A stretch of DNA of 64,000 bases from Pseudofrankia sp. DC12. GTDB lineage: Bacteria > Actinomycetota > Actinomycetes > Frankiales > Frankiaceae. The translations under genes were made by a program, and so were the position numbers. Shown one piece after another: positions 1 through 64,000 of the stretch. The DNA lies in NCBI RefSeq assembly GCF_000966285.1, contig NZ_KQ031391.1, positions 4,294,540-4,358,539 on the forward strand, in the 5' to 3' direction. The number at the start of each line of letters is the position of its first letter. Positions within the stretch are counted from its first letter, which is position 1. The notes under the pieces are model-generated. The model saw only the letters and a program-made list of their open reading frames with translations. It searched no databases and was not told the origin of the DNA.

Positions 1-324
1 CTGCTCGCGCTCGCGGGCATCCCGCTGACGAGCGGCTTCACCGGCAAGTTCGCCGTCTTCCAGGCGGCGATCGCGGGCAACGCGGCCGGGCTCGTGGTCA
101 TTGCCCTGGTCTGCAGCGCCATCGCCGCGTTCTTCTACGTCCGGGTGATCGTGCTGATGTTCTTCTCGAACCCGCCGGCCGACGGCCCGGTCGTGGTGAC
201 GCGGCCCACGCTAACCTACGCGACGGTCGGTGTCGGAACCCTGCTGACACTGCTCCTCGGCGTCGCGCCGCAGCCTTTGTTGGACCTCGCTAGTCACGCG
301 GCGGCCTCAGGCTTCGTACGCTGA
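1..324 (+). CDS. nuoN: NADH-quinone oxidoreductase subunit N, C-terminal part
   Basis: The window opens inside this gene in frame 1; 107 residues remain before the TGA. The visible part contains AGIPLTSGFTGKF, a signature of the antiporter-like proton-pumping subunits of complex I, then two hydrophobic segments (near residues 30-52 and 75-95 of the fragment). NuoN sits in the cytoplasmic membrane and takes part in proton translocation coupled to NADH:quinone oxidation. It is normally the last gene of the nuo operon, which fits the polyprenyl synthase starting 7 nt downstream. NuoN is preferred over NuoL or NuoM because of the short C-terminus and this context; those paralogues cannot be fully excluded from the tail alone. 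Confidence 0.88.
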   Translation: MLALAGIPLTSGFTGKFAVFQAAIAGNAAGLVVIALVCSAIAAFFYVRVIVLMFFSNPPADGPVVVTRPTLTYATVGVGTLLTLLLGVAPQPLLDLASHAAASGFVR

Positions 325-331
325 TGGCGGT

Positions 332-1333
332 ATGAGCGTAACCGGGCTGGACACCATGGGGATCAGGGCCGACCCTGATCTCGAAATCGCCGTGCGAGCG
401 GGTCTCACGGGCGTGGAGCGCGTGCTGCGCGACGCGATCCGCAGCGAGTTCGCGTTCGTCACGGAGGCGTCGCGACATCTCACCGATGCGGGCGGAAAAC
501 GATTCCGCCCCATGGTGGTGCTGCTCGCGGCGCACTTCGCCGACCCGGCCGCGCCGGAGGTGATCCAGGCCGCGGCCGCCATCGAGCTGACCCACCTGTC
601 GACCCTGTACCACGACGACGTGATGGACGAGGCCCCGCTGCGCCGCGGGGCCGCGTCCGCGAACGCCCGATGGACGAACACGGTGGCGATCCTCGTCGGC
701 GACTACCTGTTCGCCAGGGCCTCGGAGATCACCGCCGATCTCGGCCCGGAGGCGACCAGGATCCTCGCGCAGACGATCGCGACCCTCTGCGAGGGCCAGA
801 TCCGCGAGACCGTGGGGCCGATGCCGGACGACGACCCGGTCGAGCACTACCTGCGGGTCGTCACGGGCAAGACCGCGTCGCTGATCGCCGCCTCCGGCCG
901 GCTCGGGGCGATGATGAGCGGCGCGGACCCCGTCACGGCCGACATCCTCGCCACCTTCGGCGAGCGCATCGGGGTCTGCTTCCAGCTCTCCGACGACCTC
1001 ATCGACGTCTCGTCGGCCACCGCGGACTCCGGCAAGACCCCGGGGACCGACCTGCGGGCCGGCGTCCTGACGCTGCCGGTGCTCTACACACTGCGCACCC
1101 GGGACAAGGCTTCCGACCGGCTGCGCGAGCTGGTGGCGGCCGGCTTCTCCTCCGACGCGTCCGTCGACGAGGCGCTTGAGATCCTGCGCGGGCACCCGGG
1201 GATGGACGAGGCCCGGGCCGAGCTGCGTGCCTGGGCCGCCCGCGCCCGCGACTGCCTCGGTCCGCTCTCTGAGGGCTCGGCGCGGACCGCCCTGGAGAGC
1301 CTCACGGACTTCGTCATCGCCCGGACCGGCTGA
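332..1333 (+). CDS. trans-polyprenyl diphosphate synthase (heptaprenyl/nonaprenyl type)
   Basis: This 333-residue protein has the hallmarks of long-chain trans-isoprenyl diphosphate synthases: GGKRFRP near residue 51, the first aspartate-rich motif DDVMDE starting at about residue 95 and the second, DDLID, at about 221. It should condense isopentenyl diphosphate with an allylic primer to make the isoprenoid tail of menaquinone. The ATG starts 7 nt after the nuoN stop, so it is probably cotranscribed with the complex I operon, as in many actinobacteria, linking quinone supply to respiration. Product chain length cannot be read reliably from the sequence. A perfect hairpin follows 35 nt after the stop. 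Confidence 0.9.
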   Translation: MSVTGLDTMGIRADPDLEIAVRAGLTGVERVLRDAIRSEFAFVTEASRHLTDAGGKRFRPMVVLLAAHFADPAAPEVIQAAAAIELTHLSTLYHDDVMDEAPLRRGAASANARWTNTVAILVGDYLFARASEITADLGPEATRILAQTIATLCEGQIRETVGPMPDDDPVEHYLRVVTGKTASLIAASGRLGAMMSGADPVTADILATFGERIGVCFQLSDDLIDVSSATADSGKTPGTDLRAGVLTLPVLYTLRTRDKASDRLRELVAAGFSSDASVDEALEILRGHPGMDEARAELRAWAARARDCLGPLSEGSARTALESLTDFVIARTG

Positions 1334-1367
1334 GGCCCTCAGCCACCAACCTCAGAACAGCGGAAGT

Positions 1368-1396
1368 GCCCGGCTCCGAGTCACTCGGAGCCGGGC
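1368..1396. terminator. Hairpin terminator between convergent genes
   Basis: A perfect 13-bp inverted repeat (GCCCGGCTCCGAG and its complement) with a 3-nt TCA loop lies between the stops of the converging polyprenyl synthase gene and the minus-strand serine-rich gene. There is no clear T-run, as is common in GC-rich actinobacteria, so it could act in both directions. Confidence 0.7.
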
Positions 1397-1480
1397 CCCT
1401 ACCCGATTGCCGGCGTTGCTCGCCGCCCGGCGCGATGACCCGTGGGGGGTCAGAGCCCGCGCCGGGCGGTCTGGACTGGC

Positions 1481-3127
1481 CTAGACGAACCTGCCGATGA
1501 CCGCGTGGTCGTTCGCCGGATGGTCGGCACTGGTCACCACGAACGGGTCGGTCGACCGGTAGGTGGTGCTGGTGGCCGTCACCGACGAACTCGGGCTCGG
1601 GGCCGCCGACGCGTGCGGGGTGGAGTCGGAACTGGTCGACGAGGCGCTCGGCGAGTCCGACCCCGACGGCGTCGTGGCGGACCCGCTGGGGCTTGTCGAG
1701 CCCGACGGGCTCGGCGTGCCGGACGAGTCGGGCGACGTGGACGGGTCCGGCGAGGTCGACGGGCTCGGCGTGCCGGTGCCCATGATGTCGCCCAGGTCGA
1801 GGCCGCCGATCCCGAGCCAGCCGCCCAGGGTGCCCGCCGTGCTCCCGCCGGTGCTGGCGCTGGGGCCGGTTCCCGTGCCGTCGAGCGACGACGCGTCGGC
1901 GCTGGCCGTCGCGTCCGGCGCGGCGGCCGTCGCCGGGTCCGGCGAGGTGACCGTCGGGTTGAGCGGCCCGGCGGCGTTGACGTAGCCACCGTCGCCGTAG
2001 ACCACGCCGTCGGTGAGGTCGCTGTAGGTGGATGCGGCGTCGGTCTCGGCGGGCGCCGCGGCGGTCGTCTGGCGGCTGCTGGCCCTGCCGCCGGGCGCGG
2101 TCGGGGTCAGGTGCGGCCCCTCGCCCATCGTCCCGCCACCCGCGGAGGCGACGTCGGTGGAGTCACTCGTCGGCCACTGGCCCGTCGCCGTGCCGCCAGA
2201 GCCGGGCTTGATCGTCAGGGAGCCGGTGTCAGTCGCCATGACGGCGGTGCCGACGAGCGCCGAGAGCCCGGCGAGCGAGGCGGTGCTGGCGATCGCGAGC
2301 CGGGCCCGGGCGCTGCCCGGACGACCGGCCGGCGCCCGGTGCGCGCCCGGCGTCCGCTGCCCGCCGTCGGGCCGCTCCGCGCGCTCGGTCCGGGGTCGCC
2401 CGTCACCAGGCGCGGTGTGACCACGTGTCGTGCGGCCTCCACCGGCATGGGAGCCACCAGCGCGGGACTCGACGACGGTCCCGTTGGCGTGGTCGGCGCC
2501 TGCCCGGCTGGGCAGGCCGGTGCCGCGCGCCGCCAGCGTCGCGGCCCACGACCGCGACACGAGCTGGTCCTCGTGACCGGCGTAGCGGTCGTGCGAGTAG
2601 CTGTCGTAGTCCGAGTACCCGCCGGCCGTCGCCCCGGATCCGGGGTATCCCCCGGTGGTCCGGCAACGGTCCTGGTAGTCGTCATAGCCGTGGCCGGGCT
2701 GGCCGTGGCCCTGGCCCGACGGAGCGCGGTACTGCTGCTCCTGGGCGGCAACCGCCTCGATGCGCCGGATCGCGCCCGGTGTCGACGGCGGGCCCGACCT
2801 CGGGTCGAACTCGCCAGGCGGCGGGACCGGCGGGGCCGGAGTCCGTCTCGGCGGCGCGGCCGGCCGAGAGGCCTGTGCGACCACGGCGACGTGACCGCGA
2901 ACAGGCGGCCAGCCGTCTTCTGCCGCGTACGCCTCGCTGGCTCGGCAGTCGGTGAAGTAAGGGCTGCTACCCACGTCGACTCCCGGCGGATGCCAGGCCA
3001 CGAGCCGACGGGTTGCTACGCCCGGCGGCCGCCTCGTGGTGTCGGAAGTTGTGACTGTGCACGGAGCCTCCGGCTTGGTTCGGTGTGTGACCCCCCCGGG
3101 CAACACCGCACGTACCCCCACGCGCAC
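1481..3127 (-). CDS. Proline/serine-rich single-pass membrane or secreted protein, unknown function
   Basis: Not recognised as any named family. The reading is about 548 residues. An N-terminal half rich in Pro, Gly, Arg and Tyr precedes one hydrophobic segment at about residues 275-297 (LAIASTASLAGLSALVGTA). After it comes a long low-complexity tail dominated by Ser, Pro, Thr and Gly with SPS/TSPD-type repeats, ending in a less biased stretch (about the last 30 residues). This suggests a cytoplasmic N-terminus, a membrane anchor and a disordered extracytoplasmic tail. The GTG start at 3127 is the longest reading; no strong ribosome-binding site decides it. A similar gene lies 110 nt upstream on the same strand. 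A plus-strand open frame over the same DNA looks like a GC-skew shadow. Confidence 0.6.
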   Translation of the reverse strand: MRVGVRAVLPGGVTHRTKPEAPCTVTTSDTTRRPPGVATRRLVAWHPPGVDVGSSPYFTDCRASEAYAAEDGWPPVRGHVAVVAQASRPAAPPRRTPAPPVPPPGEFDPRSGPPSTPGAIRRIEAVAAQEQQYRAPSGQGHGQPGHGYDDYQDRCRTTGGYPGSGATAGGYSDYDSYSHDRYAGHEDQLVSRSWAATLAARGTGLPSRAGADHANGTVVESRAGGSHAGGGRTTRGHTAPGDGRPRTERAERPDGGQRTPGAHRAPAGRPGSARARLAIASTASLAGLSALVGTAVMATDTGSLTIKPGSGGTATGQWPTSDSTDVASAGGGTMGEGPHLTPTAPGGRASSRQTTAAAPAETDAASTYSDLTDGVVYGDGGYVNAAGPLNPTVTSPDPATAAAPDATASADASSLDGTGTGPSASTGGSTAGTLGGWLGIGGLDLGDIMGTGTPSPSTSPDPSTSPDSSGTPSPSGSTSPSGSATTPSGSDSPSASSTSSDSTPHASAAPSPSSSVTATSTTYRSTDPFVVTSADHPANDHAVIGRFV

Positions 3128-3237
3128 TCATGACCATACCGGACATCGATCACGAATCCACACCCACCCCGGTCAGGGGCCGCCGACCATCCGCATAACG
3201 GCGGGCCCAACGACCGAAGACCGGCCCGACGGCAGGA

Positions 3238-4863
3238 TCAGGTGTGCGCCGCGACGGGCGGGGTGGCCGGTGTCGGGGCCACCGGTGTGAGGACCAGCTG
3301 GGCCGCCCCGCCCGAGCCGCTGCCCGCCGTGCCCAAGGCGGCCCCGAGCGCGCCACCCGGCGACATCGAGTGCGTGGCGGGGGCGCCGCTGCGGGTCAGC
3401 GCGAACACCGGGAACGGGTACGACTTCGCCGACCCCTGCCCGCCAACGGCGAACGTGGGGGTCGCGTCCGGGCTGGTCGAGCTTCCGCCGTCCACGAGGT
3501 GCAGCACCACGGCGGTGGCGATCGCGACGATCACGACGCCGAGGGCCGCGACCGCCGCGAGCTGGCGCCGACGCCGTAGCCGGGCCCGGCGGACGCCGTG
3601 CTTGACCGGCGGAGCGCTCGGGGCGGCCTTCCCGCCGTCGACGGCGGGCTTGGTGCCGGTCGCCGAAGCCGGCTTCGTGACCCGGTGCTGGGCCACCGGG
3701 TCACGAGGGGTGCCGACCGGGCGCGCGGCCGGCCGCGCCGCCAGCGACTCGCGGAAGGCTGTGATCGGGATGGCGCTGGTGTCGGAGGGCGCGAAGCCAC
3801 CGCTGGCGACATCCGTCGGCGGCGGCTGGTAGTAGGCCGAGAAATCAGGCGCGGCGGGCTGGGCCGGGCCGGGGTACGGACCGGTCGCCGCCGGCGGCTG
3901 CGCGTAGCGCGCCTGCTGGGCGTCGGCAGCCGGCTGCCATGGGTCGCCTGTAGGACGCGGCTGGCCCAGGTCGCCGGGGCGAAGCACCTCCTGGCCGTAG
4001 GCGCCGAGTGTCAGCGGGTCCTGATAGGGCGCCGCGGGGAACGTCCCGGCCTGGTAGGCCGGTGCCGGGTACTGGCCCGTGGGGTACTGGGCTGTCGAAG
4101 CGGGCTGGTCGACGGGGTACTGGGCCGGCGGGTACGCGGGCTGCGCGTACTGCTCGGTCGCCGGGTACCGGGCCTCCGGGGCCTGCTCCACCGGGAAGCC
4201 GGTCGTCGGGTACTGGGTCGTCGGGTACTGGCCTGCTGGGTACTGCGCTGCCGGGAACCGGCCCGGCTCGGGTGGCAGCGACTCGCGGAAGGCCGTGATC
4301 GGGATGGCGCTGGTGGCGTCGGTCGGCATGAAACCGGCGCCCGCGTCTGTCGGCGGCGGGTAGGCCGGCGGCTGTGGGTAGCCGGCGGGGTAAGCGGGGG
4401 GCGCGAGTGGCTGGTCCCAGGGGGTCGGCTGAGCTGGCTGTCGCCAGGGCGAGGCCGCCGGCGGTCCGTAGCCGGGATCCGGCTGCTCGAACCAGTTCGC
4501 CCAGTTCTCGCCCGCTGGCGGCCCGGTCGGCCCGCCGGGAGCCGGCTCGACGCCGGGCGGGTAGGGCGGTTGCGCACCGGCGGGCAGATATCCGCGCGGC
4601 CCGGCCGACTGGTACGGATCCAGCGGGCCGCCGGGGCCGCCCGCTGCCGACGGGTCGTCCGTCGGGTCACGGTACGGCGTCTGCAGATACAGCGGGCCGA
4701 GCGGGATCGGGCTGGTGTCGCTGGGCGTGAAACCGCCGTCAACCTCCGCCGGCGAGTACGGGAACCCGTAGCCACCGGTCTGCTGGGCCTGGCCTGGCCA
4801 GCGCGGGTCGGGCTCGTGGCCGGCGTCGACCGGGCCAGCGGGCTCGGCCCGGTTGCCATCCAT
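3238..4863 (-). CDS. Proline-rich single-pass membrane protein with repeated AIPITAFRESL motif, unknown function
   Basis: Not recognised as a known enzyme. From the ATG at 4863, which has GGAGG 11 nt upstream, it is 541 residues; an in-frame TTG at 4908 would add 15. About 430 residues of Pro/Gln/Tyr-rich sequence (many QYP units) precede a basic stretch and one hydrophobic helix near residues 435-458 (AAVAALGVVIVAIATAVVL), then about 90 residues rich in Gly, Ala and Ser. A motif of the type GF-P-(S/T)D-(T/A)-S appears three times, twice followed by AIPITAFRESL, which suggests a short linear binding or modification motif in a disordered tail. The topology resembles that of the downstream gene, with which it may form an operon. 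Confidence 0.7.
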   Translation of the reverse strand: MDGNRAEPAGPVDAGHEPDPRWPGQAQQTGGYGFPYSPAEVDGGFTPSDTSPIPLGPLYLQTPYRDPTDDPSAAGGPGGPLDPYQSAGPRGYLPAGAQPPYPPGVEPAPGGPTGPPAGENWANWFEQPDPGYGPPAASPWRQPAQPTPWDQPLAPPAYPAGYPQPPAYPPPTDAGAGFMPTDATSAIPITAFRESLPPEPGRFPAAQYPAGQYPTTQYPTTGFPVEQAPEARYPATEQYAQPAYPPAQYPVDQPASTAQYPTGQYPAPAYQAGTFPAAPYQDPLTLGAYGQEVLRPGDLGQPRPTGDPWQPAADAQQARYAQPPAATGPYPGPAQPAAPDFSAYYQPPPTDVASGGFAPSDTSAIPITAFRESLAARPAARPVGTPRDPVAQHRVTKPASATGTKPAVDGGKAAPSAPPVKHGVRRARLRRRRQLAAVAALGVVIVAIATAVVLHLVDGGSSTSPDATPTFAVGGQGSAKSYPFPVFALTRSGAPATHSMSPGGALGAALGTAGSGSGGAAQLVLTPVAPTPATPPVAAHT

Positions 4864-5126
4864 CGCCGCAGGAGCCTCCGCGTTCCAGGACGTCGAACAT
4901 GTCGTCAACGCCGGGGATCTTGGGCGGGGGACTCGGTCCGGGTGCTCCAGCTGCGCCCCGACGTTTTTCCCACCTCACCCGTTGCGTCTGGAACGGGCGT
5001 AGCTCTGACCTTACTGCCCGCCGTCGGGCCGGAACCGGACGGGGCGGAAGAGTTGTGCGGGACGGGCGTGGGGGAGACCACCCCACCTGCGTCGCGTCGG
5101 GGCCTGGTGGTCGGGCCTGCTCCGAA

Positions 5127-5168
5127 AGACCACAGAGCGCACACCCCTCGGTGTGCGCCCTGTGGTCT
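5127..5168 (-). terminator. Intrinsic terminator of the korAB operon
   Basis: A 42-nt near-perfect inverted repeat: AGACCACAG and GCGCACACC on one side, their complements on the other, and a CCTC loop. It lies 18 nt beyond the korB stop. Read on the minus strand, the stem is followed directly by TTTC, as expected for Rho-independent termination. Confidence 0.85.
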
Positions 5169-5185
5169 GACTGCTGTCGGGCCTG

Positions 5186-6252
5186 CTAGATGGTCCAGGT
5201 CTCCTTGCCGGCGATCATCTTCATCAGGTCGCCCGCACCCTGGCGCTCCTTGGCCCGGCCGATCTGAGCGTTGAGCTCCTCGTCGTAGCTGGGCACGTCG
5301 ACGTCACGGAAGACCCCGATCGGGGTGACACCGTGGCTGTCGCCGGTCAGCCGGGACAGCGCGAACTGCTGGCTCGGGTCGGCAGCGTGCGCGTCGTGCA
5401 GCAGGACGCCCGGGTCGCCGGCGGCGCAGACCTCCAGCGAGCCGTCGGCGGCCCGACGGACCGCCTTGCCACCGTCGGCGCCGAAGGTGAGCCGCTCACC
5501 CTGGCGCAGCCGCAGCGTCACGTCGTCCCTGGTGTCCCGGTCCTTCATGGTGTCGAAGGCGCCGTCGTTGAAGATGTTGCAGTTCTGGAAGATCTCCACG
5601 AACGCGGCGCCGGGGTGCTCGGCCGCGGCCCGCAGCACCGAGGTGAGGTGCTGGCGGTCCGAGTCGACGGAGCGGGCCACGAAGGTCGCCTCCGCGCCGA
5701 TCGTCAGCGACGTCGGGTTGTACGGCCGGTCGAGTGAGCCGTGCGGCGTCGACTTGGTGATCTTGCCGACTTCGGAGGTCGGCGAGTACTGGCCCTTGGT
5801 CAGGCCGTAGATCCGGTTGTTGAACATCAGGATCTTGATGTTCACGTTCCTGCGCAGCGCGTGCAACAGGTGGTTACCACCGATCGACAGTGAGTCGCCG
5901 TCGCCGGTGATGACCCACACCGACAGGTCGGGACGCGAGGTCGCCAGGCCGGTCGCGATCGCCGGCGCGCGGCCGTGGATCGAGTGCATCCCGTAGGTGT
6001 TCAGGTAGTACGGGAAGCGCGACGAGCAGCCGATGCCGGAGATGAAGACGACGTTCTCGCGGGCAATCCCGAGCTCGGGCAGGAAGCCCTGCACGGTCGA
6101 GAGGATGGCGTAGTCACCGCAGCCGGGGCACCAGCGGACCTCCTGGTCCGAGGCGAAGTCCTTGCGGCTCAGCGGGATGGTCGTCGCCGGGACGAGGTCG
6201 AGCAGCCGGTTGGTCACCCGGCCGTCGCCAACCTTGCCGGTGGTGGTGACGG

Positions 6253-6256
<4 letters not shown>
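5186..6256 (-). CDS. korB: 2-oxoglutarate:ferredoxin oxidoreductase, beta subunit
   Basis: The 356-residue thiamine-diphosphate subunit carries CPGCG near residue 42, GIGCSSRFPYYLNTYG, HGRAPAIATG and the ThDP/Mg motif GDGDSLSIGGNH, followed by NNRIYGLTKGQYSPTS. These are typical of KorB/PorB of the two-subunit actinobacterial enzyme. With KorA it decarboxylates 2-oxoglutarate (or a related 2-oxoacid) in the cytoplasm and passes electrons to ferredoxin, giving a CoA-linked alternative to 2-oxoglutarate dehydrogenase. Its start overlaps the korA stop by 4 nt (ATGA type), so translation is coupled. In a Frankia-like organism reduced ferredoxin could matter for nitrogen fixation; that is inference. 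Substrate preference over pyruvate is inferred from family resemblance. Confidence 0.92.
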
Positions 6257-8151
<1,895 letters not shown>

Positions 8152-8718
8152 CTTCAGTAACCTCCTCAGGTACCGGGCCAGCCTACCTGTCGGCCCATTT
8201 GGGCGCGCGCACAGCGGCGCCTGCGCCGCCGAGTGGTGAGCCGTCCGGCACGCCTGGTGGCACCTACTTGTCGGTAGTCATATCACGCTACGTGTCCGGG
8301 CCATCTCTAGCGGTCGTGCGGCCCGGACATCCTTCGATCTGATGGGGCCCGGCGCGCTTCATGTGCCGGTCAACCTGGCATCTCGACGATCGAATTTCCG
8401 CGCTCCGGCCGGCGGATTGCCTGCGATGTCGGGTATTTGTCGCCGACGGGGTGGGGGCCTGCCTCTTCCCAGTGTCGCTGAGGACCGCATTCGGCTGTCC
8501 GGCGGTGGCGACTTCATCCCGATGACGTCGCCCACACTGTGTGGGATTGGCCACCATGCCGGTTCCGGTGCCGTCTCTGTCGCTTCAGTCGGACTGTGGA
8601 CTGTGGACTGTGGGCCCGGGTCACGGCGACTCGGCTGTGGCCGCGCCCGGATGCCCGGTTGGCGTCGTCGAACGGCCGTGCGGCCGGGGCGCGGCAGCCG
8701 GGGCGGGACAATCGGCGG
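8152..8718. other. Intergenic region between divergent genes
   Basis: This 567-bp stretch separates korA (minus) from the DUF2520 gene (plus). Long open frames cross it on both strands, but none has recognisable protein features. The only local structure seen is a 7-bp unit (GGACTGT) repeated three times in tandem at 8591-8611. Promoters for both neighbours must lie here or close by. Confidence 0.5.
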
Positions 8719-9618
8719 GTGCAGCTGGACGTGGGTCTGGACGTAGGTGTCGTCGGGTTCGGGCGGGCCGGAGCCGCCGTCGCCGTGGCTCTCGCGGACG
8801 CGGGACATCGGCTCGCCGGAGTGTCGGTGCGCTCCACAGCGGCGGCCGAACGGGCCAGCCGCTGGCTACCCGCCGCCGAGCTGCTGTCGGCCGCCGAGCT
8901 CGCCGCCCGGGTCGACGTGCTGGTCCTCGCGGTCTCGGACGATGCCCTCGGCCCGGCCGCCGCCGCCGTCGCCCAGCCCGGTGGGCCAGGCGGCCCACGG
9001 CCTGGGACGGTCGTCGTCCACCTCAGCGGTCGGCACGGGCTCGGGCCGTTGACCCCGGTCGTCGCGCGCGGCGCGTCCCGGGCCGCCGTCCACCCGATCA
9101 TGAGCCTCGCCGGGCTCGACCCGGCCGCCGATGCGGGCCGGCTGAGGGGCACGACGTTCGGGGTCACGGCCGACCCGGCCGCCTGGCCGGTCGCCCGCCA
9201 GCTGGTCGACAGCGTCGGCGGGCGGACGGTCGAGATCGCGGAGGAGGCGCGCACCACCTACCACGCGGCGATCGTCCTGGGCGCAAACTATCTGGCCGCC
9301 CTCGCCGGCGCCGCGGCCGACCTGTTGACCGCCGTCGGCCTCGACGACGCCCGGGCGGCCCTGGCGCCGCTGCTGCGGGTCTCGCTCGACAACGCGCTGC
9401 GGGACGGCGACGCGGCGACCACCGGCCCGGTCCGCCGGGGAGACGCCGGCACGGTCGACGCCCACCTGGCGGCGCTGCTCGCCGCCGACCCGACCGTCGT
9501 CCCGGCCTACGTCACCCTCGCCCGGTTGGCGGCCACGCGGCTGGAGGCGGCTGATCTCCTGGCTGCCCCGGCCGCGGCCGCCTTGCGCGCGGTCCTGGAC
9601 AGCGCGCAGGGCGCCTGA
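8719..9618 (+). CDS. Rossmann-like and DUF2520 domain protein
   Basis: From the GTG at 8719 the product is 299 residues. An N-terminal Rossmann fold starts immediately (GVVGFGRAGAAVAVALADAGH, dinucleotide-binding GxGxxG type). The region after about residue 125 (HPIMSLAG, then AAIVLGANYLAAL near 190) matches the DUF2520 helical domain found in actinobacterial proteins usually encoded beside panC. The architecture resembles 6-phosphogluconate or ketopantoate reductase-like enzymes, but substrate and reaction are unknown. No pan genes are visible on either side. The open frame extends to 8539, but those 60 residues are Arg/Trp-rich and look non-coding; the ribosome-binding site before 8719 is weak, and a GTG at 8731 is an alternative. 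Confidence 0.82.
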   Translation: MQLDVGLDVGVVGFGRAGAAVAVALADAGHRLAGVSVRSTAAAERASRWLPAAELLSAAELAARVDVLVLAVSDDALGPAAAAVAQPGGPGGPRPGTVVVHLSGRHGLGPLTPVVARGASRAAVHPIMSLAGLDPAADAGRLRGTTFGVTADPAAWPVARQLVDSVGGRTVEIAEEARTTYHAAIVLGANYLAALAGAAADLLTAVGLDDARAALAPLLRVSLDNALRDGDAATTGPVRRGDAGTVDAHLAALLAADPTVVPAYVTLARLAATRLEAADLLAAPAAAALRAVLDSAQGA

Positions 9619-9921
9619 CGAGATGCGAACAGGAGGTGGACCTGCGCAGGATGCACGACGGGAGCCGGCCCAGGGCCGACCCCGGCGGCCTGCGGACCGG
9701 GAGCCCGTCGCTAGCCGGGTGCCGGGTGTGCCGGGGGTCCGGTCCTGGCCAGGCGGGTCGGCGGGCGCCCTGCCGGTACGGCAGCCGACATCTGGGGCAG
9801 GCCTGGTTGTCTCCGGGCGATCGGGGCATCACGGACCCTTGTGCACGGACGGGAACGCCGGCCGGCACCGTCGGCGTTGAAGCGGTTGCAACCATCTGAC
9901 ACGACAGGACAACGGGACGCC
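9619..9921 (+). other. Intergenic region before htpX
   Basis: This is 303 bp with no supported gene. Open frames here have no protein-like features. It probably carries the htpX promoter, but no clear consensus boxes were identified. Confidence 0.4.
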
Positions 9922-10785
9922 ATGTCTCACCTCAACGGTCTCAAGACCGCCTTGCTGCTCGGCGCGCTGTCGGCCGCGATCCTCGCGGTGGGGGCTATTT
10001 TCGGCCGAGGCGGGCTGATCATCGCTCTCTGCATCGCCGTCCTGATGAACGGATTCTCCTACTTCTTCTCCGACAAGCTCGCGTTGCGAGCAATGCGGGC
10101 CTACCCGGTCAGCCAGGTCGAACAGCCGCGTCTCTATGCGATCGTCCGCGATCTCGCGACCCGCGCCCGCATGCCGATGCCACGGCTTTACGTGAGCCCC
10201 ACCAGCGCACCGAACGCGTTCGCGACCGGCCGCAACCCGAAAAACGCCGCGGTGTGCTGCACCGAGGGAATCCTGGAGCTGATGGATGACCGTGAGCTCC
10301 GCGGCGTCCTCGGCCACGAGCTAAGCCATGTGCACAACCGCGACATCCTGATCGCGTCGGTCGCCGGGGCGCTTGCCAGCGTCATCGTCTACCTGGCCAA
10401 CCTGGCCCAGTTCGCGGCCTTCTTCGGCGGCCGGGATGAGGACGGCCCCGGCATGTTCGAGCTGCTCCTGCTGATCATCCTGGGCCCGATCGCGGCGACG
10501 ATCATCCAGCTGGCCATCAGCAGGGCTCGTGAGTACCAGGCCGACGAGTCCGGGGCGACGTTGACCGGCGACCCGATCGGCCTCGCGAACGCGCTGCGCA
10601 AGCTCGAGTCGGGTACGGCGGCCCGGCCGCTCGCGCAGAGCTCGCGGCTCGCCCCGGTCTCGGCGCTGATGATCGCGAACCCGTTCCGGGCCGGTGGCGT
10701 GACCCAGCTCTTCTCGACCCACCCGCCGATGGACCAGCGGATCACACGGCTGGAGGAACTCGCCCGGCTGAACCCGTACCGCTGA
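9922..10785 (+). CDS. htpX: Zinc metalloprotease HtpX
   Basis: The 287-residue M48-family membrane protease has two N-terminal transmembrane segments (about 8-28 and 32-50), the zinc motif HELSH with His132, Glu133 and His136, two further hydrophobic segments (about 140-160 and 178-198), and the third ligand Glu204 in REYQADESG. HtpX degrades misfolded or damaged inner-membrane proteins with its active site facing the cytoplasm. The ATG is preceded by AACGGGACGCC, a modest ribosome-binding site. All catalytic residues are present and the length is typical. It appears monocistronic, with a strong terminator about 90 nt after the stop. Confidence 0.95.
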
Positions 10786-10875
10786 CCGGGACACGAGCCA
10801 CCAGCGGCGAACGTCGGCCGACAACCGGCGAGGGGTGCGTCGGTCCGGGCTGTCTGGATAAGGCTGGAGATGAGG

Positions 10876-10913
10876 GCACCCCGCCCGTGGGGGGATGCGG
10901 GCGGGGTGCTTTC
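10876..10913 (+). terminator. Intrinsic terminator after htpX
   Basis: A perfect 12-bp stem (GCACCCCGCCCG at 10876-10887 and its complement at 10898-10909) with a 10-nt loop, followed by TTTC. The rest of the 314-bp gap between htpX and the converging YajQ gene shows nothing else. Confidence 0.8.
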
Positions 10914-11099
10914 GACGGAGCTCGGGGGGTGCTCCGCCGGGTCTGTTGGCCTCGAAGGATCAGCCTCGCAACGGACTTACCCCAATTTCGAGCCAACAAT
11001 CACGGTATGTATGACCGATCTGGGCGCTGAAGGGCGACGGTCCGTGTCCCCAGCTCAGGGCTTCCTGACGGACGCGGAGCACAGGGTGGCGGGGTGTGC

Positions 11100-11588
11100 T
11101 CAGCGGTAGTTGACGAACTGCAGTGCGACCTCGAAGTCCTCGGTCTTCAGGAGCTGGATCACGGCCTGCAGGTCATCGCGCTTCTTGCCGGAGACGCGCA
11201 GCTGGTCGCCCTGGATCTGCGCCTGGACGCCCTTCGGGCCCTCGGCCCGGATCTTCTTGGCGATCGCCTTGGCCTTCTCGTCGGCGATGCCCTGGGTCAC
11301 CGTGACCGACAGCCTGAACTCCTTGCCGGCCTGCTTGGGCTCGTCGTACTGCAGCGTCTTCAGTGAGATGCCGCGCTTGACGAACTTCTCCTGAAGCACG
11401 TCCAGCACGGCCTTGACTCGCTCCTCGCTGTTCGCGGTCAGCGAAATCGAGTCGCCGGAGTGCGTCGCGGACGCCCCGGTGTCCCGGAAGTCGAAGCGAT
11501 TCTTGATCTCCTTGGCGGTCTGGTTGACCGCGTTGTCGATCTCTTGGGTGTCCACCTTGCTCACGATGTCGAACGAGGGGTCCGCCAC
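11100..11588 (-). CDS. yajQ: YajQ-family nucleotide-binding protein (DUF520)
   Basis: The 162-residue protein begins [12 protein letters not shown] and contains [16 protein letters not shown] and [31 protein letters not shown] in separate blocks typical of the YajQ/UPF0234 family. The family folds as two ferredoxin-like domains and binds nucleic acid or nucleotides; some members bind cyclic di-GMP and act as regulators. Whether this one does cannot be told from sequence. The start is the GTG at 11588, supported by AGGAGG 9 nt upstream. The gene stands alone and diverges from the tRNA-Tyr gene. Confidence 0.92.
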
Positions 11589-11715
11589 GGCGAGGAGCCT
11601 CCTGTCAAGGTCGAGTCGAGAGAGCGCGGGCCGCCGCCCGCAAGGTCAGAGCCGCGGGCGGTGCGCCACACCCCGGCCGCGCCCCCGCCGGGACCGGTAT
11701 GCTCTCCGAGGACAC

Positions 11716-11800
11716 GGCAGGTTGCCCGAGTGGCCAAAGGGAACGGTCTGTAAAACCGTCGGCTCAGCCTACGTTGGTTCGAACCCAACACCTGCCACCA
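11716..11800 (+). tRNA. tRNA-Tyr (anticodon GTA)
   Basis: A complete cloverleaf can be drawn: acceptor GGCAGGT/ACCTGCC, anticodon stem ACGGT/ACCGT with loop CTGTAAA (anticodon GTA), a long class II variable arm (GGCTCAGCC) and T-arm GTTGG-TTCGAAC-CCAAC. CCA is encoded at 11798-11800. A TATGCT box sits at 11698-11703, about 12 nt upstream, with no clear -35. The 3' portion is duplicated at 13441, marking this gene as the attachment site of an integrated element. tRNA-Tyr is a known target of actinomycete integrative elements such as SLP1. Confidence 0.97.
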
Positions 11801-11803
11801 CCC
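11747..11803 (+). repeat. Attachment-site repeat, left copy (inside tRNA-Tyr)
   Basis: This covers the anticodon loop through the 3' end of tRNA-Tyr plus a few bases. The 32-nt core at 11767-11798 is identical to 13461-13492. Confidence 0.85.
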
Positions 11804-11830
11804 CCGATCTTCTGCAACGCAGCAGGTCAC

Positions 11831-11861
11831 AGGCCCCGGATCGCCCTCCGGGGCCTTTTTC
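11831..11861 (+). terminator. Intrinsic terminator of tRNA-Tyr
   Basis: A perfect 10-bp stem (AGGCCCCGGA / TCCGGGGCCT) with a 6-nt loop, followed by a run of T. A diverged copy is found at 13524-13554 behind the duplicated tRNA fragment. Confidence 0.9.
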
Positions 11862-11885
11862 GTGCGCCCGGACGGTCCCGGCCGA

Positions 11886-12720
11886 TCACGGCCGTTCCCG
11901 GTTGGCCGTGCAACATACGTGCACGCGATCATGACCCCGGCTCCAGCGCCAACATGCCTCGATCCGTCGGCGGGCCGTGACGTCATCGCCGTCCACGCAC
12001 TTCGCGTAGACCCGATGCAGGACGGCCACGCTGTGCCCCGCCCACTCGGCGACCTGCTGAGGTGGAACCCCGGCGTTCAGCCAGCCCGACAGGCAGGCAT
12101 GCCGTAGGTCGTAGACCCGTCGCGCGAGCGGCCCGGTCGCCTGGGTGGGAGTCAGCGCCGCTGTCCGGGCCGCCGCCCAGGTCCGGCCCACGACCGAGTC
12201 GGACAGGTCCCCGCCGCGCATCCCGGGAAACAGCCGGCCGTCCGGCGCGTACCCGAAGTCGGCGATGTGCCTGCGCAGGATCACGACCAGCGGCGGGCAG
12301 GCCGGCACGGGTCGGGTGTCCCCAACGGCCCCGGTGCTTCAGCTGCCGCGCGGGGGCCAGGTCATCGGCCGCGCGCTCGTCCAGCCAGCCGCTCGCGGTC
12401 GCCGGCCGGGAAAGCGCCAGGCGCAGCACGCCCCACTGATCGGTCGCGTCCTCGGCGGGGAGCTCCACCGTGTCGCGGTCGAGTCCCGCGATCTCGCCCG
12501 GGCGGCACCCGGCGTAGTAGGCCACCGCGAAGAACGCGGCCAGGCGCCGTCCTGCCTCGCCCAGCTCGCCGGCAGCGTCGAGCATCGACCGCGCCTGACT
12601 GTGGTTGCACACCACCCGGCGGTCGACCGTCTTCGGTGGCTTCCACTTGAGCGAGGTCAGCGGGTTGACCGCCAGGTCCCGCCGTTCCACCGCGTAGTCC
12701 AGCGCCTCCGGCCGGGAAGA
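11886..12720 (-). pseudogene. Tyrosine-recombinase integrase, truncated and frameshifted
   Basis: Two frames together encode the catalytic half of an actinobacterial phage/ICE integrase. The first part (12720 down to about 12332) reads ALDYAVERRDLAVNPLTSL, then AYYAGCRPGEIAGL with the box I Arg. The second part (about 12328 down to 11886) reads RRVYDLRHACLSGWLNAG, with the box II Arg-His pair, and GHSVAVLHRVYAK, with the conserved His and the nucleophile Tyr. The frames join cleanly if one G is removed from the four-base C run at 12329-12332. The N-terminal DNA-binding domain is missing: homology stops at 12720, where a GC-rich repeat begins. The active-site residues survive but no full-length protein can be made. 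Confidence 0.85.
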
Positions 12721-12772
12721 CCTCAGGGGCTCCGCCCCCGAACCCCCGGCCAGCTCCCAAAGGAGAGGGGGA
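12721..12772. repeat. GC-rich intergenic repeat (GGGGCTCCGCCCCCGAACCCCCGG type)
   Basis: This stretch has the GGGG-CYCC-GCCCCCxGAACCCCCGG pattern found in several other gaps of the window (19111, 40011, 43061, 58351). Here it sits exactly where the integrase similarity ends, so it may mark the deletion or insertion joint. Confidence 0.5.
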
Positions 12773-12839
12773 ACGAACACGTCCGCGTGATCACTTCGGT
12801 ATGCCAGCGCCCGAGGGCTACCACCGGAACCCCGGCCGC

Positions 12840-12889
12840 GCAAGATCCGCACAGCTCATAGCGGATCAAGGAGTGTCGGCGGATCTTGC
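12840..12889. repeat. 11-bp perfect inverted repeat
   Basis: GCAAGATCCGC at 12840-12850 is matched by its exact complement at 12879-12889, with a third partial copy (GCGGATCAAG) between them at 12861. It lies within the island between the integrase remnant and the small cargo gene. It could be a protein-binding site, a hairpin or the end of another mobile element; nothing decides. Confidence 0.5.
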
Positions 12890-12995
12890 ACGGCCGAGAA
12901 CCCGGAGGTAGGGACAAGCCCGCCGGCACTCCGAAGGGATCACGCTCGCCACAGCCATGAGGGCCGAGCCCTCGAAGCCTGCAAGCCGAGTCGGG

Positions 12996-13331
12996 TCATG
13001 GTCGTGCGAGGCGGTGGCCGGGCGGAAGGCCGCGGTGCACGAGCGTTAGTTGGCCCGTCGGTATGGCACGGGGAAGGTAGGCATACCCGTTCGGCGAAGG
13101 CGCTAGATCGCTATCGGGTACGCCGTCAACCTGCCACACGTCGACCGGCCCGCCGGTGTTGTTGAGGTAGACGAACCAGTCGGCCTCCGACTCGTCCCGG
13201 CACAGGAACACCCCGGAGACCTCAGGCCTGCGACTGCCAGCGATACCGCGGGCTTCGCCCATCTGGGACCAGTCGAGCCCGTGCTTCAACACCGAGTCGC
13301 GGTTGGTCGTGGACGTGACGTGGAAGTGCAC
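12996..13331 (-). CDS. Small protein in the tRNA-Tyr island, possible ADP-ribosyltransferase-like fold
   Basis: The conserved-looking part is about 111 residues from the GTG at 13331: HFHVTSTTNRDSVLKHGLDW, then GVFLCRDESEADWFV, VDVWQVDGV and YLPRAIPTGQLTL. It is not recognised with certainty. The pattern H-x-TS-xx-N-xx-SVL-x-HGL resembles the start of DarT/DUF4433, Tpt1/KptA and PARP-like ADP-ribosyltransferase folds, so a toxin or modifying enzyme is conceivable; this is inference from a short motif. The open frame continues upstream to 13514, but that part reads through the duplicated tRNA and is not protein. No strong ribosome-binding site is seen; a GTG at 13367 is an alternative start. 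It is the only intact gene between the attachment repeats and has no obvious antitoxin partner. Confidence 0.6.
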   Translation of the reverse strand: MHFHVTSTTNRDSVLKHGLDWSQMGEARGIAGSRRPEVSGVFLCRDESEADWFVYLNNTGGPVDVWQVDGVPDSDLAPSPNGYAYLPRAIPTGQLTLVHRGLPPGHRLARP

Positions 13332-13440
13332 ATCGCCATGGTGCCGCTTGGGCGTACCTACGTGCACGTCGCACTGGCCCGGGCGTAGCAAGACTGCATC
13401 GACACAGGTAGGCGTAACCGTCCGTGGCAATTGGTCACAT

Positions 13441-13497
13441 TCTGTAAAACTGTCGGCTCGGCCTACGTTGGTTCGAACCCAACACCTGCCACTACCC
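13441..13497 (+). repeat. Attachment-site repeat, right copy (partial tRNA-Tyr)
   Basis: A direct copy of the tRNA-Tyr 3' region with three mismatches to 11747-11803. The 5' half of the tRNA is absent, so it is not a tRNA gene. Confidence 0.85.
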
Positions 13498-13523
13498 CGC
13501 AGTATCTGCACCACCGCAGGTCA

Positions 13524-13554
13524 AAGGCCCCGGGAGCGATCATCGGGGCCTTTT
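13524..13554 (+). terminator. Duplicated tRNA-Tyr terminator
   Basis: AAGGCCCCG and its complement around an 11-nt loop, followed by TT. It is a diverged copy of the terminator at 11831 and part of the attachment-region duplication. Confidence 0.65.
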
Positions 13555-13559
13555 CCGTA

Positions 13560-13675
13560 CCCGCGGTCGATCGCGGCAGTTGCCGGCTGGCCGTGGACAA
13601 TGCGTGGACGCGATCATGGCCCCGTCTCCAGCGGGTGTCGATCCGTCGGCGACCGGCGAGGTCGTCGCCGTCCAC
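13560..13675 (-). pseudogene. 3' end of a second integrase gene
   Basis: On the minus strand this reads VDGDDLAGRRRID followed by RRGHDRVHALSTA, matching VDGDDVTARRRIE and SRGHDRVHVCCTA at the end of the integrase at 11886-12720. Only the last 35-40 codons are present. It shows that a second, related element once used the same tRNA site; the rest has been lost. Confidence 0.7.
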
Positions 13676-13729
13676 ATCAGCCGATCATGGTCGGTGCTGG
13701 CTTCCCGTGACAATGCGTGGACGCGATCA
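13596..13729 (+). repeat. 21-bp direct repeat pair
   Basis: GACAATGCGTGGACGCGATCA occurs at 13596-13616 and again, identically, at 13709-13729, with a diverged relative at about 11908-11931. The first two lie in the integrase-tail duplications; the third is a short orphan, perhaps from an older integration event. Confidence 0.65.
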
Positions 13730-13777
13730 CCGCGCGAGTGCCCCCTCCGACGAGGTCCGCCGGTCCAGATGTCCCAA

Positions 13778-13831
13778 TGATCGCCGTCTCGGCCTTCTGG
13801 TGGTTGCAGCCGGGCCTGTTTCGCAGCGATC
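13778..13831. repeat. Dispersed palindromic repeat, partial copy
   Basis: It begins TGATCGCCGTCTCGGCC and continues CTTCTGGTGGTTGCAG, matching the left arm of the elements at 25635-25708 and 28938-29013. The right arm is degraded here (only GCGATC remains). Confidence 0.6.
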
Positions 13832-13961
13832 CGAGGGTCGAGGCGGCGATCGAAGTGAAGGGCCCGACCTTGGCGACAACGTCGGGTTGCCACTTGCCTG
13901 CGGGTCGATCAGGCCGTCGCATGTGGCTGCGACTCGGAAGGTGCCCTGGCTGTGGGCTCGG

Positions 13962-14498
13962 TCAGGCGACGGCGTCGAGCTGGGCCCTGGTGAGAGCGGG
14001 GTGCAGCGTGAGGCCGAGGTCGGCCAGCCGCTGCGCGCCGCCCTCCTGACGGTCGATGACGCAGACGACGTGTTGGACGGTCGCGCCCTGCTCGCGCAGC
14101 ACCTTGGTCGCGTCGAGGACGGCGCCGCCGCTGGTGACCACGTCCTCGATGAGGACCACGTGCTTCCCGGCGAAATCGCCGCCCTCGGCGATCTGGCGGG
14201 TGCCGTACTCCTTGGCCTTCTTGCGGACGAAACGGGCCGGCAGGCCGGTGCGGGCCGAGAGCAGGGTTGCCAGCGGGACGCCGCCGAGCTCCAGGCCGGC
14301 CAGCAGCTCGGCCCGCGCGGGCACCAGCGGGACCATGGCGGCGACGATGTCGGCGAGCAGCGCCGGCTCGGCCTCGAACCGGTACTTGTCGAAGTACTCG
14401 GTGCTCGTCTTCCCGGAACGCAGCACAAAGCTGCCGGTCAACAGTGCCGCGGCCCGGACCCGGGTGGCCAGCAAGGAGATCTCGGTTTCGTCGCCCAC
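13962..14498 (-). CDS. pyrE: Orotate phosphoribosyltransferase
   Basis: From the GTG at 14498 it is 178 residues, the usual size of actinobacterial PyrE. It carries the PRPP-binding loop VVLIEDVVTSGGAV near residue 110-125, plus ELGGVPLATLLS and FVRKKAKEYGT, the KK region of the flexible catalytic loop. It transfers phosphoribosyl to orotate to make OMP in pyrimidine synthesis. The frame remains open to a GTG at 14570, but those 24 residues look unrelated to the family. The gene is alone, separated from other pyr genes. It lies just beyond the tRNA-Tyr island and is intact. Confidence 0.93.
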   Translation of the reverse strand: MGDETEISLLATRVRAAALLTGSFVLRSGKTSTEYFDKYRFEAEPALLADIVAAMVPLVPARAELLAGLELGGVPLATLLSARTGLPARFVRKKAKEYGTRQIAEGGDFAGKHVVLIEDVVTSGGAVLDATKVLREQGATVQHVVCVIDRQEGGAQRLADLGLTLHPALTRAQLDAVA

Positions 14499-14597
14499 GC
14501 CTGCCGACTCTAGCGAGCGGCGGCCCCAGGTCAGGACCGACCTGTGAACGCTGTGACCAGCCGGCAGCACCAGGTCGGGAGCGCCGGTCGGCGGGGC

Positions 14598-15062
14598 TCA
14601 GGAGCGGCGGAGACGGGCGACGTAGCGGTCCAGCCATTCGGCGGCGAACCAGGCCGGGTCCCAGTCATCGGGCTCGGTGTCGTGGACGGCGCGCCAGGTA
14701 TAGGTGAAGGCGAGCGGTCCGGTCGCGGCGGTCGACGGTTCCGCGGCTGCCGTTCGGACCCGGCGGACCTGGTAGGGGGCGCCCTCCCAGGAGTCGAGAA
14801 GATCCCATTCGGCCGGCGTCAGACCGGACAGCAGCAGGCCGTGAGCCTGACCACCTGGGGCGGGCACCAGGCCGGGGTAAGGCCGGCCGGGAAGCCGGGC
14901 CGCCCGCCAGCCGGGCGCGACGGCCTCGGCGACCGGCGGCGTGCGGCCGAGTAGCGCCCCGACGACGGGCGCGAACGTCAAGGTCCCGTAGGCGAACAGC
15001 GCCAGCCCGTCGCGCTGGTCGGCCGGGGCCTCGTGCTGGCTACGGCCGGCTGGAGCACTCAT
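14598..15062 (-). CDS. Gamma-glutamylcyclotransferase-like (AIG2-like) protein
   Basis: The 154-residue protein contains FAYGTLTF near residue 23, the YGTL glycine-rich signature of the gamma-glutamylcyclotransferase/AIG2 fold, and LDSWEGAPYQVRRV near residue 90, matching the conserved LDxxEG-Y-R segment with its acidic residue. Family members release 5-oxoproline from gamma-glutamyl compounds; many bacterial ones have no assigned substrate. The start codon overlaps the stop of the upstream HAD phosphatase gene by 4 nt (ATGA), so the two are translationally coupled and probably cotranscribed. Confidence 0.82.
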   Translation of the reverse strand: MSAPAGRSQHEAPADQRDGLALFAYGTLTFAPVVGALLGRTPPVAEAVAPGWRAARLPGRPYPGLVPAPGGQAHGLLLSGLTPAEWDLLDSWEGAPYQVRRVRTAAAEPSTAATGPLAFTYTWRAVHDTEPDDWDPAWFAAEWLDRYVARLRRS

Positions 15063-15850
15063 GTCCCGGGCCGCCCGGCGGCGAGCAGGTCGGGGACGTC
15101 GGCGATCGAGTCGACGACGTGGTCCGGGGTGGCGTCGGCGGTAGCGAGGGCGTCCGCGCGGAACTTTCCGGTCCGGACCAGGACGCCGGTCAGACCGATG
15201 GCCTGCGCGCCAAGCACGTCGCCTACCAGGTCATCGCCGACCATCACCGCTTCGCCGGGGGTGACGCCGACAAGGTCGAGGGCGGCCGAGAAGAACGTGG
15301 CCGCCGGCTTCCCGACGACCTCTGCCTTGGTACTCGTCGCCTGTTCGAGGCCAGCGAGGTAGGCCCCGGTGTCCAGCGCCATGCCGTCGCTGGTCGCCCA
15401 GTAGAGGTTGCGGGCCAGCGCGACGAGCGTGGCGCCCGCGAGCACGTCGCGGAGTACCTGGGTAAGCGCCGCGTGGCTGTACTCGGGCCCCGCCCCGCCC
15501 AGGACGACCACGTCCGGGTGCTCGTTCGGACCGGCCCACCGGATGTCGCCGAGGTCGGCGCTGATGTCGCCGCTGTTGAGCAGGCGAACCGAGGCGCCTG
15601 GATGGTGTCGGCGCAGGTAGGCGGCGCCGGTCGTGGCCGCGGTGATGATCTCGTCGTCCCGTGCGTCGATGGCTGCGGCTCGAAGTGCCAGGCCGATCGC
15701 CGCTCTGGTCCGCGACGTCGTGTTGGTCAGGAACGCCACGGCGAGGCCGGCGTCCCGGATCTGGCGCACGGCCCGCGCCGCTCCTGGCAGCGGTCGCCAG
15801 GAGACGGTGAGTACTCCGTCGATGTCGAGGAACACCGCCCGGCAACCCAT
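15059..15850 (-). CDS. HAD-superfamily phosphatase, NagD/HAD-IIA type
   Basis: The 263-residue protein has all HAD motifs: FLDIDGVLT (nucleophile Asp9, acid/base Asp11), FLTNTTS near residue 40, Lys in VVGKPAATFF near 180 and GDDLVGDVLGA near 207. The C2a-type cap lies between motifs II and III. This matches NagD/HDHD2/LHPP-like phosphatases, which act on small phosphorylated metabolites; the substrate is unknown. It is the first gene of a pair with the gamma-glutamylcyclotransferase-like gene. The ATG at 15850 fits the family N-terminus exactly. Confidence 0.88.
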   Translation of the reverse strand: MGCRAVFLDIDGVLTVSWRPLPGAARAVRQIRDAGLAVAFLTNTTSRTRAAIGLALRAAAIDARDDEIITAATTGAAYLRRHHPGASVRLLNSGDISADLGDIRWAGPNEHPDVVVLGGAGPEYSHAALTQVLRDVLAGATLVALARNLYWATSDGMALDTGAYLAGLEQATSTKAEVVGKPAATFFSAALDLVGVTPGEAVMVGDDLVGDVLGAQAIGLTGVLVRTGKFRADALATADATPDHVVDSIADVPDLLAAGRPGT

Positions 15851-15997
15851 GCCGGCACCGTAACGGCCCTGGGGCCACGCGCCACCCGCTCATCCAACCC
15901 GGAACTCAGCTGTAACACGCCCGGATCGGGCTCCCCGCGCTCACGGTGGGCGCTCGGCTCCGCCGATCCGTCCAGCTCGGTCGGCCGGGTCGCTCTC

Positions 15998-16029
15998 GGC
16001 CTCCCCCGTGATCGCTCGCGGGGGAGGCC
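15998..16029 (-). terminator. Hairpin terminator after the GH25 gene
   Basis: A perfect 11-bp stem (GGCCTCCCCCG and its complement) with a 10-nt loop, 19 nt beyond the stop of the minus-strand lysozyme gene. There is no T-run on that strand. Confidence 0.7.
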
Positions 16030-16048
16030 GGTTCGCCCTGGCCGTGGG

Positions 16049-18037
16049 TCAGGGAGCCACGACCGCGGCCACGGCGCCGGACGCGGGAGCGGTGTCATGT
16101 GACTCCGCGACCTGGTTGGTGGTGGAGTTCCAGGTGAGCTTGCCGTGCTGGAAGGCGCTCTCGCGGCCGCCGGGGACGTCGTACTCGTCGCTGACCGGCA
16201 GTCCCAGCCAGGAGCCGGAGCCGCCGTCTGCCAGGTACTTCTTCAGGATCTCGCCGTGCACGATGAACGCGCCCAGGGCCGGGTGCCAGTAGATCCGGCC
16301 GCCCTCGAACACGGCCGACAGCCCATCCGGCGCCGTTGTCCACGAGATGTCCTCGAGCGGCCGGCCCAGCGAGCCGTTGCTGCCACCCCACGCCAGGTAC
16401 TTCTGCGCGATCGGTCCGAACAGGGCCCGGGTCCCGGTCTCGGCCGACCAGAACATCAGCCCGTTGGCGTACGGCTGCCAGCGCCCGCCGCCCGCAGGGC
16501 CCTCACCCCGGGTCGGGGCGCCCAGCGAGATGTGCAGCAGCGGCTCGGCCGCGTACCGGGCGGCGATCTGGTCGATGGTTCCGTTCGCGCTGGCACTCAG
16601 GTCGGCCGCGCTGCAGCAGAACGCGTTGACGTCGACCCGGCCGTTGATGCCGCTTACCGCGCCGCCGGAGTCGTACTGCCAGATCAGCCAGTTCGGCCAC
16701 CCGCCGGGCAGCGGGCCGGGGTTGGCGTTGTTGTTGTAGATCGCGAACCAGAGCGGGTACTTCGCGAACGCCTGCGTGTTGGCGATCTTGTCGGTCCAGA
16801 AAGACCGGAAGGTATACAGAATCGGCGTCCGCCCGGTCGCGCCCTCGACCGTGCGCAGGAACGTCTGCGTCCACTTCGTCAGGTCGGTGGGGCTGAGGCC
16901 GCCGGTGGTCTCCAGGTCCAGTACCGGAGCCAACTGCCCGATCGTGTTGGTGTTGCCGACGGCGGCCAGGAAGTAGTTCGCCTGGTCGACGGCGGTCGAG
17001 ATCGGCAGGGCCGGCCGGGCGTAGTGGTAGGCGCCGATGGTCAGCCCCGCTGCCTGGGCGCCGGCCTTGTCCGACGCGAACTGCGGGTTGGTGTAGTTCG
17101 TCCCCTCGGTCGCCTTGATCACGGCGAACTGGTTGCCCGCGGCCTTGACGGCGTTCCAGTCGATCGCAGCACCGTTCTGGTGCTGCCACGACGAGACGTC
17201 GACGCCCTTCGGCCAGGCGGGATTCGGCGACGCCGCCGCGGTCGCGGTCGTCGAGAGCGCGAGCGCGGTGATGGCCATCAGGGCTACTCGCGGCAGGCGC
17301 CGACGGCGGCGGGCCTGGTCGGCCGGGACGGGGCTTCTCGTCACCGTGGGCGTGACTGTCGAGGGCCGGGCCGTCCGCGGACTGGCTGCGGGGGGCTGTG
17401 CGACCTGCGGCTGCAACGTGGCGGTCACCGCAGGTTGCTGGGCCGTCCGGACCGGCAGCCGCTCGCTGGCCGACAGCCGTCCGGCGGCTGGCCGGTCCGC
17501 GGACAGCTTTCCAGAGGATCGCTGGCCTGCCGAGAGCTGGCCTGCCGAGAGCTGATCGGCTGGCGGGCGGGGCGACGGTACGGCAACGTGGTAGCCGTCG
17601 GCGGACGTTCGCGCCGGGGGCAACTCACTTGCGGCGGGCGGTGTCGCTTGACGGGGTGGCGTCTTTGCCGGGGGCAGCATCAGTTCAGGGGGCAGGGTCG
17701 GTTCAGAGGGCAGCGTTGCTCCGGCGTGCATCGGCCTACCGGCCTGCGGTCGCGTGCCGGCGGACAGCTGCGTTCCGGGGGACAGCTGCGTTCCGGGGGA
17801 CAGCGGTGTTCCGGGGGACAGCGGTGTTCCGGGGGACAGCGGTGTGCCCGGAGGCAGCGGGGTGCCGGCCGGCACCTGGATTCCCGGTTGCCCGGCCACC
17901 GGGTCGCCGTGCGGTCCGGTGCCCCTGGGCCTCGCCGGGCTGTTACCGGGCGGCCGGTCGCTGGCCGCGCCGTCGGCGGCGAGGGCCGCCGGCTGGCTGT
18001 CCTGGTGGTGCCGGGCGGGGTGGGGCATGGGGCGCAT
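16049..18037 (-). CDS. GH25 lysozyme-like protein with LGFP-like C-terminal repeats and long proline-rich N-terminus
   Basis: From the ATG at 18037, preceded by GAGGG 6 nt upstream, it is 662 residues. Residues 1-240 are low-complexity (PLSPGT and QLSAG repeats). A basic RRRRLP stretch and a hydrophobic segment (VALMAITALALSTTATAA, about 250-268) form a signal or membrane anchor. The GH25 domain (about 275-470) starts KGVDVSSWQ and has IGAYHYARP and PVLDLETT, with acidic catalytic residues. Two or three LGFP-like repeats follow (GGRIYWHPALGAFIVHGEI, SWLGLPVSDEY), which bind cell-wall polymers in other proteins. It probably cleaves peptidoglycan outside the membrane. The 240-residue tail before the signal is unusual; an internal start closer to the signal cannot be excluded. 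Confidence 0.86.
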   Translation of the reverse strand: MRPMPHPARHHQDSQPAALAADGAASDRPPGNSPARPRGTGPHGDPVAGQPGIQVPAGTPLPPGTPLSPGTPLSPGTPLSPGTQLSPGTQLSAGTRPQAGRPMHAGATLPSEPTLPPELMLPPAKTPPRQATPPAASELPPARTSADGYHVAVPSPRPPADQLSAGQLSAGQRSSGKLSADRPAAGRLSASERLPVRTAQQPAVTATLQPQVAQPPAASPRTARPSTVTPTVTRSPVPADQARRRRRLPRVALMAITALALSTTATAAASPNPAWPKGVDVSSWQHQNGAAIDWNAVKAAGNQFAVIKATEGTNYTNPQFASDKAGAQAAGLTIGAYHYARPALPISTAVDQANYFLAAVGNTNTIGQLAPVLDLETTGGLSPTDLTKWTQTFLRTVEGATGRTPILYTFRSFWTDKIANTQAFAKYPLWFAIYNNNANPGPLPGGWPNWLIWQYDSGGAVSGINGRVDVNAFCCSAADLSASANGTIDQIAARYAAEPLLHISLGAPTRGEGPAGGGRWQPYANGLMFWSAETGTRALFGPIAQKYLAWGGSNGSLGRPLEDISWTTAPDGLSAVFEGGRIYWHPALGAFIVHGEILKKYLADGGSGSWLGLPVSDEYDVPGGRESAFQHGKLTWNSTTNQVAESHDTAPASGAVAAVVAP
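17763..17852. repeat. 18-bp tandem repeat coding PLSPGT
   Basis: Five consecutive 18-bp units (GACAGCTGCGTTCCGGGG and close variants) lie inside the GH25 gene and encode repeated PLSPGT/QLSPGT on the minus strand. Because the unit is a multiple of three, copy number can change without a frameshift. Confidence 0.85.
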
Positions 18038-18793
18038 GGGCAACCCTCGCTGGTCGCGGGTTCTGCTCGGGTCCGCTCGTCAGAGCGCGGCCGGGCGTCC
18101 CGCTCAGCGGGTGTCAACGGCCGTCAACCACGCTAAGCGCCAACTCGGCTACTCGGTGCTACCACTCTGCGGTTCGCAAGGAGTTTGTCGATGCCCCCAA
18201 TTGCGATCAGTCAGAATGTCGCGACGTTTCCCGAACCAGCGGGTGCCCGCGCACGCCCCGAAGTGCCGCCACCTCCAGTCCGGCCCCGCACCCGGCGTGG
18301 CGCACCCCAGTACCCGGTTTCTGCCTCATCGTGAAAAGCGCTGCTACGTAACGGGAACCGAACCGAAGACCCCGCTCGACTCGAATCGGGCCAGACGCCC
18401 GATGCTCAGGGCTTGTCTCACCGTTCGCCGCGCTGGGACCAGCTCAGGGAGCTGCCGAGCCGCGAGGCCCCAGCCCGCAGGGCGGCCGGGAGGCCTCAAG
18501 CTGGGACGAGCCCGGTCGAGTCTCACCTGGCGAGTCGCGTCATGCCTGGCGGAGGTGGGTGGCTCGGATTCGGGACCACAGTGCATGACTCGGATGCGTC
18601 CGTGGCGGCGAGAGCTGGGCTGGGGGCGGAGGCGTTGACGGCGTCCGTGGCCGGCCGGGCAAGGGGGTCGGCAAGGGGCGAACGAGCGGCGCGAGATGGT
18701 GGTGAGCCCCACGCTGTGGCGGCCGGCCGAGGGCGTCAACCTGCTTCCCACACCCGGCTCGCCATCGTGTAACGTGTGTCCGGCGAGAGCAGC
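18038..18793. other. Intergenic region between GH25 gene and tRNA-Thr
   Basis: This 756-bp stretch has no supported gene. Open frames on both strands are Arg/Pro-rich without recognisable features. It should contain the promoter of the GH25 gene (minus) and of tRNA-Thr (plus); no convincing consensus was found. Confidence 0.5.
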
Positions 18794-18866
18794 GCCCCTT
18801 TAGCTCAGTCGGCAGAGCGTCTCCATGGTAAGGAGAAGGTCTACGGTTCGATTCCGTAAAGGGGCT
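18794..18866 (+). tRNA. tRNA-Thr (anticodon GGT)
   Basis: Acceptor GCCCCTT/AAGGGGC, D-arm AGCTCAGTCGGCAGAGC, anticodon stem TCTCC/GGAGA with loop ATGGTAA (anticodon GGT), T-arm TACGG-TTCGATT-CCGTA. CCA is not encoded. It lies 120 nt before tRNA-Met, and both precede rpmG as in other actinobacteria. Confidence 0.97.
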
Positions 18867-18986
18867 CGACGGTCCGACCGGCATCGGGTCGTGGTCAAGA
18901 TCGATGGCCACTTCTAAATCCGTTGTTGTGTGTGGCCTACAGCCAGTACGCTGCCGGTCGGGACGCCCGCCGTATGTGGCGTTCGA

Positions 18987-19060
18987 GGCGGTGTAGCTCA
19001 GCCTGGCAGAGCAAGCGGCTCATAATCGCTGTGTCGCCGGTTCAAATCCGGCCACCGCTA
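18987..19060 (+). tRNA. tRNA-Met, elongator (anticodon CAT)
   Basis: Acceptor GGCGGTG/CACCGCT with a terminal G-T pair, anticodon loop CTCATAA (CAT), T-arm GCCGG-TTCAAAT-CCGGC. The anticodon stem lacks the three G-C pairs of initiator tRNA, so this is the elongator. CCA is not encoded. Confidence 0.93.
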
Positions 19061-19110
19061 CGGTCAACCTGTTCGTCGCCCTTCGGGCTACTTCCCGGTT
19101 GATGGATGTC

Positions 19111-19167
19111 CTCCCAGGGGGCGACCCCCTGGAACCCCCGCGTCGGGGGGGGGGCTTCGCCCCCCCG
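19111..19167. repeat. GC-rich intergenic repeat
   Basis: CCCAGGGGGCGACCCCCTGG (19113-19132) is a perfect short palindrome, followed by AACCCCCG and a second G-run/C-run hairpin (19145-19167). It is the same family as at 12721, 40011, 43061 and 58351. The rest of the 412-bp gap before rpmG holds only the -10 box listed separately. Confidence 0.6.
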
Positions 19168-19321
19168 TTGGCTTGGGTTGCGTAGGTCGTTGGGTGGCTC
19201 CCGGGGGCTGGGTACCTGGGGCTCGGGGTTCTTGTCGGCTTGGGTTTGCGTGTAGCGCGGCTGGCTGGCTGTGCCTAGGGGCTGGTCAGGGGCTTGCTCG
19301 GGCGAGCCCTTTGGTGTCGGC

Positions 19322-19327
19322 TAGACT
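19322..19327 (+). promoter_or_regulatory. Possible -10 box of rpmG operon
   Basis: TAGACT at 19322-19327 is a good actinobacterial primary-sigma -10 hexamer, 145 nt before rpmG. No -35 at the normal distance is evident (TTGCTC at 19294 is 22 nt away), so the call is tentative. Confidence 0.35.
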
Positions 19328-19472
19328 CTTTCTGGACTCTGGTCCGGGGTGACCCCGGACCTGGGCCGCGCTTCGGGCGCGGCTGGCCGTGGAGCGGCGG
19401 GCCTCCCACGAGAGGTGTCCGCTTCGCGGCGTCTGACCGTTTGGTAAACCGCTACAGGAAGAGGCTCACGCC

Positions 19473-19637
19473 GTGGCCGCCACCGACGTTCGTCCGAAGA
19501 TCACTCTGGCGTGTCAGGTGTGCAAGCACCGTAACTACATCACGCGCAAGAACCGCCGCAATGACCCAGACCGTCTTGAGCTGAAGAAGTTCTGCCCGAA
19601 CTGCCGGCAGCACACGGACCACCGCGAGACCCGGTAG
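19473..19637 (+). CDS. rpmG: 50S ribosomal protein L33, zinc-binding type
   Basis: This 54-residue protein starts at a GTG with AGGAAGAGG upstream. It contains two zinc CxxC pairs (CQVC near residue 15, CPNC near 43) and the conserved [13 protein letters not shown] and [10 protein letters not shown] segments. L33 binds 23S rRNA near the E site of the 50S subunit. The presence of both cysteine pairs marks the zinc-dependent form; a zinc-free paralogue, if any, is not in this window. It precedes the had-secE-nusG cluster, the standard actinobacterial position. Confidence 0.97.
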
Positions 19638-19806
19638 GTCCGCGGCGCGACCGCGAGTCTCCGGGCAGGTCGCGGGATGCTCGCGCCAGGCGGCCTGCCC
19701 ACCTCGGGCGGCTTACCTGGCTCACCAGGGCTGGTCCTGGATCGGCCCGGTCCGGTCCGGGATTAACACGTTTGAGCCCTGACGGATGTCGGGCCCGCTA
19801 GGCGAG

Positions 19807-19833
19807 AGGCCGGCGACCAGAGGTCGCCGGCCT
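19807..19833 (+). terminator. Hairpin terminator between rpmG and hadAB
   Basis: A perfect 12-bp stem (AGGCCGGCGACC and its complement) with a 3-nt AGA loop, 170 nt after rpmG. It implies that the dehydratase gene has its own promoter in the 190 bp that follow; no clear boxes were seen there. Nothing else stands out in the 383-bp gap. Confidence 0.75.
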
Positions 19834-20020
19834 TGTCGCGTCCAACCCGAAACTGGCCGCGAGCGAATCCGCCAGAGGTTGCCCCTTGCATCGAGCCCGT
19901 AATGGTCGCGAGGGGGCCTGCTCTGCCGGGTGCGCGGCTTCCGATGGGTGCGGGTGGTGCGTGGTACTGGTAGGGGGTTAGCCGGACCCGGCCGGGTCAT
20001 CAGACAGATCGGAGTCCTTC

Positions 20021-20968
20021 ATGCCGCTGAACCAGGCCTTCATCGGGCGGGAGTTCGCCGCGAGCACGCCGTTCCTGGTCGGCCGTGAGCACATCCGACA
20101 GTTCGCCCGTGCGATCGGGGACCCGAACCCGCTCTACCACGATCTTGAGGCCGCCAGGACGGCCGGCTACCCGGACCTGGTCGCGCCTCCGACGTTCCTC
20201 GTCGCCGCGATCCCCGGCGCGCTGGGCCTGCCGGTCGACGACCCGGCCTTTGGCCTGGACTTCTCGCTGATCGTCCACGGTGAGCAGCGCTTCAGCCTGT
20301 CGCGACCGGTGGTGGCCGGTGACGAGCTGACGGCGGTGACGGCTCTGACCGGCCTGCGCACGGTCGCGACGAACGAGGTACTCACCGCCGGCTATGACTT
20401 TCGCACCACGTCTGGCGAGCCGGTCGCAATGGGCCTGTGCGGCCTGGTCTCCCGCGGCACCGCCGACCCGAACGCCGGCCCGGTGCGCGTCGCGGCGCCC
20501 GTGCCGCCCGCGCCGCCCACCTCGCCCGAGAGCTCCGCGCGGGCCTCGACGGTGCGTTACGACGACGTCGAGGTCGGCGCCGAGCTCCCGGCGGCCTCCT
20601 TCCGGATTCGCCGCGCGGACCTCGTCCGCTACGCCGGCGCCTCTGGTGACTTCAACCCGATCCACTGGAACGAGAAGGTCGCCGCCGAGGTCGGCCTGCC
20701 CGGCGTCATCGCGCACGGAATGCTGACGATGGCGACCGCCGGCCGGGCCGTCACCGACTGGGCGGGTGATCCGGGCGCCATCTGCGAGTACGGCGTCAAG
20801 TTCTCGTCCCCGGTCGTCGTGCCGAACGACGATGCCGGCGCGCTCGTCGAAGTACGTGGCAGCGTCGAGAGGAAGCTCGACGGCAACCGTGCCGTCGTAA
20901 ACCTGACCGTCCGATGGGACGGCAACAAGGTCCTGATGGCCGCCCGCGCCACCGTCCGCCTCGCCTGA
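20021..20968 (+). CDS. Fused HadA-HadB type (3R)-hydroxyacyl-ACP dehydratase
   Basis: The 315-residue protein joins two hot-dog domains. Residues 1-150 resemble HadA/FAS1-like dehydratase (GREFAASTPFLVGREHIRQF, AIGDPNPLYHD). A Pro/Ala linker (about 160-180) leads to a MaoC/HadB domain with the hydratase motif GDFNPIHWNE (Asp210, His215) and GVIAHGMLTMA. In mycobacteria HadA and HadB are separate genes, rpmG-hadA-hadB-hadC-trpT-secE, and the heterodimer dehydrates 3-hydroxyacyl-ACP in FAS-II elongation. Here a single chain sits in the same place. The acyl substrate in this organism is unknown. Its stop codon falls in a 20-bp tandem repeat. Confidence 0.88.
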   Translation: MPLNQAFIGREFAASTPFLVGREHIRQFARAIGDPNPLYHDLEAARTAGYPDLVAPPTFLVAAIPGALGLPVDDPAFGLDFSLIVHGEQRFSLSRPVVAGDELTAVTALTGLRTVATNEVLTAGYDFRTTSGEPVAMGLCGLVSRGTADPNAGPVRVAAPVPPAPPTSPESSARASTVRYDDVEVGAELPAASFRIRRADLVRYAGASGDFNPIHWNEKVAAEVGLPGVIAHGMLTMATAGRAVTDWAGDPGAICEYGVKFSSPVVVPNDDAGALVEVRGSVERKLDGNRAVVNLTVRWDGNKVLMAARATVRLA

Positions 20969-21011
20969 CGGCCGTCCGCCTCGCCTGACGGCCGTCCGCC
21001 TCGCCTGACGG
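20952..21011 (+). repeat. 20-bp tandem repeat across the hadAB stop
   Basis: Three identical copies of CCGTCCGCCTCGCCTGACGG lie end to end at 20952, 20972 and 20992. The first contains the last codons and the TGA of the dehydratase gene; the others lie just after it and also contain TGA. The unit has inverted ends (CCGTC / GACGG), so each copy can form a small hairpin. Confidence 0.9.
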
Positions 21012-21136
21012 TGCGCGTGGCCGTCAGGCCGGTCCGGCCAAGCGCGGCACCCGGCCGGCCTTCGCGTTCCCGGCAAGCGATCCGCCGGCGGCCGCCGTCC
21101 CGTGGGACAGTGGCCGCCGGCATTCTCACCGCTCGA

Positions 21137-22336
21137 TCAGGACGCCTCCGCCAACAGCGCGCCGATGCGGCGCACGCCCTCGGCCAGCTCGCCGTCGCCG
21201 AGCGCGTAGGACAGGCGGGCATAGCCCGGTGTCCCGAACGCCTCACCAGGCACGATCGCGACCCCGACCTCCTCCAGGATCACCTGGCACAGCTCACTCG
21301 AGTTCGTCGGTGTCTTGCCGCGAATCGTCCGGCCCACCACGTCGCGCAGCGACGGGTACGCGTAGAAGGCCCCCTCAGGCAGCGGGCAGTCCACGCCGGG
21401 GATGTCGCTGAGCATCTGGTGCATGGTGCGCCGCCGCCGGTCGAACGCCTCGCGCATCTGCGCGACCGCGTCCAGCGGGCCGGAGACGGCGGCCAGCGCG
21501 GCGGCCTGGGAGACGTTCGCGACGTTCGACGACAGATGCGACTGCAGGTTCGACGCGGCCTTCACCACGTCCGCCGGACCGATCAGCCAGCCCACCCGCC
21601 AGCCGGTCATCGCGTACGTCTTGGCGACGCCGTTGAGGACGACGCACCGGTCGGCGATCTCCGGGACCGCGACCGGCATTGAGGTGAAGCGCGCGTCGCC
21701 GTACACCAGGTGCTCGTAGATCTCGTCGGTGATGACCCAGAGGCCGGCGCCGGCGGCCCACTGGCCGATCGCGCGGACCTCCTCGGGGCTGTGCACCGCG
21801 CCAGTCGGGTTCGACGGCGAGCAGAACAGCAGCACCTTCGTCCGCGGCGTGCGGGCCGCCTCCAGCTGCTCGACCGTCACCCGGTAGCCCTGCTCGGGAC
21901 CCGTGACGACGTCGACCGGCACGCCGCCGGCCAGCCGGATCGCCTCCGGGTAGGTCGTCCAGTAGGGCGCGGGCATCAGCACCTCGTCGCCCGGGTCCAG
22001 CAGCGTGGCGAACGACTCGTACACGGCCTGCTTGCCGCCGTTGGTGATCAGCACCTGGCTCGGGTCGACGACCAGGCCGGAGTCCCGCCGGGTCTTCTCG
22101 GCTACCGCCTCCTTGAGCTCGGGAAGCCCGCCGGCCGGGGTGTAACGGTGCATGCGGGGGTCTCGGCAGGCCTTCTCGGCCGCCGCCACGATGTGGTCGG
22201 GGGTCGGGAAGTCCGGCTCGCCCGCGCCGAACCCGATGACGTCGCGACCGGCGGCCTTCAGGGCCTTGGCGGTGGCGTCGACGGCGAGGGTGGCAGAGGG
22301 GGCGATGCCGCCGATGCGGCGCGAGATCCTGCTCAT
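21137..22336 (-). CDS. Pyridoxal-phosphate aminotransferase, aspartate aminotransferase class I
   Basis: From the ATG at 22336 it is 399 residues, beginning [20 protein letters not shown] as in Ib-type aspartate aminotransferases. It has [34 protein letters not shown], the PLP lysine in [13 protein letters not shown] (about residue 235) and the carboxylate-binding Arg near the C-terminus (GYARLSYA). It probably exchanges amino groups between aspartate or related amino acids and 2-oxoglutarate. The frame is open to 22477, but that part is not family-like. No ribosome-binding site is seen before 22336, so the start could be leaderless. The gene is opposite in direction to its neighbours and interrupts the had-sec cluster, which is common in actinobacteria. 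Confidence 0.9.
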
Positions 22337-22601
22337 GGAGGACCATGCTGCCAGAAATGTTGGGTCCTCCGTGTGAGCCAGACGCGGCGCGCCCGCGTCG
22401 AGGGGGTATGCTCGATCCGCTCGGGCCGTCATCGACGGGATACCCGCGCGCCCGTCAGGGTCTGGTTCCTGTAGCACTAGGCGCCCAGGCGACTCGCCGG
22501 CTCGGTAACGCAGTCGGTGGTCCCCGTCCTCCAGAGGGTTTCTCGAGGACGGCAGCCCGACGGGACGCGGGCGGCCGCCGGAACAGGGCCGGGTTGCTCC
22601 T

Positions 22602-22674
22602 AGGGGCGTGGCTCAATTGGTAGAGCACCGGTCTCCAAAACCGGCGGTTGCAGGTTCGAGTCCTGTCGCCCCTG
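22602..22674 (+). tRNA. tRNA-Trp (anticodon CCA)
   Basis: Acceptor AGGGGCG/CGCCCCT, D-arm GGCTCAATTGGTAGAGC, anticodon loop CTCCAAA (CCA) with stem CCGGT/ACCGG, T-arm GCAGG-TTCGAGT-CCTGT, discriminator G. CCA is not encoded. It is directly upstream of secE, the usual actinobacterial arrangement, and probably shares its transcript. Confidence 0.98.
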
Positions 22675-22705
22675 CGTAGGTCAGACGATCGAGAGTGGTG
22701 GAGCT

Positions 22706-22954
22706 GTGGCGACCGACACCCGTGACGCGGCTCCGCGGGCCAAGCAGCCCTCGCGGGCCGGCGCGCGGCGTCGTATGACACCGCTTCGGTTCTACCGCGA
22801 GGTCGTGGCGGAGCTGCGGAAGGTCATCTACCCGGGCCGGACGGAGCTGATCACCTACGTGGTGGTCGTGCTCGTCTTCGTGTCGGTGATGACCGCGATC
22901 GTGGCCTCTCTCGACTTCGGCCTCACGAAGCTGGTGCTCCAGATCTTCGGCTGA
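22706..22954 (+). CDS. secE: Preprotein translocase subunit SecE
   Basis: This 82-residue protein starts at a GTG with GAGAGTGGTGGAG upstream. The N-terminal 35 residues are basic and polar. The family segment [20 protein letters not shown] (residues 31-50) forms the amphipathic cytoplasmic helix, and one transmembrane helix follows (about 52-76). SecE clamps SecY in the SecYEG channel. The single-TM form is standard in actinobacteria. It lies 31 nt after tRNA-Trp and 289 nt before nusG. Confidence 0.96.
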
Positions 22955-23243
22955 CCGCGCCCGCTCACCGGAAGCAATGGGGGGCCGGCGGGCTGGTTCG
23001 CCGACCGGCCCTACCGAGCCGGCCGCGGCGCGGCGGTGGCCGGCCGGGGCGACGCCCGGTGCGAGTCGGGCGGCGCCGGGCACGAGCCAACAGGTGCCCG
23101 GCCCACGGCGCCAGCCAGCAAGGTCTACCAGAGGAAGCCCACGACCAGCGAGCCCGAGTCCCCCACGAACCAGCGCAGCCGCCAAGGGACGCACACGAAC
23201 GTCTGTGCGCCACGCGGCGACCATAGGAGTAAGGATCGTCCCC

Positions 23244-24017
23244 GTGTCCCAGTCTCCCGAGCAGCCCGCCTCCGAGCAGGGGGAGGCTGTCGAACGCCTT
23301 GACCCGCTCGCGGCGTTCGAGAACGACGAGGTGGCGAGCACGGACGCCGGCGCGGAGCTGGACGGCGATGGCTCGTCCGCCGCGTCGGCCGACGACCTGA
23401 CCGCTGGCTCGCCTGCCCCCAGCCCCGCCGTGGCCGACGACGAGGAGGACGAGGACGAGCTGCGCCGCGCCCTCGAAGCGGCGCCGGGCGACTGGTATGT
23501 GATCCACTCGTACGCCGGCTACGAGAACAAGGTCAAGACGAACCTCGAGACCCGGATCTCCAGCCTCAACATGGAGGACTACATCTTCCAGATCGAGGTG
23601 CCGCTCGAGGAGGTGCCGGTCGTCAAGAACGGCAAGCGCCAGATGGTCACCCAGAAGAAGTACCCGGGCTATATCTACGTCCGGATGGACCTGACCGACC
23701 AGTCCTGGTCCGCGGTCCGCAACACCCCCGGTGTGACCGGCTTCGTCGGCCTGACCAACAAGCCCTCCCCGCTACGCCGTGAGGAGGTCTTCTCCATCCT
23801 CGTCCCGCCGGCGAAGAAGGAGAAGAAGGTCGAGACCGTCAAGGTCCAGGAGTTCGACGTCGGCGAGTCCGTCACCGTGATGGATGGGCCGTTCGCCACC
23901 CTGCCGGCTACCATCAGCGAGATCAACATGGACGCCCAGCGTCTGAAGGTGCTGGTCTCCATCTTCGGCCGCGAGACTCCGGTCGAGCTGCAGTTCAACC
24001 AGGTCGCGAAGATCTGA
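23244..24017 (+). CDS. nusG: Transcription termination/antitermination factor NusG
   Basis: From the GTG at 23244, with AAGGA 8 nt upstream, it is 257 residues. An acidic, disordered N-terminal extension of about 80 residues (ending [13 protein letters not shown]) precedes the NGN domain, which starts [20 protein letters not shown], and a C-terminal KOW domain ([21 protein letters not shown]). NusG binds the RNA polymerase clamp and links it to the ribosome or Rho. The acidic extension is typical of actinobacterial NusG. Longer in-frame readings upstream are Pro/Ala/Arg-rich and unsupported. Confidence 0.96.
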
Positions 24018-24156
24018 CCGGCAGGTCCTTCCAAGATCTGAACCGTCCGGGTGAGGCGGGCCTGGCCTGGCCGCTAGCTATCCTTCATAAGTAGCTACCC
24101 CGAGGGCCCGCCTCAGCTGTCCACCCAGGGGCCGGCCCACCCGAAGGAAGAACGAG

Positions 24157-24591
24157 ATGCCTCCCAAGAAGAAGAAGATCACTGCGGTGATCAAACTCCA
24201 GATCAACGCCGGCAAGGCGACCCCGGCGCCCCCGGTTGGCCCGGCGCTCGGCCAACACGGCGTCAACATCATGGAGTTCGTCAAGCAGTACAACGCGGCC
24301 ACCGAGTCGCAGGTCGGCAACGTCGTGCCGGTGGAGATCACGGTTTATGACGACCGTTCCTTCACCTTCATCACGAAGACCCCGCCGGCCGCGCGCCTGA
24401 TCCTCAAGGCCGCCGGTGTCGACAAGGGCAGCGCCGCACCGCATCGCGACAAGGTCGCGAAGCTGTCGGCCAAGCAGCTGCGTGAGATCGCCACCATGAA
24501 GATGCCCGACCTCAACGCCGTCTCGATCGAGGCCGCCGAGAACATCATCGCCGGCACCGCCCGGTCGATGGGCGTCACGGTAGAGAAGTAG
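24157..24591 (+). CDS. rplK: 50S ribosomal protein L11
   Basis: The 144-residue protein begins with a lysine run ([14 protein letters not shown]), then [19 protein letters not shown] and TKTPPAARL, the conserved N-domain. The rRNA-binding C-domain carries [26 protein letters not shown]11 forms the GTPase-associated stalk base, the thiostrepton site; the proline-rich helix residues that contact thiostrepton are present. GAAGGAAGAACG before the ATG is a good ribosome-binding site. It is usually cotranscribed with rplA. Confidence 0.98.
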
Positions 24592-24741
24592 GTCTTCGTC
24601 CGCCGGTCCGCTGACGCGGATCGCGAGGGGCTCCGGTCCCGGACACCCCGCCTCGCGCTTCGGCCGACGGTGGGACGCCACGCAGGTGGGAGGGCCCTCG
24701 GACAGCGTCTGGGGAGCCCGCCTGAACCACAAGGAGCACAC

Positions 24742-25455
24742 ATGAAGCGCAGCAAGGCCTACCAGGCCGCCGCTGAGAAGATCGACCCGAACAAGCTGTA
24801 CAGCCCGCTGGAGGCCGTGGGCCTCGCGAGGGAGACGTCGGCCACCAAGTTCGACGCCACCGTTGAGGTCGCCTTCCGGCTCGGCGTCGACGCCCGCAAG
24901 GCCGACCAGATGGTCCGTGGCACCGTGAACCTGCCGCACGGCACCGGCAAGTCGCCGCGGGTCGCCGTCTTCGCCGCTGGTGAGAAGGCCGCCGAGGCGC
25001 AGGCCGCCGGCGCCGACATCGTCGGCAGTGACGACCTCGTCGCGCGCATCCAGGAAGGCTTCCTGGACTTCGACGCCGCCGTCGCGACCCCCGACCAGAT
25101 GGCCAAGGTCGGCCGGATCGCTCGAATTCTCGGCCCCCGCGGCCTCATGCCCAACCCCAAGACGGGCACCGTGACCCTCGACGTCACGAAGGTCGTCAGG
25201 GAGATCAAGGGCGGTAAGATCAACTTTAAGATTGACAAGCAGAACAACCTGCACATTGTCATCGGGAAGACGAACTTCACCCCGGAGCAGCTGGTCGAGA
25301 ACTACGGCACCGCGCTGGACGAGATCGTCCGGGTCAAGCCGTCCGCCGCCAAGGGCCGCTACCTGAAGAAGATCACGGTCACGACGACCATGGGCCCCGG
25401 CATCCAGGTCGACCCGAACCGCCTGCGCAACCTCCTCGAGAACGCCACGAACTGA
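24742..25455 (+). CDS. rplA: 50S ribosomal protein L1
   Basis: The 237-residue protein starts at the ATG at 24742, which has AAGGAG 6 nt upstream; earlier in-frame codons lack support. The family segments are [38 protein letters not shown] and [19 protein letters not shown]1 forms the mobile L1 stalk near the E site and in many bacteria represses its own L11-L1 mRNA. A 16-bp hairpin 34 nt downstream ends the unit. Confidence 0.98.
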
Positions 25456-25488
25456 CGTACGTTCGTCCCCTCGGGCGAGCCAGCCCTC

Positions 25489-25525
25489 CGCGAGCCGTGC
25501 CGGTCCCTGACCGGCACGGCTCGCG
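25489..25525 (+). terminator. Strong hairpin after rplA
   Basis: A perfect 16-bp inverted repeat (CGCGAGCCGTGCCGGT and its complement) with a 5-nt loop, then CCATTCC. It separates the L11-L1 unit from the L10-L7/L12 unit. Confidence 0.8.
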
Positions 25526-25634
25526 CCATTCCTGAAGCCGGCCGCCTTTCCCGAGGCCCGGCGCCGCGTTGCCCGTAACCGGACGCCGCGCGCTCGTGGC
25601 CGGAGGCTGCCGGGCATGGCCGCCACGGCCGGCC

Positions 25635-25708
25635 TGATCGCTGTTTCGGTCCTCCGGTGCTCGTGATCTGGCTCCGCTGGGGACCACCAGGGGCACAAAT
25701 GGCGATCA
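25635..25708. repeat. Dispersed palindromic repeat, copy 2
   Basis: The left arm reads TGATCGCTGTTTCGGTCCTC and the right arm, read on the minus strand, TGATCGCCATTTGTGCCCCT then GGTGGTCC. The arms are similar rather than identical, about 74 bp end to end. It lies in the rplA-rplJ gap (663 bp), which otherwise holds only the rplA terminator and the rplJ leader. Confidence 0.65.
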
Positions 25709-25877
25709 ACGCCAACAGGTGGCACCGCGCGATCGAGAGAACCTCGGCAGAACCGCGGTGGTCGGTATCTGTGTGGTAGGCCCGGGACCTGCGCCGGCAG
25801 GGTAGAGCCCGCGCCCGGCGCGGGCCCTGACGATGGCCTTCTGGCGGCCGGCTCAGTGTGTGGGGCTCGAGAGTTGC

Positions 25878-26118
25878 TAGACTCGGCTCAGTTCCACACC
25901 GAAGACCGCTGGTCGCCGTCCGCCTGCCTGTCAGGAGACGGCCGAAGGCCCCGGAAGAATGCGGGCGGCCCGCGCAGGTGACGGACGCGAACCGCCGCAA
26001 CGGGCGCCTGATGGGTGTTCGGCTTGTGCGGTCTCACGCCCCGAGCGCCTGCGCCGGGGCGTTCGTTGTTTCATGGGTCCTTGGGGAGACGGCCGGCACC
26101 TTTCCCAAAAGGAGCCCC
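25878..26118 (+). promoter_or_regulatory. rplJ promoter (-10) and L10 leader
   Basis: A TAGACT -10 hexamer at 25878-25883 lies about 240 nt before rplJ, with no strong -35. The transcribed leader has CCGAAGACCGCTGGTCGCCG at about 25899, resembling the conserved L10-binding leader segment of other bacteria. Late in the leader is a hairpin ACGCCCCG/CGGGGCGT (26036-26062) followed by TCGTTGTTT, which could act as an attenuator. In characterised bacteria L10(L7/L12)4 binds this leader and represses the operon; the same is inferred here. Confidence 0.6.
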
Positions 26119-26685
26119 ATGGCGAACCCTGAGAAGAGCGCCGCCGTGGCGGAGATCACCGCGGAGTTCCGTGACTCCGCCGCGGCTGTCCTGACCGAGT
26201 ACCGCGGCCTGACCGTCGCGCAGCTCACCGAGCTGCGTCGGTCGCTGGGCGAGAAGACCAAGTACACGGTCGTCAAGAACACCCTCACCAAGATCGCTGC
26301 TGAGCGTGCCGGCGTGACCGGCCTCGACGGCCTCCTCGTCGGCCCGACCGGCGTCGCGTTCGTCGGCGGCGACCCGGTCGAGGCGGCGAAGGTTCTGCGC
26401 GAGTTCTCGCGCGCGAACCAGGCCCTGGTCGTCAAGGGTGGCTTCGTCGAGGGCAAGGCGATGTCGGCTGACGACATCCGCAAGCTCGCCGACCTGGAGT
26501 CCCGCGAGGTCCTGCTGGCCAAGCTGGCCGGAGCCATGAACGGTTCGCTGGCCAAGGCCGTCGGTCTGTTCGCCGCCCCGCTGTCGCAGGCCGCCCGGCT
26601 CGCCGAGGCGCTGCGCGCCAAGCGCGAGGCGGAGGGCGCCGCCGAGGCGTCCGCCCAGCCTGAGCCGGCTGTCGCGGCCGAGTAG
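26119..26685 (+). CDS. rplJ: 50S ribosomal protein L10
   Basis: The 188-residue protein starts at the ATG at 26119 behind AAAAGGAG. It reads [30 protein letters not shown] and [15 protein letters not shown] in the rRNA-binding N-domain, and [18 protein letters not shown] in the C-terminal helix that holds L7/L12 dimers, then an Ala/Glu tail. L10 anchors the L7/L12 stalk. Open reading upstream to 25858 is leader, not protein. rplL follows 114 nt later. Confidence 0.97.
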
Positions 26686-26799
26686 CCGAGGGCGTTCGGT
26701 CCAGCCGACCGCCACGCACCATCCGCGGACCCAGGTCGCGTCGCACGAGACCCGTCCGCATCAGACGACTGAAGATCAGTAGAGGAAGGAACCGCCATC

Positions 26800-27189
26800 A
26801 TGGCGAAGCTCTCGACCGTCGAGCTGCTCGACGCGTTCAAGGAAATGACGCTGCTTGAGCTGTCCGAGTTCGTGAAGCAGTTCGAGGACACCTTCGGCGT
26901 CACCGCCGCCGCGCCGGTCGCGGTTGCCGCGGTCGCCGGTGGTGGCGGCGCCGAGGCCGCTCCGGCCGAGGAGGAGAAGGACGAGTTCGACGTCATCCTC
27001 GAGGCCGCTGGTGACAAGAAGATCCAGGTCATCAAGGAGGTCCGCGCCCTGACGAGCCTCGGCCTCAAGGAGGCCAAGGACCTCGTGGACGGCGCGCCGA
27101 AGCCGGTCCTGGAGAAGGTCGCCAAGGACGCCGCGGACAAGGCGAAGGCCGCCCTCGAGGGCGCCGGCGCCACCGTCACCGTCAAGTAG
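26800..27189 (+). CDS. rplL: 50S ribosomal protein L7/L12
   Basis: The 129-residue protein has the N-terminal dimerisation helices ([20 protein letters not shown]), the Ala/Gly-rich hinge (about 45-62) and the C-terminal factor-binding domain with [20 protein letters not shown] and [17 protein letters not shown]. Multiple copies form the stalk that recruits translational GTPases. Ribosome-binding site GAGGAAGGAACC. A terminator hairpin about 100 nt downstream is followed directly by a group II intron remnant. Confidence 0.98.
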
Positions 27190-27293
27190 TCCCCGCGCGG
27201 CGGTTCCGGCCGGATCGGCGAGGTAGCTCCGAGATCGGCGTAGCCGATCCGAGTTGCCGTCGAGCTGGCCGGAACCCTGGCCGCGCACCCGCC

Positions 27294-27324
27294 GGGCCGG
27301 CGGCGCCATCCGCGCCGCCGGCCC
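27294..27324 (+). terminator. rplL terminator and likely intron target
   Basis: A perfect 13-bp stem (GGGCCGGCGGCGC and its complement) with loop CATCC, then GTCCCGTT. The intron-like GTGCGCCCGG begins 8 nt after the stem, the placement expected for group IIC introns, which insert next to terminator hairpins. Confidence 0.8.
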
Positions 27325-27728
27325 GTCCCGTTGTGCGCCCGGCATGGGCAGTCGTTTGGAGGTGGAAGTCCTCTGGGGGAGGCGGCGGTGCCAACCCCGA
27401 GCCGGAGGCGACGGCGTCACCGTGAGGTGGGGCTGGGAGGAAGCCCGAGGCGAGACCCCTGCACCGAGGGACACGAACCGTGTAGGAGGCGTGCCGGTCG
27501 GGTGAGCCTGCAATGGAAGGTGAAGCCCGTCATCGCCAGAAGGCTGGTACGTGGACACGGCGGGCGTAGGGGGACAGCGGCTGTTCTTACCCGGGGAGGT
27601 CTGTCCGCACCGTGATCCGTGCGTCCGCGCGTAGCACACATGGGGCCTGCGTGGACTGTGGCAGAAGTCAGCAGAGGTCGTAGTACCAGCCGGGATCTGT
27701 CAGATGGCAGGAAGGGCCGAACGTCAGG

Positions 27729-28915
27729 ATGAGCGGACGAGGGGTGTTGCTCGTGCCGGTCGCGGGGATCGCTGTCACCCCGGGTCAGGGGCTGCTGTGG
27801 GAGGAGACGGTGCATCCGTCGGAGACCACGGTGGGGCGTAGTGGCTGGTCGGCGCGCACTGCCGAGTCTGTTTCCGAGCCGATGGCTGGCCTGTGGGACC
27901 AGGTGTGGTCGCGGGCGAACCTTGTCGGTGGCGTTGCGGCGTGTCGAGGCCAACCGTGGCGCGCCGGGGGTGGACGGGATGACCACGGCCGAGTTGCGGC
28001 CGTGGCTGGTCGAACACTGGCCGGCGGTCCGGGAGGCGCTCGATACGGGAGTTACCGGCCTGCGCCGGTCCGCCAGGTGGTGATCCCGAAGCCTGGGGGC
28101 GGGCAGCGGATGCTGGGGGTTCCCACCGTTTTGGACAGGTTCCTTCAACAGGTGCTCGCCCAGGTGCTGGGTCCGCTGTTCGATCCGCATTCCTCGGGGT
28201 CGAGTTTCGGGTTCCGGCCGGGGCGGTCCGCTCATCGGGCGGTGCGGGTGGCCCGGCGGGCGGTGGCCGAGGGGAGGAAATGGGTCGTTGCCGTTGATCT
28301 CGACCGGTTCTTCGACCGGGTCGGGCATGACGTGTTGATGGCCCGGGTCGCGCGCCGGGTGGAGGATCGCCGGGTGCTGCGGCTTGTGCGCCGTTACCTG
28401 GAAGCCGGGATCATGGTCGAGGGTGTGAGGCAGCCGACGGAGGCGGGAACCCCGCAGGGGTCTCCGCTGTCGCTGTTGTTGTCGAACGTCATGTTGGACG
28501 ACCTGGACCGGCTGTTGTGGGAGCGGGGGCACCGGTTCGTCCGCTATGCGGACGATGTCCGGGTGTTCGTGGGTCGAAGCGGGCTGGCCAGCGGGTGTTG
28601 GACTCGGTGGCCAGGTTCGTGGAGGACCGGCAGCGGTTGCGGGTGAACCGGGACAAGTCGTGGGTCCGGCCTGCCCAGAAGGCGACGCTGCTCGGCTTCG
28701 GGTTCTACTTCACGCGGGACGGAGTGAGGGTGCGGGTCGCCCCGGAGGCGATCGCGCGGCTCAAGCGACGGCTGCGGGAGTTGACCAGTCGCCGGTGGCG
28801 GGTGTCGATGGCTGACCGGCTCAACCGGCTCAACCGGCTCAACCGGCTCAACCGGCTCAACCGGCTCAACCGGCTCAACCGGCTCAACCGGCTCAACCGG
28901 CTCACCAGTTCCGCG
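27729..28915 (+). pseudogene. Group II intron reverse transcriptase/maturase, three frameshifts
   Basis: Stitching frames recovers a class C-like intron protein: LSVALRRVEANRGAPGVDGM, VVIPKPGGGQRMLGVPTVLD, SSFGFRPGRSAHRAV, VVAVDLDRFFDRVGHDVLM, GTPQGSPLS and the catalytic RYADD, then SKRAGQRVLDSVARFVED and NRDKSWVRPAQKATLLGFGF. Frameshifts are placed near 27922 (+1), 28049 (-1) and 28568 (-1). The maturase X domain is cut short: after RRWRVSMADRLNRLN the sequence becomes a 9-bp tandem repeat coding (LNR)n. Key catalytic residues remain, but no continuous protein is possible. Confidence 0.85.
28816..28904 (+). repeat. 9-bp minisatellite (CCGGCTCAA) x about 10
   Basis: Nine perfect tandem copies of CCGGCTCAA and a tenth differing at its last base run from 28816. 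They code RLN repeats in the frame of the decayed maturase, where the ancestral sequence probably had a single RLNRYLRGW segment. The repeat seems to be an expansion of that codon trio. Confidence 0.95.
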
Positions 28916-28937
28916 CCCGCCAAACTCAATGTCGCTG

Positions 28938-29013
28938 TGATCGCTGTTCTGCCCCTCTGGTGGCTGCGGAACAGCCCTCGGTTACGACCAGCCGAGGGCC
29001 GAAACGGCGATCA
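28938..29013. repeat. Dispersed palindromic repeat, copy 3
   Basis: The left arm is TGATCGCTGTTCTGCCCCTC and the right arm, read on the minus strand, TGATCGCCGTTTCGGCCCTC. It spans 76 bp with CTGGTGG near the centre-left and a CCCTCGG/CCGAGGG inner stem. It abuts the end of the decayed intron. Confidence 0.7.
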
Positions 29014-30682
29014 GGAGAACGCCGGGACCGGGTGGGAGGTCGGCGGGGTGCGGCCCTGGCGCCGGGCGTCGTCATAGGCCGCCGCGCCTGAGTCTCGCTC
29101 CGTCCGCCGGTTGCCGCTGGTAGTCAGCCCAGTGCGGCGGAGTTGGCCGCTGGCGGCCGAACACGGCCCGCGGGGACCCCGGGGCCACCCCCGGAACGCC
29201 GCAGCGCCGCTGAGGGCCTCCTCGCCCCGCTGGCCGGGGCCGGCCCGGACCCGCGCCCACCGCGCCGCGCCAGGCGGGCCCCGAGGCATGCCCCGGGGCC
29301 GGTACGCGCCGAGTCCGGCGCTGGCCCGGTCCAGGTGAGATGGGTTACGGTCCATCACCGGCGCTCGCGGAACCGCGTGCGGGAGCCGGCCGCGGCGGGC
29401 GCGTGCCGGCCGCCGGCGCTGGGATGGCCGAGCGTGATCGCGGCCGCGCCTGGCGGGGCGTCTGGACGGCCGCCGACGAATCGACATCGCGTGCGGTGGC
29501 CGGCCAGGCGGAGTTGTCCGATGCTGGTAGGACCGTCCGGCGTACTACTCGGGGCTGGCGGGATGCGGGGCGCGCGACGGCGACGGGCCTTCCGGGCGAG
29601 TGGGCCAGGGGCGGCACGAGCGGCAGATCGGTAACTAACCGCTCATGGGGTCCGTCTGAGGGGTTGACTGCATCGCCCACAACGGAGTTCCATCATTTGG
29701 CGGACCACCGCCGCGATCTGGCGAAGTCGGGCAGGCTAACGCCCTGTGAGGAGCGCCCCGTAGAGGGCGCGCCGCGCGGGTATCCGGCCCGGCGTCAACC
29801 AGGCGGCACGCGGCCGGTCGCGCCGGGTCTCGACGAGGCCGGCTCGGATCGGCAGCGGCGGCGAAGACGCGAAGCGGTGGCCAGGAAGGCCGCGCGGTGC
29901 CCTCGGGCGCCTGGGCTGGCAGCTGACAGGAAGGCGGGACAGGGCGGGAACACGGCAGGTCGGATGCAGGCAGCAAGATCGCCGAAATACAGCGCGAGAG
30001 TGTGCACCACGAACATGACGACGGGGCTTGTCGGCAGTGCGGCCTGAGGCTACACTGCTAGTTTGCGCTGTCCTTTTCGTTGCACTGGGCCTGTCAGATC
30101 CGTTCCCGCCACCCGTGGTGGTCTCGCCGGCATCCCTCCCGCTGGGCCGTCGGCGCCCCGCCATCTCCGCCGGGACCGGCGTCTGATGCGTCCCGTGCGA
30201 TGACCGGGAACAGCGCACCCGGTTCGCCGGCTTGCTTCCCGTAGGGACAGCTTCGCCGGAGGCCGTGACGTCTGCCAGGGTGCGGTTCTCAGACCCGGTG
30301 TCGCGCTGCGCGCGACCCGAGCGGGTCAGGGGCGGCTTCTGAGGTCTCACGTCCGGCCGAGCCGGTCATCCGGACCGCACGACCGCCTGCCCGCCCAACT
30401 GAGCACCGCCTGCCTGCTCGCTGGCCTTCAGCCAGCGTCGCCAAGACCCGATGCCGGGGAACGTCCCGGATCTCCCGCTCCGCGCGTGTCGCGCGTCACG
30501 GGGGTCCGACGTCCCGGGCTCCGGATGTCTGGCGTGAGGGGGAGTGGAGGTGCTCACACCGAGACCACCGGCCGACTACCCCGCTGACGCCGCCCCCAAA
30601 CGCGGCGAGACACTGATCACCTGACCACCCCGACGGCTCGTCGGCATCTCCCGCCCGATGCCAGGCCACCGGAAGGACCACC
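29014..30682 (+). other. Long rplL/intron to rpoB intergenic region
   Basis: This is 1.67 kb with no supported gene; the open frames on both strands are Arg/Pro/Ala-rich without motifs. It contains a good promoter at 30028-30056 and, from there, a leader of about 620 nt before rpoB. No tRNA, repeat cluster or domain V-like hairpin was seen. Confidence 0.55.
30028..30056 (+). promoter_or_regulatory. rpoBC promoter
   Basis: TTGTCG (-35, 30028-30033), a 17-nt spacer and TACACT (-10, 30051-30056) match the primary sigma consensus of actinobacteria. The sequence after the -10 box (GCTAGTTTGCGCTGTCC) resembles the start region conserved before rpoB in streptomycetes and mycobacteria. Transcription probably starts near 30063. 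Confidence 0.75.
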
Positions 30683-34105
<3,423 letters not shown>

Positions 34106-34201
34106 GCGGCCGACCGGCCCGCCCGTAACCCGCGGGCGGGCCGGTCCGGCCCACACACCGACTGAGCGTCCGACACGAGAAAGAGAGAGCAGGCGACAGT
34201 C

Positions 34202-38095
<3,894 letters not shown>

Positions 38096-38100
38096 GGCGT

Positions 38101-38137
38101 AGCGGCCGGAACGGGCGCGGAGCGCCCGCCGGCCGCT
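38101..38137 (+). terminator. Nested hairpin terminator after rpoC
   Basis: An outer 9-bp stem (AGCGGCCGG/CCGGCCGCT) encloses an inner hairpin GGGCGCGGAGCGCCC. The identical inner hairpin is found in the terminator after rpsD (60654-60668), with a different outer stem. Confidence 0.8.
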
Positions 38138-38144
38138 GCGCCGG

Positions 38145-38226
38145 CTCGGGCGCTGGGCGCCCTTGCCAGCGCTGGATCGGGGTGTGGGTGTAGGTCGGGG
38201 GCCGGCCGTGTCCAGGGTCGGTACCT
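38145..38226. repeat. 80-bp post-terminator element, copy 1
   Basis: It begins CTCGGGCGCTGGGCGCCC and ends TCCAGGGTCGGTACCT; both blocks recur in the same order and almost the same spacing at 60744-60824 behind rpsD. The rest of the gap up to the converging mug gene (to 38525) shows no gene. Confidence 0.75.
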
Positions 38227-38525
38227 CGCGCTCGTAGGTGAACGGCGGGTGTCCCGTAATGGGGGCCCGCCGTTTGCATTGGGACCTGGCTCGACTGGGC
38301 GGCTTGGCCCGGCTTGGTCCTACGTCGTGGCTGGGATTCGTCCGTGATCCACGGCCACGACGTAGGACTGGTTGTGGGTGGGCGTGGAGCCTGCCTCGGT
38401 CCCGCGCGACACTGGCTGGCGTTGGAGCTGGTGGCGGACTCATACCTGGTGGCCGGGTGATGGCCGGAATCCACGACCACAAGGGATGACTCGGTGGGCA
38501 GGGGCTCGTGGCCGGGGCGCTGGGC

Positions 38526-39170
38526 CTAGGCGTAGGCGGCGTCGTGAAGCTCGCGGTAGGCCTCGACGAGGGCCGGGAGTGAGTAGTGGGCGTTGAGGCC
38601 GCTGGGGTTCGGCAGCAGCCAGACGCCGACGGGCCCGAGGTGGTCGGGCTGGCGGCCGACTGTCGCCTTCTTCTGGCCGAACGCGATCCGGTAGGCGCCC
38701 AGGCCGAGGAAGGCCAGCCAACCGGGCTGATACTGGTCCACGAGCGCGGTCAGGCGGCCCACACCGGCGCGGATCTCGTCGTCGCTGATCTCGTCCGCCC
38801 GGGCGGTGGCGCGGTTCACGATGTTGGTGATTCCGATGTCGCGGGCGAGCAGCTCGCCGGTCTCGGACGGGTGTAGCTGGCGGTCGGTGAACCCGGCCTG
38901 GTGCAGCGTCGCCCATAGCCGGTTCGCGGTGCCGCCGAAGTGGAACCCGGTCGCGCCGGCCGCCAGCGACGGGTTGATCCCACAGATCAGGACCTTCAGT
39001 CCGGGCGCGATCAGATCGGGGACGGCGCGGCCGTAGGCGGCCTGCAGATCCGCGCGGGACGGCTTCCGCCTCGGGTCGGCGGCCGAGCCAGGGGCCGGGC
39101 TTCCGCCGGCATTGGCGACGCCGATTTGGGAGGTCCTGGTGGGACCTGTGGTCACCATGCGTGCTCCCAT
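38526..39170 (-). CDS. mug: Mismatch-specific DNA glycosylase (Mug/TDG family)
   Basis: The 214-residue protein has LKVLICGINPSLAAGATGFHFGGTANRLW near residues 58-86, including the GINP active-site motif of the Mug/TDG family with its catalytic Asn, and NPSGLNAHY near residue 187, the intercalation-wedge motif. It excises uracil or thymine mispaired with G during base-excision repair. The first 40 residues are low-complexity, and an internal start such as the ATG at 39158 is possible; no strong ribosome-binding site marks either. It converges on rpoC and diverges from the rpsL operon. Confidence 0.87.
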   Translation of the reverse strand: MGARMVTTGPTRTSQIGVANAGGSPAPGSAADPRRKPSRADLQAAYGRAVPDLIAPGLKVLICGINPSLAAGATGFHFGGTANRLWATLHQAGFTDRQLHPSETGELLARDIGITNIVNRATARADEISDDEIRAGVGRLTALVDQYQPGWLAFLGLGAYRIAFGQKKATVGRQPDHLGPVGVWLLPNPSGLNAHYSLPALVEAYRELHDAAYA

Positions 39171-40088
39171 GGTCGTGAACCGGAAGGCGTCGAGTCACCC
39201 CAGGTTCTCGGTTCGCGCCAACTTGGCGTTTTGCCTGCGCTCAGCCTGGCAGAGCAGCACAATGGGCCGCGCAGGCCGGGTATGTCAGTCACGCGGTAAC
39301 CCGACGACTTGAGAAGCCGGCGCAACATGGGCGAGATGTGGAGCCGGTACAACGGTTCCAACGCAACGGGACAGCTGGCCCCATAGCCAGCACACGACAC
39401 GTCAACGACGACGAACGACCGGGACGGGTCCGCGCGGGAGGCGGGACGCCAGAACTCCGGTAGCGCTCGGCGGGCGGCCGACAGGCCGTGGGCGCAAAGG
39501 AGACCCGGTTCGACACTTGACGTGGGCGTGGAGTAATGTTGCGTCCTGTGGCCGGAGTCCGCATGGCTCCGGCGTGTGTCCTGCGCCTAGACGCGATTCG
39601 GTCTGCTGGCGCTGTGGCGAGTCGGGTAAGCCTGGACGCTGTTGCAGAGCAGCGTCGGGGTACACTTGTGACGATGATCTAGGTCGGGCGAGTCTGCTCG
39701 GGTTGGATCAGGCAAGCCGCCGGAACGCGGGTGACCCTCTGGGTATCCCCGGGTGTACCAGCGGTGAGCATGTGTCAAGTCTGACCGCCGTCGGCGACTG
39801 TCTTTGCCCGTCTCATCCCGAGACCCGCCTTCAGGCGGGGCCTGGCGGTGGGTGGGGCGGTCGATGAGCGGGCGGGCGCGCTCCCCCTGGGACTGATCGG
39901 CCAAGGCCGGTAGGTGCTGGCGGGCGCGACACGCCCGACCGCGTGGGTCGGCGGAACACGATGCGGGCCACCCGGTAGCTGACTTCGGCCAGCTCCGGGG
40001 CTAGAGATCTTCCCCGGGGGGCGACCCTCGGACCCCCGGACCACGGGGGACAACGGCACCACGAGAAGGACGAAGAACGGGAGCGGCG
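39171..40088 (+). other. Upstream region of the rpsL (str) operon
   Basis: This is 918 bp without a supported gene. TACACT at 39661-39666 is a good -10 hexamer, but no -35 is found 16-18 nt before it. From about 39667 a leader of more than 400 nt would follow, containing a hairpin around CCCGCCTTCAGGCGGG (39826-39841) and a GC-rich repeat at 40011-40048 (CCCCGGGGGGCGACCCTCGG type). The minus strand carries the mug upstream region. Confidence 0.45.
40011..40048. repeat. GC-rich intergenic repeat before rpsL
   Basis: TCCCCGGGGGGCGACCCTCG followed by GACCCCCGG, the same family as at 12721, 19111, 43061 and 58351. It ends 40 nt before the rpsL start and so lies in its mRNA leader. Confidence 0.55.
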
Positions 40089-40463
40089 TTGCCCACGATC
40101 CAGCAGCTGGTCCGGAAGGGCCGGCAGGACAAGGTCGAGAAGACCAAGACCCCGGCTCTCAAGGGGAGCCCGCAGCGCCGTGGCGTGTGCACTCGCGTCT
40201 ACACGACCACGCCCAAGAAGCCGAACTCGGCGCTGCGCAAGGTCGCGCGTGTCCGGCTTTCCAGCGGGATCGAGGTCACCGCGTACATCCCGGGTGTGGG
40301 TCACAACCTCCAGGAGCACTCGATGGTCCTGGTGCGCGGCGGGCGAGTGAAGGACCTTCCGGGCGTTCGCTACAAGATCGTTCGCGGGGCGCTGGACACG
40401 CAGGGTGTCCGCAACCGCAAGCAGGCTCGTAGCCGCTACGGAGCGAAGAAGGAGAAGGGCTAA
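40089..40463 (+). CDS. rpsL: 30S ribosomal protein S12
   Basis: The 124-residue protein starts at a TTG behind GGGAG. It carries [18 protein letters not shown] near residue 38-55 and [16 protein letters not shown] near 85; the Lys residues equivalent to K43 and K88 are present, the streptomycin-sensitive state. S12 lines the decoding centre. The stop overlaps the rpsG start by one base, so S12 and S7 are translationally coupled. Confidence 0.98.
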
Positions 40464-40933
40464 TGCCACGCAAGGGGCCCGCTCCCAAGCACGCTGTCGT
40501 CGTCGACCCGGTGTACGGGTCGCCGCTGGTGACCTCTCTGGTCAACAAGGTGCTGATGAGCGGCAAGAAGTCGATCGCCGAGCGGATCGTCTACGGCGCG
40601 CTCGAGGGCGCCCGCGAGAAGACCGGCAACGACCCCGTGGTCACGCTCAAGCGGGCGCTGGACAACGTCAAGCCGACGCTGGAGGTGCGCAGCCGCCGGG
40701 TAGGTGGCGCCACGTACCAGGTGCCGATCGAGGTCCGCGCCGGCCGCAGCACCACGCTGGCGCTGCGCTGGCTGGTCGCCTACTCGCGTGGCCGCCGGGA
40801 GAAGACGATGACCGAGCGGCTCATGAACGAGCTGATCGACGCGAGCAACGGTCTCGGCGCGAGCGTGAAGCGCCGGGAGGACACCCACAAGATGGCCGAG
40901 TCCAACAAGGCCTTCGCCCACTACCGCTGGTGA
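40463..40933 (+). CDS. rpsG: 30S ribosomal protein S7
   Basis: The 156-residue protein begins [19 protein letters not shown] and contains [35 protein letters not shown] and [19 protein letters not shown] at the end. S7 nucleates the 30S head and contacts the E-site tRNA. Its start lies in the TAATG overlap with rpsL. In other bacteria S7 represses the str operon. fusA follows 6 nt after the stop. Confidence 0.98.
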
Positions 40934-40939
40934 TCTGTC

Positions 40940-43033
<2,094 letters not shown>

Positions 43034-43060
43034 ACGGGTCCGTCCCGCCAAACGCAATGC

Positions 43061-43092
43061 CTTCCCGGGGGAACGGCCCCCGGACCCCCGGA
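43061..43092. repeat. GC-rich intergenic repeat in the fusA-tuf gap
   Basis: CTTCCCGGGGGAACGGCCCC followed by CGGACCCCCGG, a member of the same GC-rich repeat family, occupying a third of the 106-bp gap between fusA and tuf. Confidence 0.5.
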
Positions 43093-43139
43093 ACAAGACG
43101 AAGCACAGCACGACACCACCCGTCCTTGGAGGGACACCC

Positions 43140-44333
43140 GTGGCGAAGCAGAAGTTCGAGCGGACCAAACCGCACGTCAACATTGGCACCATCGGTCACA
43201 TCGACCATGGCAAGACCACGCTGACGGCGGCGATCACGAAGGTCCTGCACGACGCCCACCCGGACCTGAACCCGTTCACCCCGTTCGACCAGATCGACAA
43301 GGCGCCCGAGGAGAAGGCCCGCGGTATCACCATCTCCATCGCGCACGTCGAATACCAGACGGACGCCCGGCACTACGCGCACGTCGACTGCCCGGGTCAC
43401 GCCGACTACATCAAGAACATGATCACCGGTGCCGCGCAGATGGACGGCGCGATCCTGGTCGTGTCGGCGACCGACGGCCCGATGCCCCAGACGAAGGAGC
43501 ACGTGCTGCTCGCTCGTCAGGTCGGCGTGCCGTACATCGTCGTCGCTCTGAACAAGGCCGACATGGTCGACGACGAGGAGATCCTGGAGCTCGTCGAGCT
43601 CGAGGTTCGCGAGCTGCTCAGCCAGTACGAGTTCCCGGGTGACGACGTTCCGGTCATCCGTGTCTCCGCTCTGAAGGCCCTTGAGGGCGACAAGGAGTGG
43701 GGCGCGAAGCTCCTCGAGCTGATGGCCGCGGTCGACGCGTCGATCCCGGAGCCGGTGCGTGACATCGAGCGGCCGTTCCTGATGCCGATCGAGGACGTCT
43801 TCACGATCACCGGTCGTGGCACCGTCGTCACCGGTCGAATCGAGCGCGGCATCGTCAAGGTGTCGGAGACCGTCGAGATCGTCGGCATCAAGAACGAGAC
43901 CCAGACCACCACGGTCACGGGTGTCGAGATGTTCCGCAAGCTGCTCGACCAGGGCCAGGCCGGTGACAACGTCGGTCTGCTCCTGCGCGGCATCAAGCGT
44001 GAGGACGTCGAGCGCGGCCAGGTCGTCGTGAAGCCGAAGAGCATCACGCCGCACACCAACTTCGAGGCCCGCGTCTACATCCTGAACAAGGACGAAGGCG
44101 GCCGCCACACGCCGTTCTTCAACAACTACCGTCCGCAGTTCTACTTCCGGACGACCGACGTGACCGGCGTCGTGACCCTCCCCGAGGGCACCGAGATGGT
44201 CATGCCGGGCGACAACACCGAGATGACGGTCGAGCTGATCCAGCCGATCGCCATGGAGGAGGGCCTGCGGTTCGCCATCCGTGAGGGTGGCCGTACCGTC
44301 GGCGCCGGCCAGGTCGTCAAGGTTCTCAAGTAG
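43140..44333 (+). CDS. tuf: Elongation factor Tu
   Basis: The 397-residue protein starts at a GTG with GGAGGGACACCC upstream. The P-loop [14 protein letters not shown] is near residue 20, followed by [32 protein letters not shown] and domain II/III segments [20 protein letters not shown] and [15 protein letters not shown]-Tu delivers aminoacyl-tRNA to the A site. It is last in the str operon; a long GC-rich hairpin follows. No second tuf gene is in the window. Confidence 0.98.
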
Positions 44334-44341
44334 TACGGATT

Positions 44342-44391
44342 CGGGCGGCGGGTCGCGGCGTCCTGCGAATGGGCGCCGCGCCCGCCGCCCG
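44342..44391 (+). terminator. Terminator after tuf
   Basis: CGGGCGGCGGGTCGCGGCG pairs with GCGCCGCGCCCGCCGCCCG across a 12-nt loop, with one bulge. It separates the str operon from the S10 operon. The rest of the 210-bp gap must hold the S10 promoter, which was not recognised. Confidence 0.7.
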
Positions 44392-44543
44392 ATGGCAACT
44401 GCTGGCTGAGGTGTTTGAGCTCCGAAACCGGAACGTCCGGGCGAAGAGCGAAGAAGAAGCGGTACGCCCGGTTACCGGTGGAACCCCGGAGCCCGGTCGC
44501 GGTACCCCGGGTGACGAGACAGACAGGACAGGCGAAGCCCACC

Positions 44544-44852
44544 ATGGCGGCACAGAAGATCCGCATCCGGCTCAAGGCCTATGACCACGAGGTCATCGAC
44601 AGCTCGGCGCGTAAGATCGTCGAGACCGTGACGCGGACCGGGGCGCAGGTCGCGGGTCCGGTGCCGCTGCCGACGGAGAAGAACATCTACTGCGTTATCC
44701 GGTCGCCGCACAAGTACAAGGACAGCCGCGAGCATTTCGAGATGCGCACGCACAAGCGGCTCATTGACATCCTTGACCCGACGCCGAAGACGGTCGACTC
44801 GCTTATGCGTCTCGACCTCCCCGCCGGCGTCGACATCGAGATCAAGCTGTAA
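44544..44852 (+). CDS. rpsJ: 30S ribosomal protein S10 (NusE)
   Basis: The 102-residue protein begins [20 protein letters not shown] and contains [10 protein letters not shown] and [16 protein letters not shown]. Besides its place in the 30S head, S10 acts as NusE in antitermination with NusB and binds NusG. The open frame extends upstream to 44415, but the family N-terminus starts at 44544. First gene of the S10 operon. Confidence 0.98.
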
Positions 44853-44870
44853 GAGGGGCCGGGCGCAGCC

Positions 44871-45569
44871 ATGCTCAACCGAAACTACAGGGGACTCCTG
44901 GGCACGAAGCTCGGGATGACCCAGGTCTGGGACGCGAACAACCGCGTCGTACCGATCACCGTTATCCAGGCCGGCCCGAACGTCGTGACCCAGGTGAAGA
45001 CCCCGGACAACGACGGATACTCGGCCGTGCAGCTGGGCTACGGAGAGATCGACCCGCGGAAGACCAACAAGCCGACCCGGGGCCACTTCGCGACCGCCGG
45101 CGTGACCCCGCGCCGCCACCTGGCCGAGCTGCGGACCGCCGACGCGGGCAACTACTCCGCGGGCCTGCAGCTCGACGGCTCGGTCTTCGAGGCCGGAACC
45201 GTTGTCGACGTGACGGGCACCTCGAAGGGCAAGGGCTTCGCGGGTGTGATGAAGCGGCACGGCTTCAAGGGCCTGGGCGCCGGTCACGGCGTCGAGCGCA
45301 AGCACCGCTCGCCGGGCTCGGTCGGCGGTTGCGCCACTCCGGGCCGGGTCTTCAAGGGCCTGCGGATGGCGGGCCGCATGGGCAACGTGCGGGTCACCGT
45401 GCCTGGCCTGACCGTGCACGCGGTCGACGCCGAGCGGGGCCTGCTGCTGATCAAGGGCGCGGTTCCCGGTGTGGACGGCGGGCTGGTCTTCGTGCGCAGC
45501 GCCGCCAAGCGCCCGGCGCCGGCCGACTTCGCTCCGTCGGACGCCCAGAAGGCTGAGGTGTCGGCGTGA
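44871..45569 (+). CDS. rplC: 50S ribosomal protein L3
   Basis: The 232-residue protein begins [20 protein letters not shown] and has [19 protein letters not shown] and the tip region [20 protein letters not shown]3 binds the 23S rRNA 3' domain and helps form the peptidyl-transferase centre. The ribosome-binding site is AGAGGGG. The stop overlaps rplD by 4 nt (GTGA). Confidence 0.97.
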
Positions 45570-46273
45570 GCACCATTACCAAGGATGGCCACGAGCGGGC
45601 CCGGTTTCGTAAGGCCCCCGTCGGCGAGGCGCGGACCGTCACGGTCCACGCCCCGGCGGGTGGTGAGGGTGGCACCGCGGAGCTCCCTGGCGAGATCTTC
45701 GACGTTCAGGTGAACGTCCCGCTGATCCACCAGGTCGTCGTGGCCCAGCAGGCCGCGGCCCGCCAGGGCACCCACGACACCAAGACTCGCGGCGAGGTTC
45801 GCGGCGGTGGCAAGAAGCCGTACCGGCAGAAGGGCACCGGCCGCGCGCGGCAGGGCTCCCTGCGGGCCCCGCAGTTCGCCGGCGGTGGCACGGTGCACGG
45901 CCCGACGCCGCGCAACTACGACCAGCGGACCCCGAAGAAGATGAAGGCCGCCGCCCTGCGCGGTGCCCTGTCGGACCGGGCCCGCAACAACCGGGTGCAC
46001 GTCGTCTCCTCGTTCGTGGACGGCGACACGCCGTCGACGAAGGCCGCGCTCAGCGCGCTGCTGGAGATCGCGAACAGCCGGCGCGTGCTGGTCGTCGTCG
46101 AGCGCACCGACGAGCTGACCTGGAAGAGCCTGCGCAACGTCTCGACGGTGCACCTGCTCGACCCGGGCCAGCTGAACACCTACGACGTAATGATCAGCGA
46201 CGACGTCGTCTTCACCCAGGGCGCCCTCGCCTCGTTCGTCGGCCGCGGCAAGGCCCAGGAGGCGGAGCAGTGA
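45566..46273 (+). CDS. rplD: 50S ribosomal protein L4
   Basis: The 235-residue protein starts at a GTG inside the rplC stop. It contains [40 protein letters not shown] and [16 protein letters not shown], the extended loop that reaches the peptide exit tunnel. In E. coli L4 represses the S10 operon; no matching leader was recognised here. The stop overlaps rplW by 4 nt. Confidence 0.97.
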
Positions 46274-46566
46274 TCCCCGACCCGCGGGACATCATCCTGA
46301 AGCCGGTCGTCTCGGAGAAGAGCTACGGCCTGCTGGACGAGAACGTCTACACGTTCGTCGTCCGCCCGGACGCGAACAAGACCCAGATCAAGATCGCTAT
46401 CCAGCAGATCTTCAATGTCCGGGTGCTGAGCGTCAACACCATCAACCGGGCCGGCAAGCGGAAGCGGACCAAGTACGGCTGGGGCCAGCGCAAGGCCACC
46501 AAGCGCGCCATGGTCAGCCTGGCCCCCGGCGACTCCATCGAGATCTTCGGTGGCCCGGGCGCGTAA
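46270..46566 (+). CDS. rplW: 50S ribosomal protein L23
   Basis: The 98-residue protein starts at a GTG within the rplD stop. It shows [34 protein letters not shown] and [21 protein letters not shown]23 sits at the tunnel exit and docks trigger factor and the signal recognition particle. It is 18 nt from rplB. Confidence 0.97.
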
Positions 46567-46584
46567 CGGAGAGCTGGATTAGTC

Positions 46585-47418
46585 ATGGGAATTCGTCGTT
46601 ACAAGCCCACCACTCCGGGGCGCCGCGGCTCGAGCGTGGCCGACTTCGCCGAGATCACGCGAGACCACCCGGAGAAGTCGCTTGTCCGTCCGCTGCATTC
46701 CAAGGGCGGTCGCAACGCGCACGGCCGGATCACCACCCGCCACCAGGGTGGCGGCCACAAGCGTGCCTACCGCGTCATCGACTTCCGTCGGGACAAGGAC
46801 GGCGTGCCGGCCAAGGTCGCGCACATCGAGTACGACCCGAACCGCACCGCCCGGATCGCGCTGCTGCACTACGCGGACGGCGAGAAGCGGTACATCGTCG
46901 CCCCGGTGAAGCTCAAGCAGGGTGACACGGTCAGCTCGGGTGTGGGCGCGGACATCAAGCCGGGCAACGCGCTGCCGCTGCGCAACATCCCGACCGGTAC
47001 CGTGATCCACAACGTCGAGCTGCGGCCCGGCGGCGGTGCCAAGATCGCCCGTAGCGCCGGCGTGAGCGTCCAGCTCGTCGCGAAGGACGGCCCGTACGCC
47101 CAGCTGCGGATGCCGTCCGGTGAGATGCGCAAGGTCGACGTCCGCTGCCGTGCGACGGTCGGCGAGGTCGGCAACGCGGAGCAGAGCAACATCAACTGGG
47201 GCAAGGCCGGCCGGATGCGCTGGAAGGGCCGTCGCCCGACCGTTCGTGGTGTCGCCATGAACCCGGTCGACCACCCGCACGGCGGTGGTGAGGGCAAGAC
47301 CTCCGGTGGTCGCCACCCGGTGAACCCGAAGGGCCGTCCCGAGGGCCGGACCAGGGCCACCCGCAAGGCCAGCGACAAGCTCATCGTGAGCAACCGCAAG
47401 AAGGCGAAGCGCCGGTGA
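46585..47418 (+). CDS. rplB: 50S ribosomal protein L2
   Basis: The 277-residue protein begins [16 protein letters not shown] and contains [19 protein letters not shown] and the C-terminal [20 protein letters not shown], with the conserved His near the peptidyl-transferase centre. L2 is needed for subunit association and catalysis. It has no obvious deviation from the family. Confidence 0.98.
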
Positions 47419-47511
47419 GCGCGACTGCGGCCGCTCTTGCCGCCGATGTCGTAGCTGAGAGCCGCTCTCGCGCGGCTGCCGGAAACCACTGAGCAGGGAG
47501 GAGGAGACACA

Positions 47512-47793
47512 ATGCCACGCAGCCTGAAGAAGGGCCCGTTCGTCGACGACCACCTGCTCAAGAAGGTGGACGTGCAGAACGAGAAGGGCACCAAGCACGT
47601 CATCAAGACGTGGTCGCGGCGCTCGACGATCATTCCGGACATGCTGGGCCACACCATCGCGGTGCATGACGGCCGCAAGCATGTGCCGGTGTTCATCACG
47701 GAGGGCATGGTCGGTCACAAGCTCGGGGAGTTCGCCCCGACTCGGACCTTCCGGGGCCACGTGAAGGAAGACCGGAGGTCACGCCGTGGCTGA
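47512..47793 (+). CDS. rpsS: 30S ribosomal protein S19
   Basis: The 93-residue protein begins [19 protein letters not shown] and contains [20 protein letters not shown] and [14 protein letters not shown]19 lies in the 30S head near the A-site finger. GGGAGGAGG before the ATG is a strong ribosome-binding site after a 93-nt gap. The end overlaps rplV by 8 nt. Confidence 0.98.
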
Positions 47794-48202
47794 CGATCTC
47801 GTCGACGGCCTGACCAGGACCGGCCTGCCCGGCGCGAAGGCCACGGCCCGCTACGTCCGGATCTCGCCGACCAAGGCGCGTCGTGTCGTGGACCTCGTCC
47901 GCGGCCGTAACGCCAAGGAGGCGCTCGACATCCTCACGTTCGCGCCGCAGTCCGCCAGCACCGACGTCTACAAGGTCGTGCACAGCGCCATCGCGAACGC
48001 CGAGAACAACCACGGCCTCGACCCGGACACGCTGTTCATCGGCGAGGCCTACGTGGACGAGGGCCCGACGCTGAAGCGGATTCGTCCGCGCGCGCAGGGC
48101 CGCGCCTACCGCATCCGCAAGCGGACCAGCCACATCACGATCGTGGTGGAGAGCGTGGCTCCGGCCGCGGATGGCGCCAAGAGCAACAGGAGGGCCCGGT
48201 AG
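47786..48202 (+). CDS. rplV: 50S ribosomal protein L22
   Basis: The 138-residue protein starts at a GTG within the end of rpsS. It contains [40 protein letters not shown] and [17 protein letters not shown]; the hairpin loop lines the exit tunnel. It shares one base with the rpsC start. Confidence 0.97.
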
Positions 48203-49152
48203 TGGGGCAGAAGGTAAACCCGCACGGGTTCCGACTGGGCATCACGTCGGAGTTCACGTCTCGCTGGTACGCCGACAAGCAGTACAAGGCGTATGTCGGC
48301 GAGGACGTCAAGATCCGCAAGATGATGTCCAAGGGCATGGAGCGGGCCGGGATCAGCCGGGTCGACATCGAGCGCACCCAGGGCCGCCTGCGGGTCGACA
48401 TCCACACCGCCCGGCCGGGCATTGTCATCGGCCGCCGCGGCGCGGAGGCCGACCGCATCCGCGGCGACCTCGAGAAGCTGACCGGCAAGCAGGTCCAGCT
48501 GAACATCCTCGAGGTCAAGAACCCCGAGGTGGACGCGCAGCTCGTCGCGCAGGGCGTGGCCGAGCAGCTCTCCAGCCGGGTCAGCTTCCGTCGCGCGATG
48601 CGCAAGGCCATGCAGACCGCGATGAAGGGCGGCGCGAAGGGCATCCGGGTGCAGTGTTCCGGACGTCTGGGCGGCGCCGAGATGAGCCGGTCGGAGTTCT
48701 ACCGCGAGGGCCGGGTGCCGCTGCACACCCTGCGGGCGGACATCGACTACGGCTTCTACGAGGCCCGCACGACCTTCGGCCGGATCGGCGTGAAGGTCTG
48801 GATCTACAAGGGCGACGTGGTGCAGAGCCGTGCCGAGCGCGAGGCCCAGGAGGCGCTGACCCGTCAGCACCGCCGGGAGCGCCCCGCGCGCCGTGGGCCG
48901 CGCTCTGGCTCGTCCGGGACGACGACGGGTGGCACCGAGGCCGGCCGCGCCGCGGCCGCGCGCGAGCGTGGCGAGCGTCGGGGCGGGAAGTCCCAGGCGG
49001 CGGCTGTCGAGGCGCCCGCCGAGGTCGAGGCCACCGCCGCGCCGGAGACGACCGCCGCGCCGGAGACGACCGCCGCGGCGGTCGTGACCCCGGACGTGTC
49101 GCCGACGCCGGCCGCCGTCGAGACGGCCGCGCGGGAGAAGGCGGAGGAGTAG
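48202..49152 (+). CDS. rpsC: 30S ribosomal protein S3 with long Ala/Glu-rich tail
   Basis: The 316-residue protein starts at a GTG overlapping the rplV stop. The first 210 residues are standard S3: [20 protein letters not shown], the KH domain around [20 protein letters not shown] and [22 protein letters not shown]-terminal extension of about 85 residues follows, rich in Ala, Glu, Thr and Arg with a repeated TAAPET unit. S3 guards the mRNA entry channel. The tail is probably disordered; it exceeds the usual bacterial length but similar tails occur in actinobacteria. Confidence 0.97.
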
Positions 49153-49156
49153 GACA

Positions 49157-49573
49157 ATGCTTATCCCTCGTAAGGTCGCGCACCGCAAGCAGCACCACCC
49201 CAAGCGGACCGGTGCCGCCAAGGGCGGGACGAGGATCGCCTTCGGCGAGTTCGCGATTCAGGCGCTTGAGCCGGCCTACGTCACGAACCGGCAGATCGAG
49301 TCGGCTCGTATCGCCATGACCCGGCACATCCGACGCGGTGGCAAGGTCTGGATCAACATCTACCCGGACCGTCCGCTGACCAAGAAGCCGGCCGAGACCC
49401 GGATGGGTTCCGGTAAGGGCTCGCCCGAGTGGTGGGTGGCGAACGTCAAGCCAGGCCGGATCATGTTCGAGCTGTCGGGCGTGGCCGAGCCGGTGGCTCG
49501 CGAGGCCATGCGCCGCGCGATCCACAAGCTCCCGATGAAGTGCCGGTTCGTGACCCGTGAAGGTGGTGCGTGA
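49157..49573 (+). CDS. rplP: 50S ribosomal protein L16
   Basis: The 138-residue protein begins [20 protein letters not shown] and has [20 protein letters not shown] and [21 protein letters not shown]16 contacts the A-site tRNA elbow. Its stop overlaps the rpmC ATG by one base. Confidence 0.98.
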
Positions 49574-49821
49574 TGGCTACCGCGACCTCCGCGGACGAGC
49601 TGCGCGCGCTGTCCGGCGCTGACCTGGTGGACAAGCTCCGCGAGGCCAAGGAGGAGCTGTTCAACCTCCGGTTCCAGAACGCGACCGGCCAGCTCTCCAA
49701 CAATCGGCGGCTGCGGGCCGTCAAGCACGAGATCGCCCGGATCTACACGGTGATGCGGGAGCGCGAGCTCGGCCTCACCGTCGACCCGGCGGCCGGCCCG
49801 GCTGAACTGGGGAGCGAGTGA
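49573..49821 (+). CDS. rpmC: 50S ribosomal protein L29
   Basis: The 82-residue protein contains [20 protein letters not shown] and [20 protein letters not shown], the helical hairpin of L29, which sits near the tunnel exit next to L23. A GTG three bases earlier (49570) is an equal-frame alternative. The Pro/Ala/Glu end is a short actinobacterial extension. Confidence 0.96.
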
Positions 49822-49823
49822 CC

Positions 49824-50111
<288 letters not shown>

Positions 50112-50123
50112 CAAGTGTCCCGG

Positions 50124-50147
50124 GGCCTGCCGTGCAAGCGGCAGGCC
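50124..50147 (+). terminator. Hairpin between S10 and spc operons
   Basis: GGCCTGCCG/CGGCAGGCC with a 6-nt loop lies 13 nt after rpsQ, in the 123-nt gap before rplN. It may be a weak terminator or attenuator at the operon boundary; no T-run follows. Confidence 0.5.
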
Positions 50148-50234
50148 GGCCGGGGTTGATGGGCGAAGCCTCCCGATGCGGCGGCTTCAACGGTGAGATT
50201 GGGAAATTCGCCGCAAGCGGGTCAGGAGCTAGAA

Positions 50235-50603
50235 GTGATTCAGCAGGAGACGCGCCTTAGGGTCGCCGACAACACGGGCGCGCGGGAGATCCTGTGCATC
50301 CGGGTTCTCGGCGGCTCGGGTCGTCGGTACGCGGGGATCGGCGACATCATCGTCGGCACGGTGAAGGACGCCCTGCCCGGCGCCGGCGTGAAGCGCGGCG
50401 ACGTGGTGAAGGCGGTCGTGGTGCGCACCACCAAGGAGCGCCGGCGGCCGGACGGCTCCTACATCCGGTTCGACGAGAACGCGGCCGTGCTCATCCGTGA
50501 CGGTGGCGACCCCCGGGGCACCCGTATCTTCGGGCCGGTCGGCCGGGAGCTGCGGGACAAGAAGTTCATGAAGATTATTTCGCTGGCGCCGGAGGTGCTT
50601 TAG
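50235..50603 (+). CDS. rplN: 50S ribosomal protein L14
   Basis: The 122-residue protein starts at the GTG at 50235 (AGGAG 6 nt upstream). It begins [20 protein letters not shown] and contains [20 protein letters not shown] and [20 protein letters not shown]. The length equals the family norm exactly, ruling out the longer upstream frame. L14 forms part of the intersubunit surface. First gene of the spc operon. Confidence 0.98.
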
Positions 50604-50606
50604 ACC

Positions 50607-50933
50607 GTGGCCGGTATGAAGATCAAGAAGGGCGACACGGTCCAGGTCATCTCGGGCAAGGACCGCGGTCTCAAGGGGAAGGTCATCCGTGCCATCCCCG
50701 ACGAGCGGAAGGTCGTCGTCGAGGGCGCGAACCGGGTCACCCGGCACACCCGCGTCCAGACCACGACCCGTGGTTCGCAGTCGGGTGGCATCGTCACCCA
50801 GGAGGCTCCGATCCACGTCAGCAACGTGGCGATCGTGGACCCGAGCGACGGGAAGCCGACCCGCGTCGGATACAAGATCAACGAGGACGGTACCAAGGTG
50901 CGGATCTCGCGCCGTACCGGCGCCGAGTTGTAG
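50607..50933 (+). CDS. rplX: 50S ribosomal protein L24
   Basis: The 108-residue protein starts at a GTG with GGAGGTG upstream. It carries the KOW motif [20 protein letters not shown] and [21 protein letters not shown]24 initiates 50S assembly. It is 3 nt after rplN and 14 nt before rplE. Confidence 0.97.
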
Positions 50934-50947
50934 GGATCGGAATCCAA

Positions 50948-51517
50948 ATGACTGTGACTACTGAGGCCCCGGCGGTGCCGCGGCTCAAGCAGCGCTACCG
51001 CGAGGAGATCGCGGCAGGCCTGCGTGAGCAGTTCGGCTACGCGAACGTCATGCAGATCCCGGGCGTCGTGAAGGTCGTCGTGAACATGGGTGTCGGCGAC
51101 GCGGCCCGCGACGCCAAGCTCATCGACGGTGCGCTGAAGGACCTGGCCGCCATCACCGGCCAGAAGCCGGCCGTCCGGCGGGCGACGAAGTCCATCGCGC
51201 AGTTCAAGCTCCGCGAGGGCATGCCGATCGGCGCGAAGGTGACCCTGCGCGGCGACCGGATGTGGGAGTTCCTCGACCGGCTCGTCTCGATCGCGCTGCC
51301 CCGCATCCGGGACTTCCGTGGCCTGTCGCCCAAGCAGTTCGACGGTCGCGGCAACTACACGTTCGGCGTGACCGAGCAGTCGATCTTCCACGAGATCGAC
51401 ATCGACAGGATCGACCGGGTGCGCGGCATGGACATCACTGTCGTCACCACCGCGACGACTGACGACGAGGGCCGGGCGCTGCTGCGTGCGCTGGGCTTCC
51501 CGTTCCGGGAGAACTAG
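50948..51517 (+). CDS. rplE: 50S ribosomal protein L5
   Basis: The 189-residue protein contains [40 protein letters not shown] and [21 protein letters not shown]5 binds 5S rRNA and the P-site tRNA side of the central protuberance. rpsN follows 4 nt after the stop. Confidence 0.98.
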
Positions 51518-51521
51518 AAGC

Positions 51522-51707
51522 ATGGCGAAGAAGGCTCTGATCGAGAAGGCCGCCAGCAAGCCGAAGTACGCGGTCCGCGGCTACACCCGCTGTCAGCGGT
51601 GCGGTCGCCCGCGCTCGGTGTACCGAGTGTTCGGGCTGTGCCGGATCTGCCTGCGGCAGATGGCGCACCGCGGCGAGCTGCCCGGCATCACCAAGAGCAG
51701 CTGGTAG
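51522..51707 (+). CDS. rpsN: 30S ribosomal protein S14, zinc-binding type Z
   Basis: The 61-residue protein begins [20 protein letters not shown] and has the zinc pairs CQRC (near residue 24) and CRIC (near 40). The short length and four Cys identify the type Z form of S14, which stays in the spc operon of actinobacteria; a zinc-free paralogue would be elsewhere. The start is fixed by the family N-terminus. Confidence 0.98.
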
Positions 51708-51782
51708 TAGGACCTTTCACCACCCAGTCGCGGTAGGCCCGGCCCTTGGGCGCGGGAACCCCCGTGAGGAAGGCGTCAACCA

Positions 51783-52187
51783 ATGACGATGACCGATCCG
51801 ATTGCGGACATGCTCACGCGTATCCGCAACGCCAACCGGGCGTACCACGACCGGGTGGTGATGCCGCACAGCAAGATCAAGGTTCACGTCGCCGAGATCC
51901 TCCAGCAGGAGGGCTACATCCTTGGCTGGCACGTTGAGGAGCCCGAGACCGGGCCCGGCAAGAACCTGATCGTCGACCTCAAGTACGGCCCCAACCGGGA
52001 GCGCTCGATCGCCGGCGTGAAGCGCATCAGCAAGCCCGGTCTGCGGGTCTACGCGAAGTCGACCAACCTGCCGAAGGTGCTCGGCGGCCTGGGCGTGGCG
52101 ATCATCTCCACGTCGTCGGGCCTGCTGACCGACCGGCAGGCCGGCAAGCGGAAGGTGGGCGGGGAAGTCCTCGCCTACGTCTGGTAG
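51783..52187 (+). CDS. rpsH: 30S ribosomal protein S8
   Basis: The 134-residue protein begins [20 protein letters not shown] and contains [10 protein letters not shown]-type sequence ([20 protein letters not shown]) and [21 protein letters not shown]8 binds the central domain of 16S rRNA and in E. coli represses the spc operon. GAGGAAGG precedes the ATG after a 75-nt gap. Confidence 0.98.
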
Positions 52188-52198
52188 GGGGTCCCGAT

Positions 52199-52735
52199 AT
52201 GTCTCGCATCGGCCGTCTGCCGATTCCGGTGCCGAGCGGCGTCGAGGTCTCTCTCGACGGCCAGCAGGTGACCGTCAAGGGCCCGAAGGGCACCCTCTCG
52301 CACACCGTCGCCGCGCCGATCACGATCGCCCAGGAAGAGGGCCAGATCGTGGTCGCCCGCCCCGACGACGAGCGCAACTCGCGTGCGCTGCACGGCCTGA
52401 CCCGGACGCTGGTCTCCAACATGGTCATCGGCGTCACCACCGGCTACTCGAAGACGCTGGAGATCGTCGGCGTCGGTTACCGCGTGCAGGCCAAGGGCTC
52501 CGACCTGGAGTTCGCGCTCGGTTTCAGCCACCCGGTGCCCGTGAAGGCACCGGAGGGCATTCGGTTCGAGGTGCAGGCCCCGACCCGTTTCGTCGTCCAC
52601 GGCATCGACAAGCAGCTGGTCGGCGAGGTCTCAGCCAAGATCCGTGGCCTGCGCAAGCCCGACCCGTACAAGGGCAAGGGCGTGCGGTACCAGGGCGAGG
52701 TCGTCCGCCGCAAGGTCGGGAAGACCGGGAAGTAG
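52199..52735 (+). CDS. rplF: 50S ribosomal protein L6
   Basis: The 178-residue protein begins [20 protein letters not shown] and contains [12 protein letters not shown] and [20 protein letters not shown]. It consists of two similar domains near the sarcin-ricin loop and factor-binding site. 11 nt after rpsH and 10 nt before rplR. Confidence 0.98.
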
Positions 52736-52745
52736 GAGATAGATC

Positions 52746-53120
52746 ATGGCTGTGAGCCTCACCGCCAGTTCCCGGCGCCGGATCTCCCGGCTCCGCCGCC
52801 ACGCCCGGGTCCGCAAGCGGGTCACCGGCACCCCGATCCGTCCGCGGCTCGTCGTCACCCGCTCCTCGCGGCACATCTACGCGCAGGTCATCGACGACGT
52901 CGCCGGTCACACCCTCGCCGCCGCCTCGACGCTGGACGCCTCGCTGCGTACGGCAGACGGCGACAAGACCGCGCTGGCCCGTGAGGTCGGCAAGCTGGTC
53001 GCCGAGCGCGCGAAGGCCGCCGGGCTGTCCACCGTCGTCTTCGACCGGGGTGGGCGTACCTACCACGGCCGGATCGCGGCGCTGGCCGACGCGGCCCGCG
53101 AGGCGGGGCTGGAGTTCTGA
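52746..53120 (+). CDS. rplR: 50S ribosomal protein L18
   Basis: The 124-residue protein has [20 protein letters not shown] and [20 protein letters not shown] near the end, typical of L18. With L5 it binds 5S rRNA. ATG behind AGGAGATAGATC. rpsE follows after 26 nt. Confidence 0.98.
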
Positions 53121-53146
53121 TGACCATGACTAAGGAGATGTTCTAG

Positions 53147-53758
53147 ATGCCAGGCCAGCAGCGCCGTGGCGGCGGCGCCGGCGGCTCCGACCGCCGTGAG
53201 CGCCGGGACCGCTCAGGTGGCGGCCCGGCGCAGGAGAAGAACGCCTACGTCGAGCGCGTCGTCGCCATCAACCGCGTGGCCAAGGTCGTCAAGGGTGGCC
53301 GTCGGTTCAGCTTCACCGCGCTCGTCGTGGTCGGCGATGCGGACGGCACCGTCGGCGTCGGCTACGGCAAGGCCAAGGAGGTGCCCGCGGCGATCGCCAA
53401 GGGCGTCGAGGAGGCCAAGAAGCACTTCTTCAAGGTGCCGCGGATCGGCTCGACGATCCCGCACCCGATCCAGGGCGAGGCCGCGGCCGGCGTCGTGCTG
53501 CTGAAGCCGGCTTCCCCGGGTACCGGTGTCATCGCCGGCGGCCCGGTGCGCGCCGTGCTGGAGTGCGCGGGCGTTCACGACGTGCTGTCGAAGTCGCTCG
53601 GCTCGTCCAACCCGATCAACATCGTGCACGCGACCGTGGCCGCGCTGCGCGGGCTGACTCGTCCCGAGGAGATCGCGGCGCGCCGCGGCCTGCCGCTGGA
53701 GGACGTCGCCCCGCCCGCGATGCTGCGGGCGCGGGCCGCCGCCGGGGCTGGTGTGTGA
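53147..53758 (+). CDS. rpsE: 30S ribosomal protein S5
   Basis: The 203-residue protein begins with a Gly/Arg-rich stretch (about 25 residues), then [40 protein letters not shown] and [21 protein letters not shown]5 affects decoding accuracy and lines the mRNA entry site. The N-terminal extension is common in actinobacteria. One-base overlap with rpmD. Confidence 0.98.
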
Positions 53759-53940
53759 TGGCCTCGCTGCGCATCACCCAGGTCAGGTCCCCGATCGGCG
53801 GCACCCACAACCAGCGGGCGACGCTGAAGACGCTGGGCCTGCGGAAGATCAACGCGTCTACCGTGCGCGAGGACAACCAGCAGATCCGGGGCATGATCCG
53901 GACCGTGGCGCACCTGGTGACGGTCGAGGAAGTGAACTGA
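53758..53940 (+). CDS. rpmD: 50S ribosomal protein L30
   Basis: The 60-residue protein reads [20 protein letters not shown] and [20 protein letters not shown], ending [11 protein letters not shown]. The size is typical for L30. The ATG shares a base with the rpsE stop; a GTG at 53755 is a possible but less likely start. rplO begins 1 nt after the stop. Confidence 0.97.
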
Positions 53941-53941
53941 G

Positions 53942-54445
53942 ATGCCCGAACTGACCAAGGATGCCCCCAAGGATGCCCCCGAGGCGAGCTCGGCCGAGCG
54001 TGGCCGGGCGCTGAAGCTGCACCACCTGCGGCCCGCGCCGGGCGCGAACCGGCCCAAGATGCGGGTCGGTCGTGGTGAAGGCTCCAAGGGCAAGACCGCG
54101 GGTCGTGGCACCAAGGGCTCGAAGGCGCGCAAGCAGGTTCCGGCCACCTTCGAAGGTGGCCAGATGCCGCTGCACATGCGGATCCCGAAGCTCAAGGGCT
54201 TCAAGAACCGCTGGCGCACCGAGTACCAGGTGGTCAACGTCGCCACCCTCGCCGAGCTGTTCCCGCAGGGCGGCCAGGTGGGCGTCGACGACCTCGTCAA
54301 GGCCGGCGCCGTCCGCAAGAACGCGCTCGTGAAGGTGCTTGGCGACGGCGACCTTGGTGTCGCGCTGCAGGTGAGCGCGCACGCGTTCTCGGGGTCCGCT
54401 CGCGACAAGATCGCCGCCGCTGGCGGCAGTGTCACCGAAGTGTGA
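53942..54445 (+). CDS. rplO: 50S ribosomal protein L15
   Basis: The 167-residue protein has a charged N-terminal extension with a duplicated KDAP unit, then [40 protein letters not shown] and [21 protein letters not shown]15 is a late-assembly 50S protein. A hairpin with TTT follows the stop, closing the spc unit before secY. Confidence 0.97.
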
Positions 54446-54449
54446 GATC

Positions 54450-54480
54450 GGGGACGGGCGCGCGCGCGTCCGTCCCCTTT
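54450..54480 (+). terminator. Terminator between rplO and secY
   Basis: GGGGACGGGCGCG pairs with CGCGTCCGTCCCC (one G-T pair) and is followed by TTTCGG. secY, 225 nt downstream, therefore probably has its own promoter in this gap; none was recognised. Confidence 0.75.
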
Positions 54481-54704
54481 CGGTGAACACTGGGCTCAGG
54501 CACCGGGCGTCTCGGCTGCCGCAGGCCCGGTGAGCCCGTGAGGGGCACGGGTTTCTGACTGACCTCCGCGGAGGTGATGTCGGGACTCGTGAGCCTCCGG
54601 TGCTGTTACAGTCGCCTCACGGCGTCCGGACCATCCATCGGACAGCCTGTCCGGCGGACCGTCGCCGTCTCTCGTTCGTGTACTTCCCCCCTGCAGGAGG
54701 AGCC

Positions 54705-55997
54705 GTGCTCACCGCCTTCACGCGGGCCTTCCGCACGCCCGACCTGCGCAAGAAGCTGCTTTTCACGTTCGGGATCGTGATCCTGTTCCGGATCGGCAGC
54801 GTCCTGCCCGCGCCTGGCGTCTCGTATGGCGCGGTGCACACCTGCCTGAGTACCGCGAGCACGGGCGCGAGCAACGTTTACTCGCTGATCAACCTGTTCA
54901 GCGGCGGCGCGCTGCTGCAGTTGTCGATCTTCGCACTGGGCATCATGCCCTACATCACCTCCAGCATCATCCTTCAGCTGCTCGTCGTGGTCATTCCGCG
55001 GCTTGAGCAGCTCAAGAAGGAAGGCAGCGCGGGTGAGCAGAAGATCACGCAGTACACCCGCTACCTGACCATCGCGCTCGGCATCCTCCAGGCGACCGGC
55101 ATTGTGGCGCTGGCCCGCAGCGGCCGGCTCTTCCCGGACTGCCAGGCCGCGATCATCCCGGACACCAGCCTCTTCCGGATCGCGACGATCGTCATCACGA
55201 TGACCGCGGGCGTCGGTGTGATCATGTGGCTCGGCGAGCTGATCACCGCGCGCGGCATCGGTAACGGCATGTCGCTGCTGATCTTCACCTCGATCGCGTC
55301 GCGGCTGCCGTCCCAGGGCACCGCGATCCTGCAGGTCGCCGGCGGCGTCGTCTTCACCCTGGTCTGCCTGCTCGGCCTGGCGATCGTCGTCTTCGTCATC
55401 CTCGTCGAACAATCCCAGCGCCGCATCCCGGTGCAGTACGCCAAACGCCTGATCGGCCGGCGCATGTACGGCGGGACGTCGACCTACCTGCCGATCAAGG
55501 TGAACCAGGCCGGCGTCATCCCCGTGATCTTCGCGTCGTCGCTGCTGCAGCTGCCACAGCTGATCGGCCAGGTGTGGAACAACAAGGGCTTCCAGGACTT
55601 CGAGACTCGTTACCTGTCGAAAGGTGACCATCCGCTCTACCTAGCGACCTACGGGCTGCTCATCATCTTCTTCACGTACTTCTATGTCGCGATCACGTTC
55701 AATCCGACCGAGGTCGCTGACAATATGAAGAAGTACGGAGGGTTCATCCCGGGCATCAGGCCCGGTCGCCCCACGGCCGAGTACCTCGATCACGTCCTCT
55801 CCCGGATCACCCTGCCGGGCTCGCTGTTCCTGGGGGTGATCACAGTTCTTCCGCTCGCGTTGCTGAACCTGACGAAGGACCAGCCCTTCCCGTTCGCGGG
55901 GACGTCGGTGCTGATCATGGTTGGGGTGGGACTGGAAACCGTGAAGCAGATCGAGAGCCAGCTCATGCTCCGCAACTACGAAGGCTTCCTCCGGTAG
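54705..55997 (+). CDS. secY: Preprotein translocase subunit SecY
   Basis: From the GTG at 54705, which has AGGAGG 5 nt upstream, it is 430 residues. About ten hydrophobic segments are visible. Conserved parts are [40 protein letters not shown], the cytoplasmic loop [13 protein letters not shown] (near 250) and [16 protein letters not shown] (near 350). SecY is the protein-conducting channel that pairs with SecE. The upstream extension of the open frame lacks support. The stop shares a base with the adk GTG. Confidence 0.98.
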
Positions 55998-56650
55998 TGC
56001 GCCTCGTACTGGTCGGACCACCGGGAGCAGGCAAGGGCACACAGGCCGCGTTCATCGCCTCGGCGCGGTCGATCCCCAAGATCTCCACCGGTGACATCTT
56101 CCGTGCGAATGTCCGAGAAGGCACGGAGCTCGGTATCCAGGCCAAGCAGTACATGGACGCGGGTGACCTCGTGCCTGACGAGATCACGATCGGTATGGTG
56201 CGTAACCGCCTGGCCGAGGACGACGCGGTGAAGGGTTTCCTGCTGGACGGGTTCCCTCGCAACGTCCCGCAGGCGGAGGTGCTGGGCGGGATGCTCGACG
56301 CGATGGGCACCCAGCTCGACGTGGTGCTGGAGCTCGTCGTCGACGACGACGAGGTGGTGCGGCGGCTGTCGGGCCGGCGGACGTGTCGTTCGTGCGGGCA
56401 TATCTGGCACGTCGACTTCGACCCGCCGAGCGTCGAGGACGTCTGTGACCGGTGCAACGGGGCGCTGTTCCAGCGCGACGACGACCGGGCCGAGACGATC
56501 CGGCACCGCCTGGAGGTCTACGCCGAGCAGACCGCGCCGCTCGTGTCCTGGTACGCCGAGCGCGGCGTGCTGATCGGTATCGACGCCACCGGCCCGGTCG
56601 ACAACGTCACCGAGCGCGCCCTGGACGCCCTGCGTCACCACGGCGCCTGA
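55997..56650 (+). CDS. adk: Adenylate kinase, zinc-LID type
   Basis: The 217-residue protein starts at a GTG overlapping secY by one base. It has the P-loop [14 protein letters not shown], the AMP-binding [11 protein letters not shown] (near 75) and a long LID with CRSCG (near 131) and CDRC (near 151), a four-Cys zinc site. It interconverts 2 ADP with ATP and AMP. The zinc LID is more typical of Gram-positive bacteria, although many actinobacterial enzymes have the short form, so its presence is worth noting. Confidence 0.97.
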
Positions 56651-56849
56651 GAGCGCTTCGCTCATAGCTCGGTCGGGCCGTGCGGTGCGGTGCGGTAGAC
56701 AAGATCTACCTGCGTCCTGCCTGGCGGCGGAGGACTATCGTCGTTCGAGAAGCTCCGTCGGGTGACCTCGCGGGCCGGTCAGCCCCCGGGCGGACCGCCT
56801 GGGCCGGCGGCGGGGCACCGCGAACGAGAGCGAAGACCGGGACAGGGGT

Positions 56850-57686
56850 ATGGCGCGACGAGAGCACGTCCAGATCAAGACAGCGGCGGAGATCGCCAAG
56901 ATGCGCGTCGCCGGGCTGCTGGTCGCGCAGGCACTCGATCGGCTGCGGGAGGCCGCCGTCCCCGGCGCCACCACCGCCGACCTGGATGCGGTGGCGGAGA
57001 AGACCATCCGCGCCGGTGGCGGCATCCCGTCGTTCAAGGGCTACGCACATCCGCCGTATCCGGCGTCGATCTGCAGTTCGGTGAACGACGAGGTCGTGCA
57101 TGCGATCCCGAACCGGAAGCGGGCGCTGCGCGACGGCGACATCATTTCGATCGACTGCGGCGCCATCGTCGACGGCTGGCACGGCGACGCGGCCATCACG
57201 GTGCCGATCGGTACGGTCGACCCCGCGATCCTGGAGATGATCCGGGTCTGTGAGGACTCGCTGTGGGCCGGTCTCGCCGCCGCCCAGCTCGGCGGCCGGC
57301 TCACCGACATCTCGCACGCCGTCGAGGAGCACGTGAAGCCGCGCGGCTTCGGGATCGTCGACAACTACGGTGGCCACGGCATCGGCACCGAGATGCACCA
57401 GCCGCCGCACATCCTCAACCACGGCCGTGCCGGCCGGGGCATCAAACTGGTCGCCGGCCTCGCCCTCGCGATCGAGCCCATGATCACCATGGGCTCACCC
57501 GACACCCGGGTGCTGGAGGACGACTGGACCGTGTCGACCGTCGACGGCTCATGGGCCGCACACACGGAGCACACCGTGGCAGTCACGCCGCGCGGCCCGT
57601 GGGTTCTGACGGCGCACGACGGTGGTGCCGCCAGGTTCGCCGCGCTGGGCGTCGCCTGCGGCGCGCCCGTCGAGGCGAAGACCTGA
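56850..57686 (+). CDS. map: Methionine aminopeptidase, type I
   Basis: The 278-residue protein contains IKTAAEIAKMRVAGLLVAQA, PPYPASICSSVNDEVVHAIP (substrate His near residue 79), IISIDCGAIVDGWHGDAAIT (metal Asp ligands near 96 and 107), NYGGHGIGTEMHQPPHI (His near 171) and AIEPMITMG (Glu near 204), with a final EHTV Glu. All five metal ligands are present. It removes the N-terminal Met from nascent proteins. A 199-nt gap from adk suggests a promoter, not recognised. Length is normal. Confidence 0.97.
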   Translation: MARREHVQIKTAAEIAKMRVAGLLVAQALDRLREAAVPGATTADLDAVAEKTIRAGGGIPSFKGYAHPPYPASICSSVNDEVVHAIPNRKRALRDGDIISIDCGAIVDGWHGDAAITVPIGTVDPAILEMIRVCEDSLWAGLAAAQLGGRLTDISHAVEEHVKPRGFGIVDNYGGHGIGTEMHQPPHILNHGRAGRGIKLVAGLALAIEPMITMGSPDTRVLEDDWTVSTVDGSWAAHTEHTVAVTPRGPWVLTAHDGGAARFAALGVACGAPVEAKT

Positions 57687-58068
57687 TCCACCGGTCCGGT
57701 CAGGGGACCACGGTGTCACCACGGCGCCCGAGGGTCGCGCCACGGATTCGCCCTTGACGAAGTGGGCGCGTAGACTCCACAGGCGGTGGTCTCTCGCGTC
57801 CGCCGTATCTGTGCACCGGGGGCAGACAGGGGGGCGACCCTCTGGCCCATCGGGTTCCAGCTCTGGACCGGTTTTGCCGGTCCGTGGTGGATAGCGGACA
57901 GATCTCGATCGTTCAGTCATCGGCGACTGGCTGTGCTGGGCGTTCCTGAGGGGCGCGGCTGTCTGGGCCACCGGGGTAGGCCACCGTGGCCGCCGGCTTC
58001 CCGACGGCCCGGATGTCGCTTCTGAGGCAACCGCCTCAAGAGTCGCACACGTCAGGACAGTGGAGGAC
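57687..58068 (+). other. Intergenic region map-infA
   Basis: This is 382 bp without a supported gene. TAGACT at 57771-57776 resembles a -10 box and TTGACG lies at 57754-57759, but the 11-nt spacing is too short for a normal promoter, so the start of the infA transcript is uncertain. A partial GC-rich repeat (GGGGGGCGACCCTCTGG) occurs at about 57830. Confidence 0.4.
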
Positions 58069-58290
58069 ATGCCGAAGAAGGACGGGGCAATCGAGATCGA
58101 GGGCCGGGTCGTCGAGCCACTCCCGAACGCGATGTTTCGGGTGGAGCTGCAGAACGGTCACCGCGTTCTCGCCCACATCAGCGGCAAGATGCGCCAGCAC
58201 TACATCCGGATTCTTCCGGAGGACCGGGTGGTGGTCGAACTGTCGCCCTACGACCTGTCCCGGGGACGCATCGTCTACCGCTACAAGTAG
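58069..58290 (+). CDS. infA: Translation initiation factor IF-1
   Basis: From the ATG at 58069 the product is 73 residues, equal to other actinobacterial IF-1 proteins: [40 protein letters not shown] and [15 protein letters not shown] form the OB-fold. A GTG at 58060 would add three residues and leaves GGAGG too close to the ATG, so the start is slightly uncertain. IF-1 blocks the A site during initiation. Confidence 0.97.
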
Positions 58291-58350
58291 GTCGATGAGC
58301 GAGGTGTGGTCGCGAAACGCGCTCCCCACCTCGACCTACTCGATGTCTGC

Positions 58351-58402
58351 CCAGGGGAGCGATCCCCTGGAACCCCTGCTGTCGAGCTACGCTCGACCGG
58401 GG
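58351..58402. repeat. GC-rich intergenic repeat in the infA-rpmJ gap
   Basis: CCAGGGGAGCGATCCCCTGG is a perfect 20-bp palindrome at 58351-58370, followed by AACCCCTGCT and a second hairpin GTCGAGCTACGCTCGAC (58381-58397). Same layout as the copy at 19111. The remainder of the 279-bp gap shows nothing else. Confidence 0.6.
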
Positions 58403-58569
58403 GGTCAGCTGTTCAGGTGCTTCCCGAACCAGATCTGCTGAAATGGATCTCGGGAGCCCGAAAGCCAGGAGTCCCGCGGTCGGGCCTAGCTCGTCCGGGG
58501 CGTTCCAGGTTCCCTTGTTAACTGACCCAAAGCGCGGCCCGCGGCTGCGCGCAGGAGGTAACGGCAGCC

Positions 58570-58683
58570 GTGAAGGTCAAGCCGAGCGTCAAGAAGATCT
58601 GTGACAAGTGCAAGGTGATCCGTCGGCACGGGCGTGTCATGGTCATCTGCGACAACCTTCGTCACAAGCAGCGCCAGGGCTGA
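58570..58683 (+). CDS. rpmJ: 50S ribosomal protein L36, zinc-binding type
   Basis: The 37-residue protein starts at a GTG behind [26 protein letters not shown], then [16 protein letters not shown]. Cys11, Cys14, Cys27 and His32 form the zinc site, so this is the zinc-dependent L36. It stabilises the 23S rRNA core. It is the smallest gene in the window. Confidence 0.97.
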
Positions 58684-59096
58684 GTCCGGGCACCGGAGGT
58701 TGCTCGCCGCCCGCGGTCAGCCTCCCGCCGGGTCACCCTGGAAATGTTCGTCGTGTCGGGCCGGCTGGGACAGCGGTCTCAGCCGGTGAGCTGGGGCCGA
58801 CGGACAGGGGAGTATTCTGATTCCCGCATGGTGTGCCCGAAGCTCGTCGGCGGAGTTCGCTCCGGCCTGGCAGCTCACAAGGGCGCGGCAATCCGTGAGG
58901 TTAGGCAACTCATGAGGTTCCGCGGCTGGCGGGACGCAGCAGTACATCAAGCGTCGTCAGGGCGCGGTGGGGCCGTACGCGTTGGGTGCGGCAGCCCGTG
59001 TCACAACCCCCGGTCGGAGGCCGGGGCCTCGTCGGTTTGGTTGACCGATGGGGACGGCGACGCCCGATACCTCCGAAGCAGGAAGGAACCACCTTC
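58684..59096 (+). other. Leader region before rpsM
   Basis: This is 413 bp without a supported gene. TATTCT at 58813-58818 is a possible -10 box lacking a -35. CCCCGGTCGGAGGCCGGGG (59008-59026) can form a small hairpin in the rpsM leader. The region may hold the promoter of the alpha operon. Confidence 0.4.
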
Positions 59097-59477
59097 ATGG
59101 CACGCCTTTCGGGCGTTGACCTTCCCCGTGAGAAGCGGGTCGAGATCGGCCTGACCTACATCTTCGGGATCGGCCGCACCCGCGCGAAGGAGACCCTGGC
59201 CGCGACCGGGGTCAACCCGGACACCCGGGTCCGTGACCTCAGCGAGGACGAGGTCATCAAGCTGCGTGAGTGGATCGACGGACACTACCGCGTCGAGGGC
59301 GACCTCCAGCGGGAGATCAAGCAGGACATCCGCCGCAAGATGGAGATCGGCTGCTACCAGGGTCTCCGTCACCGGCGCAACCTCCCCGTGCACGGTCAGC
59401 GGACGCACACCAACGCCCGCACCCGCAAGGGCCCGCGTCGCGCCATCGCCGGCAAGAAGAAGGCCGGCAAGAAGTAG
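59097..59477 (+). CDS. rpsM: 30S ribosomal protein S13
   Basis: The 126-residue protein starts at the ATG at 59097 behind GGAAGGAACC. It begins [20 protein letters not shown] and has [20 protein letters not shown] and [21 protein letters not shown]13 forms intersubunit bridges in the 30S head. First gene of the alpha operon. Confidence 0.98.
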
Positions 59478-59568
59478 TCACCGGTCACGCCGCCCCTGAT
59501 GACCAGGTCTCGGGGTGGCACCACCGGCCGTTGACCGACGACCTCGTAGACGGAGATCACGAAAGCAC

Positions 59569-59979
59569 ATGCCTCCCAAGACTCGTACGGGCGCCGCCGC
59601 CGTCAAGAAGGTGCGGCGCAAGGAAAAGAAGAACGTCGCCCATGGCCACGCGCACATCAAGAGCACCTTCAACAACACGATCGTCTCGATCACGGACCCG
59701 ACCGGGAACGTGATCTCGTGGGCGTCCGCCGGCCACGTGGGCTTCAAGGGCTCCCGTAAGTCGACGCCGTACGCCGCGCAGATGGCCGCTGAGAACGCCG
59801 CCCGCAAGGCGCAGGAGCACGGCATGCGCAAGGTGGACGTGTTCGTGAAGGGCCCAGGCTCCGGCCGGGAGACCGCGATCCGGTCGCTGCAGGCGGCTGG
59901 CCTCGAGGTCGGCACCATCCAGGACGTCACGCCCACCCCGCACAACGGCTGCCGGCCTCCCAAGCGGCGCCGGGTCTGA
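59569..59979 (+). CDS. rpsK: 30S ribosomal protein S11
   Basis: The 136-residue protein from the ATG at 59569 begins [20 protein letters not shown] and contains [20 protein letters not shown] and [17 protein letters not shown] at the end. S11 lines the mRNA exit region of the platform. The frame is open 54 nt further upstream, without family similarity. Confidence 0.98.
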
Positions 59980-60010
59980 CCGGGTCAATCGGAGAAGGAA
60001 GAAGGACGAG

Positions 60011-60637
60011 ATGGCCCGTTACGTCGGCCCGGACTGCAAGCGTTGCCGCCGCGAGAAGACCAAGCTGTTCCTCAAGGGCAGCAAGTGCGAGTCGCCGAAG
60101 TGCCCGATCGAGATTCGGCCCTACCCGCCGGGCGAGCACGGCCGGGGTCGTACCAAGGACTCCGAGTACCTCCTGCAGAAGCGCGAGAAGCAGAAGTGCG
60201 CCCGGATCTACGGCGTGCTCGAGAAGCAGTTCCGCGGCTACTACGACGAGGCGAACCGCCGTTCCGGCAAGACCGGTGACGAGCTGCTGAAGATCCTCGA
60301 GTCGCGGCTCGACAACGTCGTCTACCGGGCCGGCTTCGCGCCGTCCCGCGACGCCGCCCGTCAGGCCGTCCGGCACGGTCACGTGCAGGTCAACGGCGGC
60401 AAGGTGGACATCCCGAGCTACCGGGTCAGCGAGAACGACATCGTCGAGATCGCGCCGAAGTCGCGGGAGCTCACCCCGTTCATCGTGGCGCGCGAGACCG
60501 CCGGCCAGCGCACCGTTCCGGCCTGGCTCGAGGTCATCTCCAGCCAGATGCGGATCCTGGTCCACTCGCTCCCGGCCCGCGGTGCCATCGACACCCAGGT
60601 CCAGGAGCAGCTGATCGTCGAGCTCTACTCCAAGTAA
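60011..60637 (+). CDS. rpsD: 30S ribosomal protein S4, zinc-type N-terminus
   Basis: The 208-residue protein begins ARYVGPDCKRCRREKTKLFL; Cys residues in CKRC, KCESPKC form a zinc site. The S4 RNA-binding domain (about 97-160) reads ESRLDNVVYRAGFAPSRDAA and RQAVRHGHVQVNGGKVDIPS. S4 is a primary 16S-binding protein and, in E. coli, the alpha operon repressor. A large perfect hairpin begins one base after the stop. Confidence 0.98.
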   Translation: MARYVGPDCKRCRREKTKLFLKGSKCESPKCPIEIRPYPPGEHGRGRTKDSEYLLQKREKQKCARIYGVLEKQFRGYYDEANRRSGKTGDELLKILESRLDNVVYRAGFAPSRDAARQAVRHGHVQVNGGKVDIPSYRVSENDIVEIAPKSRELTPFIVARETAGQRTVPAWLEVISSQMRILVHSLPARGAIDTQVQEQLIVELYSK

Positions 60638-60684
60638 GGTTTTCGGCTGGGCCGGGCGCGGAGCGCCCGGCCCAGCCGAAAACC
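60638..60684 (+). terminator. Nested perfect hairpin terminator after rpsD
   Basis: A 16-bp perfect outer stem (GGTTTTCGGCTGGGCC and its complement GGCCCAGCCGAAAACC) encloses the inner hairpin GGGCGCGGAGCGCCC, identical to that after rpoC. It suggests rpoA is transcribed at least partly from its own promoter in the 370 bp that follow. Confidence 0.85.
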
Positions 60685-60743
60685 GGCTCGGGCGCGGCGT
60701 CGGCTCGAAGGGCGCTTGCGCGCCCCTCGCCGCCTCTACCTGA

Positions 60744-60824
60744 CTCGGGCGCTGGGCGCCCGCCAACCCTGTATCAGGGCGGGCGTGGATGTCTGGGGTG
60801 GGCCGCAGTCCAGGGTCGGTACCT
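60744..60824. repeat. 80-bp post-terminator element, copy 2
   Basis: It begins CTCGGGCGCTGGGCGCCC and ends TCCAGGGTCGGTACCT, matching 38145-38226 with more divergence in between. No gene is supported between rpsD and rpoA (60638-61053). Confidence 0.75.
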
Positions 60825-61053
60825 TGGTCGGGCTCCAGCCGAAGCTCCCGAACGTGTGGTTTCGTCGTCCTTCGGCCGCCGGGTTTGTCCTGGTGGCCGA
60901 TGGTCGTCTCAACCCTGTTCCGCCGCGTTTGCAAGCGGGGCGCAGAATGGACTACGGCGAGTGGTGGACCGAAGCCGCTCGCCGTCGCCTCCCCCTGAGG
61001 GGGGCACTGCACGGCGTCATATGGCGGGCGTCGTGGTTGGAAGGAAGTAGCTC

Positions 61054-62106
61054 ATGCTTATTGCTCAGCGTCCTACGCTGGCCGAGGAGCCGATCGCCGA
61101 GTTCCGGTCGCGGTTCGTGATCGAGCCGCTGGAGCCTGGTTTCGGCTACACCCTGGGCAACTCGCTGCGCCGCACCCTGCTGTCGTCCATCCCCGGTGCC
61201 TCGGTGACGAGCATCCGGATCGACGGCGTGCTGCACGAGTTCTCCACGGTCCCCGGCGTCAAGGAAGACGTCACCGACCTGATCCTGAACCTCAAGGAGC
61301 TCGTCGTCAGCTCGGACAACGACGAGCCGACGGTGATGTACCTGCGCAAGCAGGGCCCCGGCGAGGTCACCGCGGCGGACATCGCTCCGCCGGCCGGTGT
61401 CGAGGTGCACAACCCCGAGCTGCACCTGGCCACTATCAACGACAAGGGCAAGCTCGAGATCGAGCTGACCGTCGAGCGTGGCCGTGGCTACGTCAGCGCG
61501 GCGCAGAACAAGCAGCCTGGCCAGGAGATCGGCCGTATCCCGATCGACTCGATCTACTCGCCTGTGCTGAAGGTCACGTACAAGGTCGAGGCGACCCGAG
61601 TCGAGCAGCGGACCGACTTCGACAAGCTGATCGTCGACGTCGAGACCAAGCCGTCGATCTCGCCGCGGGACGCGATGGCGAGCGCCGGCAAGACCCTGGT
61701 CGGCCTGTTCGGGCTGGCTCAGGAGCTCAACGCCGAGGCGGAGGGCGTCGACATCGGCCCGTCCGCGCAGGACGCGCAGCTGGCCGCGGACCTGGCCCTG
61801 CCGATCGAGGAGATGGACCTGACCGTCCGCTCCTACAACTGCCTCAAGCGCGAGGGCATCCACACGATCGGCGAGCTGGTCTCGCGCAGCGAGGCGGACC
61901 TGCTCGACATCCGCAACTTCGGCCAGAAGTCGATCGACGAGGTGAAGACCAAGCTGGGGGCCATGGGCCTGCAGCTCAAGGACAGCCCGCCCGGGTTCGA
62001 CCCGCGGCAGGCCGTCGACACCTACGGGACCGACACGTACAGCCCGCCGTTCTCCGCCGGTCACGACGACGACGGCACGGAGTACGTCGAGACTGAGCAG
62101 TACTGA
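61054..62106 (+). CDS. rpoA: DNA-directed RNA polymerase subunit alpha
   Basis: The 350-residue protein starts at an ATG behind GGAAGGAAG. The N-terminal assembly domain (1-230) includes [20 protein letters not shown] and [19 protein letters not shown]. The C-terminal domain (about 250-320) has [20 protein letters not shown] and [20 protein letters not shown], which bind UP elements and activators. Dimeric alpha nucleates the polymerase core. A short acidic tail ends the protein. Confidence 0.98.
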
Positions 62107-62114
62107 GTTTCTTT

Positions 62115-62281
62115 GTTCGTGGCGTCCGGGCGCGGCCCTTCGGCCCCGACCTCCGCTAGCGCTCCGGTCGGGACCTCCGGGTCGCGCCCTCCGCCACGAA
62201 CGGGTCTTCGCTCCATCGGCTACGCCAGTGAGGCCACTCGCTTCGCCCGCGGCCTCCTGGCGTAGCCGATTCCGCGAAGAC
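62115..62281 (+). repeat. Two large tandem hairpins after rpoA
   Basis: Hairpin 1 (62115-62201): outer GTTCGTGGCG/CGCCACGAAC, middle GGGCGCG/CGCGCCC, inner CCCGACC/GGTCGGG. Hairpin 2 (62204-62281): outer GTCTTCGC/GCGAAGAC, middle 14-bp ATCGGCTACGCCAG with its exact complement, inner GAGGCC/GGCCTC. They may terminate or attenuate transcription into rplQ. The rest of the 483-bp gap (62282-62589) shows nothing else. Confidence 0.85.
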
Positions 62282-62589
62282 ACTGGGCCTGGCTTCGTCG
62301 AGACAGGTTCAATCGGTACCGGTTCAGCACAGGTTTCAACTGCACGGATTTGTTCGTAAGACCTGTTCGCAGGGATCCACGTTGGGTGGGGTTTCGGTTC
62401 CGACCGGGGACCGGTGCGCCGCCTGGCCTGGTCCTGACCTGGCCGGTAAGGCCTGGTCGGGGCCGTGTCGCGGGCTTGGCTCGCGGCCGTGGAGATGTCC
62501 GTCCCGGTCGGTGGTCGGCGGGTACGCGATAGCGCGTGTTCGGCGGCCTTCAGGGTGCTTCGCACCGCGAAAGGAACGAGGGAACTCAA

Positions 62590-63171
62590 ATGCCTACTCC
62601 ACGGAAGGGCGCCCGGCTCGGTGGCAGCCCGGCTCACCAGCGGCTGATTCTCGCGAACCTGGCGACCTCGCTGTTCGAGCACGGTGCGATCACCACGACC
62701 GAGACCAAGGCGAAGGCGCTGCGCCCGTACGCCGAGCGGCTGGTCACCTTCGCCAAGCGCGGTGACCTCCACGCGCGTCGCCAGGTGATGCGCGTCATCC
62801 GCGACAAGTCGGTCGTCCACGAGCTGTTCACCGAGATCGGCCCGCGCTACGAGAACCGCAACGGCGGCTACACCCGGATCACCAAGGTCGGGTTCCGCAA
62901 GGGCGACAACGCCCAGCTCGCGCGGATCGAGCTCGTCGAGGCCCTGACGGTCGGCCAGTCGGCCGTCGCCGAGGCCGAGCGTGCCCGTGGTACCCGCTTC
63001 GCCGAGCGCAAGGCGCCGACCGGCGCGACCGCCGAGGCCGCTGAGGACCTGGCGAAGGAGTCGCCGACCGCGGCGGCCGTCGCCCTCGAGGCCGAGGAGG
63101 CCACCGCGGCGGAGGCCACCGCGGCGGAGGCCACCGCGGCAGAGCCGGCCGACGGCGACACCGAAGCCTGA
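62590..63171 (+). CDS. rplQ: 50S ribosomal protein L17 with Ala/Glu-rich tail
   Basis: From the ATG at 62590 it is 193 residues. Residues 1-118 are standard L17: [40 protein letters not shown] and [22 protein letters not shown]-terminal extension of about 70 residues follows, with tandem [17 protein letters not shown]17 lies near the tunnel exit, so the tail would project from the ribosome surface. Bacterial L17 is usually 115-170 residues. Confidence 0.97.
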
Positions 63172-63206
63172 CGTTCCTGGCCCGGCCCAACGGGCCGCCT
63201 GGAATC

Positions 63207-63239
63207 GGAGCCCGCCACCCGTGCAGGGAGGCGGGCTCC
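63207..63239 (+). terminator. Terminator after rplQ
   Basis: A 10-bp perfect stem (GGAGCCCGCC/GGCGGGCTCC) with a 13-nt loop, followed by TCGCCGTCT. It lies 35 nt after rplQ, so truA likely has its own promoter. Confidence 0.75.
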
Positions 63240-63433
63240 TCGCCGTCTGGCCGCCCCGCCGCCCGGCCACCCCACCGCTCCCGCGGCCCGACGACCTCGG
63301 GGCTGACATGGGGTGGCGAAGGTGCGATCGTGAGTGCGTCGCCAGCGGCCCGCGCCGGTCTGCCACGGCTCTTCCAGCACCCGAACCACCTGAACGGGCA
63401 GATCAGTTGATCGGCGCGAGCAGCGCGGGAAGC

Positions 63434-63457
63434 AAGGAGATAACAAAGGAGATAACA
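63434..63457 (+). promoter_or_regulatory. Duplicated ribosome-binding site before truA
   Basis: The 12-nt unit AAGGAGATAACA, which contains a Shine-Dalgarno sequence, is present twice in tandem. The second copy is correctly placed for the TTG start at 63464. Confidence 0.7.
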
Positions 63458-63463
63458 AGCGCC

Positions 63464-64000
63464 TTGACCAACTTCGGCGCCGACGGGCTCCAACGGCTCC
63501 GGATCGACCTCGCCTACGACGGGACGCCGTTCGCGGGCTGGGCCCGTCAGCCGGGTCAGCGGACCGTGCAGGGCGACGTGGAGGACGCCCTGATGCGGGT
63601 GGCGAGGCTGCCCGCCGTTCGGCTCACCGTGGCCGGCCGGACGGATGCGGGGGTGCACGCCGCCAGGCAGGTCGCGCACGTGGACATCCCCGACGAGGTC
63701 CCGCTGGGCGGTCTCGCCCGCCGGCTCAACGGCGTCCTCGACCGCGCGGTACGGGTGCTCGGGATCGGGCCGGCCCCGGTCGGGTTCGACGCCCGCTTCT
63801 CCGCGCTCTCCCGCCGGTACAACTACCGGATCAGCGATGCGCCCTACGGCGCCGATCCGCTGCGCCGTCATGACACGCTTGCCTGGCCGCGACCGCTGGA
63901 CGCGGGCGCCATGCGGCTGGCGGCGCTCGCGCTTCTCGGCGAGCATGACTTCGCCGCGTTCTGCCGGCGCCGGGAAGGCGCGACGACGATCCGCACGCTG
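63464..64000 (+). CDS. truA: tRNA pseudouridine synthase A, N-terminal part
   Basis: The gene runs off the window after 179 codons. It contains [20 protein letters not shown] near residue 11, the catalytic segment [11 protein letters not shown] (Asp near residue 57), [16 protein letters not shown] and [15 protein letters not shown]. TruA converts uridines 38-40 of the tRNA anticodon arm to pseudouridine. The TTG start at 63464 is supported by AAGGAG upstream. It follows rplQ, as in most bacteria of this group. Confidence 0.95.

Follow-up and report, generated by a model that had tools for sequence, protein, structure and literature searches.

A decayed group IIC intron behind the predicted rplL terminator of Pseudofrankia sp. 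DC12

Introduction

Group II introns without domain V neither splice nor move, and the GsI-IIC reverse transcriptase (RT) is an active enzyme. Insertion behind terminators is an established placement of group IIC introns, with some found at attC sites (PMC8919778, PMC4424553). A preliminary description of the DNA analyzed here had invoked this placement, correctly, when it proposed a decayed group IIC-like intron between rplL and rpoB in what it called an unusual location. The neighboring gene does appear unusual; since the placement of IIC introns behind terminators is itself established, nothing else about the location is. In the literature that we searched, we found no group II intron behind an rplL terminator, and none of the Frankia group II intron papers was, judged by title, about this element.

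The introns of Streptomyces sp. GQFP (copies L045-L047, all three behind hairpins) resemble the element described here in their 5' end, the type of their domain I RNA, their RT core, their hairpin placement and the pairing between IBS1 and EBS1. Unlike them, the present element lacks its 3' half (the RT/maturase end and domains V and VI), and its RT is frameshifted. We refer to the whole 64,000-nt stretch that was analyzed as the window; it comes from a genome consisting of a single contig of 6,884,336 bases. Very probably, the window holds a IIC intron that retrotransposed behind the rplL terminator hairpin and then decayed to a 5' relic.

Results

The gene for ribosomal protein L7/L12, rplL (26800-27189, + strand; an ORF of 129 aa matched in 35 of 35 family genomes), is followed on the same strand by a hairpin at 27293-27325, where a 14-bp stem without mismatch (27293-27306 paired with 27312-27325) encloses a 5-nt loop. 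The 45 nt 5' of the intron fold with -36.2 kcal/mol, a stability that none of 2000 stretches of equal length drawn at random from the window attains, in agreement with the perfect rplL terminator hairpin claimed at the outset. Its status as a predicted terminator, and with it the group IIC trait of insertion directly behind a terminator hairpin, is read from this fold. The intron starts 7 nt 3' of the stem, at position 27333, with the 5' end GTGCGCCCGGCATGGGC. The intron-like 5' end noted earlier, GTGCGCCCGG, is thus in place, at a spacing of 7 rather than 8 nt. RNA, RT, alignment and tree together delimit a relic at 27333-28904 (+ strand) that comprises only the 5' part of a group IIC intron, its last 90 nt being a tandem array. 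Within the interval first proposed (27294-28934), the final 30 bases belong to a dispersed repeat and not to the intron.

A covariance-model search, suggested in the preliminary description, found two pieces of group II RNA on the + strand, both 5' of the RT core. The domain I core (RF02001, 27416-27585) scored 108.5 bits (E 8.9e-22) in Rfam, and a second piece (RF01998, 27634-27717) scored 36.1 bits, just above the gathering score of 35. As we read the RF02001 consensus, it describes an IIC-type RNA, and the relic in this respect carries the domain I expected of group IIC. RF02001 lies beside most of the close RTs that were scanned and beside 0 of the 20 Frankiaceae RT loci scanned; it occurs in 5 of 35 family genomes, with one match each, and the single match in the host genome is the one in the relic. 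At the DNA level, the relic is 71.9% identical to a Streptomyces sp. GQFP intron over 1505 alignment columns. We also considered a copy of the multi-copy group II intron of the host genome, and this was ruled out: that intron is of the RF01999 type, and its RT is 44-46% identical to the remnant.

The class C RT remnant (27771-28814, + strand), which has kept its YADD motif, was delimited by alignment and by matches to TIGR04416. Its pieces cover model positions 3-45, 46-222 and 222-316 of 353 in order, each scoring below the model's own cut-off of 300 bits (main piece, 242 bits). Alignment with the intact Streptomyces sp. GQFP RT places breaks in its frame near 27925, 28050 and 28572, as many frameshifts as were noticed at first sight, and the maturase end is incomplete (maturase domain E 0.058, under the cut-off). 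With three frameshifts and its C-terminal part gone, the intron-encoded protein is not intact. The RT core is 79% identical to those of the Streptomyces sp. GQFP introns, 71-75% to those of Gordonia tangerina and two other genomes of the class and 35-49% to the aligned Frankiaceae RTs (L001, L012-L040; L008, 28%). Close kin are rare, with matches at E 1e-50 or better in 2 of 392 other genomes of the class (best 7 candidates per genome); the best place in a plasmid search, on a Paenarthrobacter plasmid, was 66.7% identical. The nearest solved RT by sequence is GsI-IIC RT (PDB 6ar1, 249 bits), which, unlike the frameshifted remnant, is intact and active; 5hhl, 5hhj and 7uim follow at 185.7-187.1 bits, LtrA at 99 and 6me0 at 90.

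The RT phylogeny that had been called for (29 rows: the window and 28 RTs with known intron RNA type, with RTs lacking a typed RNA left out) groups the window with all 17 RF02001 rows at a support of 100/99. Its placement inside this clade is unsettled, and the RF01999 and RF02003 rows form separate groups. The types of L046, L047 and L001 were taken over from L045 and L002, and L036 was dropped as too short. Profile, solved-structure match and tree agree on a class C RT, and the RF02001 RNA and the RT clade bear out the proposed decayed group IIC-like intron between rplL and rpoB. The possibility that the RT belongs to a non-intron family (retron, DGR or antiviral), for which weak matches of at most 41 bits to models of Drt2 and retrons might speak, has a vanishingly small probability given the far higher score of the main piece against TIGR04416, the group II RNA upstream and a position in the tree among group II RTs. 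For retron and antiviral RTs, the profiles, solved-structure matches and tree rule it out.

The target site can still be read, as had been asserted, in the hairpin and in the pairing of the 5' exon with the intron. Alignment of 5' ends and a pairing test place EBS1 (AATGG) in the domain I loop at 27512-27516, and the final 5 nt of the 5' exon (27328-27332; both on the + strand) are an IBS1, CCGTT, that pairs with it at 5 of 5 positions, one pair being G-U. A single further position within 200 nt pairs equally well with EBS1. Across 21 introns, 90 of 105 IBS1-EBS1 positions pair (G-U included), compared with a mean of 53.9 after shuffling, and 0 of 20,000 shuffles reached as high; when only the 16 distinct combinations were counted, the figures were 69 of 80 and 41.2, again with 0 of 20,000. 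These tests cover 21 of 26 loci (L050, L055, L061, L065 and L066 were excluded because the first pattern missed their 5' end or loop), and one of the introns, L058, has only 3 of 5 pairs. Recognition of the 5' exon by IBS1-EBS1 is therefore a further group IIC trait that the relic retains. When the hairpin fold control was applied to the relatives, 12 of 20 passed at 5% or better; not every member of the clade therefore sits next to a terminator.

Another genome of the genus (G007) carries an IIC-type 5' fragment (L010, about 1481-1697, - strand) that is 78% identical to the relic over query bases 2-226, shows 5 of 5 IBS1-EBS1 pairs and lies 4 nt behind a hairpin following an acyl-CoA thiolase gene. 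It is shorter than the relic (RF02001, 40.5 bits) and lies behind another gene, which argues for an independent insertion.

The rplL-rpoB gap was compared in the 16 of 19 relatives that have both genes (L070, L071 and L073 do not; the rpoB start of L083 was extrapolated), and all 16 are without the intron. In the closest relative (G002, locus L067), the homologue of the terminator is kept (49 nt, 84%) and the intron is absent. There, the terminator is followed by 108 nt of other DNA, and homology returns at window position 29088, the start of host intergenic DNA (29088-30682, + strand) that is mostly homologous to this empty-site relative. The 7 nt between stem and intron have no clear counterpart in G002, where the 108-nt stretch stands instead. 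No intron sequence was found in the gaps of the other 15 relatives (BLAST, E 1e-3). The gap measures 3496 nt here versus 1900 nt in G002, as expected from the earlier statement that the intron lengthens the rplL-rpoB spacing, but the gap is long in the family anyway (880-2220 nt in the 16 relatives). As a side observation, G002 has a palindrome of its own directly 3' of its copy of the terminator, and a minisatellite resembling CCCCGGCCCCACA lies close by; the rplL-rpoB gap seems prone to repeats.

On the 3' side of the insertion, a promoter-like block (30028-30056, + strand; TTGTCG-17-TACACT, with the -35 at 30028 and the -10 at 30051) is conserved in every one of the 17 Frankiaceae gaps compared. 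The aligned promoter stretch starts 466-921 nt upstream of rpoB (673 in the window; 921 is the value for L083, with its extrapolated start), a distance of hundreds of nucleotides that implies a long leader. In the window, the stretch 30028-30100 consists of the promoter-like block followed by GCTAGTTTGCGCTG. Because this block is downstream of the insertion, an effect of the intron on rpoB appears unlikely from the sequence.

The 3' half of the intron is missing. No domain V (RF00029) match was found between 27180 and 30690 at E up to 10, whereas 5 of the 6 relatives scanned have one about 1.83-1.85 kb from the 5' end at 39.0-43.7 bits, scores that show RF00029 to be marginally sensitive to IIC domain V (L045, at 39.0 bits, is just below the cut-off of 40). 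An exact IIC-type domain V pattern, strict enough to miss a diverged copy, matched nowhere in 8 genus genomes. As domains V and VI are missing, we file the element as a relic and not as a working member of group IIC. Homology to the intact introns ends within the tandem array, and both the 3' end of the relic and the 3' exon are lost; the insertion can therefore be checked on one side only.

A split intron with its domain V elsewhere was considered and rejected: there are 11 RF00029 matches in the genome. Seven of them score 50.7 bits, six lying beside the six RT copies of the other intron and the seventh (L100) being 100% identical to the RF01999 intron over 459 nt; the remaining four loci (L096, L104, L105 and L106) show no similarity by BLAST to the window or to any of four IIC introns. 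Apart from the remnant, RT matches in the genome at E 1e-20 or better are confined to the six copies of the other intron, which are 46% identical. Thus, with no second RF02001 match either, we found no sister copy able to mobilize the relic. The element, with its frameshifts, truncated maturase end, lack of a domain V nearby and single RF02001 match, is dead, and by analogy with other group II introns lacking domain V it should neither splice nor move.

At the point where the RT breaks off, a 9-bp unit (ACCGGCTCA) is repeated 10 times without error (28815-28904, + strand; repeat scan). A three-unit pattern of this array, allowing up to 2 mismatches, is absent from the 7 other genus genomes (8 searched), and the perfection of the array suggests a recent expansion. 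The array is in frame with its RT piece and would add a repetitive (NRL)n tail. The relic might have kept a role, either as an expressed RT fragment with such a tail and the preserved YADD or as a spacer or insulator between rplL and rpoB. Three frameshifts, a missing C-terminal part and the failure to find a domain V all speak against this, as do the promoter-like block downstream of the insertion in 17 of 17 gaps and the 16 relatives that do without the intron, and we regard such a role as extremely improbable.

In place of the intron 3' half, the array is joined to a palindromic dispersed repeat (28905-29059, ends approximate; core 28938-29013, + strand), defined by a genome search with a core model built from 41 copies. 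The host genome gave 140 matches (E up to 0.01, best 150 candidates), which collapse to 82 places, many copies of the palindrome having been hit on both strands; two further matches to the model fall in the window, at 13778-13852 and 25635-25708. Across the 8 genus genomes, with the best 138 candidates taken from each and the strands unmerged, so that the same double counting applies, there were 132 (host), at least 138, at least 138, 98, 84, 59, 26 and 1 matches; the 27 family genomes that belong to other genera had 0 under the same limit of 138 candidates each. Several copies end like CTAGTGCC...GGCACTAG, resembling short inverted repeats, and these ends hint at a miniature transposon. Rfam gave no match for the window copy. 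A conserved RNA structure was rejected: the consensus fold has 5 pairs, none of them changed on both sides, and one structure drawn by hand, with a badly chosen second helix, was not distinct from shuffles. Among the matches listed in a search of the literature on Frankia repeats, none corresponded to this family by title or start of abstract.

A dispersed repeat next to a relic without its 3' end would also fit an intron fragment that was carried in by another mobile element or a rearrangement, for example together with the repeat, which is present at 82 places in the genome. We judge this very unlikely: the intron begins with an exact 5' end, a perfect hairpin stands 7 nt away, the IBS1-EBS1 pairing is intact, and a homologous hairpin stands in the empty-site relative. 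Retrotransposition into the terminator site, followed by decay, remains the reading that we adopt.

The same repeat is met again at the RF01999 intron of this genome, which is present as six RT copies sharing 1927 identical nt and one internally deleted copy. In 6 of the 7 copies (L002-L006 and L100), the intron lies inside the palindromic repeat at one shared position. The 5' flank stops after roughly the first 14 bases of the core (TGATCGC onward), and once the two flanks are joined, the repeat carries on from there. The joined flanks of these six score 33-69 against the repeat consensus, values reached by 2-12 of 3000 random joins, a background that includes genuine repeat copies of the window. 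The L001 copy, with a background-like score of 15, is not clearly in a repeat. From these flanking sequences, the repeat family looks like the landing (homing) site of the RF01999 intron. There is a precedent for introns in palindromic repeats: REPs are found in association with 2 of the 9 group II introns of Pseudomonas putida KT2440 (PMC1525189). The repeat copy beside the IIC relic has a whole core and is not occupied by an intron.

Discussion

The best explanation for this locus begins with a group IIC intron that would have retrotransposed, presumably by reverse splicing and reverse transcription, to just behind the rplL terminator hairpin. Hairpin and IBS1-EBS1 pairing, both still present as target marks, would have directed the choice of the site, and the one empty site suggests arrival after the split from the closest sequenced relative. 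Three frameshifts in the RT and loss of the RT/maturase end and of domains V and VI would then have followed, and on the 3' side, where sequence was lost, a tandem array now abuts a copy of the palindromic repeat. The relic is probably without effect on the host, since it lies after the terminator and before the promoter-like block of rpoB itself.

We also entertain, as an improbable speculation, that the junction of relic, array and repeat is no coincidence. The 3' half of the IIC intron might have been lost in an event at the landing repeat of the RF01999 intron, such as an aborted or template-switched reverse transcription; introns and genus repeats would then act on one another and might even be dispersed jointly.

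Taken by itself, the relic is an unremarkable molecular fossil of a familiar type, though one whose landing site can still be read. It offers a clean case, based on one empty site, of a terminator-targeting intron that settled beside essential genes, seemingly at small cost, and later decayed. The larger by-product is the high-copy palindromic repeat, found in one genus among the 35 family genomes and apparently the landing site of a second intron. Whether introns use such repeats as safe havens is testable in this one small set of genomes.
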